A stretch of DNA of 56,291 bases from Actinomycetota bacterium (GTDB lineage Bacteria; Actinomycetota; Thermoleophilia; RBG-16-64-13): contig JAHJSA010000002.1 in NCBI GenBank assembly GCA_018830645.1, forward strand, positions 1 to 56,291, read 5' to 3'. The notes under the pieces are model-generated. The model saw only the letters and a program-made list of their open reading frames with translations, made no database searches and was not told the DNA's origin. A program made the position numbers and the translations under genes. Position 1 is the stretch's first letter, and every line of letters begins with the position of its first letter. Positions 1-56,291 of this stretch are shown here, piece after piece.

Positions 1-79
1 CCCACAACCGTCGACGGCGCTCGTCAAGCTCGCCCGCCAGTGCCCGATAGCGCTCACCGATTGCCTCTTCGCCGCCCAT
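1..79 (-). CDS. Transposase N-terminus, ISAzo13-like, cut by the window edge
   Basis: The frame opens with ATG at 79 and runs off the left edge after 26 codons. The visible residues begin [20 protein letters not shown] and continue with an arginine-rich stretch ending in LW. That resembles the N-terminus of ISAzo13-family (Rhodopirellula-type DDE) transposases. A purine-rich GAGAGGGG lies just upstream of the start. It sits among other mobile-element debris. Whether the rest of the gene is intact cannot be seen, and the family call rests on a short segment. Confidence 0.45.
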
Positions 80-129
80 ACCCCTCTCTTCGACGAAGTG
101 AGCTCTGCTCCTTTCTCTTGTTTCCTGAC

Positions 130-425
130 GGGCCCTTAGCGGCCGCGCGGATCTCGCTCAGCTCCTGCTGCACGGGCGACTCCACCTCGAAGACCTCCTG
201 GGCCAGATCAGTGTTGCCCAAAATGGCCTGGAGCAGGTTGTTGAAGTCGTGGGCTATGCCGCCGGCGAGCAGGCCGACGGCTTCGAGCTTCTGGGACTAT
301 TGGGGCATGGACTGTAGGCGCAGGCGCTCCTCCTCGGCCTGCCTGTGTTCGGTAATGTTCCGCAAGACGGCACTGATGGCCGGCCTGCCCTGGTGAACGT
401 AGGGGATGGCGGTGAACTCGATCGA
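130..425 (-). pseudogene. PAS/HisKA histidine kinase remnant
   Basis: One minus-strand frame reads the end of a PAS domain (SIEFTAIPYVHQG, then a VLRNITEHRQAEEE linker) and continues into a histidine kinase phospho-acceptor box, [11 protein letters not shown], with the conserved His. There is no start, no ATPase domain, and an in-frame TAG at 297-299 between the PAS part and the H-box. Homology stops near 130, where the sequence becomes unrelated. On its right it is joined directly to an istB remnant. It is a dead fragment carried or interrupted by insertion elements. Confidence 0.6.
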
Positions 426-437
426 CAGGTGTGATCG

Positions 438-609
438 CTACTTGCCGGAGGGGCATGCGCTGGGGCGGAAGGCGCAGCCGAGATAGGTCTTCCCAAGACC
501 CGTGGCCCCGGTGATGATGACGTTGTGGTGGTGGCGCAGATAGCCGCCAGCCGCCAAGTCGACGAAGACATTGCGTATTTCGGCCGAACTGACCACCCGG
601 TTCGGCCGT
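438..609 (-). pseudogene. IS21-type IstB ATPase remnant (second copy)
   Basis: This frame gives VFVDLAAGGYLRHHHNVII followed by a Walker A motif, TGATGLGKTY, and a degraded ACPSGK where IstB proteins usually have ACRQG. It ends at TAG 438-440, where it abuts the kinase remnant. Only the region around the P-loop survives. It is in a different frame from the longer istB remnant to its right, so two separate IS21-family pieces lie back to back, with terminal repeats between them. Confidence 0.5.
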
Positions 610-640
610 AGCTGACCGGGTGTTTCGGCAGAGACTGACC
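576..640. repeat. IS21-type terminal repeats, three units about 23 bp apart
   Basis: Three imperfect 19-base units start at 576, 599 and 622. On the plus strand each has the form TTCGGC followed by a few bases and CTGACC. On the minus strand they read GGTCAG-N4/6-GCCGAA. A fourth, weaker TTCGGC lies at 647. Multiple terminal repeats of this GGTCAG...GCCGAA type are typical of the ends of IS21-family elements, and these lie just downstream of an istB remnant as expected. They mark an element end between the two istB fragments. Confidence 0.5.
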
Positions 641-1180
641 AGCGTGTTCGGCACGATGGCGCCGTGCCACATGTCCGGAGGCAGCTCGCCTCGCCACCAG
701 GGTCGAGCGGGTGAGCGTCCGCTCGTCGATCACCTCGAGGAGGTCCCGCGCTTCGAGGAGGGAGAGCGGGGTGAGGCCGAAGTCGTCGAGGATGAGAAGC
801 TCCGTCTTGGCGAGACGGTCCATGAAGGCCGGGTAGCTCCCGTCCCCCTTGGCCAGCGCCAGCTCGGTGAGGAGCGCCGAGAGACGGAAGTAGCGGGCCC
901 TGAGATTCTGGCGACAGACGGCGTTCTCGAGCGCACAGGCCACGTAGGTCTTGCCCACCCCGGTGGCACCGAGGACGAGGAGGTTCTGGTGGTCGCGGAC
1001 GAAGGCGCGGGTGGCGAGCGAACGCATGAGCGCCCGGTCAAGACCCCGGGCAGGCGAGTAGTCGAGATCTTCCGGGCAGGCGGGGAGCCGGAGCTTCGCC
1101 TCTCTGAGGAGTCTCTCGAGCACCCGGTTCCTCCGCCCGGTCCACTCCTCATCGACCAGGAGCCCCAGGTGCGCGCCGCC
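640..1180 (-). pseudogene. istB: IstB-like IS21 helper ATPase, truncated and frameshifted
   Basis: The minus strand reads an IstB ATPase from about 1180 (LLVDEEWTGRRNRVLERLL) through Walker A GATGVGKTY and Walker B LLILDDFGL. After ERTLTRSTLVARR near 690 the reading frame changes, and the expected continuation (ELPPDMWHGAIV) is in another frame. The first 50 or so residues of a normal IstB are missing, because the right end is joined to an IS630 transposase tail. It is non-functional. No istA transposase is present beside it. Confidence 0.75.
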
Positions 1181-1291
1181 ATCGAGGGGTTCGTGACCGC
1201 CTACAATCCGACCGCGGAGCCCTTCCAGTGGAGTAAGCGCGAGGTCAAGAACACACCCCTGAAGAAGAAGTACGCTGAGTTATGTAGGTAG
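1165..1291 (+). pseudogene. IS630-type transposase C-terminal tail
   Basis: The plus strand encodes VRAAIEGFVTAYNPTAEPF, then QWSKREVKNTPLKKKYAEL and a stop at 1289-1291. The pattern IxxFVxAYNxxAxPFxWxK is characteristic of the last 40 residues of IS630-family DDE transposases. Upstream of about 1165 the frame is the shadow of the opposite-strand istB remnant, so only the tail survives. It is a short relic and supports a history of nested insertions. Confidence 0.5.
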
Positions 1292-1442
1292 GTATTAGTG
1301 CGGGTCCCCCGACAAGTCCCAGCGCGGGATCCGGGAGGGCTTTGAAGGAACGTTTCCTCGGATATATGTTTTGGTTGTGCTCAGGTCCTCGTTCGCCGAG
1401 AGCCCCTGTCAAGCAGCGCTTCAACTCTGTTAACCAACGCGG

Positions 1443-1832
1443 TTCGGAACGCCGCTAGGTCGGACACCTCCACACCAAGGAACAGAGGGAGCACCGCATC
1501 TTGCTGGGCGCCGGCTACAAAGATCAGGGCCTCGTGCTGCCGGCGAGCGACGTCCGACCGTGGGCCCCGAACCTACTGACCAGTGCTTTCATCTAGTGCG
1601 GCGTATCGCCTTGCCCACGGTGAGATTCCACGACTTGCGGCACGACCATATCACTCAGCTCCTACTCCGGGGCGTGCCTCTCAAGGTCGTCAGCGCGCGG
1701 GCCGGCCACGCGGGGATTGCGATCACGGCTGACCTGTACGACCACCTCCTGCCAGGAGCTGACGAACAGGCGGCCGCCAAGCTGGACGACGTTTACGCCT
1801 GGCAGGCTCCCGTGGGCGACGTCAAGTGGTGA
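1443..1832 (+). pseudogene. Tyrosine recombinase (integrase) C-terminal fragment, frameshifted
   Basis: The downstream frame (1590-1832) has the core of a phage-type integrase: RFHDLRHDH (the HxxR motif), then GHAG and DLYDHLLPG, with the presumed nucleophile Tyr. The part before it (KEQREHRILLGAG, then DQGLVLP and NLLTSAF) is in another frame and meets a stop near 1595. A small deletion has therefore broken the gene around 1590. The N-terminal half and the first catalytic Arg are missing. It ends about 85 bp from the 3' end of tRNA-Leu, the usual place for an integrase next to its attachment site. Confidence 0.75.
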
Positions 1833-1916
1833 GTCGTGCGGCAACTGCGCGGCACTTCGGTACCCTAAGAACATCTACAGATATGACTACCTGAGAAGAA
1901 TTCCTGCAAATCAAGA

Positions 1917-2000
1917 GGCCGGAGAGGGGAGTCGAACCCCCACGGGTGGTTAGCCCAACGGTGTTTAAGACCGTTGCGTCTGCCGTTCCGCCACTCCGGC
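1917..2000 (-). tRNA. tRNA-Leu (anticodon UAA)
   Basis: Read on the minus strand, the gene starts GCCGGAGTGGCGGAACGG and has acceptor arms GCCGGAG/CTCCGGC. The anticodon stem ACGGT/ACCGT encloses the loop CTTAAAC, giving anticodon UAA. A long variable arm and a T arm with GGTTCGA follow, as in a class II tRNA. No CCA is encoded. The base after the acceptor stem would be C, where leucine tRNAs normally carry A. The 3' end faces the broken integrase, so this gene is the likely attachment site of the mobile region at 1-1.9 kb. Confidence 0.92.
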
Positions 2001-2116
2001 CCGAGCCTGCATTACTTTACCAGCCCAGGAGGCGATAGGCGCCTCTGCCGCCGCGCCCACAGCACGGCCGGAGCGCCCCCCGGCGGCCCGGCGACCCGGC
2101 ACCCGTTCCGTCCCCG

Positions 2117-3706
2117 CTACCGCCCCGCCTCGAGAAGGATACCGTCGAGCATGTCTCGCTCCGAGACCGTAACCTCCGTCCACCCCAGGGCTTCCATGGC
2201 TCCGAGGAGCACTTCGCCTCCAGCCACGATGACCCCAGCCCGGCCCGGCTGTATGCAGGGCAGGGCGGCCCGCTCCTCCGGGTCGAGCGCCGCGAGGCGG
2301 TCGACCTGTCGGGCAAGCTCGGAGCGAGAGAAGCCGCGCAGGTGGATGACGGCAGGATCGTACGATCCCAATTCGAGGATCAGGCAGGCCAATGTGGTGA
2401 TGGTTCCGGCGACGCCCACGAGCCGAGCATGCGTCCGCGAAGCGGCGCCCGGTTCCGGCGGCGCCAGAGGCCGGGGCGCGCCGAACCTGTCCGCGAACGG
2501 CTGGAAGGCTTCGCGCGCCGCAAGCCTGGCGGCGACCCGCTCTTCGGGTGTGGGAGGATCGCTGAGAAACCAGGCAGCCGTTCCCCGCACGCAGCCGAGG
2601 TCGAGACTCACGGCATCGACGGCAGGTGCGGCGTGGGCGGATGCAGCCGTTTCCTCTGTGGTGCGCCCGACCGTGGGCGGGCCGAGCGCGCCGCTCCGCT
2701 CCACGCCCCGCACCAACTCGGTGGACCCGCCGCCGACATCGATCACCACAGTGTCTTCGCCCGGTAGGTCCAAGGTCGCGCCGCGGTAGGAGAGCAGGGC
2801 TTCCTCGGGGCCGCTCGCCACGCGGGCGCGGATGCCGAGCTCCCTGCCAAGGCGGGCGATGAACTCCGGGCCATCGGATGCGTCACGCGAGGCGCTCGTT
2901 CCCACGAGGTCGATGATCTCCGCGCCCAGTTGGCGAGCCTCCTTCACGAAGCCGACGACCGCCTCGGCGGTGCGGCGCGCCGCATCCGGATCGAGCGGGC
3001 CTGTCCTCTCGAAGCCGGCGCCGAGTCTGGTGACCCGCGCTCTGCGCACCAATGTGCGAACGCAGACGGTGCCTCCAACGACACCCACCAGCAAACGCAC
3101 TGAGTTCGTGCCCACGTCGATGGCCGCCCGAGGGGTGGGAGATCCCGGAAGAAACGAAGCGCACCGTGCGTCGCCGCACCACAGCGGGCCCACGTTCGAG
3201 AGTAGGCCGTCGAGATCACGGAGAGTCCCGTCGGCGGGGGGATCATGGCCAAGTGCGCCCGCGCGGGCGGCTACGAGAGTCGCGGCGTAGGCGTGGAGGC
3301 AGGTAGCCTTTTCTCCGCCGACCGGCCCACCGACGCCCCGATCCAGCACCGCCCCGTTGTCGACGCGGGCGACGTTCGGAACTCCGACCGCCAGCTCGTG
3401 CCTGCGCTCACGGCACCGTTGATCGACCTCGTCCAAGGAGGCGGCAAGCACCGGGTCATCGCGGAGCCGGCGCCGAAAGCGTTCCACGCCGCTTGCAGCC
3501 TCGGCGCGCGAGACCTCCTCGACCGCCGAGGGACAGGTGAGATAGAAGAGAGTGGGGAACGGGGCGTCGTCGTCTAGATACGGCGCCGTCTCGATCACGG
3601 CCGGCAACCCGAACGGGCAGACCGCCACCACGCGCCACGTGCCGCGGGGTATGCGCCCGAGTTGGCCACCCAGTACCGAACGGTGATCGTTGTCCTCCGC
3701 GGCCAT
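2117..3706 (-). CDS. DUF501 / Ppx-GppA phosphatase fusion protein
   Basis: This 529-residue protein joins two domains that are usually separate neighbouring genes in Actinobacteria. Residues about 10-185 match DUF501 (LGRIPRG, CPFGLPAVIETAPYL, PTLFYLTCP, KATCLHAY). From about 190 on it is an exopolyphosphatase/guanosine-pentaphosphatase with ASKHA-fold motifs: AAIDVGTNSVRLLVG, then TVVIDVGGGSTELV and GVAGTITTLACL. The role is probably hydrolysis of polyphosphate or pppGpp; the DUF501 function is unknown. ATG at 3706 is preferred over an in-frame TTG at 3721 because a GGTGAG lies just upstream. It follows ftsB by 23 bases and is the last gene of the eno-pyk-ftsB group. Confidence 0.85.
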   Translation of the reverse strand: MAAEDNDHRSVLGGQLGRIPRGTWRVVAVCPFGLPAVIETAPYLDDDAPFPTLFYLTCPSAVEEVSRAEAASGVERFRRRLRDDPVLAASLDEVDQRCRERRHELAVGVPNVARVDNGAVLDRGVGGPVGGEKATCLHAYAATLVAARAGALGHDPPADGTLRDLDGLLSNVGPLWCGDARCASFLPGSPTPRAAIDVGTNSVRLLVGVVGGTVCVRTLVRRARVTRLGAGFERTGPLDPDAARRTAEAVVGFVKEARQLGAEIIDLVGTSASRDASDGPEFIARLGRELGIRARVASGPEEALLSYRGATLDLPGEDTVVIDVGGGSTELVRGVERSGALGPPTVGRTTEETAASAHAAPAVDAVSLDLGCVRGTAAWFLSDPPTPEERVAARLAAREAFQPFADRFGAPRPLAPPEPGAASRTHARLVGVAGTITTLACLILELGSYDPAVIHLRGFSRSELARQVDRLAALDPEERAALPCIQPGRAGVIVAGGEVLLGAMEALGWTEVTVSERDMLDGILLEAGR

Positions 3707-3729
3707 AGGCTCACCGCCCAACGACGGCG

Positions 3730-4230
3730 TCAGTACAGACTGCGCAGGGAATCGAGCAGCTTCTCGAGGGGGCCGGGTTCTTCGGCGCTGGGGTCCTCGG
3801 CCGACGGCGAAGCCGTTTCGGGCGCCCCGGTAACGATGTACACGTCCTCACCGGGCCGTGCCAGGTTCAGCTCAGAACGGGCAAGCGCTTCGACATACGA
3901 ATCGCGCTCGAGAAGGCCGATCTGAGAGATGACCGCCGCGTTCTCCTGCTCGAGCAGCGCGACCTGGGCTTCCATCTCCGCGTGCTCCCGCCGAACGTCT
4001 TGGAGATCGTTGAACGGCTTCACGCTGCCGTAGACGCCGAGAGCCACGATGACGACCAGAACGACCGCAAGCCACGGGGACATGATCCGCCCACGGCGAT
4101 GGGAGCCGCGCTTCGCTGATGCGCGGGTGACCGGGCTCGGCGGAGCCGCGGTGCGGGCAGTCTGACGACGCCGACGGGTCTTGTCTGCTGCGACGCCTCC
4201 GCCGGCGCCTCTTTTCTTGTCGGCAGCCAT
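3730..4230 (-). CDS. Septum formation initiator (FtsB/DivIC family)
   Basis: The 166-residue protein has a basic, disordered N-terminus (about 50 residues rich in K, R and A) and one membrane segment around LAVVLVVIVALGVYGSV. A coiled coil follows (RREHAEMEAQVALLEQENA), then the typical RDSYVEALARSELNLARPGE motif and an acidic, Pro-rich tail. FtsB/DivIC proteins are bitopic divisome components that bind FtsL and FtsQ. Its place beside eno and a DUF501 gene is the conserved actinobacterial arrangement. The basic N-terminal extension is longer than in Proteobacteria, as is common in Actinobacteria. Confidence 0.85.
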   Translation of the reverse strand: MAADKKRGAGGGVAADKTRRRRQTARTAAPPSPVTRASAKRGSHRRGRIMSPWLAVVLVVIVALGVYGSVKPFNDLQDVRREHAEMEAQVALLEQENAAVISQIGLLERDSYVEALARSELNLARPGEDVYIVTGAPETASPSAEDPSAEEPGPLEKLLDSLRSLY

Positions 4231-4274
4231 TGAACGATTGTTCTCTCCGAGCGACGGCTTTCCTGCTACGAGTT

Positions 4275-5861
4275 CTATACCCGCTCCACCTTGATCACGT
4301 TCGTCGATCCAGGCACGTTGACCAGCGCGCCACAGGTCACCACCACCAGATCACCCGTCGTCACGAGCCCTGTGGTCCGCGCGGCGCGAAGCGCCACCCG
4401 GATTGTCTCGTCGGTATCCGAGGCCTCCGCGACCACCATGGGTACCACCCCCCACTCCAACGCCAGCTGGGAACGTACCCCCTCGGACGGAGTGGTTGCT
4501 ATCACCGGTACGCCGGGGCGGTGCCTCGACACCTGTCGCGCCGTTGCCCCCGTGCGGGTGGGTGTGAGGATGGCCGCCGCGCCGAGGTCCGCCGCGAGAG
4601 CGCACGCGGCTCGACTGATGGCCTCCGTGGTATCGGGCGCCGCCAATTCGCCTCCGGCGCTCGGCCGGGAGCCCGCGCTCGGCCGGGGGGCCGAGGTCGG
4701 CAGAGAGCCCGCGCTCGCCGGGAAGCCCACGGCGCCCCGAGAGGCGCCGGCGGAAACCGCGCCCTCTACTGCGCCGAACAGATCCTCCTCCACCGTGGCC
4801 ACGATACGGGCCATAGTGGCCACGCTCTCGACGGGGTACGCTCCCACAGCGGTCTCCCCCGATAGCATCACTGCCGTGGTGCCGTCGTACACGGCGTTGG
4901 CCACGTCGGAGGCCTCGGCGCGGGTCGGGGTGGGTGCCGCGGTCATGGATTCGAGCATCTGCGTGGCCGTGATCACCGCGCGTGCCCGAGCCGTGGCCCG
5001 GCGGATGATCGCCTTCTGCCAGCGCGGCACCTGCTCGGGCGGGATCTCAACGCCGAGGTCGCCGCGAGCCACCATCACCCCGTCGGACGCCTCGATGATC
5101 GCATCGATGTGCGCGAGCGCTTCGTGCTTCTCGATCTTGGCGATGATACGGGCGCCGCTGCCCAGCGACTGCAGGCGTTGGCGCAACTGATGTACATCCG
5201 CGGCCGAACGCACGAACGAGAGGGCCACGAGATCCACGCCACACTCAGCCCCGTACTCGATGTCGGCCACGTCTTTCTCAGTGAGCGACGGCACGTCGAG
5301 CGTGACACCCGGCACGTTCACCCCTTTGCGGTCTCGCACCACGCCGCCCACTTCGACCACACAGTGCACGGCCTCGCCATCCACGGCGACCACTCGCAGG
5401 CGCACCCGCCCATCGTCGATGAGGATCACAGTATCAGGGGCGAGCTGGCTCCCAAGTGTGGCCAAGGAGACACCCAGCCGCTCGGCTGTGCCGAGGGCGC
5501 CGTCGTCGGGCTGCAACCGCACAGACGCGCCCGCGACCAGCAGCGCCTCCCCGTCGGCCACGCGCCCTACGCGGATCTTCGGACCCTGCAGATCCTGGAG
5601 CACCGCCACGTTGCGGTCTAGGCGCGCAGCGACCGAACGCACCAGCTCTATCTGGCGCCCGTGATCGGCGCGCGTGCCGTGCGAGAAGTTCACCCGCGCC
5701 ACATTCACGCCGGCCAACAGAAGGGCCTCGACGACCTCGGCGCTCTGCGAGGCGGGGCCGAGTGTAGCGACGATCCGCGTTCGGCGGAACGTCCGCCCGT
5801 CGCCGCCGGCGAGCCTTGGTCGAGCGGGATGGCGTCCGGTTCCGGCTTCTGCTCCGCTCAC
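4275..5861 (-). CDS. pyk: Pyruvate kinase
   Basis: The 528-residue protein converts phosphoenolpyruvate and ADP to pyruvate and ATP. Recognisable motifs run in order: RRTRIVATLGPAS at the start of the barrel, NVARVNFSHG, the B domain, IIAKIEKHEAL (the catalytic Lys region), MVARGDLGVEIP, VITATQMLESM and MLSGETAVGAYPVE. The C-terminal allosteric domain is present. Between barrel and C-terminal domain there is an unusual insert of about 45 residues, low-complexity and rich in Ala, Gly, Ser and Pro, from an imperfectly repeated GC-rich stretch near 4660-4740. The start is a GTG behind GTGAGG. It lies 7 bases downstream of eno. Confidence 0.95.
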   Translation of the reverse strand: MSGAEAGTGRHPARPRLAGGDGRTFRRTRIVATLGPASQSAEVVEALLLAGVNVARVNFSHGTRADHGRQIELVRSVAARLDRNVAVLQDLQGPKIRVGRVADGEALLVAGASVRLQPDDGALGTAERLGVSLATLGSQLAPDTVILIDDGRVRLRVVAVDGEAVHCVVEVGGVVRDRKGVNVPGVTLDVPSLTEKDVADIEYGAECGVDLVALSFVRSAADVHQLRQRLQSLGSGARIIAKIEKHEALAHIDAIIEASDGVMVARGDLGVEIPPEQVPRWQKAIIRRATARARAVITATQMLESMTAAPTPTRAEASDVANAVYDGTTAVMLSGETAVGAYPVESVATMARIVATVEEDLFGAVEGAVSAGASRGAVGFPASAGSLPTSAPRPSAGSRPSAGGELAAPDTTEAISRAACALAADLGAAAILTPTRTGATARQVSRHRPGVPVIATTPSEGVRSQLALEWGVVPMVVAEASDTDETIRVALRAARTTGLVTTGDLVVVTCGALVNVPGSTNVIKVERV

Positions 5862-5868
5862 CCGCGCC

Positions 5869-8159
<2,291 letters not shown>

Positions 8160-8260
8160 CACACCTCCCTCAAAGGCCGGTGCGACCACGCAGTCCCGCG
8201 GGATTGCGAGATCACCCGCCGACCCCGCCGATGGCTGTTGTGGCGCTGTGGATCCCAGCC

Positions 8261-9358
8261 CTACTGCTTGGTCGTGGTGGTCTCACCCGCGGTCGTCGGG
8301 GTCGCGCCGGCCGCGGTCGTGGTCGTGGCACCCGCGGCGGTCGTGGTGGTGGTCTCCTTGATGTACTGCTCGGCGACTTGCACCCCGGCGGTCTCTTTCG
8401 CCGCAGCCAGCCATTCATCCCACGTGACCAGTTTCGCCTCATCCAACAGGGTCGACTGTATCTTGCCGCGGACTTCGTCCAGGGTCAGCAGTCGTTCCTC
8501 GTTGACCGACTCCACCTTGATCAGGTGGTAGCCGAACTGGGTCTTCACCGGCTGGGAGACCTCGCCGGCCTCCATCGAGAAGACAGACTCCTCGAACGCG
8601 GGCACCATCACACCCCGCGCCACCTGCCCGAGGTCGCCGCCCTGCTCTTTGGAACCGAGATCTTCCGAGACCTCGCGGGCCACAGTGGCGAAGTCTTCGC
8701 CGTCGAACAGACGCTTCCGGGCCGCCTCGGCCTCAGCGAAAGCCGCCTGCCACTCCTCGTCGGTGAACTCGGCCTCGGGGTCGACGGCGTCGCCCGGAGC
8801 GAAGAGCATGTGACGGGCTGTCCTGGTCTCAGATTCGCTGAAGAGCGCTTGATTCTCCTCGTAGTACGCGGCGATCTCCTCGTCGGCGATCACGAGGTCT
8901 GTCGTGACGGCCTCCACCGCGGCATCGAGCATTTCCCTCTCGCGGAGGCTGCTGTTCAACTGGTCGAGGGTGAGATTCTGCTCCGCGAGGGCCGCGTTGA
9001 ACGCCTCCTCGTCGCCGCCGAACATGACCTTGATCTCGTCCAGCTTGGTCTGGAGGTACTCGTCGGTGATGTCCACCCCGAGCGCCGTCGAATTCTGGGT
9101 GACCACTTCGAGCGTGACGAGGTAGTCGAGCACGTCATTGACGAACTTCGTGTACTCCTCCGGATTCTCCTTGGCATCGGGCACGAGGTCCGGGTTCTGA
9201 GCCTGGATCTCAGCGGCCCGCGCCTCGAGCGCCTCTATGGTGATGACCGTGTCGCCGATCTGTGCGGCCACATCTTTGGGCAGGTCGCCCCCACTGCACC
9301 CCAGCGCCGCCACCACCAGAACCAGCATGACGATGGTGGCGACTATCCTCTTGGTCAC
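8261..9358 (-). CDS. SurA/PrsA-type peptidyl-prolyl isomerase lipoprotein
   Basis: The 365-residue protein begins with a lipoprotein signal peptide, with lipobox LVVAALGC, so it should be anchored outside the cell membrane. A SurA-like chaperone N-domain follows, then a parvulin domain (TARHMLFA...LGSKEQGGDLGQV...QFGYHLIKVES). The last 30 residues are a Thr/Ala-rich repeat (TTTTAAGATTTTAAGATPTT), likely a flexible surface linker. GTG at 9358 has AGGAGAG seven bases upstream. It likely folds secreted proteins. It sits between mfd and mazG with no overlap. Confidence 0.88.
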   Translation of the reverse strand: MTKRIVATIVMLVLVVAALGCSGGDLPKDVAAQIGDTVITIEALEARAAEIQAQNPDLVPDAKENPEEYTKFVNDVLDYLVTLEVVTQNSTALGVDITDEYLQTKLDEIKVMFGGDEEAFNAALAEQNLTLDQLNSSLREREMLDAAVEAVTTDLVIADEEIAAYYEENQALFSESETRTARHMLFAPGDAVDPEAEFTDEEWQAAFAEAEAARKRLFDGEDFATVAREVSEDLGSKEQGGDLGQVARGVMVPAFEESVFSMEAGEVSQPVKTQFGYHLIKVESVNEERLLTLDEVRGKIQSTLLDEAKLVTWDEWLAAAKETAGVQVAEQYIKETTTTTAAGATTTTAAGATPTTAGETTTTKQ

Positions 9359-9448
9359 GATTCGACTCTCCTCTTGTCTCAAATGGAGTTCAAAGCCGGC
9401 GGCTTCTTGACGCCAGCGGGTCGGTCAGATCTCTGGTCGGAGACCCAG

Positions 9449-12400
9449 TCAGGTGGCCTCAGAGGCCGCCCCCGACCAGATGGGCAGTATATCACCGAGC
9501 ACACCCTCGACCGCCTCACGCACCGAGCGCGCGTCGCTTCGAAGCCCGAGACTGAGCTCCCCGCGCGTGGGTGAATATACGTAGCGTCGGTCGCGGGCCA
9601 ATAGCCTCTCGCGACCTCCCGGGGGAAGCGAAAGGCCCGTCATCGTGAGCTTGTGCCGGCGAACAGAGAGTGTGAAGACGCCGAGCTTCTGCAGAGTGTC
9701 GCGCACCTCCCCCAGGAAGATGAGGTTGTCCACTGGTTCCGGCACGTCCCCGAACCTGTCGCCCAGCTCCTCGCGCAACTCGGCGAGGGCCTCACGACCT
9801 TCGGTGATCGCTATCCGTCGGTGCAGATCGACCTTCGCGGCTTCGTAGGGGATATACGACGAAGGCACGTATGCGTCCACCCCCACGTCGATCCGCGGCG
9901 CCGTCGCGGCGCGGGTCTCCCGGCCCTCCAAGGCGTCCACGGTCTCCTGGAGCATCGAGAGGTAGAGCTCGAAACCCACAGCCGCGACGTGACCCGACTG
10001 CTCGCCGCCCAGTAGGTCTCCGGCGCCACGGATTTCCAGGTCACGCATTGCGATCTTGAAGCCGGATCCAAGTTCGGTGTAGTCCGCGAGGGTGGAGAGG
10101 CGGGCGCGGGCCTCCTCGGTGAGCGCCTCCTCGTCGGGGTGGAAGAGGAAGGCGTGCGCCACCCGGGCCGAGCGCCCGATGCGTCCGCGGATCTGATACA
10201 GCTGCGAGAGCCCCAGCAGGTCGGCGCGTTCCACCACGAGCGTGTTCGCGTTCGGTATGTCGAGTCCGCTCTCTATGATCGTGGTGCTCACCAGCACGTC
10301 GTAGTCCCCCCGAAGGAAGTCGAGCATGACGCGCTCCAGGGCCGCCTCAGGCATCTGACCATGGGCGACGCCGAACCGAACCTGCGGCATGAGTTCCGCC
10401 AGCCGCCCAGCGGCACGTTCGATGGTATCCACCCGGTTGTGCAGGTAGAAGACCTGCCCGCCCCGGCCCACCTCACGCTCGACCGCCCTTCGGACCATCT
10501 GCTCGTCGTAGATGCCGACGTATGTCTGGATGGGATGACGGTCGCGAGGCGGCGTCTCGATCACCGAGATGTCCCTCACTCCGGAAAGGGACATGTGGAG
10601 CGTGCGCGGTATGGGCGTGGCGGAGAGGGTGAGAGCGTCCACCTTGAGCTTGATCGTGCGCAGCGCCTCCTTCTGGGCGACGCCGAAGCGTTGCTCTTCA
10701 TCCACGATCACCAGCCCCAGGTCCTTCGGCTGCACATCGGCGGAAAGGAGTCGGTGGGTGCCGATAAGTACGTCGACAGACCCGGTCTTGAACTCGTTCA
10801 GGATGCGGCGCTGCTCTTTCGGCGACCGGAAGCGAGACACCATCTCCACACGCACCGGGAACTCACCCATGCGTTCGCGGAACGTGCCGTAGTGCTGCTG
10901 CGCGAGGATCGTGGTGGGCACGAGCACGAGCACCTGCTTGCTGTCCATGGCCGCCTTGAACGCCGCCCGCAGGGCGACCTCGGTCTTACCGTAGCCCACG
11001 TCGCCGCAGATCAGGCGGTCCATGGGTTGCGGCCGCTCCATGTCGTCTTTCACCTCGTCGATGGTACGCCGCTGGTCGATGGTCTCGACGTGGGGGAAGG
11101 CCACCTCGAAGCGACGTTGCCAGTCGCCGTCTTCGGGGAACTCGTGCCCCGGAGTCGTCTGACGCAGCGCGTAGAGCCTGAGCAGCTCCGCGGCCATCTC
11201 CCTGACCGCGGCCCGTGCCCGAGTCTTCAGATGCGACCACGCCTTACCGCCGAGCTTCGAGAGCGTAGGAGGCGTGGCGTCGGCGCCGACGTAGCGCCCC
11301 ACCTTGCCGATCTGATCGTGCGGCAGGTAGAGCATGTCGGAGTCGCGGAACACCAGGTCGAGGTAGTCGCGCGTGACGCCCGCGACCGTCTTCGTGGAGA
11401 TACCCTCGAAACGCCCTACTCCGTGATCCTCGTGCACCACGAAGTCGCCCTTGCGCAGATCGCGGAAGCTCGAGAGGGCGGCCCCCACCGAGAGGCGCTT
11501 CGGACCCGTTGCCTTTCGCCGGCGAGGGAACAGCAGGGTGTCGGTGAGCAGAGCGAGATGGGCGTCGGGAAGCACGAAATGGCGGCGGTGCGGCACCCCC
11601 AGATACGAGATGCCGGGATCGCCGGGAATCTGTCCCGCGGCCGCCTGCCTGCCCGACGCACGCTTCAGTATGAATGTCGCCCGCTCTGCCTCGGCCCGCG
11701 ACTCGAAGGCCACCACGACCCGAAAACCCTCACCTGCGAGTCGCTCGAGAGCCTTCTCGGCATCCGGAAGACTGGCGATAGGCATCTCGCCGCTGGTCGC
11801 ACGGATGGTGAGGGCTGCCGCGCCCTCGGGAGCGCTTTCCCGCCCGGCGTCCCCGCGGCGGCGGATGGTCAGGGGCAGATGAGTCTCGAGGGCGGCGCGC
11901 ACCTCCTCCCAGGTGAGGTAACAGTCGCGGGCGCGCCGTCCTCCGTACTCCCCGCACCCAGACGCGGTGCCCGCCCCGTTCCCGGCAACGTCGTCGAGGT
12001 CCGCGACGAACGCTTCGACCCGACCCTCTATCCGCGCCGGGTCGAGCAGCAGCACCCGCGCCTTCGCTGGGAGGAGTTCGTGCACGGGTCGCGACTCGGC
12101 GGTGGCGTCTTCCTCGGCGGCCACCACCCGCACCTCATCGAGCGAGGCCAACGATCGTTGGGAGTACACCGAGAAGCTGCGGATGCTCTCCACGTCGTCG
12201 CCCCAGAACTCCACCCGCACCGGCGCGGACTCCGTGGTGGGGAAGATATCGACCAAGCCGCCCCTCACCGAGAACTCACCGGGATCCTCGACCTGGTCGA
12301 CCCTCTGGTAGCCGAGGTCGACGAGCGCACCGGCGAGGTCATCGAAGCGAGTGTGCTCGCCCACCTTCATCACAAGAGGCGGGGCCACCGGCGGGAGCGC

Positions 12401-12778
12401 GCGCTCCATGAGGGTCGCCGCCTCGGCCACTACCACCGTGGGGCCGGCCAGGGCTCCCAGGGCGAGCGAGCGGTTCCCCACCACGCGGGGCGGTACGACG
12501 CCCTCCGACCCGTACCACACGCCGCGGCTCGGCAGCAGCAGCACCCGGTGGCGGGGCAGGTGGAGGCTCAGCTCCCGAGCCGCCTCCTCAGCGAGATCCT
12601 GCCCGCCCGTGACGACCAAGCAGGTGTCTCCACGCCATGCCGGCGCGGCCAACACGGTCGCCGCCACGTACTCGTGCACGAACGAAGGAGCCTCGACGGC
12701 GGCCGGTTCACTGGAAGCACGTTCAAGGAGAGCCTTGAAGTCGGGCGTCCTTGCTAGGAATGAGGTGAGATCGGACAT
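9449..12778 (-). CDS. mfd: Transcription-repair coupling factor Mfd
   Basis: This 1109-residue DNA translocase removes stalled RNA polymerase and recruits the UvrAB excision system. The UvrB-like N-terminal module is followed by the RNA-polymerase interaction domain (GDFVVHEDHGVGRFEGI). The RecG-like helicase then has Walker A CGDVGYGKTEVALRA, motif II VIVDEEQRFGV, ALTLSATPIPRTL and QIRGRIGRS. The C-terminal TRCF domain ends the protein. Length is near the family norm. Start is ATG at 12778, 20 bases after the pth stop. Confidence 0.97.
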   Translation of the reverse strand: MSDLTSFLARTPDFKALLERASSEPAAVEAPSFVHEYVAATVLAAPAWRGDTCLVVTGGQDLAEEAARELSLHLPRHRVLLLPSRGVWYGSEGVVPPRVVGNRSLALGALAGPTVVVAEAATLMERALPPVAPPLVMKVGEHTRFDDLAGALVDLGYQRVDQVEDPGEFSVRGGLVDIFPTTESAPVRVEFWGDDVESIRSFSVYSQRSLASLDEVRVVAAEEDATAESRPVHELLPAKARVLLLDPARIEGRVEAFVADLDDVAGNGAGTASGCGEYGGRRARDCYLTWEEVRAALETHLPLTIRRRGDAGRESAPEGAAALTIRATSGEMPIASLPDAEKALERLAGEGFRVVVAFESRAEAERATFILKRASGRQAAAGQIPGDPGISYLGVPHRRHFVLPDAHLALLTDTLLFPRRRKATGPKRLSVGAALSSFRDLRKGDFVVHEDHGVGRFEGISTKTVAGVTRDYLDLVFRDSDMLYLPHDQIGKVGRYVGADATPPTLSKLGGKAWSHLKTRARAAVREMAAELLRLYALRQTTPGHEFPEDGDWQRRFEVAFPHVETIDQRRTIDEVKDDMERPQPMDRLICGDVGYGKTEVALRAAFKAAMDSKQVLVLVPTTILAQQHYGTFRERMGEFPVRVEMVSRFRSPKEQRRILNEFKTGSVDVLIGTHRLLSADVQPKDLGLVIVDEEQRFGVAQKEALRTIKLKVDALTLSATPIPRTLHMSLSGVRDISVIETPPRDRHPIQTYVGIYDEQMVRRAVEREVGRGGQVFYLHNRVDTIERAAGRLAELMPQVRFGVAHGQMPEAALERVMLDFLRGDYDVLVSTTIIESGLDIPNANTLVVERADLLGLSQLYQIRGRIGRSARVAHAFLFHPDEEALTEEARARLSTLADYTELGSGFKIAMRDLEIRGAGDLLGGEQSGHVAAVGFELYLSMLQETVDALEGRETRAATAPRIDVGVDAYVPSSYIPYEAAKVDLHRRIAITEGREALAELREELGDRFGDVPEPVDNLIFLGEVRDTLQKLGVFTLSVRRHKLTMTGLSLPPGGRERLLARDRRYVYSPTRGELSLGLRSDARSVREAVEGVLGDILPIWSGAASEAT

Positions 12779-12798
12779 GCTACAAGCTCTCGATCGGC

Positions 12799-13416
12799 TC
12801 AGTCGCCGTCGGGAGCGGCGTCGGCGGGAGGCACAGCGTCGGCTCCCCTGGGGCGACCCGAGGCGGCCGATTCGGCGCTGTCGGAGCCTCCGGCTCGTAC
12901 CCAGGCTTCGACCGCGTCCGCCGCCGCCCCGACCAGAAGGAGCACTTCCTCACGCGGTTCGGAGAAATCGCTCAACACGAAGTCCGCGAGTGAGATCCGG
13001 CTGGAGGTCGGGCGCCCCACCCCCACCCGCGCACGCCAGTATCCCCGAGTGCCCAGACGCTCTTCCATGCTGCGCAGGCCGTTGTGGCCGCCCAGACCGC
13101 CGCCCTCTTTCAGACGCACTTCTCCGAACGGGAGCTCCGCGTCGTCGTGCACGGCCAAGATGCTCTCCGGCGACACACGATGGTATCGCGCCGCCTCAGC
13201 TGCGGCCTGCCCGGATCGGTTCATGAAGGTGAGCGGCAGAAGCACGGCCACTCGCTCGCCCGCCATCTGTCCGTCGCCGAACAGGCCCTGGAAGCGGGTG
13301 CGGAACGCCGGCCACCCGTTGCGGAGGCGCAGCTCTTCTCCCACCATGAAGCCGACGTTGTGTCTGTTGCGCTGATACTCGGCACCCGGGTTCCCGAGAG
13401 CCACAACTAGGAACAT
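12799..13416 (-). CDS. pth: Peptidyl-tRNA hydrolase
   Basis: The 205-residue protein has the Pth fold motifs LVVALGNPGAEYQRNRHNVG (with the catalytic His in the last segment), PLTFMNRSGQA, AVHDDAELPFG and GGLGGHNGLRS. It releases tRNA from drop-off peptidyl-tRNA. ATG at 13416 is preferred over a GTG at 13422 because GGGTAGGTG fits it better. A tail of about 30 Ala/Gly/Asp-rich residues goes beyond the usual end. It follows rplY, the order seen in many bacteria, with a strong hairpin between them. Confidence 0.95.
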   Translation of the reverse strand: MFLVVALGNPGAEYQRNRHNVGFMVGEELRLRNGWPAFRTRFQGLFGDGQMAGERVAVLLPLTFMNRSGQAAAEAARYHRVSPESILAVHDDAELPFGEVRLKEGGGLGGHNGLRSMEERLGTRGYWRARVGVGRPTSSRISLADFVLSDFSEPREEVLLLVGAAADAVEAWVRAGGSDSAESAASGRPRGADAVPPADAAPDGD

Positions 13417-13430
13417 GCACACCTACCCGG

Positions 13431-13481
13431 AAGAAAGGCCGGGGGCCGAGGCGCCGCATCGGCGCACCCGGAACCCCCGGC
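13431..13481 (-). terminator. Hairpin with T-rich tail between rplY and pth
   Basis: On the minus strand GCCGGGGG (13481-13474) pairs with CCCCCGGC (13445-13438), and a smaller inner hairpin (GCGCC/GGCGC) lies in the loop. It is followed by CTTTCTT, a weak T-rich tract. It would end or attenuate transcripts of the rplY group before pth. The tract is interrupted by C, so termination may be partial. Confidence 0.55.
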
Positions 13482-13507
13482 TCCAGAGACTGGACGATGG
13501 ACGGCGG

Positions 13508-14176
13508 TTACTTCTCTTCTGCCGGAGCGTCCCCTTCAGAGGCTGTCGCGCCTTCAGCGGTCTCGCCCTCTTCGCCCTCGAGGCCCTCTTCACCCTCTAC
13601 TTCTTCCACGACCTCAAGGCGCGGAGGATGCACAGACACTATCGTGGTCTCGGGATCGTCCAGGATCGTCACGCCCTCGGGCGCCGTGAGATCAGACACC
13701 CGCAGGTTGTCGCCGATATTCAGGGCGCTCACATCGAGCTCGAGATGTGCGGGCACGGCGGTGGGCAGAGCCCGCACCGTGACCTCCCAGAGCGAGTGAT
13801 CGAGCACGCCCTCCTCTTGAGCTCCCGCAGGGATGCCGACGAGCTCGACGCGAACCGAGGCCTCGATCTCCTGCTTCAGATCGACCTCGTGAAGGTCGAG
13901 GTGAAGAAGTACGTTGCGGGTCGGGTGGCGCTGGAACTCCTTGACCACTGCGAAGTGCTTCTTGCGGCTCTTCTCTCCCTCATACTCAAGCTCGAGTACG
14001 ACGTTCGAGCCGCCGCCGACCGCGCCCTTGAGGGCGGCTGCGTCGATGCTCAGGGAGACCGCTTCCTGCCCCTTCGCGTAGATCACGGCGGGAACAGACC
14101 CCGCGGCCCGCAGGCGGCGGTTCGGCCCCTTGCCTACTTCTTCTCGGGGCCGGACGGTCAACTTCACTGTTTCCAT
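13508..14176 (-). CDS. rplY: 50S ribosomal protein L25, long CTC form
   Basis: The 222-residue protein has the 5S-rRNA-binding L25 domain (VRPREEVGKGPNRRLRAAG, VPAVIYAKG) and the C-terminal TL5/CTC beta domain (RVELVGIPAGAQEEGVLDH). An acidic Glu-rich tail of about 30 residues ends it. The long form is usual in Actinobacteria and Thermus. ATG at 14176 follows a purine-rich stretch. It lies 32 bases downstream of prs. Confidence 0.95.
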   Translation of the reverse strand: METVKLTVRPREEVGKGPNRRLRAAGSVPAVIYAKGQEAVSLSIDAAALKGAVGGGSNVVLELEYEGEKSRKKHFAVVKEFQRHPTRNVLLHLDLHEVDLKQEIEASVRVELVGIPAGAQEEGVLDHSLWEVTVRALPTAVPAHLELDVSALNIGDNLRVSDLTAPEGVTILDDPETTIVSVHPPRLEVVEEVEGEEGLEGEEGETAEGATASEGDAPAEEK

Positions 14177-14208
14177 GTGTTTCTCCTGGTACTCGGGTCT
14201 CGCCGCGG

Positions 14209-15207
14209 CTAGAAGAGCTGGTTCTCGCCCTGGAAGAGGGCGCTCACCGACTCGTCGGCGAAGACGTTGTGGATGGTATCAGCCAAGATGCCCGCACTGG
14301 ACAGCACCACGATCTTGTCGCGGTGGGCGTCACTGCGCAGCGGGATAGTATCGCTTACTACCAGCTCCTTGAGCGGGGAGTCGGCGATGCGGTCGTACGC
14401 GGGACCCGACAGCACAGGGTGGGTGGCCGCGGCATACACCGCGGTGGCGCCGCGATCGAGCAACGCCTCGGCGCCCTTGCATAGCGTGCCGGCGGTGTCG
14501 ATGATGTCGTCGACGATGATGGCCGTCTTGCCGGCCACGTCGCCTATCACGTGCATCACCTTTGACTCGTTGTGTTCCGGGCGGAGTTTCGTAAGGACGG
14601 CCAGCGAGGCCCCTACGCGGTCGCCGAAGCGCTTCGCCATCTTGAGCCCGCCCGCGTCGGGCGACGCGACCACCACGTCGTCCAGCCCTTTGAAGCGGAA
14701 GTAGTCGGCCAGCATGGGGATCGCAGTCATATGATCCACCGGGATGCTGAAGAACCCCTGCATCTGCCCGGCGTGAAGATCCATGGTAAGCACCCGGTCG
14801 ACCCCCGCGGCGACCAACAGGTCGGCGACGAGGCGCCCCGTGATCGGCTCGCGAGGCTGGCTCTTCTTGTCCTGCCGGGAATAGCCGTACCAGGGCACCA
14901 CGGCGGTGATGCGATGCGCCGAGGCCAACTTCGCGGCCTGGATCATGATGAGGAGTTCCATGAGATTCTCGTTCACCGGCCGGCACGTCGGCTGGACGAT
15001 GAAGACATCGGCCCCGCGCACGCTCTCCCCGTACTTGACATAGATCTCGCCGTCGGCGAAGGTCTTGGTGAGCACGGATCCGAGTCGTATGCCCAGCTTC
15101 TCCGCGATCCTCTCGCTGAGTTCGGGGTTGCCGCGGCCCGAGAACAGCATCAGCGACCGGTACGTAGCCCGGCGGACGGTGGCCTGGATGGCAGGCCCGT
15201 CAGTCAT
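14209..15207 (-). CDS. prs: Ribose-phosphate pyrophosphokinase
   Basis: The 332-residue protein makes PRPP from ribose-5-phosphate and ATP for nucleotide, His and Trp synthesis. It shows LMLFSGRGNPELSERIAEKLG, the ATP site FADGEIYVKYGESVRG, the DLHAGQMQGFF segment, and the PRPP loop IIVDDIIDTAGTL. ATG at 15207 has GGGAGGGT upstream. Its first eight bases overlap the end of glmU, the classic glmU-prs coupling. Confidence 0.96.
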   Translation of the reverse strand: MTDGPAIQATVRRATYRSLMLFSGRGNPELSERIAEKLGIRLGSVLTKTFADGEIYVKYGESVRGADVFIVQPTCRPVNENLMELLIMIQAAKLASAHRITAVVPWYGYSRQDKKSQPREPITGRLVADLLVAAGVDRVLTMDLHAGQMQGFFSIPVDHMTAIPMLADYFRFKGLDDVVVASPDAGGLKMAKRFGDRVGASLAVLTKLRPEHNESKVMHVIGDVAGKTAIIVDDIIDTAGTLCKGAEALLDRGATAVYAAATHPVLSGPAYDRIADSPLKELVVSDTIPLRSDAHRDKIVVLSSAGILADTIHNVFADESVSALFQGENQLF

Positions 15208-16669
15208 CTGACCCTCCCTGGTCTTCCGGGATCTCCCCCGGTCCGCCCATGTCCGCACCCTTACGTGGGACGGATGCATCCGTCCCTGCTGCTCCCGCGC
15301 GCAGGGCTCTCGCGCGTGCGGCGTAGTCGAGGATGTTGTGCTGACGCGCCCGGGCGATGCCCAAGGCGCCGGCAGGCACGTCTTTCGTCACCACCGACCC
15401 TGCGCCTGTCGTCGCCCCATCCGCCACCGTCACCGGGGCCACGAACACAGTGTCGGAACCCGTTCGCACGTTATCACCGATGACGGTGCGGTGCTTCTCA
15501 CGGCCGTCGAAATTGGCTGTGATGTTGCCGGCGCCGATATTCGTGCCCTTGCCGATGGTCGTGTCGCCGATATAGCTCAGGTGCGGCACCTTGCTGCCGG
15601 GCCCTACCCGGCTCTTCTTAATCTCGACGAAAGCGCCGGCCTTGGCACCGTCTGCGAGGTGAGCTTCCGGGCGCAAATAGGTGAACGGACCCACCTGGAC
15701 ACCCGCTTCGAGTACTGCTCCATCGGTGTACGAGTGGCGCACACGGCAATCCGCACCGACCCGCGTGTCCACCAGAGTCGAGCTGGGGCCGATCTCGCTT
15801 CGGGCCGCGATGTGCGTCGCCCCGCGTAGACACGTGAAGGGCAGTAGTCGCACGTCGGGCTCGAGAGTGACGGTGGCGTCGATGTGCGTAGACGCGGGAT
15901 CCTCGATAGTCACTCCGGCCAGCATCCAGTCCACGCATATGCGCATCCGCATGTGCTCCTGGGCCTCCGCGAGCTCCACGCGGGTGTTCACACCGAGGGC
16001 AACCCGGTGATCTTCCACGGGCACCGCCACGACCTTCTGGTCGAGTTCGCGGAGCCCCGCTACCACGTCGGTGAGGTACACCTCGCCCTGCTCATTCGCC
16101 GCGTCTTGGCGCGAGAGCAGATCGACTGAGAGGCGGGCGGGAAGCACGAACGCTCCCACGTTGACCTCGCCGATAGACAGCTCCTCGACGGAAGCGTCGC
16201 GATGCTCGACGATGCGGAGCACCGTGCCGTCAGCGCCACGCACCACGCGGCCGTACCCGGAGGGGTCGGGAGGGCACATGGTAAGAACGGCGGCCGCGGC
16301 CTCCTCCGACAGGTACGCCTGCATGAGCGACTGGAAGACAGCCGACGTGAGGAGCGGCGTGTCACCCGGAACCACCAGCACCGGACCGTCGCCGAGGCAG
16401 CGGTCGGCGGCGAGTAGTGCGTCGCCGGTGCCGCGCTGCGTCCCCTGTACGGCCACTGTGCAGCTCTCCGGCAGGACAGCACGGACGTCGTCCCGCCCGG
16501 GGCCGAGCACCACGATCACCCGGGAGACACCGGCGCCCTCAAGGGCATGGATCACGTGGGTGACGAGCGGCGACCCGCAGACGGGGTGCAGCACTTTGGG
16601 CAGCGAGGAGCGCATCCTCGTGCCAAGGCCGGCTGCGAGGACGACAGCAGTATCGATCGAACTACTCAC
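15200..16669 (-). CDS. glmU: Bifunctional UDP-GlcNAc pyrophosphorylase / GlcN-1-P acetyltransferase
   Basis: This is a two-domain enzyme of peptidoglycan precursor synthesis. The N-terminal uridylyltransferase has VVLAAGLGTRMRSSLPKVLH and GTGDALLAADR. The C-terminal left-handed beta-helix acetyltransferase has FTYLRPEAHLADGAKAGAFV and GDTTIGKGTNIGAGNITANFDG. GTG at 16669 begins right at the conserved domain; another in-frame GTG at 16699 is possible and neither has a clear Shine-Dalgarno. The C-terminus carries a short charged extension. Confidence 0.95.
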   Translation of the reverse strand: MSSSIDTAVVLAAGLGTRMRSSLPKVLHPVCGSPLVTHVIHALEGAGVSRVIVVLGPGRDDVRAVLPESCTVAVQGTQRGTGDALLAADRCLGDGPVLVVPGDTPLLTSAVFQSLMQAYLSEEAAAAVLTMCPPDPSGYGRVVRGADGTVLRIVEHRDASVEELSIGEVNVGAFVLPARLSVDLLSRQDAANEQGEVYLTDVVAGLRELDQKVVAVPVEDHRVALGVNTRVELAEAQEHMRMRICVDWMLAGVTIEDPASTHIDATVTLEPDVRLLPFTCLRGATHIAARSEIGPSSTLVDTRVGADCRVRHSYTDGAVLEAGVQVGPFTYLRPEAHLADGAKAGAFVEIKKSRVGPGSKVPHLSYIGDTTIGKGTNIGAGNITANFDGREKHRTVIGDNVRTGSDTVFVAPVTVADGATTGAGSVVTKDVPAGALGIARARQHNILDYAARARALRAGAAGTDASVPRKGADMGGPGEIPEDQGGSDD

Positions 16670-16800
16670 TTCGATGTGCGCCCCCGATAGGCTGACCACA
16701 GCCGCGGACCAGACCCGGGTGTGACGGTTTCGAGTCTACCCGTACTCCCGCCCGCATGGAACACGCCACGGGAATACGAAAGGCGAGAAAGAGATAGAAG

Positions 16801-16872
16801 CTGGGGCGGCAGGATTCGAACCTACGCATCACGGGACCAAAACCCGTTGCCTTACCGCTTGGCTACGCCCCA
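16801..16872 (-). tRNA. tRNA-Gln (anticodon UUG)
   Basis: The minus strand reads TGGGGCGTAGCCAAGCGG, with acceptor arms TGGGGCG/CGCCCCA. The anticodon stem CGGG/CCCG encloses TTTTGGT, giving anticodon UUG, and the T arm contains GGTTCGAATCC. The discriminator base is G, as expected for glutamine. CCA is not encoded. It lies between glmU and ispE. Confidence 0.95.
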
Positions 16873-16946
16873 TCGCTCCCGCGCTCGGCGCAAAGGGCTC
16901 GAGGCCCGGACCGGCCGGGGAAGTATAGGCAGAGGGTCGCACGCTG

Positions 16947-17906
16947 TCAAGGACCGGGGACAGCACGGACTCCTCCCCACACAGGCGACGCTTCATGCCC
17001 TTTTCGGCGCATCCTCTCGGCGGTTCGCTCAGCGCCGGCCCACGACTCGCAGACGGCGAACAGCGTCGGGCCGGAACCGCTCATGAGCGATCCAAGCACC
17101 CCCTCGCCGAGGAGCGCGTCCTTCGACCGCGTTAGATGGGGCACCAAGCCGAAGCCGGCAGGCTCCAGGTCGTTCGCGAGCAACTCGGCGACTCCGCGTA
17201 CGATCTCGGCGCTCTCACGCCCGGCCACCCACTGGTGCGAGAGGTCGCGCCACGCGGCTTCGTTCTCGCGCCTCCTTGTCTCGAACATCTGGTTGTCCTC
17301 AGCGGGCCCATTCCCGTCGAACGCGCGATACACCTCGGCGGTGGAGAGCTCTTCCCGCGGGAGGAGGAACACCAGCGGCATCTCCGGCAGCGACAGCGGC
17401 TCGAGAGCATCGCCCGCGCCCGCGGCGAGTGAAGTGTGCGGAGCGAGAAAGAAGGGCACGTCTGCGCCCAGGTCGCGCGCCGCGGCCTGCAGCGCCTTCT
17501 CATCGAGGCGCGGCCCGCCCAGATGGGCCACGAGCCTGGCGGCGGTACGAAGCGCCAGCGCGGCATCGGACGATCCGCCGCCGAGGCCGGCGCCCGTCGG
17601 GATGCCCTTCATGACCGTGACGCTGCCCGTGAACAGCCAGCCGGTAAGCGCCTCCACCGTCCGGAGCGCCTTCGAGACGAGGTTCGACTCACTCGGGATG
17701 CCGTCGCACTCCACATGGAACCGAGACTCGCCGGGAGCGCTGCCGGGCGCCGCGTCGAGGGTGAATTCCAGACGATCGGAGAGGTCCACCGGCATGAACA
17801 CGGTCGACAGAGGATGGTAGCCGTCGGGGCGGGGTGGCCCCACGAGAAGACTCAGATTGATCTTGGCGGGCGCCCGAAGGATGACGCTGCCGCTCAGCGC
17901 GGTCAT
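16947..17906 (-). CDS. ispE: 4-diphosphocytidyl-2-C-methyl-D-erythritol kinase
   Basis: The 319-residue GHMP kinase of the MEP isoprenoid pathway shows the substrate loop RAPAKINLSLLVGPPRPDGY, the ATP-binding loop GIPTGAGLGGGSSDAALA, LGADVPFFL, and the C-terminal SLMSGSGPTLFAV. The start is ATG at 17906, which overlaps the stop of the lipoprotein gene in an ATGA arrangement. The frame extends far upstream, but that part is the shadow of the lipoprotein gene. Confidence 0.95.
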   Translation of the reverse strand: MTALSGSVILRAPAKINLSLLVGPPRPDGYHPLSTVFMPVDLSDRLEFTLDAAPGSAPGESRFHVECDGIPSESNLVSKALRTVEALTGWLFTGSVTVMKGIPTGAGLGGGSSDAALALRTAARLVAHLGGPRLDEKALQAAARDLGADVPFFLAPHTSLAAGAGDALEPLSLPEMPLVFLLPREELSTAEVYRAFDGNGPAEDNQMFETRRRENEAAWRDLSHQWVAGRESAEIVRGVAELLANDLEPAGFGLVPHLTRSKDALLGEGVLGSLMSGSGPTLFAVCESWAGAERTAERMRRKGHEASPVWGGVRAVPGP

Positions 17907-18400
17907 CTCAGCAACTGGATGGCGCTGATGCGCCAAGGGTAGGGCTCCGCGTCTGTGCGCACCAGGTGTATCTCGACGACGCCCACGTCGGCGACGGCGA
18001 ACAGGCCCTCCTTGCGTTCGAACACGAACGAGAAAGTAGCCGAGTCTCCAGAGACCTCCTTGCGCACTTCCAACGTGCCCGGCCCCGGCTTGTTGAAGCC
18101 GAGATCCGCGGCCTTCGCGGCCAAGTAGAGCTGGTAGTTGCCCTGCTCCGACTCGGCGCTGCCCAGGTACTCCTCCGTGGTGAACGAGGAGTGAAGAGCC
18201 GCGAAGTCGGTCTCGTCGAGCTTGGCGTCGCCCACGGCCGCGCCCAATGCTCCCACCGTGAGGTCCGGGGGGTCTTCGGCGGCGCAGCCGACACCCACAA
18301 CCAGCACGACGAGCAACGCCGTCGCGACCACCGCGCAGCGCGACAGCCACCGCACCCATTCCCTACGGGCAGGCCGCCCTTGCTCGTTCAACCACGCCAT
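17903..18400 (-). CDS. Lipoprotein of unknown function
   Basis: The protein (165 residues from ATG 18400) has a basic N-terminus, a hydrophobic helix (AVVATALLVVLVVGVGC) ending in a lipobox Cys, and a mature part of about 125 residues with no family I recognise. The start is uncertain: in-frame ATGs at 18460 and 18472 would overlap the end of rsmA. It sits between rsmA and ispE with tight spacing and so is probably co-transcribed with both. A cell-surface role is inferred from the lipobox only. Confidence 0.7.
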   Translation of the reverse strand: MAWLNEQGRPARREWVRWLSRCAVVATALLVVLVVGVGCAAEDPPDLTVGALGAAVGDAKLDETDFAALHSSFTTEEYLGSAESEQGNYQLYLAAKAADLGFNKPGPGTLEVRKEVSGDSATFSFVFERKEGLFAVADVGVVEIHLVRTDAEPYPWRISAIQLLR

Positions 18401-18419
18401 ATCCTGGGCACTCCTATCG

Positions 18420-19331
18420 TCAGCCGGACCCGGCCCGACCACTGCGGCCGGGGGTCTCATTGTATCGGTCATCTAGTCCGAACTCCATCAGACCCCGGGC
18501 CAGAGCCACGAAGCCGTGCGGCTCCACCGCCTCCGCCCTCGCCTGGGTGGGCACCCCCGCCAGCCGGAACACGTCACCCAGCGCCTCCTTCGGCACGCCG
18601 AGACTCGCCGAGAGGGCGTTCACGGCCAACTTCCTCCGCTGCGAGAACGCCCCCTCCACTACCGCCCGCATCAGGGTGGGCCGCTCGGTCACCAATGGGT
18701 CGATGGGAGAGCGGTCGAGGGTCACAAGACTCGAGTCCACGTTGGGCTGCGGATGGAAGATCGTGCGAGAGAGGGCCCGCACTTCGACGATTCGCGCGTG
18801 CAGCTGGACCCACACCGAAAGGGACCCGTAGTCCTTGCCACCCGACGAGGCCGCAAGCCGATGGGCCACCTCCTTCTGCATCATGACGCAGTACCGTCGC
18901 ACCGAGGGAAGTCGTTCGAGCGCCTCACCGAGGAACGGTGCGGCCACCGAGTAGGGCAGATTGCTCGCGCATATCGTGGGGAGCGGTTCGAGCGATTCGA
19001 GGGGCACCTTCATGATGTCGCGGTACTGAAGGAGAACGCGCTCTGCGACCTCCGTGTCGGATAGCGTGGCCTCAAGCGCGGGAGCCAGAGATCGGTCGAT
19101 CTCGAAGGCGTGCACGCGCGCTACGACCTCGGCCAGAGCCCGGGTCAGAATGCCCAACCCCGCCCCCACTTCGATGGCCACATCCGCGGGGAGCGGCGCC
19201 AGGCGCTGGAGGATCACTCCGATGATGTTGTCATCGACGAGGAAGTTCTGCCCCAGGCTGCGTTTCGGGACGACACCGAACTCGACCAGCCGGGCGAGCG
19301 ACACCTGCCGCGGGGTACGTTCGGCGCTCAC
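18420..19331 (-). CDS. rsmA: 16S rRNA dimethyladenosine transferase RsmA/KsgA
   Basis: The 303-residue enzyme dimethylates A1518 and A1519 of 16S rRNA. It has PKRSLGQNFLVDDN, the SAM-binding IEVGAGLGILTRALAE, the catalytic NLPY motif (ASNLPYSVAAPF), and the small C-terminal helical domain with FSQRRKLAVNAL. The start is GTG at 19331, overlapping the tatD stop (GTGA). The tatD-rsmA-ispE order is widely conserved. The C-terminus has a few extra residues. Confidence 0.95.
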   Translation of the reverse strand: MSAERTPRQVSLARLVEFGVVPKRSLGQNFLVDDNIIGVILQRLAPLPADVAIEVGAGLGILTRALAEVVARVHAFEIDRSLAPALEATLSDTEVAERVLLQYRDIMKVPLESLEPLPTICASNLPYSVAAPFLGEALERLPSVRRYCVMMQKEVAHRLAASSGGKDYGSLSVWVQLHARIVEVRALSRTIFHPQPNVDSSLVTLDRSPIDPLVTERPTLMRAVVEGAFSQRRKLAVNALSASLGVPKEALGDVFRLAGVPTQARAEAVEPHGFVALARGLMEFGLDDRYNETPGRSGRAGSG

Positions 19332-20116
19332 TCCCTCAGCTCGATATGAGACGCCCTCAACTCGATACGAGGGTAGGCTCGAGCCACGTTCCCGGCCACA
19401 AGGTCGGCCAACTGGTCGAGCAGAAGCCCCAGCTCCTGCGCGAGGAGGCGATAGGTGTGCGGCACCAGAGCGGGTGAGTTCGGGCGCCCCCGCAACGGTT
19501 CGGGGGCCAGATAGGGGGCGTCGGTCTCAACGAGGATGCGGTCCCGGGGAGCTGCGGCGGCGGCCGCACGCAGGCGCGGGGCGTTCTTGTAGGTGACGTT
19601 CCCCGCGAAGCTCAGGTAGTAGCCCCGTTCGATCACCAGATCCACGTGGTCCACCGCAGAGAAGCAGTGCAAGACCACCGTGAGATCCGGCGCATGGGCG
19701 GCCAACAACTCGAACGTGCGTGTCTCGGCTTCGCGCGTGTGCACCACGACGGGAAGACCGGCGGCGCGCGCGATCTCCAGATGCCGCACGAAAGTGTGCT
19801 CCTGGCGGTCGCGGGGCGAACGATCGCGGTAGAAGTCGAGACCTGTCTCCCCCACCGCGACCACCACCGGCGACCGAGCGAGTTCCTCTATCGAGGCCAG
19901 ACTCAGGTCGTCGGCCTCCGCGGCGTCGTGAGGATGGAAACCGACTGTGGCCCAGACATCGTCGTACGACTCGGCAAGGTCTACCGCCAGACGCGAGGAA
20001 GCCACGTCGGTGCCGGACTGCACGATAGCGCCCACACCCGCTTCGCGGGCCGCGAACACCAATTCCGCGACATCCGCGCGGCAGTGGTCCAGATGGGTGT
20101 GACCGTCTACGAACAG
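19328..20116 (-). CDS. tatD: TatD-family metal-dependent hydrolase, probable CTG start
   Basis: The 262-residue TIM-barrel nuclease/hydrolase has the metal-binding HTHLDHC near its N-terminus, GFHPHDA, VAVGETGLDFYRD, VVHTREAE, LHCFSA, and VETDAPYLAPEPLRG. The HxH motif, needed for activity, lies upstream of the first ATG, GTG or TTG in frame (at 20062). The only well-placed start is CTG at 20116, six bases after GAGGAG. That gives LFVDGHTHLD, the normal N-terminus of the family. It follows metG by 25 bases. Confidence 0.9.
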   Translation of the reverse strand: MFVDGHTHLDHCRADVAELVFAAREAGVGAIVQSGTDVASSRLAVDLAESYDDVWATVGFHPHDAAEADDLSLASIEELARSPVVVAVGETGLDFYRDRSPRDRQEHTFVRHLEIARAAGLPVVVHTREAETRTFELLAAHAPDLTVVLHCFSAVDHVDLVIERGYYLSFAGNVTYKNAPRLRAAAAAAPRDRILVETDAPYLAPEPLRGRPNSPALVPHTYRLLAQELGLLLDQLADLVAGNVARAYPRIELRASHIELRE

Positions 20117-20141
20117 AGCGCGCTCCTCGTGGTCGTAGACG

Positions 20142-21671
20142 CTACTCGGCGATCTCTATGCGGGGGAAGAGCGGCGCGCCGGCGACCAGGGTGGCGCCGG
20201 GCTCGAGCCGGCCCCACGAAGCCTCCTGCCAGGCGAAGTCGGCGATCTCCGCAGTCTGCCCCACTCGGCTCATGATCTCGCGGCTCGTGCCGGGCATGTA
20301 TGCGTGCAGAAGCACCGCCAACACCCGAAGACCCTCGGCGAGATCGTAGAGGGTGCCGTCGAGCGCCGCGTCCTCTCCGGCCTTTGCGAGCTTCCAAGGC
20401 GCCTGCTCCTCGACGTACCGGTTGAGCCGACGCACGAACTCCCATATCGCCTCGAGGGCTCCGGTCAGTTCCATCTCCTCGAGCCGCGACTTCGCGGTCG
20501 CCTCGGCGGCGGCCGCGTCGGCGACCAGAGGCGAGGAATCGGGAGTGCGCCCCGCCGGCGCGGGCACGGCGCCGCCGCGATACTTCACGATCATCGACAC
20601 CGACCGCGAGAGCAGATTGCCGAGGTCGTTGGCCAATTCGGCGTTGTATCGCGCCCTGAAACTGTCCTCGCCCACCATGCCGTCCTGCCCGAAGTTCACC
20701 TCGCGGAAGCAGTAGAAGCGGAAGGGGTCGGGACCATACTCCTCGATCAGCGGGAAGGGGTCCATCACGTTCCCCCGGGTCTTCGACATCTTCTCTCCGC
20801 CAAGCTTCAAGTAGCCGTGGATGAAGAGGTGTTCGGGCAATTCGTAGCCTGCCGAGAGGAGCAGGGCGGGCCATATGATGCCGTGGAACTTGAGGATGTC
20901 CTGAGCCATCATGTGGTAGGTCGCGGGCCAGAAGCGGGACACAAGATCGTCGCCGGGAGCGTAGTGCAGCGCGCTCAGGTAGTTGATGAGGGCGTCGACC
21001 CACACGTAGATCACCTGAGAATGGTCCCACGGTACGGGGATGCCCCACTTCAACGTGGCACGCGAGATCGAGATGTCGTCGAGACCCTGGTCGATGAACG
21101 AGAGCGCCTCGTTGTAGCGATGGCGGGGCTTGACGAAGTCGGGGTTCGCCCGGTAGTGCTGCGCCAATCTGTCCTGGTACGCCGAGAGCCGGAAGAAGTG
21201 GTTCTTCTCCTCCATGAAGGACGGCGCGGTGCCGTGGTCGGGGCACAGGCCGTCTACCAGGTTCTCCTCGATGTAGTACGCCTCGCACGCAGAGCAGTAC
21301 AGGCCGGAGTAGGAGCCCTCGAAGATGTCTCCGTTCTCGCGACAGCGCTCAACGAAGCGCTGCACGAAGGCCTCGTGCTCGGCGTCGGTGGTGCGGATGA
21401 AGAAGTCGTTGGTGGCGTCGACCTTCCGCACCACCTCCTTGAACTTGCCCACCATCTCGTCTGCGTGTTGCCGTGGGGTGACACCGCGGGCCGTCGCAGC
21501 CTGCTCCACCTTGTTTCCGTGCTCGTCTGTGCCGGTGAGGAAGAACACCTCGTCGCCCAGCTGCCTGTGGAAGCGGGCGACCACGTCGGCGGCCGTGGTG
21601 GTGTAAGCGTGGCCGATGTGCGGCGCGTCGTTCACGTAGTAGATCGGAGTGGTCACGTAGAACTTGCCCAT
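20142..21671 (-). CDS. metG: Methionyl-tRNA synthetase
   Basis: The 509-residue class I synthetase has the HIGH motif (APHIGHAYTT), the zinc-type insert YCSACEAYY...LCPDHG, VYVWVDALINYLSAL-type residues, and the KMSKS loop GEKMSKTRGN. The anticodon-binding helical domain ends the protein. The C-terminal EMAP-like tRNA-binding domain of longer MetG proteins is absent, as in many Actinobacteria. It starts the group metG-tatD-rsmA-ispE. Confidence 0.96.
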   Translation of the reverse strand: MGKFYVTTPIYYVNDAPHIGHAYTTTAADVVARFHRQLGDEVFFLTGTDEHGNKVEQAATARGVTPRQHADEMVGKFKEVVRKVDATNDFFIRTTDAEHEAFVQRFVERCRENGDIFEGSYSGLYCSACEAYYIEENLVDGLCPDHGTAPSFMEEKNHFFRLSAYQDRLAQHYRANPDFVKPRHRYNEALSFIDQGLDDISISRATLKWGIPVPWDHSQVIYVWVDALINYLSALHYAPGDDLVSRFWPATYHMMAQDILKFHGIIWPALLLSAGYELPEHLFIHGYLKLGGEKMSKTRGNVMDPFPLIEEYGPDPFRFYCFREVNFGQDGMVGEDSFRARYNAELANDLGNLLSRSVSMIVKYRGGAVPAPAGRTPDSSPLVADAAAAEATAKSRLEEMELTGALEAIWEFVRRLNRYVEEQAPWKLAKAGEDAALDGTLYDLAEGLRVLAVLLHAYMPGTSREIMSRVGQTAEIADFAWQEASWGRLEPGATLVAGAPLFPRIEIAE

Positions 21672-21828
21672 GTTCGGAGGTCGGCTCCCGTGTGCGAGGT
21701 GTGCGCGGCACCGGCCGGCGCCGCAGTGCGGCCGGCCGCCCGCTGAGGCGGTCTCGTAGCAGGCGAGGCGCGGCTATTCTACCAGAAAGCTGCCTCTCAC
21801 CCGCCGGCGCGGGCCCCGCGCCCTGCGC

Positions 21829-22686
21829 TCACTCGAGCCGCGTCTTGACCTCTTGCGCAGCGGCGTAGACGGCGCGCCGATCGAGACCCGTGAGGCCCGC
21901 GACGAGGTCGGCCGCCTCCTTGGTGCGGAACCCCTTGGCTAGAAGCGCGCCCAGAGCCTCGTGCACCTGCTCCGCCTCCCGAGGCGACGCGCCGCACGAC
22001 GCCGCGACGCCTCCCTCTGAACCCTCCGAAGGTGCCAGCACCAGCACTACCTCACCGCGCACCCGCGGGTCGAGGGCGTCGAGCACCTGCCTCGAAGTGC
22101 CGCGAATCACTTGTTCGTGCACCTTCGTGAGCTCACGACACACGGCGACGAGCCGCTCCGGCCACCGTGCGGCGACCGCCTCCAGGGTGGCGCGAAGGCG
22201 GTGCGGCGACTCGAACGCCACCACCGAGCCGCCGGCGCGTCCCGCCTCCTCGAGGAACTCCACCACCTTTGCCTTCCCCCTGGGAACGAAACCCACGAAC
22301 ACGAAGCGGTCGGTGGGCAATCCCGAGGCGACGAGAGCTGTGGACACGGCGGAAGGACCCGGCAGCACCGTCAGCTCGAACCCCGCTTCCGCGGCAGCCC
22401 GCACGAGGGTGAAGCCTGGGTCCGAGAGGCCGGGGAGGCCGGCGTCGGAGACGAGGGCCACGTCCTTGCCTTCCGACAGCAGGGCGAGAACACGTTCGAG
22501 ACGAGCGCCCTCGTTGTGCTCGTGGAAGCTCAAGAGCGAGCGGGGGGTGACTTCGTGGCGTCTCAGCAAACCGCCGGTGTGTCGAGTGTCCTCACACAGG
22601 ATCACATCGGCGGCGCGCAGCACGTGCAGCACGCGCAGAGTCACGTCGTCGAGATTGCCGATGGGAGTCGCACATATGTAGAGCAA
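21829..22686 (-). CDS. rsmI: 16S rRNA (cytidine-1402 2'-O) methyltransferase RsmI
   Basis: The 285-residue tetrapyrrole-methylase-fold protein shows the RsmI hallmark motifs LYICATPIGNLDDVTLR, CEDTRHTGGLLRRH, LVSDAGLPGLSDPG and FVGFVPRGK. It methylates the ribose of C1402 in the decoding centre. A C-terminal helical extension (AEQVHEALGALLAKGFRTKE) is of the usual type. Start is ATG at 22686. Its spacing of about 150 bases to metG suggests a separate transcript. Confidence 0.95.
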   Translation of the reverse strand: MLYICATPIGNLDDVTLRVLHVLRAADVILCEDTRHTGGLLRRHEVTPRSLLSFHEHNEGARLERVLALLSEGKDVALVSDAGLPGLSDPGFTLVRAAAEAGFELTVLPGPSAVSTALVASGLPTDRFVFVGFVPRGKAKVVEFLEEAGRAGGSVVAFESPHRLRATLEAVAARWPERLVAVCRELTKVHEQVIRGTSRQVLDALDPRVRGEVVLVLAPSEGSEGGVAASCGASPREAEQVHEALGALLAKGFRTKEAADLVAGLTGLDRRAVYAAAQEVKTRLE

Positions 22687-22731
22687 TCGTGCCCCCGTTC
22701 GGCACAGGTACCGTCGAAGGGAGAGGCAGCC

Positions 22732-23196
22732 CTAGCCGGCTTCGGATTCGTCTCTCTCGCCGCGCGGGAGCGGCGGGGGGACCAACTGCATCAGGTGGCG
22801 CGCGTCCTTCGTGAGAGACGTGATGAAACGCGACGCCAGCTCGTTCAGGAACATCGTGCGCCGGTTGTTCGTCTTGCGGAACTCCCCGATCACCCGATCT
22901 CTGAGTTCGACGTCGTCGTTCACGCAGAACAGGAAGTCAAGAGTGTCGAGGATAGCGAAGATGTCGGCGACATCTTCGCTGGTGGGGACACCAAGTGACT
23001 GGGCGATCATGATGCCTGGAGCCAGAGGATTGGCGTCGACCACCATGCGCACGTCGACGTAGTCGTACTCCAGCATGCGGCTCAGCAGAGGCGTCATGCG
23101 CCGTCCGGCGCCGATCACGCCGATGGTGACCACTTCGCGCACGTCGTCCTCCGCCCCGATAAAGGGCCGGTTGTAGATGGAATCGTCAGCCGTCAC
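22732..23196 (-). CDS. Rossmann-like protein of unknown function
   Basis: The 154-residue protein has an N-terminal dinucleotide-binding pattern, VTIGVIGAGRRMTPLLSRML, then a second strand with a conserved-looking MVVDANPLAPGIMIAQSLGV. An acidic helix DVADIFAILDTLDFLF and a Cys (FCVNDD) follow. It resembles an isolated NAD(P)-binding half-domain of the oxidoreductase type without a catalytic domain. The GTG start follows TTGGAGGA. It precedes rsmI by 45 bases. I do not recognise a named family. Such domains also occur at the N-terminus of some sensor proteins, so a sensory role is possible. Confidence 0.65.
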   Translation of the reverse strand: MTADDSIYNRPFIGAEDDVREVVTIGVIGAGRRMTPLLSRMLEYDYVDVRMVVDANPLAPGIMIAQSLGVPTSEDVADIFAILDTLDFLFCVNDDVELRDRVIGEFRKTNNRRTMFLNELASRFITSLTKDARHLMQLVPPPLPRGERDESEAG

Positions 23197-23409
23197 TCGT
23201 CCTCCAAGGTCTTCATCATGAAGCGACCGCCATTACCCATGGGGTACCGTTCGCCCGACCCGGCGCCTCCGCCAACCTCGCGAACGTCGCTCGTCCAATC
23301 CGTATAGCATCGGCATCGCGCGGCCGAACCTATAGTGCCCTCCTCGTCGGCGGGCCGACCGCTTTCCGCTGCGTTCCCCGGAGCGAGGACGAAGCCTCGC
23401 GCCCCCCGG

Positions 23410-24507
23410 CTACGCGAGATCCTCCCATGCTACCAGACCCGCCCCGATCACCCCGGCGTCGGCGCCCGCGGAAGCAGTCACCAGTCTCACCACATCACGG
23501 TTCGGTGACAGGCCCGCGGCCGCGAGCACCTTGCGCGCCGGCACCAAGAGCAGATCGCCCAGACTACTCAATCCGCCACCCACGACGATGACCTCCGGAT
23601 TGAAGATGTTCGCCAAGTTGGCCACGCCCACCCCCAGCCAGGCTCCCACATGCGCCACCGCGACGAGCGCCGCCGGGTCTCCGCCCAGAGCAAGTCGACC
23701 GATCGCCTCGCCCGTGAGGGCATTCTTCTCGCTGAGCGCGACCAGGCCCTCAACAGGCACACGCACCGATGCGTGGGCGGGCTCCAGGTCGAGCAGCTCC
23801 GAGAAAGCCTCGCGCGAAGCCATCGCGGCCGCGGCGACCGGCTCCGGCTCTCGAGGCCCGATTCTGGCGCCGGCGTCCCCGGCCCGGTTCGCCAGAAGAC
23901 CACCGGCCTGTACGAGGCGTGCGGCAACCCGCTCAAGGGCTTTTCCCGAGGCGTATGCTTCCAAACAGCCGTACGCTCCGCAGCGGCACTGCTCGCCGCC
24001 GGCCGCCACGATCGTGTGGCCCAGCTCGGCGGCGGCACCCGTCGCGCCTCGGTACAGCTCACCGCCAAGAAGGAGCCCCCCACCTACGCCGGTGCCCAAG
24101 GTGAGCATGACCATGTGGTGTGCGTCGGCGGCCGCTCCCACGCGCGCCTCGGCCAGCGTGGCCACGTTGGCATCATTGTCGAGGATCACCGGCATGCCGA
24201 TCCGTTCGTGCACGATCCGGGCGAGCGGCACCTCGACCAACGGCAGGTTGGGGGAAACGACGATGGTGCCGCGGGTGGTGTCGACAGTTCCGGCGCACCC
24301 AACGCCGATCCCGATGCACTCTTCGCCCAAGATGCGTATGGCCTCAAGAGACTCCTCGATCGCCCTGAGCAGTCCCTCGAGGAACTCGGCCTCGCCCCTC
24401 GTGTCACTCGTGGCACGCAGGGGCACATTCACCAGGCGACCCTCACGGTCCACCTGCCCGAGTGCGATCTTGCTCCCGCCGATGTCGATCCCTAGGACGA
24501 CAGCCAC
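23410..24507 (-). CDS. ROK-family sugar kinase (probable glucokinase)
   Basis: The 365-residue ASKHA-fold kinase starts with LGIDIGGSKIALGQVD, has DNDANVATLAEA with the catalytic Asp, GTGVGGGLLLGG, and the ROK zinc motif CRCGAYGCLEAYAS. ROK proteins phosphorylate glucose or other hexoses, or act as repressors. No DNA-binding domain is present, which favours a kinase. A Pro/Glu/Ala-rich insert (about 25 residues) follows the zinc motif. Its substrate cannot be told from sequence alone. It stands alone, with non-coding spacers of about 210 and 150 bases. Confidence 0.88.
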   Translation of the reverse strand: MAVVLGIDIGGSKIALGQVDREGRLVNVPLRATSDTRGEAEFLEGLLRAIEESLEAIRILGEECIGIGVGCAGTVDTTRGTIVVSPNLPLVEVPLARIVHERIGMPVILDNDANVATLAEARVGAAADAHHMVMLTLGTGVGGGLLLGGELYRGATGAAAELGHTIVAAGGEQCRCGAYGCLEAYASGKALERVAARLVQAGGLLANRAGDAGARIGPREPEPVAAAAMASREAFSELLDLEPAHASVRVPVEGLVALSEKNALTGEAIGRLALGGDPAALVAVAHVGAWLGVGVANLANIFNPEVIVVGGGLSSLGDLLLVPARKVLAAAGLSPNRDVVRLVTASAGADAGVIGAGLVAWEDLA

Positions 24508-24659
24508 CCGTCGCTCACTTCCTCCCCGTCAGGCGCGCCAGATCATACTCACTCCGGACGCCGTCGCGCTCTCAGCGTTGAATCGTACCAGAGTACCCCA
24601 CCTACGCCATCAGACGACCCACCGAGGCGAAGAGAGACCCGGATCACTCGTAGTGACGC

Positions 24660-25715
24660 TCACTCGTAGTGGAGCGCGTCTACGATGTCGAGACGGACGG
24701 CACGTCGCGCGGGGAGCTCGAGTTGCCGAAAAGCTAGGCGACCCGCCATGCCCAGTACAGGCACCAGCGCCGCGGCCCAGAAACGGGTGAGCGCCGGTGT
24801 GATCAACGGGATAACGAGCACGCAGCCTGTGACCAAGGTCATGAACAGGGGCGGCGCCGTCGTGGCCGGGAGGGTCCCGAGAAGAAGGCCGGCTGCGGCG
24901 ACCAGAGAGAACGCCACGAGGGCGAGGCCGCTCAAGGAACTGAGACCCGCTTCTGTGTCGGCCACGCTATCCCGAGCGAGATCGCCCCGCGAAGCAGGAG
25001 TCTGCACGAGGAGGTCTACCGGCAGCATGGCGGAGACCCGTTCCTCCACGGTACGCACCGCGACCCCCTGGGCGAGAACCAGCTGGAGCGAATTCGCGCC
25101 GTCGACGGCGAAGAGCCGCCTCGCGTCGCCGATGTTCGTGAAGAGAACTGCGCCACCGTTGAAGGCGGCCGCACCCGGCGAATCCACCAGCCCCGCCACG
25201 ACAGCTTCGGCAAGCCCGGTGGGCGCGAGGACGCGCACTTCAGCTCCAGCGCTCACCCCCAGGGAGTCCGCGAAGCCCGCTTCCAGGAGCACCTCGACCG
25301 GCCCGCCGCCACCGTCGGATGCGCCGCTCAGAGGCGTGCCCTCGCGCATGTCGTAGTCGCGCACCAGGCCGTCGAGTTCGGGATCGACCCCGAGCGCAAG
25401 CACGGATGCCCTTCCGGTGTCGGTAAGCAGGGCGGCCTGAGCCTGCACCACCGGCACCACCCACTCCACCCCCTCCACCTCTGCCAGGTCCAGGCCCACA
25501 GCCGGGTCGAAAGCGTGACCCGCCCCCGCCACCACTTCGAGTTCCGCGCGCCCGCCCACGCTGTCGAACATGGTGCGGTAGGCGTCCCGCGCCGTCGCCG
25601 TCGCCAGGGAAACCGCTACCACCGCTGCCACACCGATGATGATGCCGAGGAGGGTGAGAAGCGTGCGCCCCGGGCGCCGCCGAAGCTCTCTCAGCGTGTA
25701 CGAACGGAAGGTCAC
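24660..25715 (-). CDS. ABC transporter permease, FtsX/MacB type
   Basis: The 351-residue protein begins LRELRRRPGRTLLTLLGIII, the usual first membrane helix of FtsX permeases. An extracytoplasmic MacB-PCD-like domain of about 200 residues follows, then two or three helices near LALVAFSLVAAAGLLLGTL and LVTGCVLVIPLITPAL. Near the C-terminus GRLAFRQLELPARRAVRLD resembles the start of a second FtsX half, but the protein ends almost at once with IVDALHYE. It may be a shortened double-FtsX permease. It lies two bases after the ATPase gene, its obvious partner. Confidence 0.82.
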   Translation of the reverse strand: MTFRSYTLRELRRRPGRTLLTLLGIIIGVAAVVAVSLATATARDAYRTMFDSVGGRAELEVVAGAGHAFDPAVGLDLAEVEGVEWVVPVVQAQAALLTDTGRASVLALGVDPELDGLVRDYDMREGTPLSGASDGGGGPVEVLLEAGFADSLGVSAGAEVRVLAPTGLAEAVVAGLVDSPGAAAFNGGAVLFTNIGDARRLFAVDGANSLQLVLAQGVAVRTVEERVSAMLPVDLLVQTPASRGDLARDSVADTEAGLSSLSGLALVAFSLVAAAGLLLGTLPATTAPPLFMTLVTGCVLVIPLITPALTRFWAAALVPVLGMAGRLAFRQLELPARRAVRLDIVDALHYE

Positions 25716-25717
25716 GA

Positions 25718-26476
25718 CTACCGGCTCCCTTCGAACTCCCGCAACCCATCCTCGGCGGGACGCCGCTCCGGCGGGCGCTGTTCGTCGGCCACCCGGCCGT
25801 CCTTCAGCGTGATCACGCGGTCGGCGGCGGCGGCGTCCCTGGGATCGTGCGTGACCATGAGGATCGTTTGACGCCGCTCGTCCGCCAGCCGGCGCAGAAT
25901 CGCGATCACGTGGTCTCCCGAGGCGCTGTCCAGGTTGCCGGTGGGTTCGTCGGCGAGGATGAGAACGGGTTCCGTGACGAGTGCCCGAGCCACGGCGACG
26001 CGCTGCTGCTCTCCCCCGGAGAGTTCCGAGGGCCGGTGGCTCCGCCGGTGCGAGATGTCCACCGACTCCATGGCCGCGACAGCACGACGGGCGGCTTCCT
26101 TCTCGTCGATACCGTCGATCACCAGTGGAAGGGCGACGTTCCCCTCAGCGGTCAAGATGGGCAAGAGGTTGAAGACCTGGAACACGAAGCCGATGCGGCG
26201 GCGGCGGAGAAGTGTGAGTGAGTCGTCGTCGAGAGACGCGAGGTCCTCGCCACCCACGATCACCACACCCCCGGAGGCTCGGTCCAGGCCGCCGATCAGG
26301 TGGAGAAGGGTGCTCTTGCCCGACCCCGACGGCCCCATGACCGCCAGGAACTCCCCATGCTCCACCTTCAGGTCGACGCCGTGCAGCGCCTCGACGCGTG
26401 TGTCCCCAGCCCCGAAGGCCTTGCGGAGTCCTTCGACCTCGACCGCGACCCGCGCGTTCTCACTACCCTGATCCAT
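25718..26476 (-). CDS. ABC transporter ATP-binding protein, LolD/MacB type
   Basis: The 252-residue ATPase shows Walker [18 protein letters not shown]-loop region [17 protein letters not shown], signature [15 protein letters not shown], Walker [17 protein letters not shown], and the switch His in MVTHDPRDA. This subgroup pairs with FtsX-type permeases and drives mechanical export or lipoprotein handling rather than classic import. The C-terminus has a charged tail. The permease follows immediately downstream. Confidence 0.95.
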
Positions 26477-26489
26477 CCCGGCCCCTCCT

Positions 26490-26870
26490 CTAGAAGAGCG
26501 ACCCCAGGGTGAGACCCGTCGAGAGGTCGCTCACATCCCCTGCGTCGCCCACCACCGCCTCAGACCAGCCCCATGGTAGCCCAAAGAACGTGTAGTACCG
26601 CTGTGACATGCGGGCGCCGCCGGGCACGGGTTCTACGGAGATCACCTTGTTGGCCATGGAGTTCGCGAGCCAATCCTGTTGCTCGTAGGCGGCGAGGCGG
26701 GCGAGGCGGGCGTGCTCGGCCTGCCGGGGAGTCAGATGCGCCTCTCCCACACCTGCCACCAGGAACGGCAACCCCATGGCCAGGATCACAAAGACCAGCA
26801 AGAGGTCACGAACGATCTTCCCAGCGCTGCGCCGACCAAGGGGGGACTTCCATGAGTCCCCCGGCTTCAC
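26490..26870 (-). CDS. Small membrane protein of unknown function
   Basis: The 126-residue protein has one membrane helix, LLLVFVILAMGLPFLVAGVG, after a basic N-terminus. An extracytoplasmic part of about 80 residues contains LTPRQAEHARLARLAAYEQQ and a GARMSQRYYTFFGLP segment. No family is recognised. It lies 13 bases upstream of the ABC ATPase and 7 bases downstream of the L,D-transpeptidase, so it is probably co-transcribed. A role as an accessory exporter subunit is a guess. Confidence 0.65.
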   Translation of the reverse strand: MKPGDSWKSPLGRRSAGKIVRDLLLVFVILAMGLPFLVAGVGEAHLTPRQAEHARLARLAAYEQQDWLANSMANKVISVEPVPGGARMSQRYYTFFGLPWGWSEAVVGDAGDVSDLSTGLTLGSLF

Positions 26871-26877
26871 GATACGC

Positions 26878-28419
26878 TCACGGCACGATCTGCACAGGGG
26901 TGCCCACGTACACCATCTCGAAGAGCTGTTCGACGTCTCTGATGTACATACGGATGCAGCCGTGGGACGCAGCGCTGCCTATGGACCCGGATGCGTACGT
27001 GCCGTGGATGCCCACGTGCGGGACCGAGAGACCCATCCAGCGTGTGCCCAGCGGGTTGCCCGGGCCCGCCGGTACCGGCTTCAAGCCGGCCGCCCACGGC
27101 GACGGCGGGGGCGTCCACGACGGATGGTACACCTTGCTTATGATGTGGAAGTCGCCCTTGGGCGTCGGGTAGCGCGAGACGCCGACGGCGACCGGGTAGG
27201 TCTTCACGACCTCGTCGCCGTCGTAGAGGTAGAGGCGGCGCTCGGAGATGTCGATGCGGATGGCGCCGAGAAGACTGACGAGCGTCTCCCGGTCGAGCGT
27301 AGGCGTGGAGTCGAGCCCTTTGCCCGACTTGTACCCCACGAGGGCGGCGGCGGTGGGTTCGTCGAACGTGCCGCTCGGGTCGCCCGTAAGAAGACCCTTG
27401 CGGGTGAGTACCTTCTGGAGTTCCGTGACGTCACGCCCGCGGGCCCCGAGGCCCATCTCGCGGGCGCCGAAGGTCTCGGTGGAGTCAACCAGGATCGTCT
27501 CAGCACGGCCCTGCGTGCGACCGCCGCGATCGGTGACCTGGTATTCGATCGTGTGCTCGCCCTCCGAAAGTTCGGCGGTATCGACCACGAACCGGCGGGC
27601 GGACTCGTTCTCGGGCACCGGTAGGCGCGTGAAGTCGGCCGGGGCGCCGTCGATGAGCATCGCGAAGTCGATACCCTCAGGCTGATCGTCTTCCACCTCG
27701 ACCACGAGGCCGGCGGCCGGTTCGTCCCAAGTCGCCTCCGGCCATGTGACTTCAGTGACCTTCGGAGCCGTGAAGTCCGCCCAGGCAGTCCAGTTCTTCA
27801 CGGTGGTATGGCCGGCGCGATCGACGGCGGTGACGCGGATCTGATGTTTACCCGGACCCACCTCGAAGCCGGCGGATCGCTCACTGCCCTCGCCCTCGAG
27901 AGCGACCTCCGTGCCGTCGAACTCCAACGTGGCCTCCACCGGCTCCCGGAACACGAGGTCCAGACGAGCCGCCGACGCCACGAAATAGACGGTCGGCCCG
28001 TGCTCCCGCAAAGTGACCGAGGGCGGGGTGGTGTCGACCGTGAACTCCCACTGACTCACCATGCGGCGCGAGAAGATGTTGCCGGAGACCACCGTGACGC
28101 GCACCCAGTGGGCACCGTCCCGCAGCCGTACCTGGGCACGCACCCCGCCGGCCACCTGCTCGAGAGCCTCCGCGGGCACAGGCTCGGCATCCACCAACAT
28201 CTCGACCTCGGCGGCTCCGGGCTCGAACCCGGGCAGGTTCACCGATACCACCACTTCCGAGGTGTCGACGACGCTGCCTTCCGCCGGCATCACACCACCC
28301 AGAGACGACGCCGTCGCATACTGCACGGCCACGAACGCGGCCCCGGCGAGCACGAGCACTCCAATCCCCAGCGCGCCGACCACTCGCCACCCTGGAATGG
28401 AAACCCACGCCTTCATCAT
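26878..28419 (-). CDS. L,D-transpeptidase with peptidoglycan-binding domain
   Basis: The protein (513 residues from ATG 28419) has an N-terminal membrane anchor (VVGALGIGVLVLAGAAFVAV) and about 270 residues of Ig-like beta modules (EHTIEYQVTDRGG and similar). A PG-binding-1 domain follows (GARGRDVTELQKVLTRKG), then a C-terminal YkuD domain with IDISERRLYLY and the catalytic HGCIRM motif. It cross-links peptidoglycan 3-3 or anchors proteins outside the membrane. Two ATGs lie in tandem (28419 and 28416), with no clear Shine-Dalgarno. The Ig-like region is longer than in typical enzymes of the family. Confidence 0.9.
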   Translation of the reverse strand: MMKAWVSIPGWRVVGALGIGVLVLAGAAFVAVQYATASSLGGVMPAEGSVVDTSEVVVSVNLPGFEPGAAEVEMLVDAEPVPAEALEQVAGGVRAQVRLRDGAHWVRVTVVSGNIFSRRMVSQWEFTVDTTPPSVTLREHGPTVYFVASAARLDLVFREPVEATLEFDGTEVALEGEGSERSAGFEVGPGKHQIRVTAVDRAGHTTVKNWTAWADFTAPKVTEVTWPEATWDEPAAGLVVEVEDDQPEGIDFAMLIDGAPADFTRLPVPENESARRFVVDTAELSEGEHTIEYQVTDRGGRTQGRAETILVDSTETFGAREMGLGARGRDVTELQKVLTRKGLLTGDPSGTFDEPTAAALVGYKSGKGLDSTPTLDRETLVSLLGAIRIDISERRLYLYDGDEVVKTYPVAVGVSRYPTPKGDFHIISKVYHPSWTPPPSPWAAGLKPVPAGPGNPLGTRWMGLSVPHVGIHGTYASGSIGSAASHGCIRMYIRDVEQLFEMVYVGTPVQIVP

Positions 28420-28561
28420 GGACGCGAATCTAACCGTGCCGATCGACCTCCCACCATCTCCCGTGGTTCCGCGCTCCACAAATGATACCAAAGAGCGACC
28501 ACCTGACCAGAGGCATCGTCTCTCACCGGGCCCTGCACGGGTGAGGCTCACGCCCGGCGGG

Positions 28562-28819
28562 TCACTCCGTCGATGCGGCCCGTGCCGCAGCGGCGCGACG
28601 TCCTTCGCGTATGCGCATCCACGCCAGGAACGGTAGGTAGCCCAGAATATCGAACATGAAGATACCGGTCATGGTGAGGAACACGGCCATGAACCCGATG
28701 CGTTTCCGGCCCGCTTGGATGTAGGCGAGCCCCATGAGGGCGAACATGACCGCGGTGTGAACGTAGGCCACCCACGACGGCGGTTCCGTGAGGATGAAGA
28801 GGTAGATGATCCTGAACAA
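28562..28819 (-). CDS. Small hydrophobic membrane protein
   Basis: The 85-residue protein starts at TTG 28819, chosen because GGGAGGCG lies six bases before it. It has two or three helices: FRIIYLFILTEPPSWVAY, HTAVMFALMGLAYIQAG, then MAVFLTMTGIFMFDILGYL. A charged Ala/Arg tail ends it. It is upstream of the L,D-transpeptidase. No family is recognised; a short two-to-three-helix protein of this kind could be an accessory to cell-wall functions, but there is no direct evidence. Confidence 0.6.
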   Translation of the reverse strand: MFRIIYLFILTEPPSWVAYVHTAVMFALMGLAYIQAGRKRIGFMAVFLTMTGIFMFDILGYLPFLAWMRIREGRRAAAARAASTE

Positions 28820-28968
28820 GAGACGCCTCCCGCATCGGGACCGAGGACGGGCGACCACCGCCCATCCCCGCAGGCGCCAGTATACCGCGTCACTTGGTGA
28901 GGACCGGCCGCGTCACCCGGCGCGGGCCGGACTCGACCCCGGGCGCCTTTCGATCGCCGGGGCGCCCC

Positions 28969-30546
28969 TCAGTCGAGGAGCTTCACCAGCCCCACGAAAT
29001 CGTGGCCGTGATGGTGCCGAACCAGATGGTACTCACGCGCGTATCCGAGGCCACGATAGAAGCCTTCGGCTCGGGCACCCGCGGGAGTGCGCAGGCCGGC
29101 CTTGTGGCAGCCGCGCCTCACGGCCTCAGTCTCGAACACGCCCATGAGGCGACCGCCGATGCCCTGGCCCCGCTTCTCCTGCTTCACGAGGAGCTCGTTC
29201 ACCGTGGCAACGCCTCCTGAGAAGTGGGCACGCAACACGCCGACGACGCGCCGGCCGCAGCGGGCCACCAGATCGAGCGACTCGGCGCCCCAATCGTACG
29301 ACCTGCCGAAGATCTCGGCGTCGGCCGCCGGCCACTCCTCTCGCAGGAAGCGCATCGCGGCCCGGTTGACCGATGCGTGCCCGACGACCGTGATCTCCCG
29401 CGCCGCCGACGCGGCGCCTGAAGTCGCGGGCGCCGATGCGGACCTCGACGCGCACACATCTGCGGACCCCGCATCACCACGGAGGGGCTCTCGACGGCGC
29501 AACTCCGCGTCGCGGAAGAGCAGCAACCGACGACCCACGTCCGCTCCGGCGAGGGACTGAACGACCAAGGAGTCTTCGCCGCCCAGCTCCTCGCCCGCGG
29601 CCGTCTCGCCCCACACTCGAAGGAACGACCCGGCCACCGGCCCCACGGCGGCAGTCCCGCCGTCTCCGATCTTGGCCAGGCATCCCACCGGGGAGGGCCT
29701 GTCCGCCCCCGCCGAGAGCCCCATCCCTTGCACGCCGGCCGCGCCTTCCTTGCTCACGATCTCACCGGGCGCGAGCACCATGCATCGCGTGTCGAACCGT
29801 TCTTCGCCCCCCACCAGGCCCGGATGGGCCGTCATCGCACGTCGAATGCGTTCGAGAGAGGGGTCCGCCGCCTCGGCGAGTCGGGCGAAGAGCGTCGCGC
29901 CCTCCCGGGCCGTGACGCGGAGCACGGGCACGCCGCACCCATCGACGCCCTTGAGCAGGCCCTGGGGTGCGCGATCGAGCAACCCCGCGACGCTCAAGGC
30001 TACGGCGCGCTGCACAGGGTGGGTCGGCTGCCTGTAGTCGTGCAGACGCGCTCCCAGGAACAACGAGAACCCGAGCATGCCCGCGTGCTTCCCAGAGCAG
30101 TTGTTCTGGAGCGGCGACGGGGACGTACCGCCCAGGACGAGATCCCGCCGCGCGGAACGACTGAACGGCTGGTGTACCCCGCAGGCAAGATCGTCGGGCG
30201 AGAGCCCCAAGCGCTCGAGGAGGCCGGCCACCACGGCCACGTGCCGGTCTTCACCGGCATGGGACGCGCAGATCACCGCCAGTTCTTCGTCGGAGAGGTC
30301 GAGGGCGTCGGCCGCCCCGCTCACCACCAGCGCGAAAGCCTGGAACGGCTTCGCCGCCGATCTCAGGAGCACCGGGGTCTCGGGGTCACCCACCCCGCCC
30401 AGGAGGCTCCCTTGGGAGTCGGCCACCGCGACGACTCCCCGGTGCACCTGCTCGACGCACCCCCCACGTGTGACCGCCACGAGCGGATCCAGACGGGAGT
30501 CCCAACCCCGCGCCTCTTCCGCAGCCGAGCGGTGACGCGTCTCCAT
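28969..30546 (-). CDS. Asparaginase II-family / GNAT acetyltransferase fusion
   Basis: The 525-residue protein starts at ATG 30546 behind GGAGGAG. Residues about 15-350 match the Asparaginase_II family: LLRSAAKPFQAFALVVSG, CASHAGEDRH, NNCSGKHAGML, KGVDGCGVPVL, AHPGLVGGEERFD. After a linker of about 40 residues rich in Ala and Ser, residues about 385-525 form a GNAT acetyltransferase (ARCGRRVVGVLRAHFSGGVA, then QEKRGQGIGGRLMGVFE, the acetyl-CoA loop, and AEGFYRGLGY). I know of the two families as separate proteins; the fusion is uninterrupted here. The substrate of each half is inferred only by family. Confidence 0.82.
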   Translation of the reverse strand: METRHRSAAEEARGWDSRLDPLVAVTRGGCVEQVHRGVVAVADSQGSLLGGVGDPETPVLLRSAAKPFQAFALVVSGAADALDLSDEELAVICASHAGEDRHVAVVAGLLERLGLSPDDLACGVHQPFSRSARRDLVLGGTSPSPLQNNCSGKHAGMLGFSLFLGARLHDYRQPTHPVQRAVALSVAGLLDRAPQGLLKGVDGCGVPVLRVTAREGATLFARLAEAADPSLERIRRAMTAHPGLVGGEERFDTRCMVLAPGEIVSKEGAAGVQGMGLSAGADRPSPVGCLAKIGDGGTAAVGPVAGSFLRVWGETAAGEELGGEDSLVVQSLAGADVGRRLLLFRDAELRRREPLRGDAGSADVCASRSASAPATSGAASAAREITVVGHASVNRAAMRFLREEWPAADAEIFGRSYDWGAESLDLVARCGRRVVGVLRAHFSGGVATVNELLVKQEKRGQGIGGRLMGVFETEAVRRGCHKAGLRTPAGARAEGFYRGLGYAREYHLVRHHHGHDFVGLVKLLD

Positions 30547-30620
30547 CACTCCTCCGGCGCTCGGGGCAGCCGACCGACGAACGCCGGAATCGCTCCCCCG
30601 CGGGCGTCGCGACCCCCGCC

Positions 30621-31496
30621 TCACGGGACCCCCTCCGTATCCAGGACGCCGCGGGCCTCGGCGAGATCCTCCGGGCGCACCAGCACGTGGAGGCGTGCAT
30701 GGCCGTCCATGGTGAGTCCGAAGACCACCGAGAGGGCTTCAGGCTGGACGATAGCCTCGATCTCGGCGCTGCGCAGCTTCGCCACCATGAGATCGGCTTC
30801 GACCCTACTGAACAAGGTGATGAGTCTCACCGGCTCGGCGTGCCCCTCAGCTCCAAGCGCGGCCTCAGCGACCTCCAACAGCCGAGCGGCGAACAACTCC
30901 CCTATCACCGCAAGGTCTTCGACGTGGTAGACGAAGCCGCAGCGGCGAGGGAAGGTGATCACGCACTCCGCCGGCATGGCGTCTTCTGCAAGCCCCAAGC
31001 GCACCCCGAGAGGCAGATGCGGGAAGAAAGGCACCTCCCAGGCCACCTCCGGATACGCTTCGCCGCCGTCGGGCACGCCCCCCAGCGCGGACACGGCCGC
31101 AACGAAGCCCGCACCGTCTTCACCGAAGCGCTGGAGCAAGGGTACCTCGGTGTGCGAGCGGAACGCCCCCGCGTACGCGCTCGCGCCGGGCAGCCCAGCG
31201 AAGCGCACGGGTTCGGAGAGATCGAGCAGCCCCACCGACCGCGCCAGGTAGTGCAGCGTCACCACGACGATGGCCACGACGGCCCCTTTGCCATCGGAAG
31301 TGACCGCGCCCTCTGGATACGTGATGTCGAGAACCGAATCCATCAGCGGCACCTTGAAGACGCTCGTCTCCCCAGGGGCCTGAGCTTCTCGGAACTCGAC
31401 GCCCGACGCCTCCGCCATCACGGCGGGCACGGCCGCCTGGAACTCTTTGGTGGCTTCTTCGATCGCCCTGGCGTAGGCTCCGCCCATGGACTCCAC
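30621..31496 (-). CDS. DUF3786 / DUF2007 two-domain protein
   Basis: The 291-residue protein starts at GTG 31496, five bases after GGAGGT. Residues about 35-210 follow the DUF3786 pattern: VLDITYPEGAV, IVVVTLHYLARSVG, FAGLPGASAYAGAF, VPFFPHLPLGVRLG, ECVITFPRRC, YHVEDLAVIGE. The last 75 residues follow DUF2007 (RLITLFSRVEADLMVAKLRS, HVLVRPEDLAEARGVLD), a small signalling-like domain. Neither has a proven function. It is transcribed divergently from the radical SAM gene, 49 bases away, so the two may share a control region. Confidence 0.72.
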   Translation of the reverse strand: MESMGGAYARAIEEATKEFQAAVPAVMAEASGVEFREAQAPGETSVFKVPLMDSVLDITYPEGAVTSDGKGAVVAIVVVTLHYLARSVGLLDLSEPVRFAGLPGASAYAGAFRSHTEVPLLQRFGEDGAGFVAAVSALGGVPDGGEAYPEVAWEVPFFPHLPLGVRLGLAEDAMPAECVITFPRRCGFVYHVEDLAVIGELFAARLLEVAEAALGAEGHAEPVRLITLFSRVEADLMVAKLRSAEIEAIVQPEALSVVFGLTMDGHARLHVLVRPEDLAEARGVLDTEGVP

Positions 31497-31545
31497 CCGT
31501 CACCTCCCCCGATCGGCCCCGGCGCTCGCTGCTAGAATCCAAACC

Positions 31546-32589
31546 ATGCGTTACGAAGGTCAGATCTACCGTCCGCCCTGTGAGGCACACAGCCTGATCG
31601 TCCAGGTCACGATCGGGTGCCCCTGGAATCGCTGCACCTTCTGCGGCATGTACAAAGACCGGCGGTTCCGCACCCGACCCATCGACGACGTGCTCGACGA
31701 CCTGCGAGCGGCACGGCACTCGTACCGCCACGTGCCCTCCATCTTCCTCGCCGACGGCAACACCATAGCACTACCCACCCGCGAACTCCGCATGCTTCTG
31801 GAAGAGGCGTACAGGCTCTTCCCAGAGCTCGAGCACGTGGGTACGTACGGTGGCGCCCGCTACCTCGCCCAAGACCTCACGCCGCCCGCCGGTGACGAGC
31901 CGCCGGAGAGCCGCGGGACGGCCTCCTCGGCGGCAGGCGAAGAGCCGACGGGGGCAGACACGGAGCCGCCGGGGGATCCCGAAGCGGCCACATCGTGGGT
32001 CGCGGATGATCCGGGCTCTGTCCAGCGAGGCATCCACGCGGGCAAGACGGTCGGCGAACTCGTGCAACTCCGCGAGGCCGGGCTCAGCGTGGTCTACCTG
32101 GGTCTGGAGAGCGGCGACGAAGAGGTGCTGCGCCGGGTGAAGAAGGGCGTGACCCCCACAGAGATGGTCGCCGCCGGCCGCAAGCTCAAGGAGGCCGGCT
32201 TCCCCGTGAGCCTCTACGTGCTCGTAGGCCTCGGCGGGCGCGACCGCTACCGGGAGCATGCTCTCGGCACGGCGGCGGTGATCAACGCCATCGCGCCCGA
32301 CATCGTGCGGCCCCGCACCCTCTACATCCAGGAAGACACACCCTTGTGGCACCAGAGGCGGCGCGGCGAGTTCGTCGAGGCCGGCCCGCGCGAAGCCCTG
32401 CTGGAGACCCGCCTGCTCCTCGAGAACATCACGGTGCCGGTCACCCTGGTCTCCGACCACATCACCAACTACCTGCCGCTGCACGGCAGGCTTCCCCACC
32501 AGCGCGATCAACTGATCGCAGCCATCGACCGGACCCTGGCGGAGTCCGATCTGGGCTCGCTGCGGCCCGCGCATTTCGAGCACCTTTAG
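31546..32589 (+). CDS. Radical SAM protein with an acidic low-complexity insert
   Basis: The 347-residue protein has the cluster-binding motif CPWNRCTFC near residue 30 (CxxxCxxC with a Phe before the last Cys), AHSLIVQVTIG before it, and YLGLESGDEEVLRRVKKG, typical of the Elp3/MiaB/NifB-type barrel. An insert of about 60 residues rich in Pro, Glu, Gly and Ala (TPPAGDEPPESRGTASSAAG and beyond) interrupts the barrel after YLAQD. ATG at 31546 is used because conserved sequence starts there. Its substrate is unknown. Confidence 0.85.
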   Translation: MRYEGQIYRPPCEAHSLIVQVTIGCPWNRCTFCGMYKDRRFRTRPIDDVLDDLRAARHSYRHVPSIFLADGNTIALPTRELRMLLEEAYRLFPELEHVGTYGGARYLAQDLTPPAGDEPPESRGTASSAAGEEPTGADTEPPGDPEAATSWVADDPGSVQRGIHAGKTVGELVQLREAGLSVVYLGLESGDEEVLRRVKKGVTPTEMVAAGRKLKEAGFPVSLYVLVGLGGRDRYREHALGTAAVINAIAPDIVRPRTLYIQEDTPLWHQRRRGEFVEAGPREALLETRLLLENITVPVTLVSDHITNYLPLHGRLPHQRDQLIAAIDRTLAESDLGSLRPAHFEHL

Positions 32590-32685
32590 TCGCGCGGGAA
32601 GCTCTGATGCGAACGGCGGGAGCGCGAGGCAGCGAGGCGGCGTGCCCGGGCCGCTGATGCGGAAGGCCATTCCGCCGCCATGGGG

Positions 32686-33144
32686 TCAGGCCCAGGACTG
32701 CAGCTCGAGGATGTTGCCCTCGGGGTCGGTGACGTAGCACCAGGTCACGCGGGTCCCCACCGTGGTAGTGAGGGTCACCACCTCGCCCACCGCGGCGCCG
32801 CCGGCCCGCAGGATCTCGCTGCGTGCCTCGAGTACCGACTTCACCTCGAAGGCGAGATGCGCCAGCCCCGGCCGGTTGACCGCGGGTTGCGGGCCGTCAG
32901 CCAGACGAGAGTACGAGTAGATCTCGAGGGTGGGGCCATCGGGACCATGCCCGGGCAGCCGTAGGTGCACGCCGGCGAGCGTGGCGTCCGCCACTCCCGT
33001 GCCCGCTTCGAGTTCGGGCCCGGCGTAGTCGCGCTCCGGGGGCACGGCCTCGCAGCCGAGCACCTCCTGGTAGAAGCCGGCGAGCACCCGCCAGTCGCGG
33101 GCGATCACGTTGGTGTGGGCGTAGCGGGTGCCGTCGATGGTCAT
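32686..33144 (-). CDS. VOC-family (glyoxalase/dioxygenase fold) protein
   Basis: The 152-residue protein has the two beta-alpha-beta-beta-beta modules of the VOC superfamily. The first contains HTNVIARDWRVLAGFYQEVLG and the second LAHLAFEVKSVLEARSEIL with YVTDPEGNILELQSWA. A His (AHTN), a Glu (TLEIYSY), a His (LAHLAF) and a Glu (ILELQS) are in the usual metal-ligand positions, so it may bind a divalent metal. The reaction cannot be assigned. It is followed by an HD gene on the same strand, 12 bases upstream in transcription order. Confidence 0.85.
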   Translation of the reverse strand: MTIDGTRYAHTNVIARDWRVLAGFYQEVLGCEAVPPERDYAGPELEAGTGVADATLAGVHLRLPGHGPDGPTLEIYSYSRLADGPQPAVNRPGLAHLAFEVKSVLEARSEILRAGGAAVGEVVTLTTTVGTRVTWCYVTDPEGNILELQSWA

Positions 33145-33156
33145 GGGCCCTCAGGC

Positions 33157-33711
33157 CTACAGACCGAGGTCGGCAGCCACCGACTTCATCGCGTCGAGCC
33201 CGATGGTGAGGAACTCTTCCAGGGGAATGCCCAGTTCCTCGCACGTAGCGATGTCTTCACGACGAGCGCCCTTGGCAAACGAGGGTTCCTTGAAGCGCTT
33301 CTTGAGGCTCTTCAGCTGCACCAGCTCCAGCTTCTTCTCGGGCCGGATGAGGGCCGCGGCAGTCACCAGCCCGGTGAGCGGGTCCGCGGCGAAGAGGGCG
33401 CGATCAAGGGTCGAGGTCGGCTGCGAGCCGTTCGCAGGGTTGTGCGAACCGATGGCCTGCAGCACCTGTTCGTCATCGAGACCTTCCTCGCGCAACCACC
33501 GTACCGAACGCAGGCCGTGCTCCTCGAAGAGCTCAGCCGTCTCGGCCACGTCGAGGTCGTGGAGCAGACCGGCGAGCGCCCAGCGCTCCCGGTTGCCGCC
33601 CAGGCGGTCGGCGAGAGCACCCATGATGGCCTCGGTGGCCAGCATGTGGTTCACGAGGTTCTGGTTGGGGACTCGTTCCTCGACCAATCGGAGAGCGGTG
33701 TCTCTATCCAC
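33157..33711 (-). CDS. HD-domain phosphohydrolase-like protein
   Basis: The 184-residue protein starts at GTG 33711 with AAGGAGGT seven bases before. It holds the HD motif ALAGLLHDLDVA, an upstream His (LVNHMLATEAIM), and the later HNPANG and DRALFAADPLTGL motifs. This is the HDIG-related group often annotated as a hydrolase. A basic C-terminal part, KSLKKRFKEPSFAKGARRE, follows. These proteins hydrolyse phosphate esters or nucleotides; the substrate here is unknown. It is probably co-transcribed with the VOC gene downstream. Confidence 0.88.
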   Translation of the reverse strand: MDRDTALRLVEERVPNQNLVNHMLATEAIMGALADRLGGNRERWALAGLLHDLDVAETAELFEEHGLRSVRWLREEGLDDEQVLQAIGSHNPANGSQPTSTLDRALFAADPLTGLVTAAALIRPEKKLELVQLKSLKKRFKEPSFAKGARREDIATCEELGIPLEEFLTIGLDAMKSVAADLGL

Positions 33712-33902
33712 GGATGCGACCTCCTTGGGCGACGGATCGACGGCGGGACCGGGCGAACGAGGGCACACATTCTAGCACCGGCCCGGCCACAAGCGGTCGA
33801 GTCACTCCCGGCCCGGCTGCTCGGCCAGCGCAGTCGCGCACGGGCGTCGCAGCACGGCCCCCGCCACACAGCCGGCGGCACGCCTGATCGCCCGTGCCGA
33901 GC

Positions 33903-34151
33903 CTACTCGCTGGGGGCGGCGGCGACTCGCTTGATACGTGCCTCCCACCAGTGCTCGCCGCGCTCTTCCGCGGAGTACTCGAACTGCCCCGTGTACTCTG
34001 CCTCGAACTGATAGTAGAGAGGGCGAGGCTCGTGATCGTTGGTGAGGACTATCTCGTCCCCCACCGGCAGCGCGTGCCACGTGTCGAAGATGCGACCGTG
34101 ACGCTCGTACGGCGGGATCTCTCGGACATCGAGTTCGACGATGTTGCCCAT
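33903..34151 (-). CDS. DUF2249-family small protein
   Basis: The 82-residue protein has the DUF2249 pattern: LDVREIPPYERHGRIFDTWH, then LPVGDEIVLTNDHEPRPLYY, and EHWWEARIKR. This small fold (TusA-like) occurs with nitrite/nitric-oxide and redox proteins and is sometimes fused to hemerythrin, but its own function is unknown. ATG at 34151 follows AAGGAG. The 220 bases upstream of it (34152-34374) contain no gene or clear signal that I can see. Confidence 0.85.
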   Translation of the reverse strand: MGNIVELDVREIPPYERHGRIFDTWHALPVGDEIVLTNDHEPRPLYYQFEAEYTGQFEYSAEERGEHWWEARIKRVAAAPSE

Positions 34152-34374
34152 GACTCACTCCTTGCCTATGGCCGCAGCCGGTGTGGCGGCGGCGAAGATG
34201 ATGTGGCCCCCACCACGATCCACATGAGACGCGGGCGTCCATCGAAAGCCGAGGGAGCACGTAAGGGAGTAGATGCCCGCTGAGGGCTCGGGTCTAACGT
34301 GGGTGGCGCTTCGTGCCTGGGAACCGCCTGCCCCGAAGCGGCCCCCCGGCTCACGCCGGATGGGGCGCCCGCCC

Positions 34375-35598
34375 TTACGATGCGGCAGTCGCTTCGTCGA
34401 GCACAACGCGCTCGGCCGACCTTTGGGCCCTCGGGTCCAGTCTGAGCGTCACTGCGAACGTGATGAGAGCGAAGCCGCACGCGATGAAGAACGGGATCTG
34501 GTAGCCCACGAAATTGAGGATGTAACCCACGGCGACAGGCACGACGATCGCTGTGGCGTGCAGCAAGGTGACGCCCATGCCCAGACTCGGGGCCACCTCC
34601 GCGGGCACGGCGATCTTGCGCAGGTAGGTGGCTGCCCCGATGGGGGCGATCGGACCGACGAACCAGTAGATCACGTAGCAGAGGATCGCAATGGCCACGT
34701 GGTTCGCCAGGGCGTAGCCGCCGAGGGCGACCACGAACCCGAGGTTCACCAGAGAGAGTGTGCGACGCTCCCCGTACCGGTCGATCATGTGGCCCACCCA
34801 CGTCGCCGAGACCATGTTCACGAACGCCACAGCCAGCAGCACGGCCGAGATCTGAGCTACGCCCAGGTGGAACCGGTTCACCAGCACCCACAGCCCGAAG
34901 GAGAAGAAGATCTGCTGACGGGCCCCGTCGAGCATGTTCAGGAGGTAGAAGTACCGGTAGGCCCGCCTGAACACGATGGGCTCCCGACGCGCCGCCGCAA
35001 CCTGGGCATGCCCCTCGTGCAGGTGAGGGAACCGGAAGATGGCCAACGCCCCCACGAGAGCGATCGTCCCCAGGAAGACGAACATGGGCCGGAACGAGAC
35101 GAGCTCGAAGTGGAAGACCAGGAGGATCAGCGCGAGCGCGACGAAGGTTCCCGCCTGACCTATCGCAGCCATCTGCCCGAGGACCCGGCCGCTTCTCGAT
35201 TCAGTCGTGAGGCTCATGCCGAGAGCGGGCTGGGTCTGCAGGACGGTGTGGAATCCCAGGGAGGACAGCACCACCCAGGGCACGACTCCCCAGAAGCTGC
35301 TCGAAAAGCCGATGAGGGCCAGCCCGACGCCGAAGAGGACGAGAGCGCCCGCGGTCACGCGCTGCAGGGGGACACGGTAGAGCACGGCGGTGAGGAGGAT
35401 CAGGAAGAATCCAGGCACTTCGCGGATGGCCGTGATATAGCCGAACTGTGGGCCCTCGAGCAGCAACACCTCTTCAAAGAAGTTGGTGAAGAGACCCTGC
35501 TGGGCGTTGACGGCGAAGCCGAACGCCGCTGACATCATCGCGAGCATGAGGAAACCGCGGCCCCCGGGCGTACCCCACATCTCGCGCAGCAACCTCAA
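34375..35598 (-). CDS. Major facilitator superfamily transporter
   Basis: The 407-residue protein is almost entirely hydrophobic, with about 12 membrane segments in two bundles. Cytoplasmic loops carry basic residues (MSLTTESRSGRVLGQM after the first bundle and HMIDRYGERRTLSLVNLG near the motif-A position of the second half, DRYGER). That pattern fits an MFS permease. Substrate is unknown. It starts at TTG 35598 or, less likely, at ATG 35580. It is transcribed away from the membrane-protein trio, with about 520 non-coding bases between the two. Confidence 0.85.
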   Translation of the reverse strand: MRLLREMWGTPGGRGFLMLAMMSAAFGFAVNAQQGLFTNFFEEVLLLEGPQFGYITAIREVPGFFLILLTAVLYRVPLQRVTAGALVLFGVGLALIGFSSSFWGVVPWVVLSSLGFHTVLQTQPALGMSLTTESRSGRVLGQMAAIGQAGTFVALALILLVFHFELVSFRPMFVFLGTIALVGALAIFRFPHLHEGHAQVAAARREPIVFRRAYRYFYLLNMLDGARQQIFFSFGLWVLVNRFHLGVAQISAVLLAVAFVNMVSATWVGHMIDRYGERRTLSLVNLGFVVALGGYALANHVAIAILCYVIYWFVGPIAPIGAATYLRKIAVPAEVAPSLGMGVTLLHATAIVVPVAVGYILNFVGYQIPFFIACGFALITFAVTLRLDPRAQRSAERVVLDEATAAS

Positions 35599-35861
35599 CC
35601 CACCACGTCTCCCGCGTTGCCGTCATGACCTTCACTCGTCAGCGGATGGTACCCGAAGCGCGGCGCGGACGACACGCAGGCAGGGAGGTGCGCCACGCTC
35701 TGAGGTCGCGCGCCGTCGACTCGGACGACCTCACAGGAGCGCATACGATCGTATTGACTTCTGAGCCGACTTCCCTCATCATAGTAGCTATACAGCTATA
35801 CGGCTCGGGGGAGTGCGAACCGCAAGAGCAAGAAGTAGTGTAGCGGCCGATGAGGTCAACA

Positions 35862-35883
35862 GGGGCGCCTTGGAAGGCGCCCT
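35862..35883 (+). promoter_or_regulatory. Hairpin in the leader of the membrane trio
   Basis: GGGCGCC (35863-35869) pairs with GGCGCCC (35876-35882) around the loop TTGGAA. The stem is fully GC. It is not followed by a T tract, so it is more likely a structured leader element or part of a regulator site than a terminator. It lies about 235 bases before the first trio gene. Confidence 0.4.
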
Positions 35884-35980
35884 ATCCCACTCCCTTCGCG
35901 CGCACGGTGACACAGTCGACACCGCACGGGAGGGTGATGCCTATGTGTTCAGACCTCCTCCGGCATGGGCGAGTCTTGGG

Positions 35981-36024
35981 GCGATCCCGCCCAACGGAGG
36001 CAGCGATCCCGCCCAACGGAGGCA
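35981..36024. repeat. 22-base tandem duplication
   Basis: GCGATCCCGCCCAACGGAGG followed by CA occurs twice head to tail with no mismatch, at 35981-36002 and 36003-36024. It lies in the leader of the membrane trio about 95 bases before its first ATG. It could be a protein or RNA binding site that was duplicated, or simple slippage. Confidence 0.85.
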
Positions 36025-36117
36025 GCCGCTCCGATAGCGCCAGATTTCACGAACTCCCAGCACACCCATGGGTTCCGTCGAATTACTTCATGACTACTCG
36101 CGATTCCTGGAGGGACT

Positions 36118-36579
36118 ATGAACTCCAAAGCAGCGGAACGCGTACTCGCGTTGATTCTCTTCTGGGCGGTGGCAGCGGCAATCACGTACGTATTCTGGTG
36201 GATGGGCAAGATGAGCGCCGACGATGCCAGCGCCCTCGTGACGGCGCCGAACTTCTCGGCCGTCTTCGCCTACTGGGGTCTATTCTTCACCTTCTTCATC
36301 GGCCTATACCTGGGCATGGGGGGAGGCGAATGCTTCTCCTGTACGCTCGAGGGTGATCAGACCTTCTCCCCCGATGTCTTGCGCAAGGCCTGCGGCACCG
36401 CCATCGCCTTCGTCGGCACGGCGGTGTCGGTCATGCTGACGACGCGCTTCGCCCAGTACGGGCTGCCCGAAGGGGCCTTCGGTCTCAACTTCACCTCAGG
36501 CTCGCAGGTGCTTTCCCTGCTACCTCTCCACTGGGGTTTCGTCTGGCTCGTGTTCGTCCAGCACCTCAGACTGGTGTAG
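36118..36579 (+). CDS. Four-helix membrane protein, trio member 1
   Basis: The 153-residue protein has about four membrane helices near residues 9-28, 47-66, 88-108 and 130-150. The loop after helix 2 holds GGGECFSCTLEGDQ, a CxxC pair. Just before helix 3 is DVLRKACGTAIAF. The next gene has PVVRKSVGTVVIL at the same place and the same topology, so the two look like diverged paralogues. ATG at 36118 follows GGAGGG. No family is recognised. It is the first gene of a run leading to mtaB and mtaC, which suggests a membrane role in the same process. Confidence 0.72.
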   Translation: MNSKAAERVLALILFWAVAAAITYVFWWMGKMSADDASALVTAPNFSAVFAYWGLFFTFFIGLYLGMGGGECFSCTLEGDQTFSPDVLRKACGTAIAFVGTAVSVMLTTRFAQYGLPEGAFGLNFTSGSQVLSLLPLHWGFVWLVFVQHLRLV

Positions 36580-36590
36580 GGGGTACCACG

Positions 36591-37010
36591 ATGAGCAGAA
36601 CAGCAGGCAAGATCGGGGTCGTCGGGGTCGTCGTCATCCTCGCGGCGATCAGCACCTACGTCATGTACCTCTTGGAATGGACGGTCAGAGGATCGGATAC
36701 CGCTCAAGGTCTCCTGGGATTGGACATCTGTCTCTGGGTCATCTTCTGGACCTTGTGCCTGACAGGCTATTGGGGTCTCCCGGCCGACAAGGTGCCCGTG
36801 GTCCGCAAGAGCGTGGGCACCGTGGTCATCCTCGCGCTCGGCCTGGCTTTCACGTATGTCTTCAAGGCCATCACCCCCGCGATCGTGGGCGGCACTGTGA
36901 GCGGGGTGGTCTCGGAGGCGTACCCGCTGATGTCGCTGACGTACATCGCCTGGAGCCTCGTGTTCGTAATGACGGCGCTGTGGGTGGGGTCGTTCTACTC
37001 GAAACTCTAA
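36591..37010 (+). CDS. Four-helix membrane protein, trio member 2
   Basis: The 139-residue protein has about four helices (residues 8-27, 42-60, 73-95 and 112-135). It shares the RK-x-x-GT motif before helix 3 and a FW-x-L-x-L-x-G-Y-x-G segment in helix 2 with trio member 1 but lacks its CxxC. It starts 11 bases after member 1, with GGGGGTA just before ATG. I do not recognise a family. Its pairing with member 1 suggests a hetero-oligomeric membrane complex. Confidence 0.72.
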   Translation: MSRTAGKIGVVGVVVILAAISTYVMYLLEWTVRGSDTAQGLLGLDICLWVIFWTLCLTGYWGLPADKVPVVRKSVGTVVILALGLAFTYVFKAITPAIVGGTVSGVVSEAYPLMSLTYIAWSLVFVMTALWVGSFYSKL

Positions 37011-37055
37011 CCCCAGCCACACCAACGACGATTCCGTACCAGGAGGTCATGCAAC

Positions 37056-37220
37056 GTGAACACCAGGAATCGAGTCATGCTGGAGGTGCTGGTCGTCGGA
37101 GTCCTGACGGTCGTCTCCACCGTCATTCTCCTCGGCCTCAACATCGGCGGAGTCATCGGCTCTGTCGTGTCCCTCTGGGCGCTCATGTACATGCTGCTCT
37201 ACCACTATCTCGTCACGTGA
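37056..37220 (+). CDS. 54-residue membrane peptide, trio member 3
   Basis: A short frame from GTG 37056 to TGA 37218-37220 encodes VNTRNRVMLEVLVVGVLTVV, then a second hydrophobic segment (GGVIGSVVSLWALMYMLLYH) and YLVT. AGGAGGT at 37041-37047 is well placed. Strong hydrophobicity with a basic N-terminus supports a real one- or two-helix membrane peptide. It follows member 2 by 45 bases and has the character of a small subunit. No homologue is known to me. Confidence 0.65.
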   Translation: MNTRNRVMLEVLVVGVLTVVSTVILLGLNIGGVIGSVVSLWALMYMLLYHYLVT

Positions 37221-37283
37221 TGGGAGGACCCAACCGACTGGTCACCGGACTCCGTGCGCGTCGGTCCTGTTCTCGCTGGAGAG

Positions 37284-37369
37284 TCTAGGCTTGACTTGAA
37301 TATCCTCTAGTTGATAGGCTCTAGCTAAGATAATGTCTAGTTGTATACACAGGCCAAGGGAACTTCTAG
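37284..37369 (+). promoter_or_regulatory. AT-rich promoter region with five TCTAG repeats before mtaB
   Basis: TCTAG occurs at 37284, 37306, 37320, 37336 and 37365. Two copies extend to TCTAGTTG and one to TCTAGCTA. CTAG is scarce in this high-GC sequence, so five within 86 bases is notable. A TTGACT box at 37291-37296 could be a -35 element, and the following AT-rich stretch (TTGATAGG, TAAGATAAT) could hold the -10. The cluster lies about 230-310 bases before mtaB and may be the operator of a dedicated regulator. The rest of 37221-37594 holds no gene I can support. Confidence 0.5.
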
Positions 37370-37594
37370 GGAGAGTTCGTACTAACGTGCCCACCGGTCG
37401 GGGAGAGCTGCGGGCGAGGGTCTCACGCGGCGAGCCATTCGGTTCCTCAAACGGTGCAGGCACCCGTCAGCCTTTGGGGGGAGGTGCGGCCTATGGAGTG
37501 ATCTCAGTCGGCGCCACAGACCGACCAACTGACGCCAACAGACGGCGCCGGTGACCGGCAGGCTGGACTCACACGAACCAACGGAGGGAGACGC

Positions 37595-38968
37595 ATGCCT
37601 AAGTATACGTCGATGGCCTATGGCAGCTGGGAAGAGATGATCTTCGGCACAGCGAAGCATCCGGTTTCCATAGGCTTTGGTCCGGTAGAGCTTGGCAAGA
37701 AGCACGTCCACCCGCAGATCGTGCCCCATCCCCGCCCGGGGAGTGAGGCCACGAAAGAGAAGATCCTCAAAGAGTATCAGCGTATGACCGAAGACGCTCT
37801 GAGCCACTGCGCGGCTCTGGGCTTCCCCAGCATCGTGATCGAGTTCGAGCACATCTACCAGATGACCAGCCAGCCCGAGTGGGCGGCCGCCATCTTCGCC
37901 CAAGCCAAGGCCCAGATGAAGGGGTACTACGAGAAGTACGGCCTGAAATCGGCCTTGATCTCCACCGTGGCGGACCTTCGCAAGCCCGACATGGTGAACA
38001 TGCGCAAGTGCCAAGAGATCGACTGGATGCTCGCGACGTTCGACTCCACCGCGGCGAACGGCGCCGACGTGCTCTCTATCGAGACCATGGGCGGCAAGGA
38101 GGTCTTCGACTACGCGATCCAGCGCAACGATATGAAGGGGATCATCTTCGGCATCGGCGTGCTGTCCAGTATAGACATGGCGTGGCTGTGGCCTCAGATC
38201 GTCACCATAGCCAAGAAGCACGGCATCACCCCTGGTGGTGACACCGACTGCGCCCGTGGCAACACCGCCATGTTCATGGCAGGCGGCTACACCGCCACCG
38301 ACGTCCCGCACACCGTGGCCGCCCTGGCCCGGGGTTGCTCGGCCGCACGTTCCCTGGTGGCCTACGAGTCCGGCGCCACCGGGCCCACCAAGGACTGCGC
38401 CTACGAAGACCCGATCATCAAGGCCATCACCGGCGTGCCCATCACCATGGAGGGTGTCGCCTCGGCCTGTGCGCACGCGGAGCTCCAGTCGAACCTGGTG
38501 GCGGCGGTCGTCGACCTGTGGAGCAATGAGGCGGTCGAGTACCACGACATGTTCGGCGGCTCGAGCGTCGAGGTCTTCACGGAGATCCTCGGCTACAACG
38601 TGGCTCAGATGAACGCTGCAATCGAGCTCGGCTACGCCAAGGAGCTGCAGGCCATCAACGTCGCGAGCGACAAATACCGTGACGTCCACGGGTTCATGCT
38701 GTCGCCCGACAACTCGTACGAGATCGGCAAGGCCATCGTGGCCAACGTCGACAGCTACTACTTGCGGGCGAAGGCAGCCGTCCTGAAGACGGCTGAGTTG
38801 ATCTCCGCCGACAAGAAGATGCTGCTGTCCGACTTCGAGAAGGACGCGCTCGCCAAGGCCCGCGCTGACGTCGAGGCGCTGCCCGACAACGAGGGCGACT
38901 TCATCGATATGTGCCTCAGCGAGTACAGCAAAGTGCCGGGCTTCGACCCCACCTCCTACGGCTTCTAA
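37595..38968 (+). CDS. mtaB: Methanol:corrinoid protein methyltransferase MtaB
   Basis: The 457-residue protein has the full MtaB pattern: KYTSMAYGSWEEMIFG at the start, LSIETMGGKEVFDYA, GGDTDCARGNTAMF, RSLVAYESGATGPTKDC, ITGVPITMEGVASACAH, and SNEAVEYHDMFGG. Glu163, Cys219 and Cys268 fall where the zinc ligands Glu164, Cys220 and Cys269 of the Methanosarcina enzyme lie. MtaB activates methanol on zinc and passes the methyl group to Co(I) of MtaC. The ATG follows GGAGGGAGACGC. mtaC lies about 80 bases downstream. No mtaA is in the window. Confidence in the family is high; in vivo substrate is inferred. Confidence 0.95.
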   Translation: MPKYTSMAYGSWEEMIFGTAKHPVSIGFGPVELGKKHVHPQIVPHPRPGSEATKEKILKEYQRMTEDALSHCAALGFPSIVIEFEHIYQMTSQPEWAAAIFAQAKAQMKGYYEKYGLKSALISTVADLRKPDMVNMRKCQEIDWMLATFDSTAANGADVLSIETMGGKEVFDYAIQRNDMKGIIFGIGVLSSIDMAWLWPQIVTIAKKHGITPGGDTDCARGNTAMFMAGGYTATDVPHTVAALARGCSAARSLVAYESGATGPTKDCAYEDPIIKAITGVPITMEGVASACAHAELQSNLVAAVVDLWSNEAVEYHDMFGGSSVEVFTEILGYNVAQMNAAIELGYAKELQAINVASDKYRDVHGFMLSPDNSYEIGKAIVANVDSYYLRAKAAVLKTAELISADKKMLLSDFEKDALAKARADVEALPDNEGDFIDMCLSEYSKVPGFDPTSYGF

Positions 38969-39050
38969 GGAGCGGCGTGAGGGCACATGCACAGCAGTGG
39001 CGGAGACGACCCCGCCAACGGCGAGATCCTCGAATCACAGGAGGGCATCG

Positions 39051-39815
39051 ATGATAAAGACAGTCAACGATCTAACCGATTTCGACCCGATCTTCATCCG
39101 CTACGACATCAAGATCGCACCTAAGAAGAGGGCGGCCTCCGACGTTTCCACGGACCCGGCGCTCCAAGCGATCGCAAAGGGAGTTGTAGAGGGCGACGAG
39201 GACATGGTGGCCGAAGCCTCCAAGGCGGCCATCGCGTCCAAGGGTCCCCAGACAGTGATCGACACCCTCATCCTCGGCATGGCCGAGGTGAGCAAGCTCT
39301 GGGACGACGGGGTCTACTACCTACCCCAGGTGATCCTCTCCTCCGACGCCCTCATGGTGGGGCTCAACATGGCCGAGGAGGCCTTGGGCTCTGCCGTGGT
39401 CAAGAAGGGCACCGTGGTGATGCACTGCGCCCACGGCGACATCCATGACATCGGCAAGAACGTCGCCGCTGCTCTGATCCGGGCGAACGGCTACAAGGTC
39501 ATCGACCTCGGTTCCGACGTGCCGGAAGAGACGGTCGTCAAGGCGGCCAAGGACAACAAGGCCGACCTCGTGACCGGCACCGCGCTTATGACGACCACTA
39601 TGTCGGCGTTCCACCGGGTCGCCGAAGGGCTGACCAAGGAAGGCATCAACATCCCGGTCGTGGCCAGCGGTGGTGCGGTCTCCGAAGAGTGGGTGACCAG
39701 CTGGGACAGAGGCGTGTATGCCACGTTCGCCAAGCAAGGCCCGGAGATGGCCGGGGACGCAGCCTCGGGCATGTCATGGGAAGACATGCGTGCCAAGTGG
39801 AACCTCGTGCTGTAG
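39051..39815 (+). CDS. mtaC: Methanol corrinoid protein MtaC
   Basis: The 254-residue protein has a helical cap domain (LILGMAEVSKLWDDGVYYLP) followed by a B12-binding Rossmann domain with HGDIHDIGKN. His132 should be the lower axial ligand to cobalt. LTGTALMTTTM-like TGTALMTTTMSAF and VASGGAVSEEW complete the corrinoid site. It carries the methyl group from MtaB. ATG at 39051 has CAGGAGGG upstream, so the longer frame to 38997 is not used. It is co-transcribed with mtaB and ends before a strong terminator. Confidence 0.95.
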   Translation: MIKTVNDLTDFDPIFIRYDIKIAPKKRAASDVSTDPALQAIAKGVVEGDEDMVAEASKAAIASKGPQTVIDTLILGMAEVSKLWDDGVYYLPQVILSSDALMVGLNMAEEALGSAVVKKGTVVMHCAHGDIHDIGKNVAAALIRANGYKVIDLGSDVPEETVVKAAKDNKADLVTGTALMTTTMSAFHRVAEGLTKEGINIPVVASGGAVSEEWVTSWDRGVYATFAKQGPEMAGDAASGMSWEDMRAKWNLVL

Positions 39816-39850
39816 TCTCAGAGTGATCTGGGCGTAGCGCGAACGACCTC

Positions 39851-39886
39851 ACGGAGGCCGGTCCAGCATCTTGGACCGGCCTCCGT
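39851..39886 (+). terminator. Strong hairpin after mtaC
   Basis: ACGGAGGCCGGTCCA (39851-39865) pairs perfectly with TGGACCGGCCTCCGT (39872-39886) around the loop GCATCT, a 15-base-pair stem. No clear T tract follows (CCTGTGACC). It likely ends or protects the mtaBC transcript. The AAA+ gene starts 33 bases further on, so read-through could still occur. Confidence 0.65.
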
Positions 39887-39919
39887 CCTGTGACCAGTCA
39901 GCAACGGACCGGGGAGAGC

Positions 39920-41011
39920 ATGGATCACGTCCCGTATCCCGATTTTTCGGCCGCGGACCTGGATTCGCTGCTGGCGGAGGTCCGCCACGTCACCTCGGCT
40001 CCGGTGGCGGCCACGGAGCGGACCGGCGCCGACCATGTGTACCTTGTGGGCGACGATCGGGTGCTCTTCACCGGTTCGTTCTCCAACGAAGAAGGCCGCA
40101 CCGTAGAACGAGGCTTGGTTCTGCGCCGCTGGCCCACCGCCTTGCTCGCCGGCCGGGCGGACCTCGTTCCGCCGCTCGGTTTCTACCTCGACCACGACGC
40201 TCTCCTCTACCGCTGTGCCCTCGCCTACAGCCTCAATACGCCGCTGGCCCTCCACGGGCATACCGGCGTGGGCAAGACCGAACTCGTGCGCTATTTCGCC
40301 TCTCTCCTCGGCGCCCCCGTCTACCGCATGAACCTTCACGGCCTCTCCACCACGGACGACATCATCGGCAGACTCCTGCCCGCCGGACACGGCACGGTGA
40401 CCTTCCAGGACGGACTGGTGACCACGGCCGTGCGGGGAGGAGGGCTTCTGCTTCTCGAGGAGATGAACGCCACCGGCCAGGAAGTGTGGTTCGTGCTCCA
40501 CGGCCTGCTCGACGGTTCGCGGGCACTGGTGGTGGTCGAGAAAGACAACGAGGTGGTGCATCAACATCCCTGGTGCCGCATCTACGCAACGTTCAACCCC
40601 GGGGAGTACCCCACTCTCTACCCGGGCACCAAGGAACTCTCGGCCGCCTACCTGCGCCGCTGGGCCTCGGTACGCATGGGGTTCCTCGACCTCGAGGCTG
40701 AGCGCACCATCCTACTCGAGCAGCTTCCGGCCCTCGCGCGACCCGAGCATGCACGCATGCTCGACTCCATGCTGCAGGTCGCCGATGTCTGCCGCGAGAT
40801 CCTCGCGAAGCGGGTGCATGCCTTCAACTTCGTGATGAGCACCGGCATCCTCCAATCGTGGGCGACACTAGCGCTGCACCTAGGCCCTGTGAGCGCCGCC
40901 AAGATGGCGTTCTACGACCTGCTCGACGATCGTATGAAGGCCATCTTCCGCGAACAGATCTTCGCGTACGCCACCACGTGGGATCTGACCCGCCTCGACG
41001 CAGGCGCCTAG
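39920..41011 (+). CDS. MoxR-family AAA+ ATPase (NorQ/CbbQ-like)
   Basis: The 363-residue protein has an N-terminal extension of about 100 residues, then an AAA+ module with Walker A GHTGVGKT (residues 113-120), NLHGLSTTDDIIGRL, Walker B GGGLLLLEEMNAT, sensor CRIYATFNPGE, and LRRWASVRM with the arginine-finger region. MoxR-type ATPases act with VWA partners to mature or activate metalloenzymes (NorQ/NorD, CbbQ/CbbO). ATG at 39920 follows GGGGAGAG. It is next to mtaC and convergent with the VWA gene. A role in loading or activating the methyltransferase proteins is an inference. Confidence 0.85.
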   Translation: MDHVPYPDFSAADLDSLLAEVRHVTSAPVAATERTGADHVYLVGDDRVLFTGSFSNEEGRTVERGLVLRRWPTALLAGRADLVPPLGFYLDHDALLYRCALAYSLNTPLALHGHTGVGKTELVRYFASLLGAPVYRMNLHGLSTTDDIIGRLLPAGHGTVTFQDGLVTTAVRGGGLLLLEEMNATGQEVWFVLHGLLDGSRALVVVEKDNEVVHQHPWCRIYATFNPGEYPTLYPGTKELSAAYLRRWASVRMGFLDLEAERTILLEQLPALARPEHARMLDSMLQVADVCREILAKRVHAFNFVMSTGILQSWATLALHLGPVSAAKMAFYDLLDDRMKAIFREQIFAYATTWDLTRLDAGA

Positions 41012-41075
41012 CCCCCTCGCGCGCTCCCCTCCGCGCTCCCGTTGCCACCCCCAATATCCCCACACGCTCCAGCAG

Positions 41076-43076
41076 CTACTCCCAGAGATCCCGGCTCCGC
41101 GCAGCTCCTTCGCGCACGATCTCTTCTAGGAGGTCCACGAACACACCCAGGGCGTCCCACCCCTCGGTCAGTGCCACCGCGCGACGGTGGTAGTCGGGCT
41201 GAACGCCGATACCAACCGCCAGCAACTCGATGCGGGCTGCGGTCAGCCAGGGCAGCAGCCCCTCCTCGTAGTATTCGCGCAACGAGTCGGCGCCCACGGC
41301 CGGCAGCGAGATCGTCGACGGAGTGCCGTCGGTCACCACTACGAAGATCTTTCGTTGCTGTCGTAGACGATCGGCCTTCTGCTTCGCGAAGGCGATCGCC
41401 TCCATCTCCAGGGTGCCGGACATCAGGTAACCGAAGTCGCCGCCGAACCACGGCTGAAGGGTATCGCGGTGGTGGTCATAGAGTTCGGTGACCCCCGAGG
41501 AGTAGAGTGTGACGTCAACCGGCACCCGAGCGGTCGTAAGCAGATCGGTGAACGCGTACGCGATGGCCAGCGCCTTCTCGGCATTGCGCCTCTGCAGCAT
41601 GCTGTACGACACGTCCACCAGTACGTGGAAGTAGTAGCTCAACGCCTGTGGAGCCTTCAGACGCTGGAATAGCCGCAGATCTTCCACGGTCACGAAGCGG
41701 CGCAGGTTGGTTACGCCCACGTGCGTACCGCTGCGAAAGCGCCCCTGCTCGCGCCGCTCCCAGTTGACCCGCAGCGCACGGCGAAGCGGTCCCGCCTGCT
41801 CGGCAAAGGCCTCGACCGCCTGAGGACCGTACTCACCGGCCATTCCGCGCAGTACACCGGAGAGGATCTCGTCCGGCATGAGATCACGGGCGAGCGCGTG
41901 GTCGATGCGAAAGAGAGCGTGCCCGGCGACCATATGAGGCAGCGTGACGAGGACCGTTCCGACCGGACCCTGGGCTACATCAGGAGCCACCTCTCTCGCA
42001 ATGCTGCAGAACTGGGCGATGCCACGCCTCTCCACCGGAGAGTGCGTGCCCTGGGGTGCGGGAACAGGGTCGGTCGAGCCGGGGGCAACGACCGCGTCGC
42101 CGAGCGCCAACAGCGCCGGGAGCAGATCGTACACCGCGAACTCCGCCAGACGGTAGGCCGCCTCGGCATCGTCGCTCCCTGCGATGAGTCGCGCCGTGGG
42201 AGCCAGTCGTTCGAACGCCTGCCCCACTTCGGAGGCGTGCCCCACTTCGAACGCCTGCCCCACTTCGAACGCGTGCTCGGACTCGGGCACACCGCTCGTC
42301 TCCGCGTCGGCTCCGGCCGTCGTGCCGGAGCCGACAGTCCTCATCGCCAGCGCCAGCAACCCGAGCAAGGCGGCCACGGGATCGGCAGACCGACTGAGTT
42401 CCCGGTCACAGGCGAAGCGGGGTTGCAGGTGGCGCACGGCTCCGGCGAAACGGCGTGCGAGCAGAGCGTCGGTCCTGGCCCCTTCGAGGTGCTCAAGAAG
42501 GCCGCGCACCGCGTTCACAGTCTCTCGCTCGGCCAGACGAGCCCTCACGGATGTCGGGAGCCGTCTCCAGCGTTGATGGTGCGGACGGAGGACCCAGTCC
42601 AACGGTTCGGGTGCCGTGAGGTCGGCGGCACTGATGGAGTCCCGCGCACCTGTCGTCGTCACGTGCCGGCGGGCCATTGGGGGCGCACCCAAGACCCGAC
42701 CCAAAGCGTGCAGGAAGCCGGTGCGGAAGGCTTGGAGGAAGGCGGTCCGCACGGAGGGCGCACTCTGGGCTCGTGCGGTAGGTGCACTCGCGAGCGGGTC
42801 GAGCCTGCCTGTCTTCGAGTCGGCGGGCAGGTTACGGGGCGAGAGCAGGTCCACCCACAGATGCACCGAGAGCGTGCCGTCGCGCGACTGCATCCACGTC
42901 ACGGGCTCGGCGTGGCCGAGAGACCAACTGATGTGCACATCGAGTCCACAGAGTCCAGACGCGAAGAGACGCGCGGACGTCTCTATGAGTTCGAGCTCGC
43001 GCTCGAGGTGCTCGCTCTCCGGCGGATCCAGCCCCGGAAAGGCGAGGTGCTCGAACGTGACCGGGCGTCGACTCAC
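41076..43076 (-). CDS. VWA-domain protein (NorD/CbbO-like partner of MoxR)
   Basis: The 666-residue protein has a long N-terminal region without recognised motifs, including a run of repeats EVGQAFEVGHASEVGQAF near residue 270. A C-terminal von Willebrand A domain follows. The metal-ion adhesion site is complete: VDVSYSM (residues 487-493), SGTLEMEA (Thr) and VVTDGTPS (Asp). NorD- and CbbO-type proteins pair with MoxR ATPases to remodel a target enzyme. It is convergent with the AAA+ gene, unusual for a pair that would often be in one operon. It is the downstream neighbour of the RamA-like gene on its own strand. Confidence 0.82.
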   Translation of the reverse strand: MSRRPVTFEHLAFPGLDPPESEHLERELELIETSARLFASGLCGLDVHISWSLGHAEPVTWMQSRDGTLSVHLWVDLLSPRNLPADSKTGRLDPLASAPTARAQSAPSVRTAFLQAFRTGFLHALGRVLGAPPMARRHVTTTGARDSISAADLTAPEPLDWVLRPHHQRWRRLPTSVRARLAERETVNAVRGLLEHLEGARTDALLARRFAGAVRHLQPRFACDRELSRSADPVAALLGLLALAMRTVGSGTTAGADAETSGVPESEHAFEVGQAFEVGHASEVGQAFERLAPTARLIAGSDDAEAAYRLAEFAVYDLLPALLALGDAVVAPGSTDPVPAPQGTHSPVERRGIAQFCSIAREVAPDVAQGPVGTVLVTLPHMVAGHALFRIDHALARDLMPDEILSGVLRGMAGEYGPQAVEAFAEQAGPLRRALRVNWERREQGRFRSGTHVGVTNLRRFVTVEDLRLFQRLKAPQALSYYFHVLVDVSYSMLQRRNAEKALAIAYAFTDLLTTARVPVDVTLYSSGVTELYDHHRDTLQPWFGGDFGYLMSGTLEMEAIAFAKQKADRLRQQRKIFVVVTDGTPSTISLPAVGADSLREYYEEGLLPWLTAARIELLAVGIGVQPDYHRRAVALTEGWDALGVFVDLLEEIVREGAARSRDLWE
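42211..42277. repeat. 18-base tandem repeats inside the VWA gene
   Basis: TCGAACGCCTGCCCCACT repeats at 42211, 42229 (with changes), 42247 and partly at 42265. It encodes the repeated EVGxAF hexapeptides in the protein. It is a coding minisatellite whose copy number may vary between strains. Confidence 0.8.
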
Positions 43077-43140
43077 GGCGCAACTCCTACGCCGCGGCGG
43101 CTGCGTGCTCGCCGGGCGCGCGAAGAGCGCACCCCGCCCC

Positions 43141-44790
43141 CTACCTGGCGCGCAGGAACTCGGTGAAACGGAAGACGTGCTCGGGACAACCCAACTCGCA
43201 GCGGAGGCAGCTCAGACCCAGGCAACGAGCGCTCCGCACCTCGGCTTGAGGTCGCCCATGCTCGTCTTGACCGATGGTGATCGCGTCCTCGGGGCAGTTC
43301 TCCCCACACTTGCCGCACTCGGTGCAGCCCTCGAAGCAGGCGATCATCGACATGCCCACATCTTCTACCACCGCCAGACCCCGGCTGCCCATGTCTGGAA
43401 TATCCCGCTCTACCAAGCGGATGACCTTCGCCGGCACGGCGTGCTCGCGCGGCGCCGGCAAGCCCGCGCGTTTCATGAACTTCAAGTACATGTCCCAGGG
43501 CATGCCCTCGGTCCAATAGGAGAGCTCAAGCACGTAGACCTGCTTGAACACCGGCGCCTCGGCGAACATGCAGTGCGCAGCGCGCAGGTCCTTGGCGATG
43601 CGCTCGATCTGCCACAGAGACTCCGGTTCGAGCACCAGGTCACGCGCCAGCATGAGCGACGTGTTCCCCACCTGGTAGATGGTCGTCACCGCCGCGGGCA
43701 CCATGCCGATGGTCTGAGCCTTCAAGGCGTCGACGTAGGTGCCCGAAGCTCCGGCCATGTAGGCGACCTTGACCTCTTCCAGGTCGATGCCCAGCTCGTG
43801 TGCGAGCGTGACGTGACCCGCGCGCGCGGCGCCGATGGCTTTGCCCACCTCACCCACGTCCAGGTGCGAGAGGGCGATCCCGTCCGCCAGATGCATCATT
43901 CCATCGAGAGAGTCTATCTTGGGCAGCCGCAGCACCTCATCCTCGAGTCCCAAGGCGATGAGAGCCATCACGCCCGTGCCCGTGATGCCTCGCGCCCGTA
44001 TGCTACCAGCGCCATGTACCTGCCCGGTCCGAGGGTCGACCAGGTCGCCTGCCGCCGTGTACATGTGCGCATCGAGCACCAGGTTGCGGTAGGAACCGTC
44101 CACCCGATCGAGGTCCGAGATAGCCCCAGGAGCCGCCAGCATGCCGTGCTTGATCGCCTGGCCCTCGAACGCGGGCCCGCAGGCAGCCGAACCGGTCACC
44201 ACCCGGTCGCCGATCTTCAGAGCCATCTCGGCGTTCGTGCCGTAGTCGGTGACCAGGGCGATCTCGTCACGGTCGAGCATGCCCGACTTGAGCATCATGG
44301 CCAGGGCGTCGGCGCCCACTTCGTGCCGCACGGCCGGCGGCACGACCAACTCGGCGCCGCTGGGCAGATCGAGCCCCTCGATGTCACCGGCGGTGATGAT
44401 GCGCGCCTCGCGCGATTGGACCTCGACTCCCAGCGACGCCCGCTTGCTCTCCCCCGCATAGGCAAGGTCGCGGATCTCCATCGCCTGGAACAGGGAAAGC
44501 TGGATGGGATTGCCGCAGATGGCCACCCGCTCGACTCGGGCTCGCGGCACGCGCAGCGCAGCGATGACCTTGTTCACCGAATCGAGCATCAAGGTGTGGG
44601 TGATCGAGGACATGCCGGCCGAGGAGGTCTCCACGGCGAAGTGCAGGTGATCCATGACGTTCCCGCCCGGAAGCGGGTGTTGCGTCGTGATGGCGGTAGA
44701 CAGGATCTCCCCGCTACGCAGATCGACCGCCTGCCCGCGGATGCCGCTGGTGCCCAGATCGAGGGCGATACCGTACCTTTCCACGCTCAC
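43141..44790 (-). CDS. RamA-type reductive activator of corrinoid methyltransferases
   Basis: The 549-residue protein starts with an actin-like ATPase fold (GIALDLGTSGIRGQAVDLRS), includes LVTDYGTNAEMALKIGD and GSAACGPAFEGQA, and ends with two [4Fe-4S] motifs: CTECGKCGENCP (from residue 489) and CLGLSCLRCELGCP. The layout, with C-terminal double ferredoxin clusters, is that of archaeal RamA, which uses ATP to re-reduce Co(II) corrinoids, rather than RACo with an N-terminal [2Fe-2S]. It should keep MtaC active. The start GTG overlaps the CobW stop (GTGA). Named by similarity; archaeal RamA acts on methylamine corrinoid proteins, so its target here is inferred. Confidence 0.88.
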   Translation of the reverse strand: MSVERYGIALDLGTSGIRGQAVDLRSGEILSTAITTQHPLPGGNVMDHLHFAVETSSAGMSSITHTLMLDSVNKVIAALRVPRARVERVAICGNPIQLSLFQAMEIRDLAYAGESKRASLGVEVQSREARIITAGDIEGLDLPSGAELVVPPAVRHEVGADALAMMLKSGMLDRDEIALVTDYGTNAEMALKIGDRVVTGSAACGPAFEGQAIKHGMLAAPGAISDLDRVDGSYRNLVLDAHMYTAAGDLVDPRTGQVHGAGSIRARGITGTGVMALIALGLEDEVLRLPKIDSLDGMMHLADGIALSHLDVGEVGKAIGAARAGHVTLAHELGIDLEEVKVAYMAGASGTYVDALKAQTIGMVPAAVTTIYQVGNTSLMLARDLVLEPESLWQIERIAKDLRAAHCMFAEAPVFKQVYVLELSYWTEGMPWDMYLKFMKRAGLPAPREHAVPAKVIRLVERDIPDMGSRGLAVVEDVGMSMIACFEGCTECGKCGENCPEDAITIGQDEHGRPQAEVRSARCLGLSCLRCELGCPEHVFRFTEFLRAR

Positions 44791-45686
44791 GCCTTCTTCC
44801 CGCCGAACGAACGCACGGCCTCGTCGAGTGTCGCATTGCTCAGGTCTGTGCCTATGACCACCAGCCGTCCACTGGGCGCCGGACCCCAGGGACGCTCGTC
44901 GACCCGCCCCGAGGCCACATCGAACCGATACCAGCCGTCGACCGTGCGCACGATCGCCTTGGCCCTCTCCACCCGGCCCATCTGTCCGGTAGTGAGCTCA
45001 TCGAACAGTTCCCGGACTTCCCGCCGCTCAACCAGGCGGTCGACTTCGTAGCTCACCGATGCCAAGCCGGTGAGCACCTCCGCGTCCCCGGGGTCTTCAA
45101 GAGGATGCGGAGCCGGTAGCTCGACACCTTCTCCGATGCGCCCGTTGACGGTCGGGATGATCCACGCTTCGGGGTTCATGCTCTCCAAGACCGCCTTCAG
45201 GGCTTGGGTCCGCCCCTCCGAAACCAGGTCTGTCTTGTTGAGGAGGAGCACATCAGCCTGCGTCACCTGGGAGGTGAAGAATGCCGGGCTATCGCGCAGG
45301 CGCTCGGCGAACGTGACCGCATCGACCAGCACGAACACGCGGGCGCCACCGACTTTGTCCGCAAGGTCGCTGTGTCGTAGAGAACGCACGACTTGGGCGA
45401 CGGTGGCCACGCCGGTGGGCTCTATGAGAAGCCGCCGCGGGTGCCATCGATCGAATATTTCGCCGATCTGCGTACGGAAGTCGAGGCGCAGGGTACAGCA
45501 GATGCAGCCGCTGGCAAGCTCGACTACCTCGGTACCCTCACCCAGAAGGGCGGCATCGATACCCACATCCCCGAATTCGTTCACCAACACAGCAAGCCGC
45601 GACGGATCGGGTTCATTCTGGATCATCTCAAGGATACAGGTGGTCTTGCCCGCGCCGAGATACCCGGCGATGATATCCACATCCAT
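44787..45686 (-). CDS. CobW/COG0523-type GTPase metallochaperone
   Basis: The 299-residue G3E GTPase has Walker A GYLGAGKTT, the metal motif GCICCTL (CxCC), LIEPTGVA, and the G4 motif LLNKTDLV. The C-terminal domain has YRFDVASG. ATG at 45686 follows AGGAG. COG0523 proteins deliver zinc, cobalt or iron. Because MtaB needs zinc and MtaC needs a corrinoid, supplying metal to this methyltransferase is plausible but inferred. It precedes the RamA-like gene with a four-base overlap. Confidence 0.88.
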   Translation of the reverse strand: MDVDIIAGYLGAGKTTCILEMIQNEPDPSRLAVLVNEFGDVGIDAALLGEGTEVVELASGCICCTLRLDFRTQIGEIFDRWHPRRLLIEPTGVATVAQVVRSLRHSDLADKVGGARVFVLVDAVTFAERLRDSPAFFTSQVTQADVLLLNKTDLVSEGRTQALKAVLESMNPEAWIIPTVNGRIGEGVELPAPHPLEDPGDAEVLTGLASVSYEVDRLVERREVRELFDELTTGQMGRVERAKAIVRTVDGWYRFDVASGRVDERPWGPAPSGRLVVIGTDLSNATLDEAVRSFGGKKA

Positions 45687-45866
45687 GGCTTCTCCTAGAG
45701 GTGGCGGTGGGCGCCCAGCGAGATCTCTGTCCCGCTCGATCCGACCAACGCGTCTACCGACCATCATCCCACCACAGGCTGCTAGAATCGAGCGGTTCCC
45801 CGCACTTTGGTGGGGCGCTCCTGGTCGCGATGGCTGCGAAAGCGAAGATAGCGAGCGGAGGATCGG

Positions 45867-47243
45867 ATGACCGACTACAGGGCGATCAGCATGTGGCACG
45901 ACACAGCGGGGGACGACTTCAGTCCCCGCCCCTCCCTGGGGGGACCCACGGACGTCGACGTGGCCGTCGTCGGGGCGGGCTACACCGGGCTGTGGACCGC
46001 CTACTACCTCAAGAAGGCCGACCCTTCACTGCGGGTGGCGGTGGTAGAGAGGGAGGTGGCGGGCTTCGGCGGCTCCGGTCGGCACGGTGGCTGGTGCTCC
46101 GCTCGGTTCGCGACCCCGCGCGAGAAGATGGAGGCGGTCGCAGACCGCCAAGGCGTCATCGACATGCAGCGGGCCATGTTCGACACGGTGTACGAGGTGG
46201 GGCGGGTGGTCGAGTCCGAAGGCATCGAGTGCGACTTCCACCTGGGCGGCAACCTCGTCTTCGCCACCAACCGAGCCCAGATCGGCACCGTGCGGGACAA
46301 GGTTCTGAACGAACGGACCTGGGGTTTCGGCGAGGAGGATTTCCGCCTACTCGGGTCCGATGAGGCCCGTGAGTACGTGCCCGTCGAGGGCGCGCTCGGG
46401 GCCATCTACTGCCCGCACTCGGCACGTGTGCACCCCACCAAGCTCGCCCGCGGGCTCGCCCGCGTCGTGGAGGCCCAGGGAGTGCCCATCTACGAGAGCA
46501 CGCCCGCACTCGACATCACACGAGGCGGCGTCGACACCCCGGCCGGCCGGATGAAGGCAGAGGTTGTGGTGCGGGCCACGGAGAGCTACACAGTCGACCT
46601 CCCCGGCATGCGACGCTCCCTGGTGCCGGTGTACTCGCTCATGATCGCCACCGAGCCGCTCGGCGACGAGGTGTGGCGGGAACTCGGCTGGACGAGTCAC
46701 GCCACCTGGGCCGACGCCCGGCACCTCATCATCTATGCGGCCCGCACGGCCGACGGCCGCATCGCACTGGGGGGTCGCGGAACGCCGTATCACCTGGGGT
46801 CGCGCATCGACGCGGCATACGAGCAGGACCCCGCTGTCTTCGCCATGTTGAAGAACGTCCTCGGAGGGCTGCTGCCGGCGGCGGCCGCGGCGCGCGTCTC
46901 CCATACCTGGGGCGGCCCGGTCGCGATTCCCCGCGACTGGACCACCTCCACCGGATACGACCGGGCCGCGGGCCTCGCCTGGGCTGACGGGTACGTGGGC
47001 AACGGCGTCTCTACCACCAACCTCGCCGGCCGCACCCTGGCTGATCTGATCACCGGCGCCGATACCGCCCTCACCAAGCTGTCCTGGGTGAACCATCGCT
47101 CGCGCCGGTGGGAGCCGGAGCCGCTGCGGTGGTTGGGCGTGAACCTGGCCACCAAGATGATGGTCAGCGCGGATCGGGTGGAAGTGCGCACCGGCCGCCG
47201 CTCGAACCGGGCCGCGCTCACTCAAAGACTGATCGGCCGGTAA
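45867..47243 (+). CDS. FAD-dependent amine/amino-acid oxidoreductase (DAO family)
   Basis: The 458-residue flavoprotein begins VDVAVVGAGYTGLWTAYYLK, a dinucleotide-binding GxGxxG fold, followed by GFGGSGRHGGWC, the flavin-linked motif seen in putrescine- and sarcosine-type oxidases. It has LARGLARVVEAQGV and a C-terminal GNGVSTTNLAGRTLADL motif that closes the FAD site. The product of such enzymes on amines is an aldehyde. Substrate is unknown. It is divergent from the cobW gene across about 180 bases and convergent with the YeiH gene. Confidence 0.88.
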   Translation: MTDYRAISMWHDTAGDDFSPRPSLGGPTDVDVAVVGAGYTGLWTAYYLKKADPSLRVAVVEREVAGFGGSGRHGGWCSARFATPREKMEAVADRQGVIDMQRAMFDTVYEVGRVVESEGIECDFHLGGNLVFATNRAQIGTVRDKVLNERTWGFGEEDFRLLGSDEAREYVPVEGALGAIYCPHSARVHPTKLARGLARVVEAQGVPIYESTPALDITRGGVDTPAGRMKAEVVVRATESYTVDLPGMRRSLVPVYSLMIATEPLGDEVWRELGWTSHATWADARHLIIYAARTADGRIALGGRGTPYHLGSRIDAAYEQDPAVFAMLKNVLGGLLPAAAAARVSHTWGGPVAIPRDWTTSTGYDRAAGLAWADGYVGNGVSTTNLAGRTLADLITGADTALTKLSWVNHRSRRWEPEPLRWLGVNLATKMMVSADRVEVRTGRRSNRAALTQRLIGR

Positions 47244-47256
47244 CCGATCCGAAGAC

Positions 47257-47278
47257 GGCGGCGAGCCGCCTCGCCGCC
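47257..47278. terminator. Bidirectional hairpin between convergent genes
   Basis: GGCGGCGAG (47257-47265) pairs with CTCGCCGCC (47270-47278) around a CCGC loop. It lies in the 43-base gap between two convergent genes and could serve both. No T tract is visible. Confidence 0.5.
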
Positions 47279-47286
47279 AAGGGCCG

Positions 47287-48432
47287 TCACAACGTCACCA
47301 GACTCCCGAGCGCCGAGATCGCGACGAAACTCACCAGACCCACCGCCAACGCAGCCCCCAGCCCGACGAGGAACGGCTTGAGCCCAAGTCGGCCGAAGCT
47401 GCGGAAATCGGTGCTCATCCCGACGCCCGCGAGGGCAACCAGCAGCAGGTACTCGGCCCCGGTCTTGACAGTGCCGTGCAGAGCGGTCCAGGCGGAAGCG
47501 TCCCACACCCCGAACGCCTGACCCCCATCGGCCACGCCCGAATCCCCGATGGAGCGAACCACGGCCAGGAGAAGGAAGCCCAGGATGAACTGCGGGAACA
47601 GTCCGGCGAGCGAGGCCTTTCCGGCCATCTCCCGACCTCCGCCGCTCCGAGCATGGTGAAGGGCCACCAGAGGGATGACGGCCAGCATGAACACGTTGCG
47701 CACCAGCTTGGTGACCGTGGCCGCCTCCAGGGCCCGGGGTGCACCGAACAGGTCGGCGTACACCGAGGCGGCCCCGACCACCTGCGACGTATCGTGCACC
47801 GACGTGCCGAGGAAGAGTCCCGCTTCCACCTCCCGCCCCCCGAAGGCGAAATGCGCCACGAAAGGATACAACAGCGTGGCCATCAGCCCGAACACGGTGA
47901 TGACCGCGACGGCATACGCCACTTCGTCTTCCTCTGCCTCGATCGCGGGAGCCATTGCCACGATCGCCGTGACGCCACAGATCGACGTTCCCACAGCGAT
48001 AAGCGCCCCCAGTCGCCCGGGGAGTCCGAGCAGCCGGTTGAGGCGGGTGGTGGGGAACAGGGCGGCCGCCACGCAGATGAGCACGATGGGGACGCCATAC
48101 GCCCCCAAGTTGAACGCATCGCCGATGGAAAGACGGATTCCGAGGAGGATGATGCCCAGCCGGAGCACCCTCGTGACGGAGAACTCCACCCCGGGCGTGA
48201 GCGCCTTCGGAAACGGCGCGACCGCCCTGAGAACCAGACCCAGCACGATGGCGAGCATCACGGGCGACACCGGCGTCTTGGCGAAGCCAAGTAGGCGGAC
48301 GCCGATGACGTCGGCGAGCCAGACGCTTGTCCACCCGAGGCCGATGGTGAGTGCCAGCCCGGGCACCAGGGAGACTGTCCGCCGCGCCATCAGGACCGGA
48401 AGTCGCGGAGGCTCAGGGCCGCGGTCGGTCAC
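47287..48432 (-). CDS. YeiH/UPF0324-family membrane protein
   Basis: The 381-residue protein has about ten membrane segments and family motifs: PVMLAIVLGLVLRA, LRLGIILLGIRLSIGD, GTSICGVTAIVAMAPAIEA (the signature SICGxxAI), GTSVHDTSQVVGAASVY and LVRNVFMLAVIPLVAL. The family is annotated as putative sulfate exporters, but transported substrate is not established. It starts with GTG overlapping the Nudix stop (GTGA), so it belongs to the ltaE-nudix-yeiH group. Confidence 0.9.
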   Translation of the reverse strand: MTDRGPEPPRLPVLMARRTVSLVPGLALTIGLGWTSVWLADVIGVRLLGFAKTPVSPVMLAIVLGLVLRAVAPFPKALTPGVEFSVTRVLRLGIILLGIRLSIGDAFNLGAYGVPIVLICVAAALFPTTRLNRLLGLPGRLGALIAVGTSICGVTAIVAMAPAIEAEEDEVAYAVAVITVFGLMATLLYPFVAHFAFGGREVEAGLFLGTSVHDTSQVVGAASVYADLFGAPRALEAATVTKLVRNVFMLAVIPLVALHHARSGGGREMAGKASLAGLFPQFILGFLLLAVVRSIGDSGVADGGQAFGVWDASAWTALHGTVKTGAEYLLLVALAGVGMSTDFRSFGRLGLKPFLVGLGAALAVGLVSFVAISALGSLVTL

Positions 48433-48911
48433 GCACCCGTTCCCAGGTCGAGCAACGTCCCCGCCAGGAGAGTCGCCCTACGGATGTCCTCCGCCGTCCA
48501 GAGGGCGACGCCGTCATGGGCCATGGCGAGCCACTCTTCCGTGATCACCCAGCGAGCGTCCAGCACCTCCGCCGGAGCCAAGGTGAGCGGCGGCGCGGGG
48601 ACGGGTACGCGGCAGGCCATGCTGACGGCCAGTGTGCGCTCTCCCTTGTGCATGGTGAGGTAGGCATAGCAGGGTCCGAAGACCGTCACCTCCAGGCCCA
48701 CTTCCTCCCGCATCTCGCGCACGACGGCCTCCTTGAGGCTCTCGTCACGCTCGAGACGACCCCCGGGAGGAGCCCACAACTCTTCGGCCGCGAGATGTGC
48801 CGGTGTGTGTAGCGGCGCGCGGACGAGCAACCAACGTGCCTCGCCCGGTTCCCGGATCAGCGCCACGACCGCGAGGCGGGCATACGGAGCACGGGGGTCG
48901 CCCGCCTTCAT
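48429..48911 (-). CDS. Nudix hydrolase
   Basis: The 160-residue protein has the Nudix box [20 protein letters not shown] followed by EVGLEV. It cleaves nucleoside diphosphates linked to another group. Its start ATG at 48911 overlaps the stop of the threonine aldolase gene (ATGA). The frame continues far upstream only as the shadow of that gene. Substrate is unknown; many Nudix enzymes clean up oxidised or excess nucleotides. Confidence 0.9.
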
Positions 48912-49978
48912 GCCCCGGCGGCAGCCGCGCCCAACCCCCCGATGACGCTCGCCGCGATCTCGCCGGCCCGCGCCACCTGCCCTTGGTCCACGTCCATGTG
49001 CGTCACGAATCGCACCCGGGTGCGGTCCACCGGGCCGGCGAGCACGCCTTTGGCTGCCAAGGCCTGCACCACGTCGGCAGCGCTGAGGCCTCGGTCGGCG
49101 AGTTCCAGCATCACGATGTTCGAATCCACGGGGTGGGGGATCGAGACGCCCTCCACCACCCGGAGTCGGTCGGCGAGAAGGTGGGCATTGCGATGGTCGT
49201 CGGCCAGCCGCTCGATGTTGTGGTCGAGGCTGTAGAGACACGCCGCCCCGAGGACGCCCACCTGGCGCATCGCACCCCCGTACTTCTTGCGATGGAACCG
49301 CGCCTCGTGGATGAACTCCTCCGAGCCGGCGATCACCGAACCCACCGGCGCCCCCAGCCCCTTCGAGAAGCACACCGATACGGAATCGACCAGTGCGCAG
49401 TAGGCGTTCAGAGGCACGCCCGTCGCGACGTGGGCGTTCCAGAGGCGGGCGCCGTCCAGGTGCACCGCGAGGCCGCACTCACGGGCCTCCTCGACCACCG
49501 CCCTCATGCGGGGCAGCGACCACACCGTCCCGCCGGCTCGGTTGTGGGTGTTCTCGAGGCAGACAAGGCGACTGCGGGCGAAGTGCTCTTGCGCCGGCCT
49601 GATGGCGTCAGTCACGTCCTTGGGTTCGAACTGGCCGCCCTCACCGGGCAGCGGTCGCAACTGGATGCCGGCGAGGGCCGCGGCGGAACCACCCTCGTAG
49701 TTCAGGATGTGTCCGCCTTCATGTATGAGCACCTCGTCGCCCGGGCGGGTGTGCGTGCGCACGCAGAGCTGGTTCCCCATCACGCCGGAGGCCACGAAGA
49801 GCGCCGCTTCTTTGCCGAGCAGCCCCGCGACCCGCTCCTGCAGGATGTTGATGGTGGGGTCTTCGGAGTACACGTCGTCGCCGACCAGGGCCTCCGCCAT
49901 GGCCTTCCGCATCTGGGGCGAGGGCTGGGTCACCGTGTCACTGCGGAGGTCTATGGGTCTGGCGGTCTTCTTGGGCAC
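48908..49978 (-). CDS. ltaE: Low-specificity L-threonine aldolase
   Basis: The 356-residue fold-type I PLP enzyme shows [73 protein letters not shown] and [16 protein letters not shown], with the PLP Lys in the last. It cleaves threonine to glycine and acetaldehyde. The GTG start follows AGGGAGAGC. It leads the group ltaE-nudix-yeiH. Its product acetaldehyde could be oxidised by the AOR-family enzyme nearby or be handled in the microcompartment, but that is an inference. Confidence 0.95.
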
Positions 49979-50108
49979 GACGCTCTCCCTTGCTGGTGTA
50001 GTCTCGTATCATACCGGCAGCGATCGGCAGTGACGGGCGGCGGCCTTCTCGCGGGCGGACTCCGCCGCGCTCGGCCGACACAACACCGGCGCCCGTCACC
50101 GACGGCCG

Positions 50109-50741
50109 TCACCACTCCTGATAGCGCTCGCTCTCCTTGCGGTACTCCACCGGGCGGATCCCACCAGCACGCACGAGGTAGGCGACACGGGCCGAGGCCT
50201 CGAACGCGCTCGCCCACTGATACGCCTCCTCGAGCAGGTGGCCGGTGGCAAAGAGACCGTGCCCCCTCAGCATGCACAGCTTGTACTCCACGAGCGCGGA
50301 GCTGATCACCTCGGCCATCTCGTCGGAGCCCACCGTCCGCTCGGCCGAGACCACCGGTACCCGGTGGAAGAGGTACGACCCTTCCGAGTCGATCGGGATG
50401 ATCTCATCCTGCTCGAGGGAGAGGGCTATGCCGTGTGGCGGGTGCACGTGGATGATCGCCTGCGCCGCCGTACGGCCGTAGACCGCGCGATGCACCACGA
50501 TCTCGCTCGACGCGAGCGCGATGCCGCTATCGTCCATGTGGATGCCCGTCTCGATGAGGTCCTCGGGGCGCAGGCGCCCGAGCATCGACCCGCGGCGGGT
50601 GATCACCAGGCGGTCGCCCACCTTCACCGACATGTTCCCCGCATGGGAACTGACCAGCCCGGCGATGAAACAATCGCGCCCGATGTCACGGAACTGCTCG
50701 TAGATGACGCCCTCCTCCCTTCGGCTCTTCCTCGCGCGCAC
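50109..50741 (-). CDS. Class II aldolase/adducin family protein (fuculose-phosphate aldolase-like)
   Basis: The conserved protein begins at IYEQFRDIGRDCFIAGLVSS and contains HAGNMSVKVGDRLVITRRG, ASSEIVVHRAVYG, IIHVHPPHGIALS (zinc-binding HxH), and LRGHGLFATGHLLEEAY. The family cleaves L-fuculose- or L-rhamnulose-1-phosphate to lactaldehyde and DHAP. Start is unclear. A perfect AGGAGGG lies just before ATC at 50705, but no ATG, GTG or TTG is well placed there. The nearest are GTG 50741 and ATG 50765, without Shine-Dalgarno. Either way it overlaps the AOR gene by at least 20 bases. Confidence 0.82.
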   Translation of the reverse strand: MRARKSRREEGVIYEQFRDIGRDCFIAGLVSSHAGNMSVKVGDRLVITRRGSMLGRLRPEDLIETGIHMDDSGIALASSEIVVHRAVYGRTAAQAIIHVHPPHGIALSLEQDEIIPIDSEGSYLFHRVPVVSAERTVGSDEMAEVISSALVEYKLCMLRGHGLFATGHLLEEAYQWASAFEASARVAYLVRAGGIRPVEYRKESERYQEW

Positions 50742-52764
50742 CGTTGCCGGCGTCGCCGGGTGCATTGCCGGCACCGTGGGGCGCGGCGTCCGCTGACCCG
50801 GCGGCGGACCCGGCGGTGGTGGACGTGACATCCCCGGGCGCGGCGTCTCCCCACTCCGCTCCGGCGGGGGCGGGGGCGGGCAGGAGTGCGGCACGATACC
50901 CCTCCAGCCCGAGCGCCGCCGCCTTCTCGAGCCCCACCACACCATCCTCGTCCCAACCCCGCGCCCGGTAGTACTCGTTCAGCATGGGCGTCAGATCGAA
51001 CGTTCGTCCAGCGGCGGGCCCATCGGGAAGCGGCGTGTGCAACACGCGGTGTGGCAGGGTGTCGTCCGCGCGGGAGAAGCCGGCGCCGAGGTTCCACAGG
51101 CGCTCGAGGTTCCAGATGCGCTCCCCCGCACGCAGGAGGTCCTGGGCGGCTAGAGGCTCGCCCGTGGCGGCCGACATCAAGCGTGCCAGCACCTCTTCGC
51201 CGAAGGCGAAGCCGGCGAACTTGCACAGGGCGACGGAGTCGAACGCAGCAGACAGATGCTGCAGATTGAGCAGGATACCCGACTTGCCCGCCGTGCTGAA
51301 GCGGTCGAGCATCTTGGGGATGCCGAGGATCTCCGGCCCGAGCATGTTGCCGCGTAGATGGCAGGCGCCTCGGTTCGAGGTGGCATATGCGAGACCCTGT
51401 CCGTGCATGCCGCGGGGGTCGTAGGCGGGGAGTTCGAGGCCTTTCACGTGCATAGCCGCTTCCGGATGCCCGTACGCCAAGGCGAAGCGAGCCGAACCGT
51501 CGGCGAGTTCGGCGCCGAAACCCCGCCCCTCGCCCATCTCTCGCACGAGCTGCACTACACGTTCGGCGGCTCCGAACCGCAGATCGCGCCCGAGCAGGCC
51601 TTCTTCCGAGAGCTCCATCGCGCAGGCGATCGTGGCTCCCGTCGAGATGGTGTCCAGCCCATATTCCCCGCACAGACGGTTGGCCTCCTGGATGGCGTCG
51701 AGGTCGTCGACCCCGACAGCCGCGCCGAGCGCCCACAGGGTCTCGTACTCGGGGCCCGTACCCCCCGGCGGGTGGTCGCCCTCTCCGGAGCCGGAGCCAT
51801 CTCGGCCAGATGGCGCCGCTACCCGCGGCGTGCAGCGGATGCGACATCCGAAACACCCTTTGCGTCCCACCGCCAACCCGTCGCGTACCGACTCGCCCGA
51901 GATGCGCTCGACGCCCGGCCATGTGGTGGTGGTGTAGTTGAGCGCGGGGAGAGCCCCCGCCTGGTGCACCAACTGCATGAGGACGGCAGTGCCGAACTCG
52001 GGTAGCGCACGACTCGTGACGGGGTTCGCGCAGATCTGCTTCTCCGCTTCGTACACGAGGAACGAGAAATGATCGGGCTCGGCCACGTACAGCGCCCGGT
52101 CGCCGGCTACCGCGACCGCGAACACCCTCTTGGCGGCGAGGGCCGCGCCGAGCCCGCCGCGTCCCAGATTGCGGCCATCATCGGTGCGTAGCGAGCCGAG
52201 GAGCGCTCCGCGCCTCCCTGCCACAGACGGCAGCAGGAGGCTGTAACCGGACCCCAACGCCGCCCGCAACCCGGCCACGGTGCGCGACCACACCAGCCCG
52301 GGATCGCGAGGATCGGCTTCCGGCCAGACCTCACTCAGCGGCAGCAGGCGCACCGAAGGTGGCCCGCCGTCCGCCCGCGCTCCGCGTCCGTCTACCACGA
52401 CCACCGACCACTCGGCCGCCGCCCCGGTGAGAACGAGCGCATCGACTCCCGCCTGCCGCAGGCGCACGCCGAACCGACCGCCCGCGTTGCCGTCGAAGAT
52501 CGTGCCGGTGAGAGGCGAAGGTGCGACGGCCGCGAAGCGGCCGGAGCTGGGAGCCGACGTGCCGGTGAGGGGGCCGGCGGCGAGTACGAAAGGCTGGCTC
52601 GCATGGAGCGCCTCCAGGCGAGGCGACCCCAGGGTGGCCACCAGGGCGACGCCATACCCTCGTCCACCCAAGAACGGCGCCCGGTCTGGGCCGCCTTCGA
52701 GAACGACCGACGTCGCCCGATCGAGCCGGCAGAGCATGGTGTGGCCGACGGCGGTGCGGTTCAC
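50686..52764 (-). CDS. AOR-family tungsten aldehyde:ferredoxin oxidoreductase
   Basis: The 692-residue protein has the AOR N-terminal domain (FLGGRGYGVALVATLG, LVLAAGPLTGTSAP, GRFGVRLRQAGVDALVLTG) and the cluster motif GCFGCRIRC (CxxCxxxC) with the fourth Cys at SVALCKFAGF. The molybdopterin region (GPEYETLWALGAAVG, YDPRGMHGQGLAYATSNRG) binds tungsten in known members. It oxidises aldehydes to acids and passes electrons to ferredoxin; oxygen sensitivity is expected. A Pro/Gly/Ala-rich tail of about 60 residues is extra. It is followed by the class II aldolase gene, which can give an aldehyde substrate. Confidence 0.9.
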   Translation of the reverse strand: MNRTAVGHTMLCRLDRATSVVLEGGPDRAPFLGGRGYGVALVATLGSPRLEALHASQPFVLAAGPLTGTSAPSSGRFAAVAPSPLTGTIFDGNAGGRFGVRLRQAGVDALVLTGAAAEWSVVVVDGRGARADGGPPSVRLLPLSEVWPEADPRDPGLVWSRTVAGLRAALGSGYSLLLPSVAGRRGALLGSLRTDDGRNLGRGGLGAALAAKRVFAVAVAGDRALYVAEPDHFSFLVYEAEKQICANPVTSRALPEFGTAVLMQLVHQAGALPALNYTTTTWPGVERISGESVRDGLAVGRKGCFGCRIRCTPRVAAPSGRDGSGSGEGDHPPGGTGPEYETLWALGAAVGVDDLDAIQEANRLCGEYGLDTISTGATIACAMELSEEGLLGRDLRFGAAERVVQLVREMGEGRGFGAELADGSARFALAYGHPEAAMHVKGLELPAYDPRGMHGQGLAYATSNRGACHLRGNMLGPEILGIPKMLDRFSTAGKSGILLNLQHLSAAFDSVALCKFAGFAFGEEVLARLMSAATGEPLAAQDLLRAGERIWNLERLWNLGAGFSRADDTLPHRVLHTPLPDGPAAGRTFDLTPMLNEYYRARGWDEDGVVGLEKAAALGLEGYRAALLPAPAPAGAEWGDAAPGDVTSTTAGSAAGSADAAPHGAGNAPGDAGNGAREEEPKGGGRHLRAVP

Positions 52765-52950
52765 GGTGCCTTTCCCTGTCTCGGCTGCGCGCGCGAAGCG
52801 CGGGACACTGCCACTATTGGCCCAAAGATTCTATCAGAGGGTCGGGACGCCCCACGCTTCCCGAAACCAGGACGGTGAGGAAGGACCGGCGGCCTCTCGG
52901 CGAACAGCAAAGGAAGGACCTTTGGCTTCACGGCGAATAGTATTAGGAAC

Positions 52951-53919
52951 ATGAACGAGGATCCCCGACACCCGATGATCTGCCGGGTCTGCGGCACCGA
53001 GAACCGAGTGAACCGCCTCTTCTGCAGTGAGTGCGGCGCGTACCTGCAGGACGAGGAAGAGGACACGCTGGTCGAACTCCCACAGCAGCCGACCCCGGCG
53101 GCCCTCCCCCTGCCTTCCCCGCCTCCCCCGGCTCCCCCATCTCAGCCGACTATGCTCGACCCTCCCGCGGGCCCATACGATCCCGAGTTCCCCCGCGGAT
53201 ATCGCCAAGTGCAGGTGGAGAAACGCTGGGGAGTGACACCGGTGCTTCTGGCCCTTCTCCTCGTCGTCGTGGCGCTGGGGATGGCCGCGGTGATCTACCT
53301 CACCATCATCAGGCCGCCCGCGGGCACGTCGAGCGTGACCACTGCGGGTCTGCTGGGCACAGGCACCACCGCGGCCACGGGGACCGCGACAACGGACGCG
53401 GCCACGACCTCGACCACCGAGGCAGTCGTCACGAACGACTCCAGTACGACCACCCTCCCAGGCCCGGGCGACGACCGGGGCACGCCCGTCGGCCCGGTGC
53501 CGGTCTCGGCGAGCTCTACTCTGCCCCCCGAGGGCGGAAACGACTACCGGCCACAGAACCTCGTCGATGGAGACCTCGCCACCTGCTGGGCTGAAGGCGT
53601 GGAGGGGCAGGGGGAAGGTGAGTGGGTGCGACTTGATCTCGGCGAACCGACGGTACTCTCGACGATCGAGATCGCCAACGGCTACCAGAAGGACCAGCGC
53701 AGGTTCGAAGGCAATCCCCGCCTCAAGACCATCCGAATCGAGTACTCCGACGGCTCTGCGCAGTTGATCCAGCTACACGACGGCGGCGGCTATCAGACGA
53801 TCACGTCGCCGCCCATCGCGACGGAGTGGGTGCGGTTGGTCGTGCAGGTCACCTATCCCGGCACCACCTGGCAGGACACCTCAGTCTCCGAGGTGAGGCT
53901 CTACCGATCCGGGCGGTAG
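52951..53919 (+). CDS. Zinc-ribbon, membrane-anchored protein with discoidin-like C-domain
   Basis: The 322-residue protein has a zinc ribbon at the N-terminus (C11, C14, C25, C28 in CRVCGTENRV and FCSECGAYL), then a Pro-rich linker. A single membrane helix lies near residues 96-120, followed by a Thr/Ala/Ser-rich spacer and a C-terminal beta domain of F5/8-type C pattern (PQNLVDGDLATCWAEG, WVRLDLGEPTVLSTIEIANG, RLVVQVTYPGTTW). The ribbon is cytoplasmic and the discoidin-like domain extracellular, which suggests surface sugar binding or sensing. It is convergent with the BMC operon. Function is unknown. Confidence 0.82.
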   Translation: MNEDPRHPMICRVCGTENRVNRLFCSECGAYLQDEEEDTLVELPQQPTPAALPLPSPPPPAPPSQPTMLDPPAGPYDPEFPRGYRQVQVEKRWGVTPVLLALLLVVVALGMAAVIYLTIIRPPAGTSSVTTAGLLGTGTTAATGTATTDAATTSTTEAVVTNDSSTTTLPGPGDDRGTPVGPVPVSASSTLPPEGGNDYRPQNLVDGDLATCWAEGVEGQGEGEWVRLDLGEPTVLSTIEIANGYQKDQRRFEGNPRLKTIRIEYSDGSAQLIQLHDGGGYQTITSPPIATEWVRLVVQVTYPGTTWQDTSVSEVRLYRSGR

Positions 53920-53991
53920 GTCACGCGCGAGGTGTAGGCCGCGAGTCGCAGCCCACCGGACGATTTCCGGCGGATCTTCCTCGCACTGCGC

Positions 53992-54282
53992 CTACCTGGC
54001 CTCGTACGTATTGCGTCGGCCGATCTCCAGCAGTTCGATCACTCCTACGATGGTCGCATCGACGGAGCGGTCCAGAGTCTGCACGGTCTGGCGCGACCCC
54101 GACCCGTGTGAGACGAGCACAAGATCGCCTTGTCCCGCGTCGACCGTGTCCACCGCCACGTACGGCTCACCCAGGATCTCGCCCTCGACCGTTGCTTCCC
54201 GCACGATGAGAAGCTTCATTCCCACCATGCGCTCGTTCTTGATGGTCGAGACGCACGATCCGACCACTGCGGCTATCTGCAT
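53992..54282 (-). CDS. BMC-P pentameric vertex shell protein (EutN/CcmL family)
   Basis: The 96-residue protein fits the EutN/CcmL fold: MQIAAVVGSCVSTIKNERM, GMKLLIVREA, PYVAVDTVDAGQGDLVLVSH, GSGSRQTV, and VDATIVGVIELLEIG. Such pentamers cap the vertices of bacterial microcompartments. It is the last gene of the visible shell operon; its start overlaps the previous gene by 10 bases. Confidence 0.95.
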   Translation of the reverse strand: MQIAAVVGSCVSTIKNERMVGMKLLIVREATVEGEILGEPYVAVDTVDAGQGDLVLVSHGSGSRQTVQTLDRSVDATIVGVIELLEIGRRNTYEAR

Positions 54283-54638
54283 TCTTCCTCCAGTCTCGCG
54301 AGGACCCCCCGCACGACGGCATCAACCAGTTGCGGCGACATGTCGCTTCCGAGCCGGGCGCGCACCGCAGCCGCGATCGTCTCCGCCACGGCCGGGGCGC
54401 CGGGTCCTTCGGTCGGCTTCACCACCCTCACCTCCGGCAGCGAGATCGCTTCCTCGGGCGAGTCTTTCCAACGCCGACGCGAGGCGATCTCCTGCACGTA
54501 GGGCAGCAGCCTCACCCCGAGTTCCTGAGCCCTCTCGCGTGCGGCCATGGTGACCACGACGTCGTCGTTCAGTTGGATGGACATCTCACCCCGCCCGGCC
54601 ATGTCTTCGATATCTCTCACGGTGTAGAACGTCTTCAT
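54273..54638 (-). CDS. BMC-locus accessory protein, unassigned family
   Basis: The 121-residue protein starts at ATG 54638, one base over the BMC-T stop. Its N-terminal 45 residues (MKTFYTVRDIEDMAGRGEMS, VVVTMAARERAQELGVRLLP) resemble short segments that precede enzymes in BMC operons, such as EutT/EutQ-type N-termini. A linker, and then a C-terminal amphipathic helix (AVAETIAAAVRARLG, DAVVRGVLARLEEE), resemble encapsulation peptides that dock proteins to shells. It lies between BMC-T and BMC-P. A role as a shell-docking scaffold is inferred. Confidence 0.68.
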   Translation of the reverse strand: MKTFYTVRDIEDMAGRGEMSIQLNDDVVVTMAARERAQELGVRLLPYVQEIASRRRWKDSPEEAISLPEVRVVKPTEGPGAPAVAETIAAAVRARLGSDMSPQLVDAVVRGVLARLEEECR

Positions 54639-55261
54639 CAGCGACCTTCCAGATTCCCCAGAGCTTCGATAGCGGCGTCCCGCGCCGTGAGGATCTCGGA
54701 CTCGGTGCCCGACATCCACATCCTTCCGAACCTTCCGACAGATGCCACGTGGATCAGGCGGATATTCGCCCGTTTCTCGGCCTCGTTGGCCGCGTAGTTG
54801 ATGTAGGCGGCCGGGGCGCACTCCAAGACCAGGAGCGTCTCCCCCGCGACGAGCATAGTGCCGCGCCGGAACCGGTTGAGCAGCTGAGCCTGGTAGGGAT
54901 CGACGTTGGTGATCACCTGCACAGACGCCACCTGGGGTTTGAGCCGGTCGCCCTCTTCCAACCCAAGCCGGCTGAGCACGATGGCGCCGGCCTCCAGGAC
55001 GGCGGCCTGACTGTGCGAGTGCACCTCGAACATGCCGAACTCGCGCTCCACGATCTGAGCACCCGGTCGCGCTTCGGTGGCTTTGACGGCGATGTCGACC
55101 ACGCGGAACACCTCGTTGCCGGGAGCCATCTCGATGTACAACGACGCCATCCCGATGGTCATGAGGTCGCCCTGCGTGACCGCGCCCACGAAGGCCGAAT
55201 ACTGCGGCTGAGTGCGGTCCAGGTAGCAGTAGGCCCTCAGCTGGAACTCATCAGACGCCAT
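54638..55261 (-). CDS. BMC-T tandem-domain shell protein
   Basis: The 207-residue protein is a tandem BMC-domain trimer-former. The first half has YLDRTQPQYSAFVGAVTQGD and VVDIAVKATEARPGAQIVER; the second has LLNRFRRGTMLVAGETLLVLE and ANIRLIHVASVGRFGRMW. BMC-T proteins form pseudohexameric tiles, often with gated larger pores for cofactors. Its sequence is like BMC-T proteins of RMM-type aldehyde compartments as far as I recall, but sub-type is uncertain. It overlaps the EutJ gene by 11 bases. Confidence 0.88.
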   Translation of the reverse strand: MASDEFQLRAYCYLDRTQPQYSAFVGAVTQGDLMTIGMASLYIEMAPGNEVFRVVDIAVKATEARPGAQIVEREFGMFEVHSHSQAAVLEAGAIVLSRLGLEEGDRLKPQVASVQVITNVDPYQAQLLNRFRRGTMLVAGETLLVLECAPAAYINYAANEAEKRANIRLIHVASVGRFGRMWMSGTESEILTARDAAIEALGNLEGR

Positions 55262-56135
55262 GGTCGCCCCCGATCGCGCTCGCCGTCATGTGTGCCACCT
55301 TCCTGGTTTGCACCTCGAGATCGCGCAACGCGATCCCGAGGGGAGTAACGAACAGAGGGTGCCCGGGCAGTTCGACGTCCAGTCCGGTGATCCCGGCCAC
55401 GACGCCGTCAATACCCGGAAAACAGCAGGTGCCACCCGCGAGGAACACCGTGCCGGATGACAGGTCCGCTACGTGTCGACGCACGATAGTGCCGACCTTC
55501 TCCATGACCGGCCGCACGACGGGCAGCAATCGCGTTGATTGCGCCGGATCCTTCTTGAGGTCTTCAGCCTCCTCGTACGAGATTCCGAGGGCTCCTGCGA
55601 TCACGAGTGTCAGGTGATGGCCACCAGTAGGCTCGTCCGCCGCGTAGCAGACTTCTCCGTCACGAAGCACAGAGACGCCCGTGGTCCCGCCGCCCACGTC
55701 CACCACGACGCCATCTGTGACCCCCAGAGCAGCTCCCGCGGCGCTCGGCTCATCGATGACACCGCTGCACTCGAAACCGGCAGCCTGAAGCACGTTGACC
55801 GTGGCTCTGACCTCTTCCGGAGCGACGCCGGGCGGGTAGGCGGTGGCTGCACAGCCGAGGCTACGCCCCAGACTGTCTTCCACCTCCGCCTTCATCTCGC
55901 GCAGGAGGTCGACGGCGCCGATGTAGTCCACCACGAGCCCGTCGCGCACGACACTCGCCGCCCGCGTCGTGCCCGCCACGGGCCACCCCTCACTATCGAC
56001 AACGGTGATCACGAGGTTGGCCGTACCCAAGTCGACGCCGACGCCCAGAAGCGCCCCGTCGTCACACCGGGTCCCGCGACCGGTCATCACCTCGGACGCC
56101 GCCGCCAGGCACGCGGCCGCGTCGCGATGCTCCAT
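55251..56135 (-). CDS. EutJ-family Hsp70-like microcompartment chaperone
   Basis: The 294-residue actin-fold protein has GVGVDLGTANLVITVVDSEG, AYPPGVAPEEVRATVNVLQ, IDEPSAAGAALGV, VVVDVGGGTTGVSVLRDG, and FLAGGTCCFPGIDGVVAG, the motifs of the EutJ/MreB-Hsp70 group. EutJ genes go with BMC operons; the biochemical role is thought to be enzyme activation or chaperoning. The ATG at 56135 is used. An in-frame GTG at 56144 would overlap the BMC-H stop, and none of the candidates has an ideal Shine-Dalgarno. Confidence 0.88.
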   Translation of the reverse strand: MEHRDAAACLAAASEVMTGRGTRCDDGALLGVGVDLGTANLVITVVDSEGWPVAGTTRAASVVRDGLVVDYIGAVDLLREMKAEVEDSLGRSLGCAATAYPPGVAPEEVRATVNVLQAAGFECSGVIDEPSAAGAALGVTDGVVVDVGGGTTGVSVLRDGEVCYAADEPTGGHHLTLVIAGALGISYEEAEDLKKDPAQSTRLLPVVRPVMEKVGTIVRRHVADLSSGTVFLAGGTCCFPGIDGVVAGITGLDVELPGHPLFVTPLGIALRDLEVQTRKVAHMTASAIGGDHGV

Positions 56136-56143
56136 CCCTCCCA

Positions 56144-56291
56144 CTACTCAGCCGTCCGTCCGCCGAACCCGCCCTTGCTCTCCTTCGGCAGGATCATCTC
56201 CACTTCGCCGTGGGGACGAGGTATCACGTGCACCGAGGCCAGCTCACCCACGCGTTTCGCCGCCGCGGCGCCGGCGTCCGTGGCGGCCTTC
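56144..56291 (-). CDS. BMC-H hexameric shell protein, C-terminal part, cut by the window edge
   Basis: The visible 48 codons end at TAG 56144-56146 and read [20 protein letters not shown], then [17 protein letters not shown] and a short basic tail. This is the C-terminal end of a PduA/EutM-type shell protein (the AAxAGAAAAxRVGE...VHVIPRPH pattern is diagnostic). BMC-H hexamers tile the facets of the compartment. The start lies beyond the right edge. It is the most upstream visible gene of the shell operon. Confidence 0.9.

Follow-up and report, generated by a model that had tools for sequence, protein, structure and literature searches.

An orphan trio of small membrane proteins, probably built from one repeated hairpin, is a candidate partner of the methanol methyltransferase genes mtaBC in Thermoleophilia-like bacteria

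Introduction

The use of methanol by corrinoid methyltransferases has so far been treated as wholly soluble. In acetogens, methanogens and Desulfotomaculum kuznetsovii, the methanol system comprises MT1 (MtaB and MtaC) and MT2 (MtaA) (PMC5770442). The methanol operon of Moorella thermoacetica consists of mtaA, mtaB and mtaC; a membrane partner has not been reported for it, and the flanks of mtaA1B1C1 contain a gene for a putative methylmalonyl-CoA mutase and a hypothetical gene of 150 bp (PMC13391211). In the 56,291-nucleotide stretch of DNA analysed here (the window), three genes for small membrane proteins (the trio) lie upstream of mtaB and mtaC. What are these proteins, and do they belong to the methanol system? 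A conserved membrane complex that travels with mtaBC would suggest a membrane step that has not been considered, be it entry, docking or energy coupling.

Results

The three membrane protein genes

The trio consists of the following genes.

36118-36579, plus strand: m1, 153 aa, four predicted membrane helices in two hairpins; an open reading frame with orthologues in five genomes
36591-37010, plus strand: m2, 139 aa, four predicted membrane helices in two hairpins
37056-37220, plus strand: m3, 54 aa, GTG start, two predicted helices forming a single hairpin

The coordinates, reading frames and orthologues agree with the original prediction of three plus-strand genes for proteins of 153, 139 and 54 residues that are nearly all membrane helix. 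The trio also lies, as had been stated, on the strand of mtaB and mtaC and upstream of both, with 374 bp between m3 and mtaB. Orthologous trios, unchanged in order and strand, were found in five further genomes (G001, G010, G014, G005 and G013). The six genomes form one family, and its genera are labelled g1 (G000, the genome of the window, and G001), g10 (G010 and G014) and g5 (G005 and G013). The named records with a trio are uncultured Actinomycetota, one of them labelled Thermoleophilia.

Identity to the window proteins (alignments A1-A3) was 55-92% for m1, 56-92% for m2 and 56-94% for m3. Close pairs differed mainly at third codon positions; the differences between G000 and G001 at codon positions 1/2/3 were 7/4/40 in m1, 10/4/37 in m2 and 4/2/12 in m3. 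The dN/dS ratio was 0.09-0.12 for this pair (0.086 in m1) and 0.05-0.07 within g10; the trio is thus under strong purifying selection (dN/dS 0.05-0.12). The order-conserved orthologues, the third-position differences and the low dN/dS together indicate that m1, m2 and m3 are genes and not chance frames. An Rfam search of the regions between and upstream of the genes found no riboswitch and no other element. Upstream of m1, at 35979-36030, there is a tandem pair of copies of about 22-24 bp (gcgatcccgcccaacggaggca), and none was seen in G001.

Searches for related families and folds

No described family was matched by any trio member in Pfam, NCBIfam or PHROG, with the Pfam search extended to an E value of 10 for the window proteins and of 1 for the full set of orthologues, and a PDB sequence search gave nothing credible. 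A match of m3 to DUF6050 (PF19517) was dismissed as noise, scoring 14.9 bits against a gathering cut-off of 27; similar weak matches occurred in 7 of 14 unrelated control genomes. AlphaFold models built from the six sequences had four helices each for m1 and m2, with a mean pLDDT of 66 and 61, respectively. Searches with these low-confidence models (Foldseek and VIA-align) returned generic helical matches alone, mostly GPCRs, and no Foldseek E value below 0.4. The trio had been described as an unrecognised family, and neither the profile nor the structure searches, Foldseek included, placed it in a known one; in particular, a profile match to a known family of unrelated role was looked for and not found.

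Weak matches of m1 in two other genomes were judged to be chance, one being a frame in a repeat-rich surface protein (G006) and the other a broken frame (G003). Viral contigs and plasmids contained neither the trio nor mtaB. By sequence comparison, the trio is new to the databases searched and, within the scope of these searches, is an orphan family of a single Thermoleophilia-like clade. The family is known from six sequences, and the single scan of a genome collection used the motifs of one protein, a pattern-based approach to which strongly diverged members would be invisible; the clade may therefore have distant relatives elsewhere.

Topology and motifs

The predicted topology gives m1 and m2 four helices each and m3 two. 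Hydropathy and the placement of basic residues (positive-inside rule) suggest that the N-termini, and the middle loops of m1 and m2, are probably cytoplasmic, and the basic-residue pattern further suggests that all hairpins point the same way. An RK-x-x-GT motif had been proposed as common to members 1 and 2. It is present in the window proteins (RKACGT and RKSVGT) but only loosely kept in the relatives. The additional CxxC pair claimed for member 1 was confirmed in the window.

36331-36342, plus strand: CxxC (C72-F-S-C75) in a loop of m1, predicted to be cytoplasmic by the positive-inside rule only

Both g1 and g10 have this pair, whereas g5 has it deleted; it is therefore not essential, and an essential redox role was rejected. 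Charged or polar residues conserved in or near helices include H138 and H149 of m1, D45 of m2 and E10 of m3, the last an invariant glutamate where helix 1 begins.

A repeated two-helix hairpin

To describe the likeness among the proteins, we divided m1 and m2 into hairpin units, with m3 as the fifth unit. In the leave-one-out test, a profile of four units scored the fifth, and 73 unrelated membrane hairpins served as controls.

36127-36321, plus strand: hairpin unit m1a, residues 4-68; 8.6-20.4 bits, best control 6.1
36370-36576, plus strand: hairpin unit m1b, residues 85-153; 0.1-6.9 bits, best control 4.2, the weakest of the set
36600-36782, plus strand: hairpin unit m2a, residues 4-64; 3.7-17.1 bits, best control 10.7
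36798-37007, plus strand: hairpin unit m2b, residues 70-139; 2.4-11.2 bits, best control 8.4

The median score of every left-out unit was above all 73 control hairpins, by a wide margin for m1a, a moderate one for m2a and a narrow one for m2b, m3 and m1b. Pairwise comparison gave z values of 5.0 for m1a-m2b and 4.1 for m1a-m2a, both higher than all 92 comparisons with unrelated membrane hairpins of the same genomes, the trio excluded. The value for m2a-m3 was 3.8, and pairs involving m1b were weak. These results agree with the earlier view of members 1 and 2 as diverged paralogues (m1a-m2b) and extend the likeness to m3. One tryptophan of the second helix is invariant across all five units, and the most conserved stretch of m1, SLLPLHWGFVW, lies in unit m1b (alignment A1). 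Invariant positions were concentrated in the second helices (62/103 vs. 33/102; Fisher p 8e-5, a guide only, since neighbouring positions are not independent), as expected if the second helices pack inward. It is very probable from these comparisons that all three proteins are built from one two-helix hairpin, in a 2+2+1 arrangement of five copies.

Methanol genes downstream of the trio

Downstream of m3, the window contains the following genes.

37595-38968, plus strand: mtaB, methanol:corrinoid methyltransferase (PF12176, E 1e-189, 631 bits, 3-456)
39051-39815, plus strand: mtaC, corrinoid protein (PF02310 and PF02607, B12-binding; alternative ORF start 38997)
39920-41011, plus strand: MoxR/CobS-like AAA+ ATPase (AAA_5; alternative ORF start 39890)
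41076-43076, minus strand: VWA/CobT-like protein (CobT_C)
43141-44784, minus strand: RamA-type corrinoid reductive activase (TIGR04270, 733 bits, cut-off 500; Fer4_7)
44787-45686, minus strand: CobW-family GTPase (PF02492)

The mtaB product aligned with PDB 2i2x (E 3e-138), with all residues aligned to the metal ligands E164, C220 and C269 conserved, and scored 637 bits against NF040651, under the strict cut-off of 720. Judged by its full-length PF12176 match and the conservation of the residues aligned to the Methanosarcina metal ligands, the mtaB of the window is genuine. The top NCBIfam matches of mtaC were MtaC models, below cut-off. The genes for the AAA+ ATPase and the VWA/CobT-like protein adjoin mtaBC in g1 and g10, and their products are possibly a metal- or corrinoid-insertion pair for the MtaBC methyltransferase. 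The CobW gene is kept next to that for RamA in g1, G013 and g10. MtaA homologues were found in all six trio genomes, beside mtaBC only in g10, and acetyl-CoA synthase in five; the sixth genome is only 64% complete.

At about 37480-37500 on the plus strand, some 90-100 bp before mtaB, a GGAGGTG site strongly resembling a ribosome-binding site is followed by a two-codon frame. The frame reads ATGGAGTGA in g1, ATGGTGTGA in G005 and ATGACCTAG in G013 and is absent in g10; either it is a minimal leader or it arose by chance.

Association of the trio with mtaBC

We compared the distribution of the trio and mtaB. In a survey of the class, the trio was present in 6 of 399 genomes and mtaB in the same six; in a sample of the phylum, both were present in the same 3 of 396. 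No trio genome lacked mtaB in these surveys, so the trio was not found mostly away from corrinoid methyltransferase genes. In the rpoB tree, which includes five of the six positives (those with rpoB), the positives form one clade (support 94/93). The co-occurrence therefore counts as a single evolutionary event, and we rejected the six-of-six agreement as independent evidence.

Gene order was more informative. Between ribF and rpsO, G005 has only the trio, mtaB and mtaC, and G013 has the trio, mtaB, mtaC and the RamA and CobW genes. In the seven relatives checked, including G000 and G001, ribF is the direct neighbour of rpsO, the aligned ends lying 130-218 bp apart, and the mta block of g5 is opposite in strand to both. 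In g1, the trio and mtaBC have the same order in a neighbourhood that differs from that of g5; of 52 window genes, solely the trio and mtaBC were also found near the trio in G005. The shared order amid different surroundings indicates that the trio and mtaBC stayed together while their neighbours changed. The gap between m3 and mtaB is 230-390 bp across g1 and g5. In g10, the trio lies on a contig other than that of mtaBC, flanked by genes for a radical-SAM protein and an ABC-2 permease, and both the trio and mtaBC are kept. The proposed tie to mtaBC thus stood in part: the same six genomes carry both, linked in g1 and g5, but they are unlinked in g10 and represent one phylogenetic event. The gene order is stronger evidence for the link than the co-occurrence and makes it good, if not proven. 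We consider it likely that the trio belongs to the mta module.

As a separate observation on this site, the g5 block (L012, 5930-11116) interrupts an otherwise unbroken truB-ribF-rpsO-pnp cluster, which is an unusual place for a metabolic cassette.

Discussion

We propose that the trio could be one small membrane complex of five two-helix hairpins (2 + 2 + 1) and part of an anaerobic methanol module. In this module, MtaB would move the methyl group from methanol onto the corrinoid of MtaC, RamA would keep that corrinoid reduced, and an MtaA would hand the methyl group onward, with acetyl-CoA synthase present for its use. The hairpins may pack around a narrow path, their conserved tryptophan-rich second helices inward, and the complex would then be a gated pore or facilitator through which a small uncharged C1 compound passes, in the simplest case methanol on its way in. 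The assembly into one complex, the packing, the pore and the substrate are what we infer from these data. Since methanol is the substrate of the module, our leading guess, made with modest confidence, is a facilitator for methanol or for a different small neutral C1 compound. The main objection is that methanol readily crosses lipid bilayers, so a pore may be unnecessary. The low confidence of the models (mean pLDDT 66 and 61) and the lack of an outstanding fold match would also count against a pore, and the absence of such a partner from the published Moorella mta operon (PMC13391211) speaks against the proposal as a whole. Given a link to the mta module, a pore is possible but doubtful; taken whole, the explanation of the trio as a hairpin pore or facilitator of the methanol module is tentative and rather unlikely to hold in full.

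The same proteins might instead transport nothing and serve as a membrane dock, whose short cytoplasmic loops would keep MtaB and MtaC or the activase at the membrane, close to electron carriers or to enzymes acting downstream. The association with the module, the conserved basic residues of the predicted cytoplasmic loops and the CxxC of g1 and g10 are consistent with docking, but the parts predicted to face the cytoplasm amount to only about 25 and 12 residues, conservation is highest inside the membrane rather than in the loops, and g5 lacks the CxxC. We consider a dock quite unlikely. A small membrane pore or bundle accounts for the same-orientation hairpins, the conserved aromatic second helices, the tiny loops and the absence of a soluble domain better than a docking platform would.

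Both of these readings presuppose a role in the module. The trio could also be a set of clade-specific membrane genes of unrelated role, for example in the envelope or in alcohol stress, that came to adjoin mtaBC and travelled along. Its restriction to one clade, its separation from mtaBC in g10 and the 230-390 bp between m3 and mtaB in g1 and g5 argue for this; the ribF-rpsO block of g5, which holds the trio and methyltransferase-related genes and nothing else, and the retention of the trio in all mtaB genomes found, unlinked ones included, argue against it. On balance, an unrelated role is unlikely but far from negligible. A multi-subunit, all-membrane set adjoining a corrinoid methyl-transfer system also raises the thought of an ion-coupled or energy-converting complex that works together with methyl transfer or corrinoid activation, in a manner loosely comparable to the sodium-pumping Mtr of methanogens. 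The charged and polar residues conserved within the helices or close to them (m3 E10, m1 H138/H149, m2 D45) would suit such a role. There is, however, no Pfam match to the trio and hence none to Mtr subunits, no carboxylate is common to all hairpins, and methyl transfer from methanol has no obvious need for driving. We consider ion coupling very unlikely.

Several known systems resemble the trio in part. The surrounding genes have the parts of a corrinoid methanol module (MtaB with its metal ligands, MtaC, a RamA-type activase, MtaA homologues and acetyl-CoA synthase) and differ from it by the three added membrane proteins and by having mtaA beside mtaBC only in g10. Mtr, the methyl-H4MPT:CoM methyltransferase of methanogens, likewise combines corrinoid methyl transfer with a number of membrane subunits, but the subunits of the trio are far smaller, and here the corrinoid is carried by MtaC, a soluble protein of its own; the membrane-subunit families of Mtr were absent from the Pfam matches of every trio member. 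The proteolipids of rotary ATPases resemble the trio in having two-helix hairpins of one orientation, with one or two in each chain. The m1 model (mean pLDDT 66) aligned with the V-ATPase proteolipid 7uw9_g at Z 6.4 and rmsd 4.7 over 134 residues, within the chance range for helical bundles, and Pfam searches gave no ATP-synt_C match to the trio. The methylamine permeases MtmP and MttP of methylotrophic methanogens are also membrane proteins encoded near corrinoid methyltransferases; they are single large transporters, whereas the trio consists of three tiny proteins without a transporter-family match.

It is conceivable, though we would not count on it, that in the trio a methanol:corrinoid methyltransferase has, for the first time, a membrane partner of its own. 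This partner would be a pore or coupling complex, pseudo-fivefold and of 10 helices, from an undescribed repeat family restricted to a single lineage of uncultured Thermoleophilia-like bacteria. As an orphan family whose internal repeats are clear, the trio is also useful for understanding how small hairpins make heteromeric membrane complexes.

The findings also bear on the lineage itself, in which mtaB and acetyl-CoA synthase are present together. Thermoleophilia-affiliated MAGs from an acidic pit lake have near-complete Wood-Ljungdahl pathways (PMC9326234). A full-text literature search found no paper linking Thermoleophilia, methanol and mtaB. The whole genome of G005 (C1) gave 19 matches to the MtaA/URO-D family, which suggests many methyl-compound systems. 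In addition, an MtaA/CmuA-family (URO-D) gene of the window genome and five relatives (L095-L100; G000:C112:6401-7900) has one in-frame TGA within the motif SPG-TGA-DMP, conserved across these six genomes. At this position a cysteine would be expected for the family, and the gene probably encodes a selenocysteine-containing methyltransferase.
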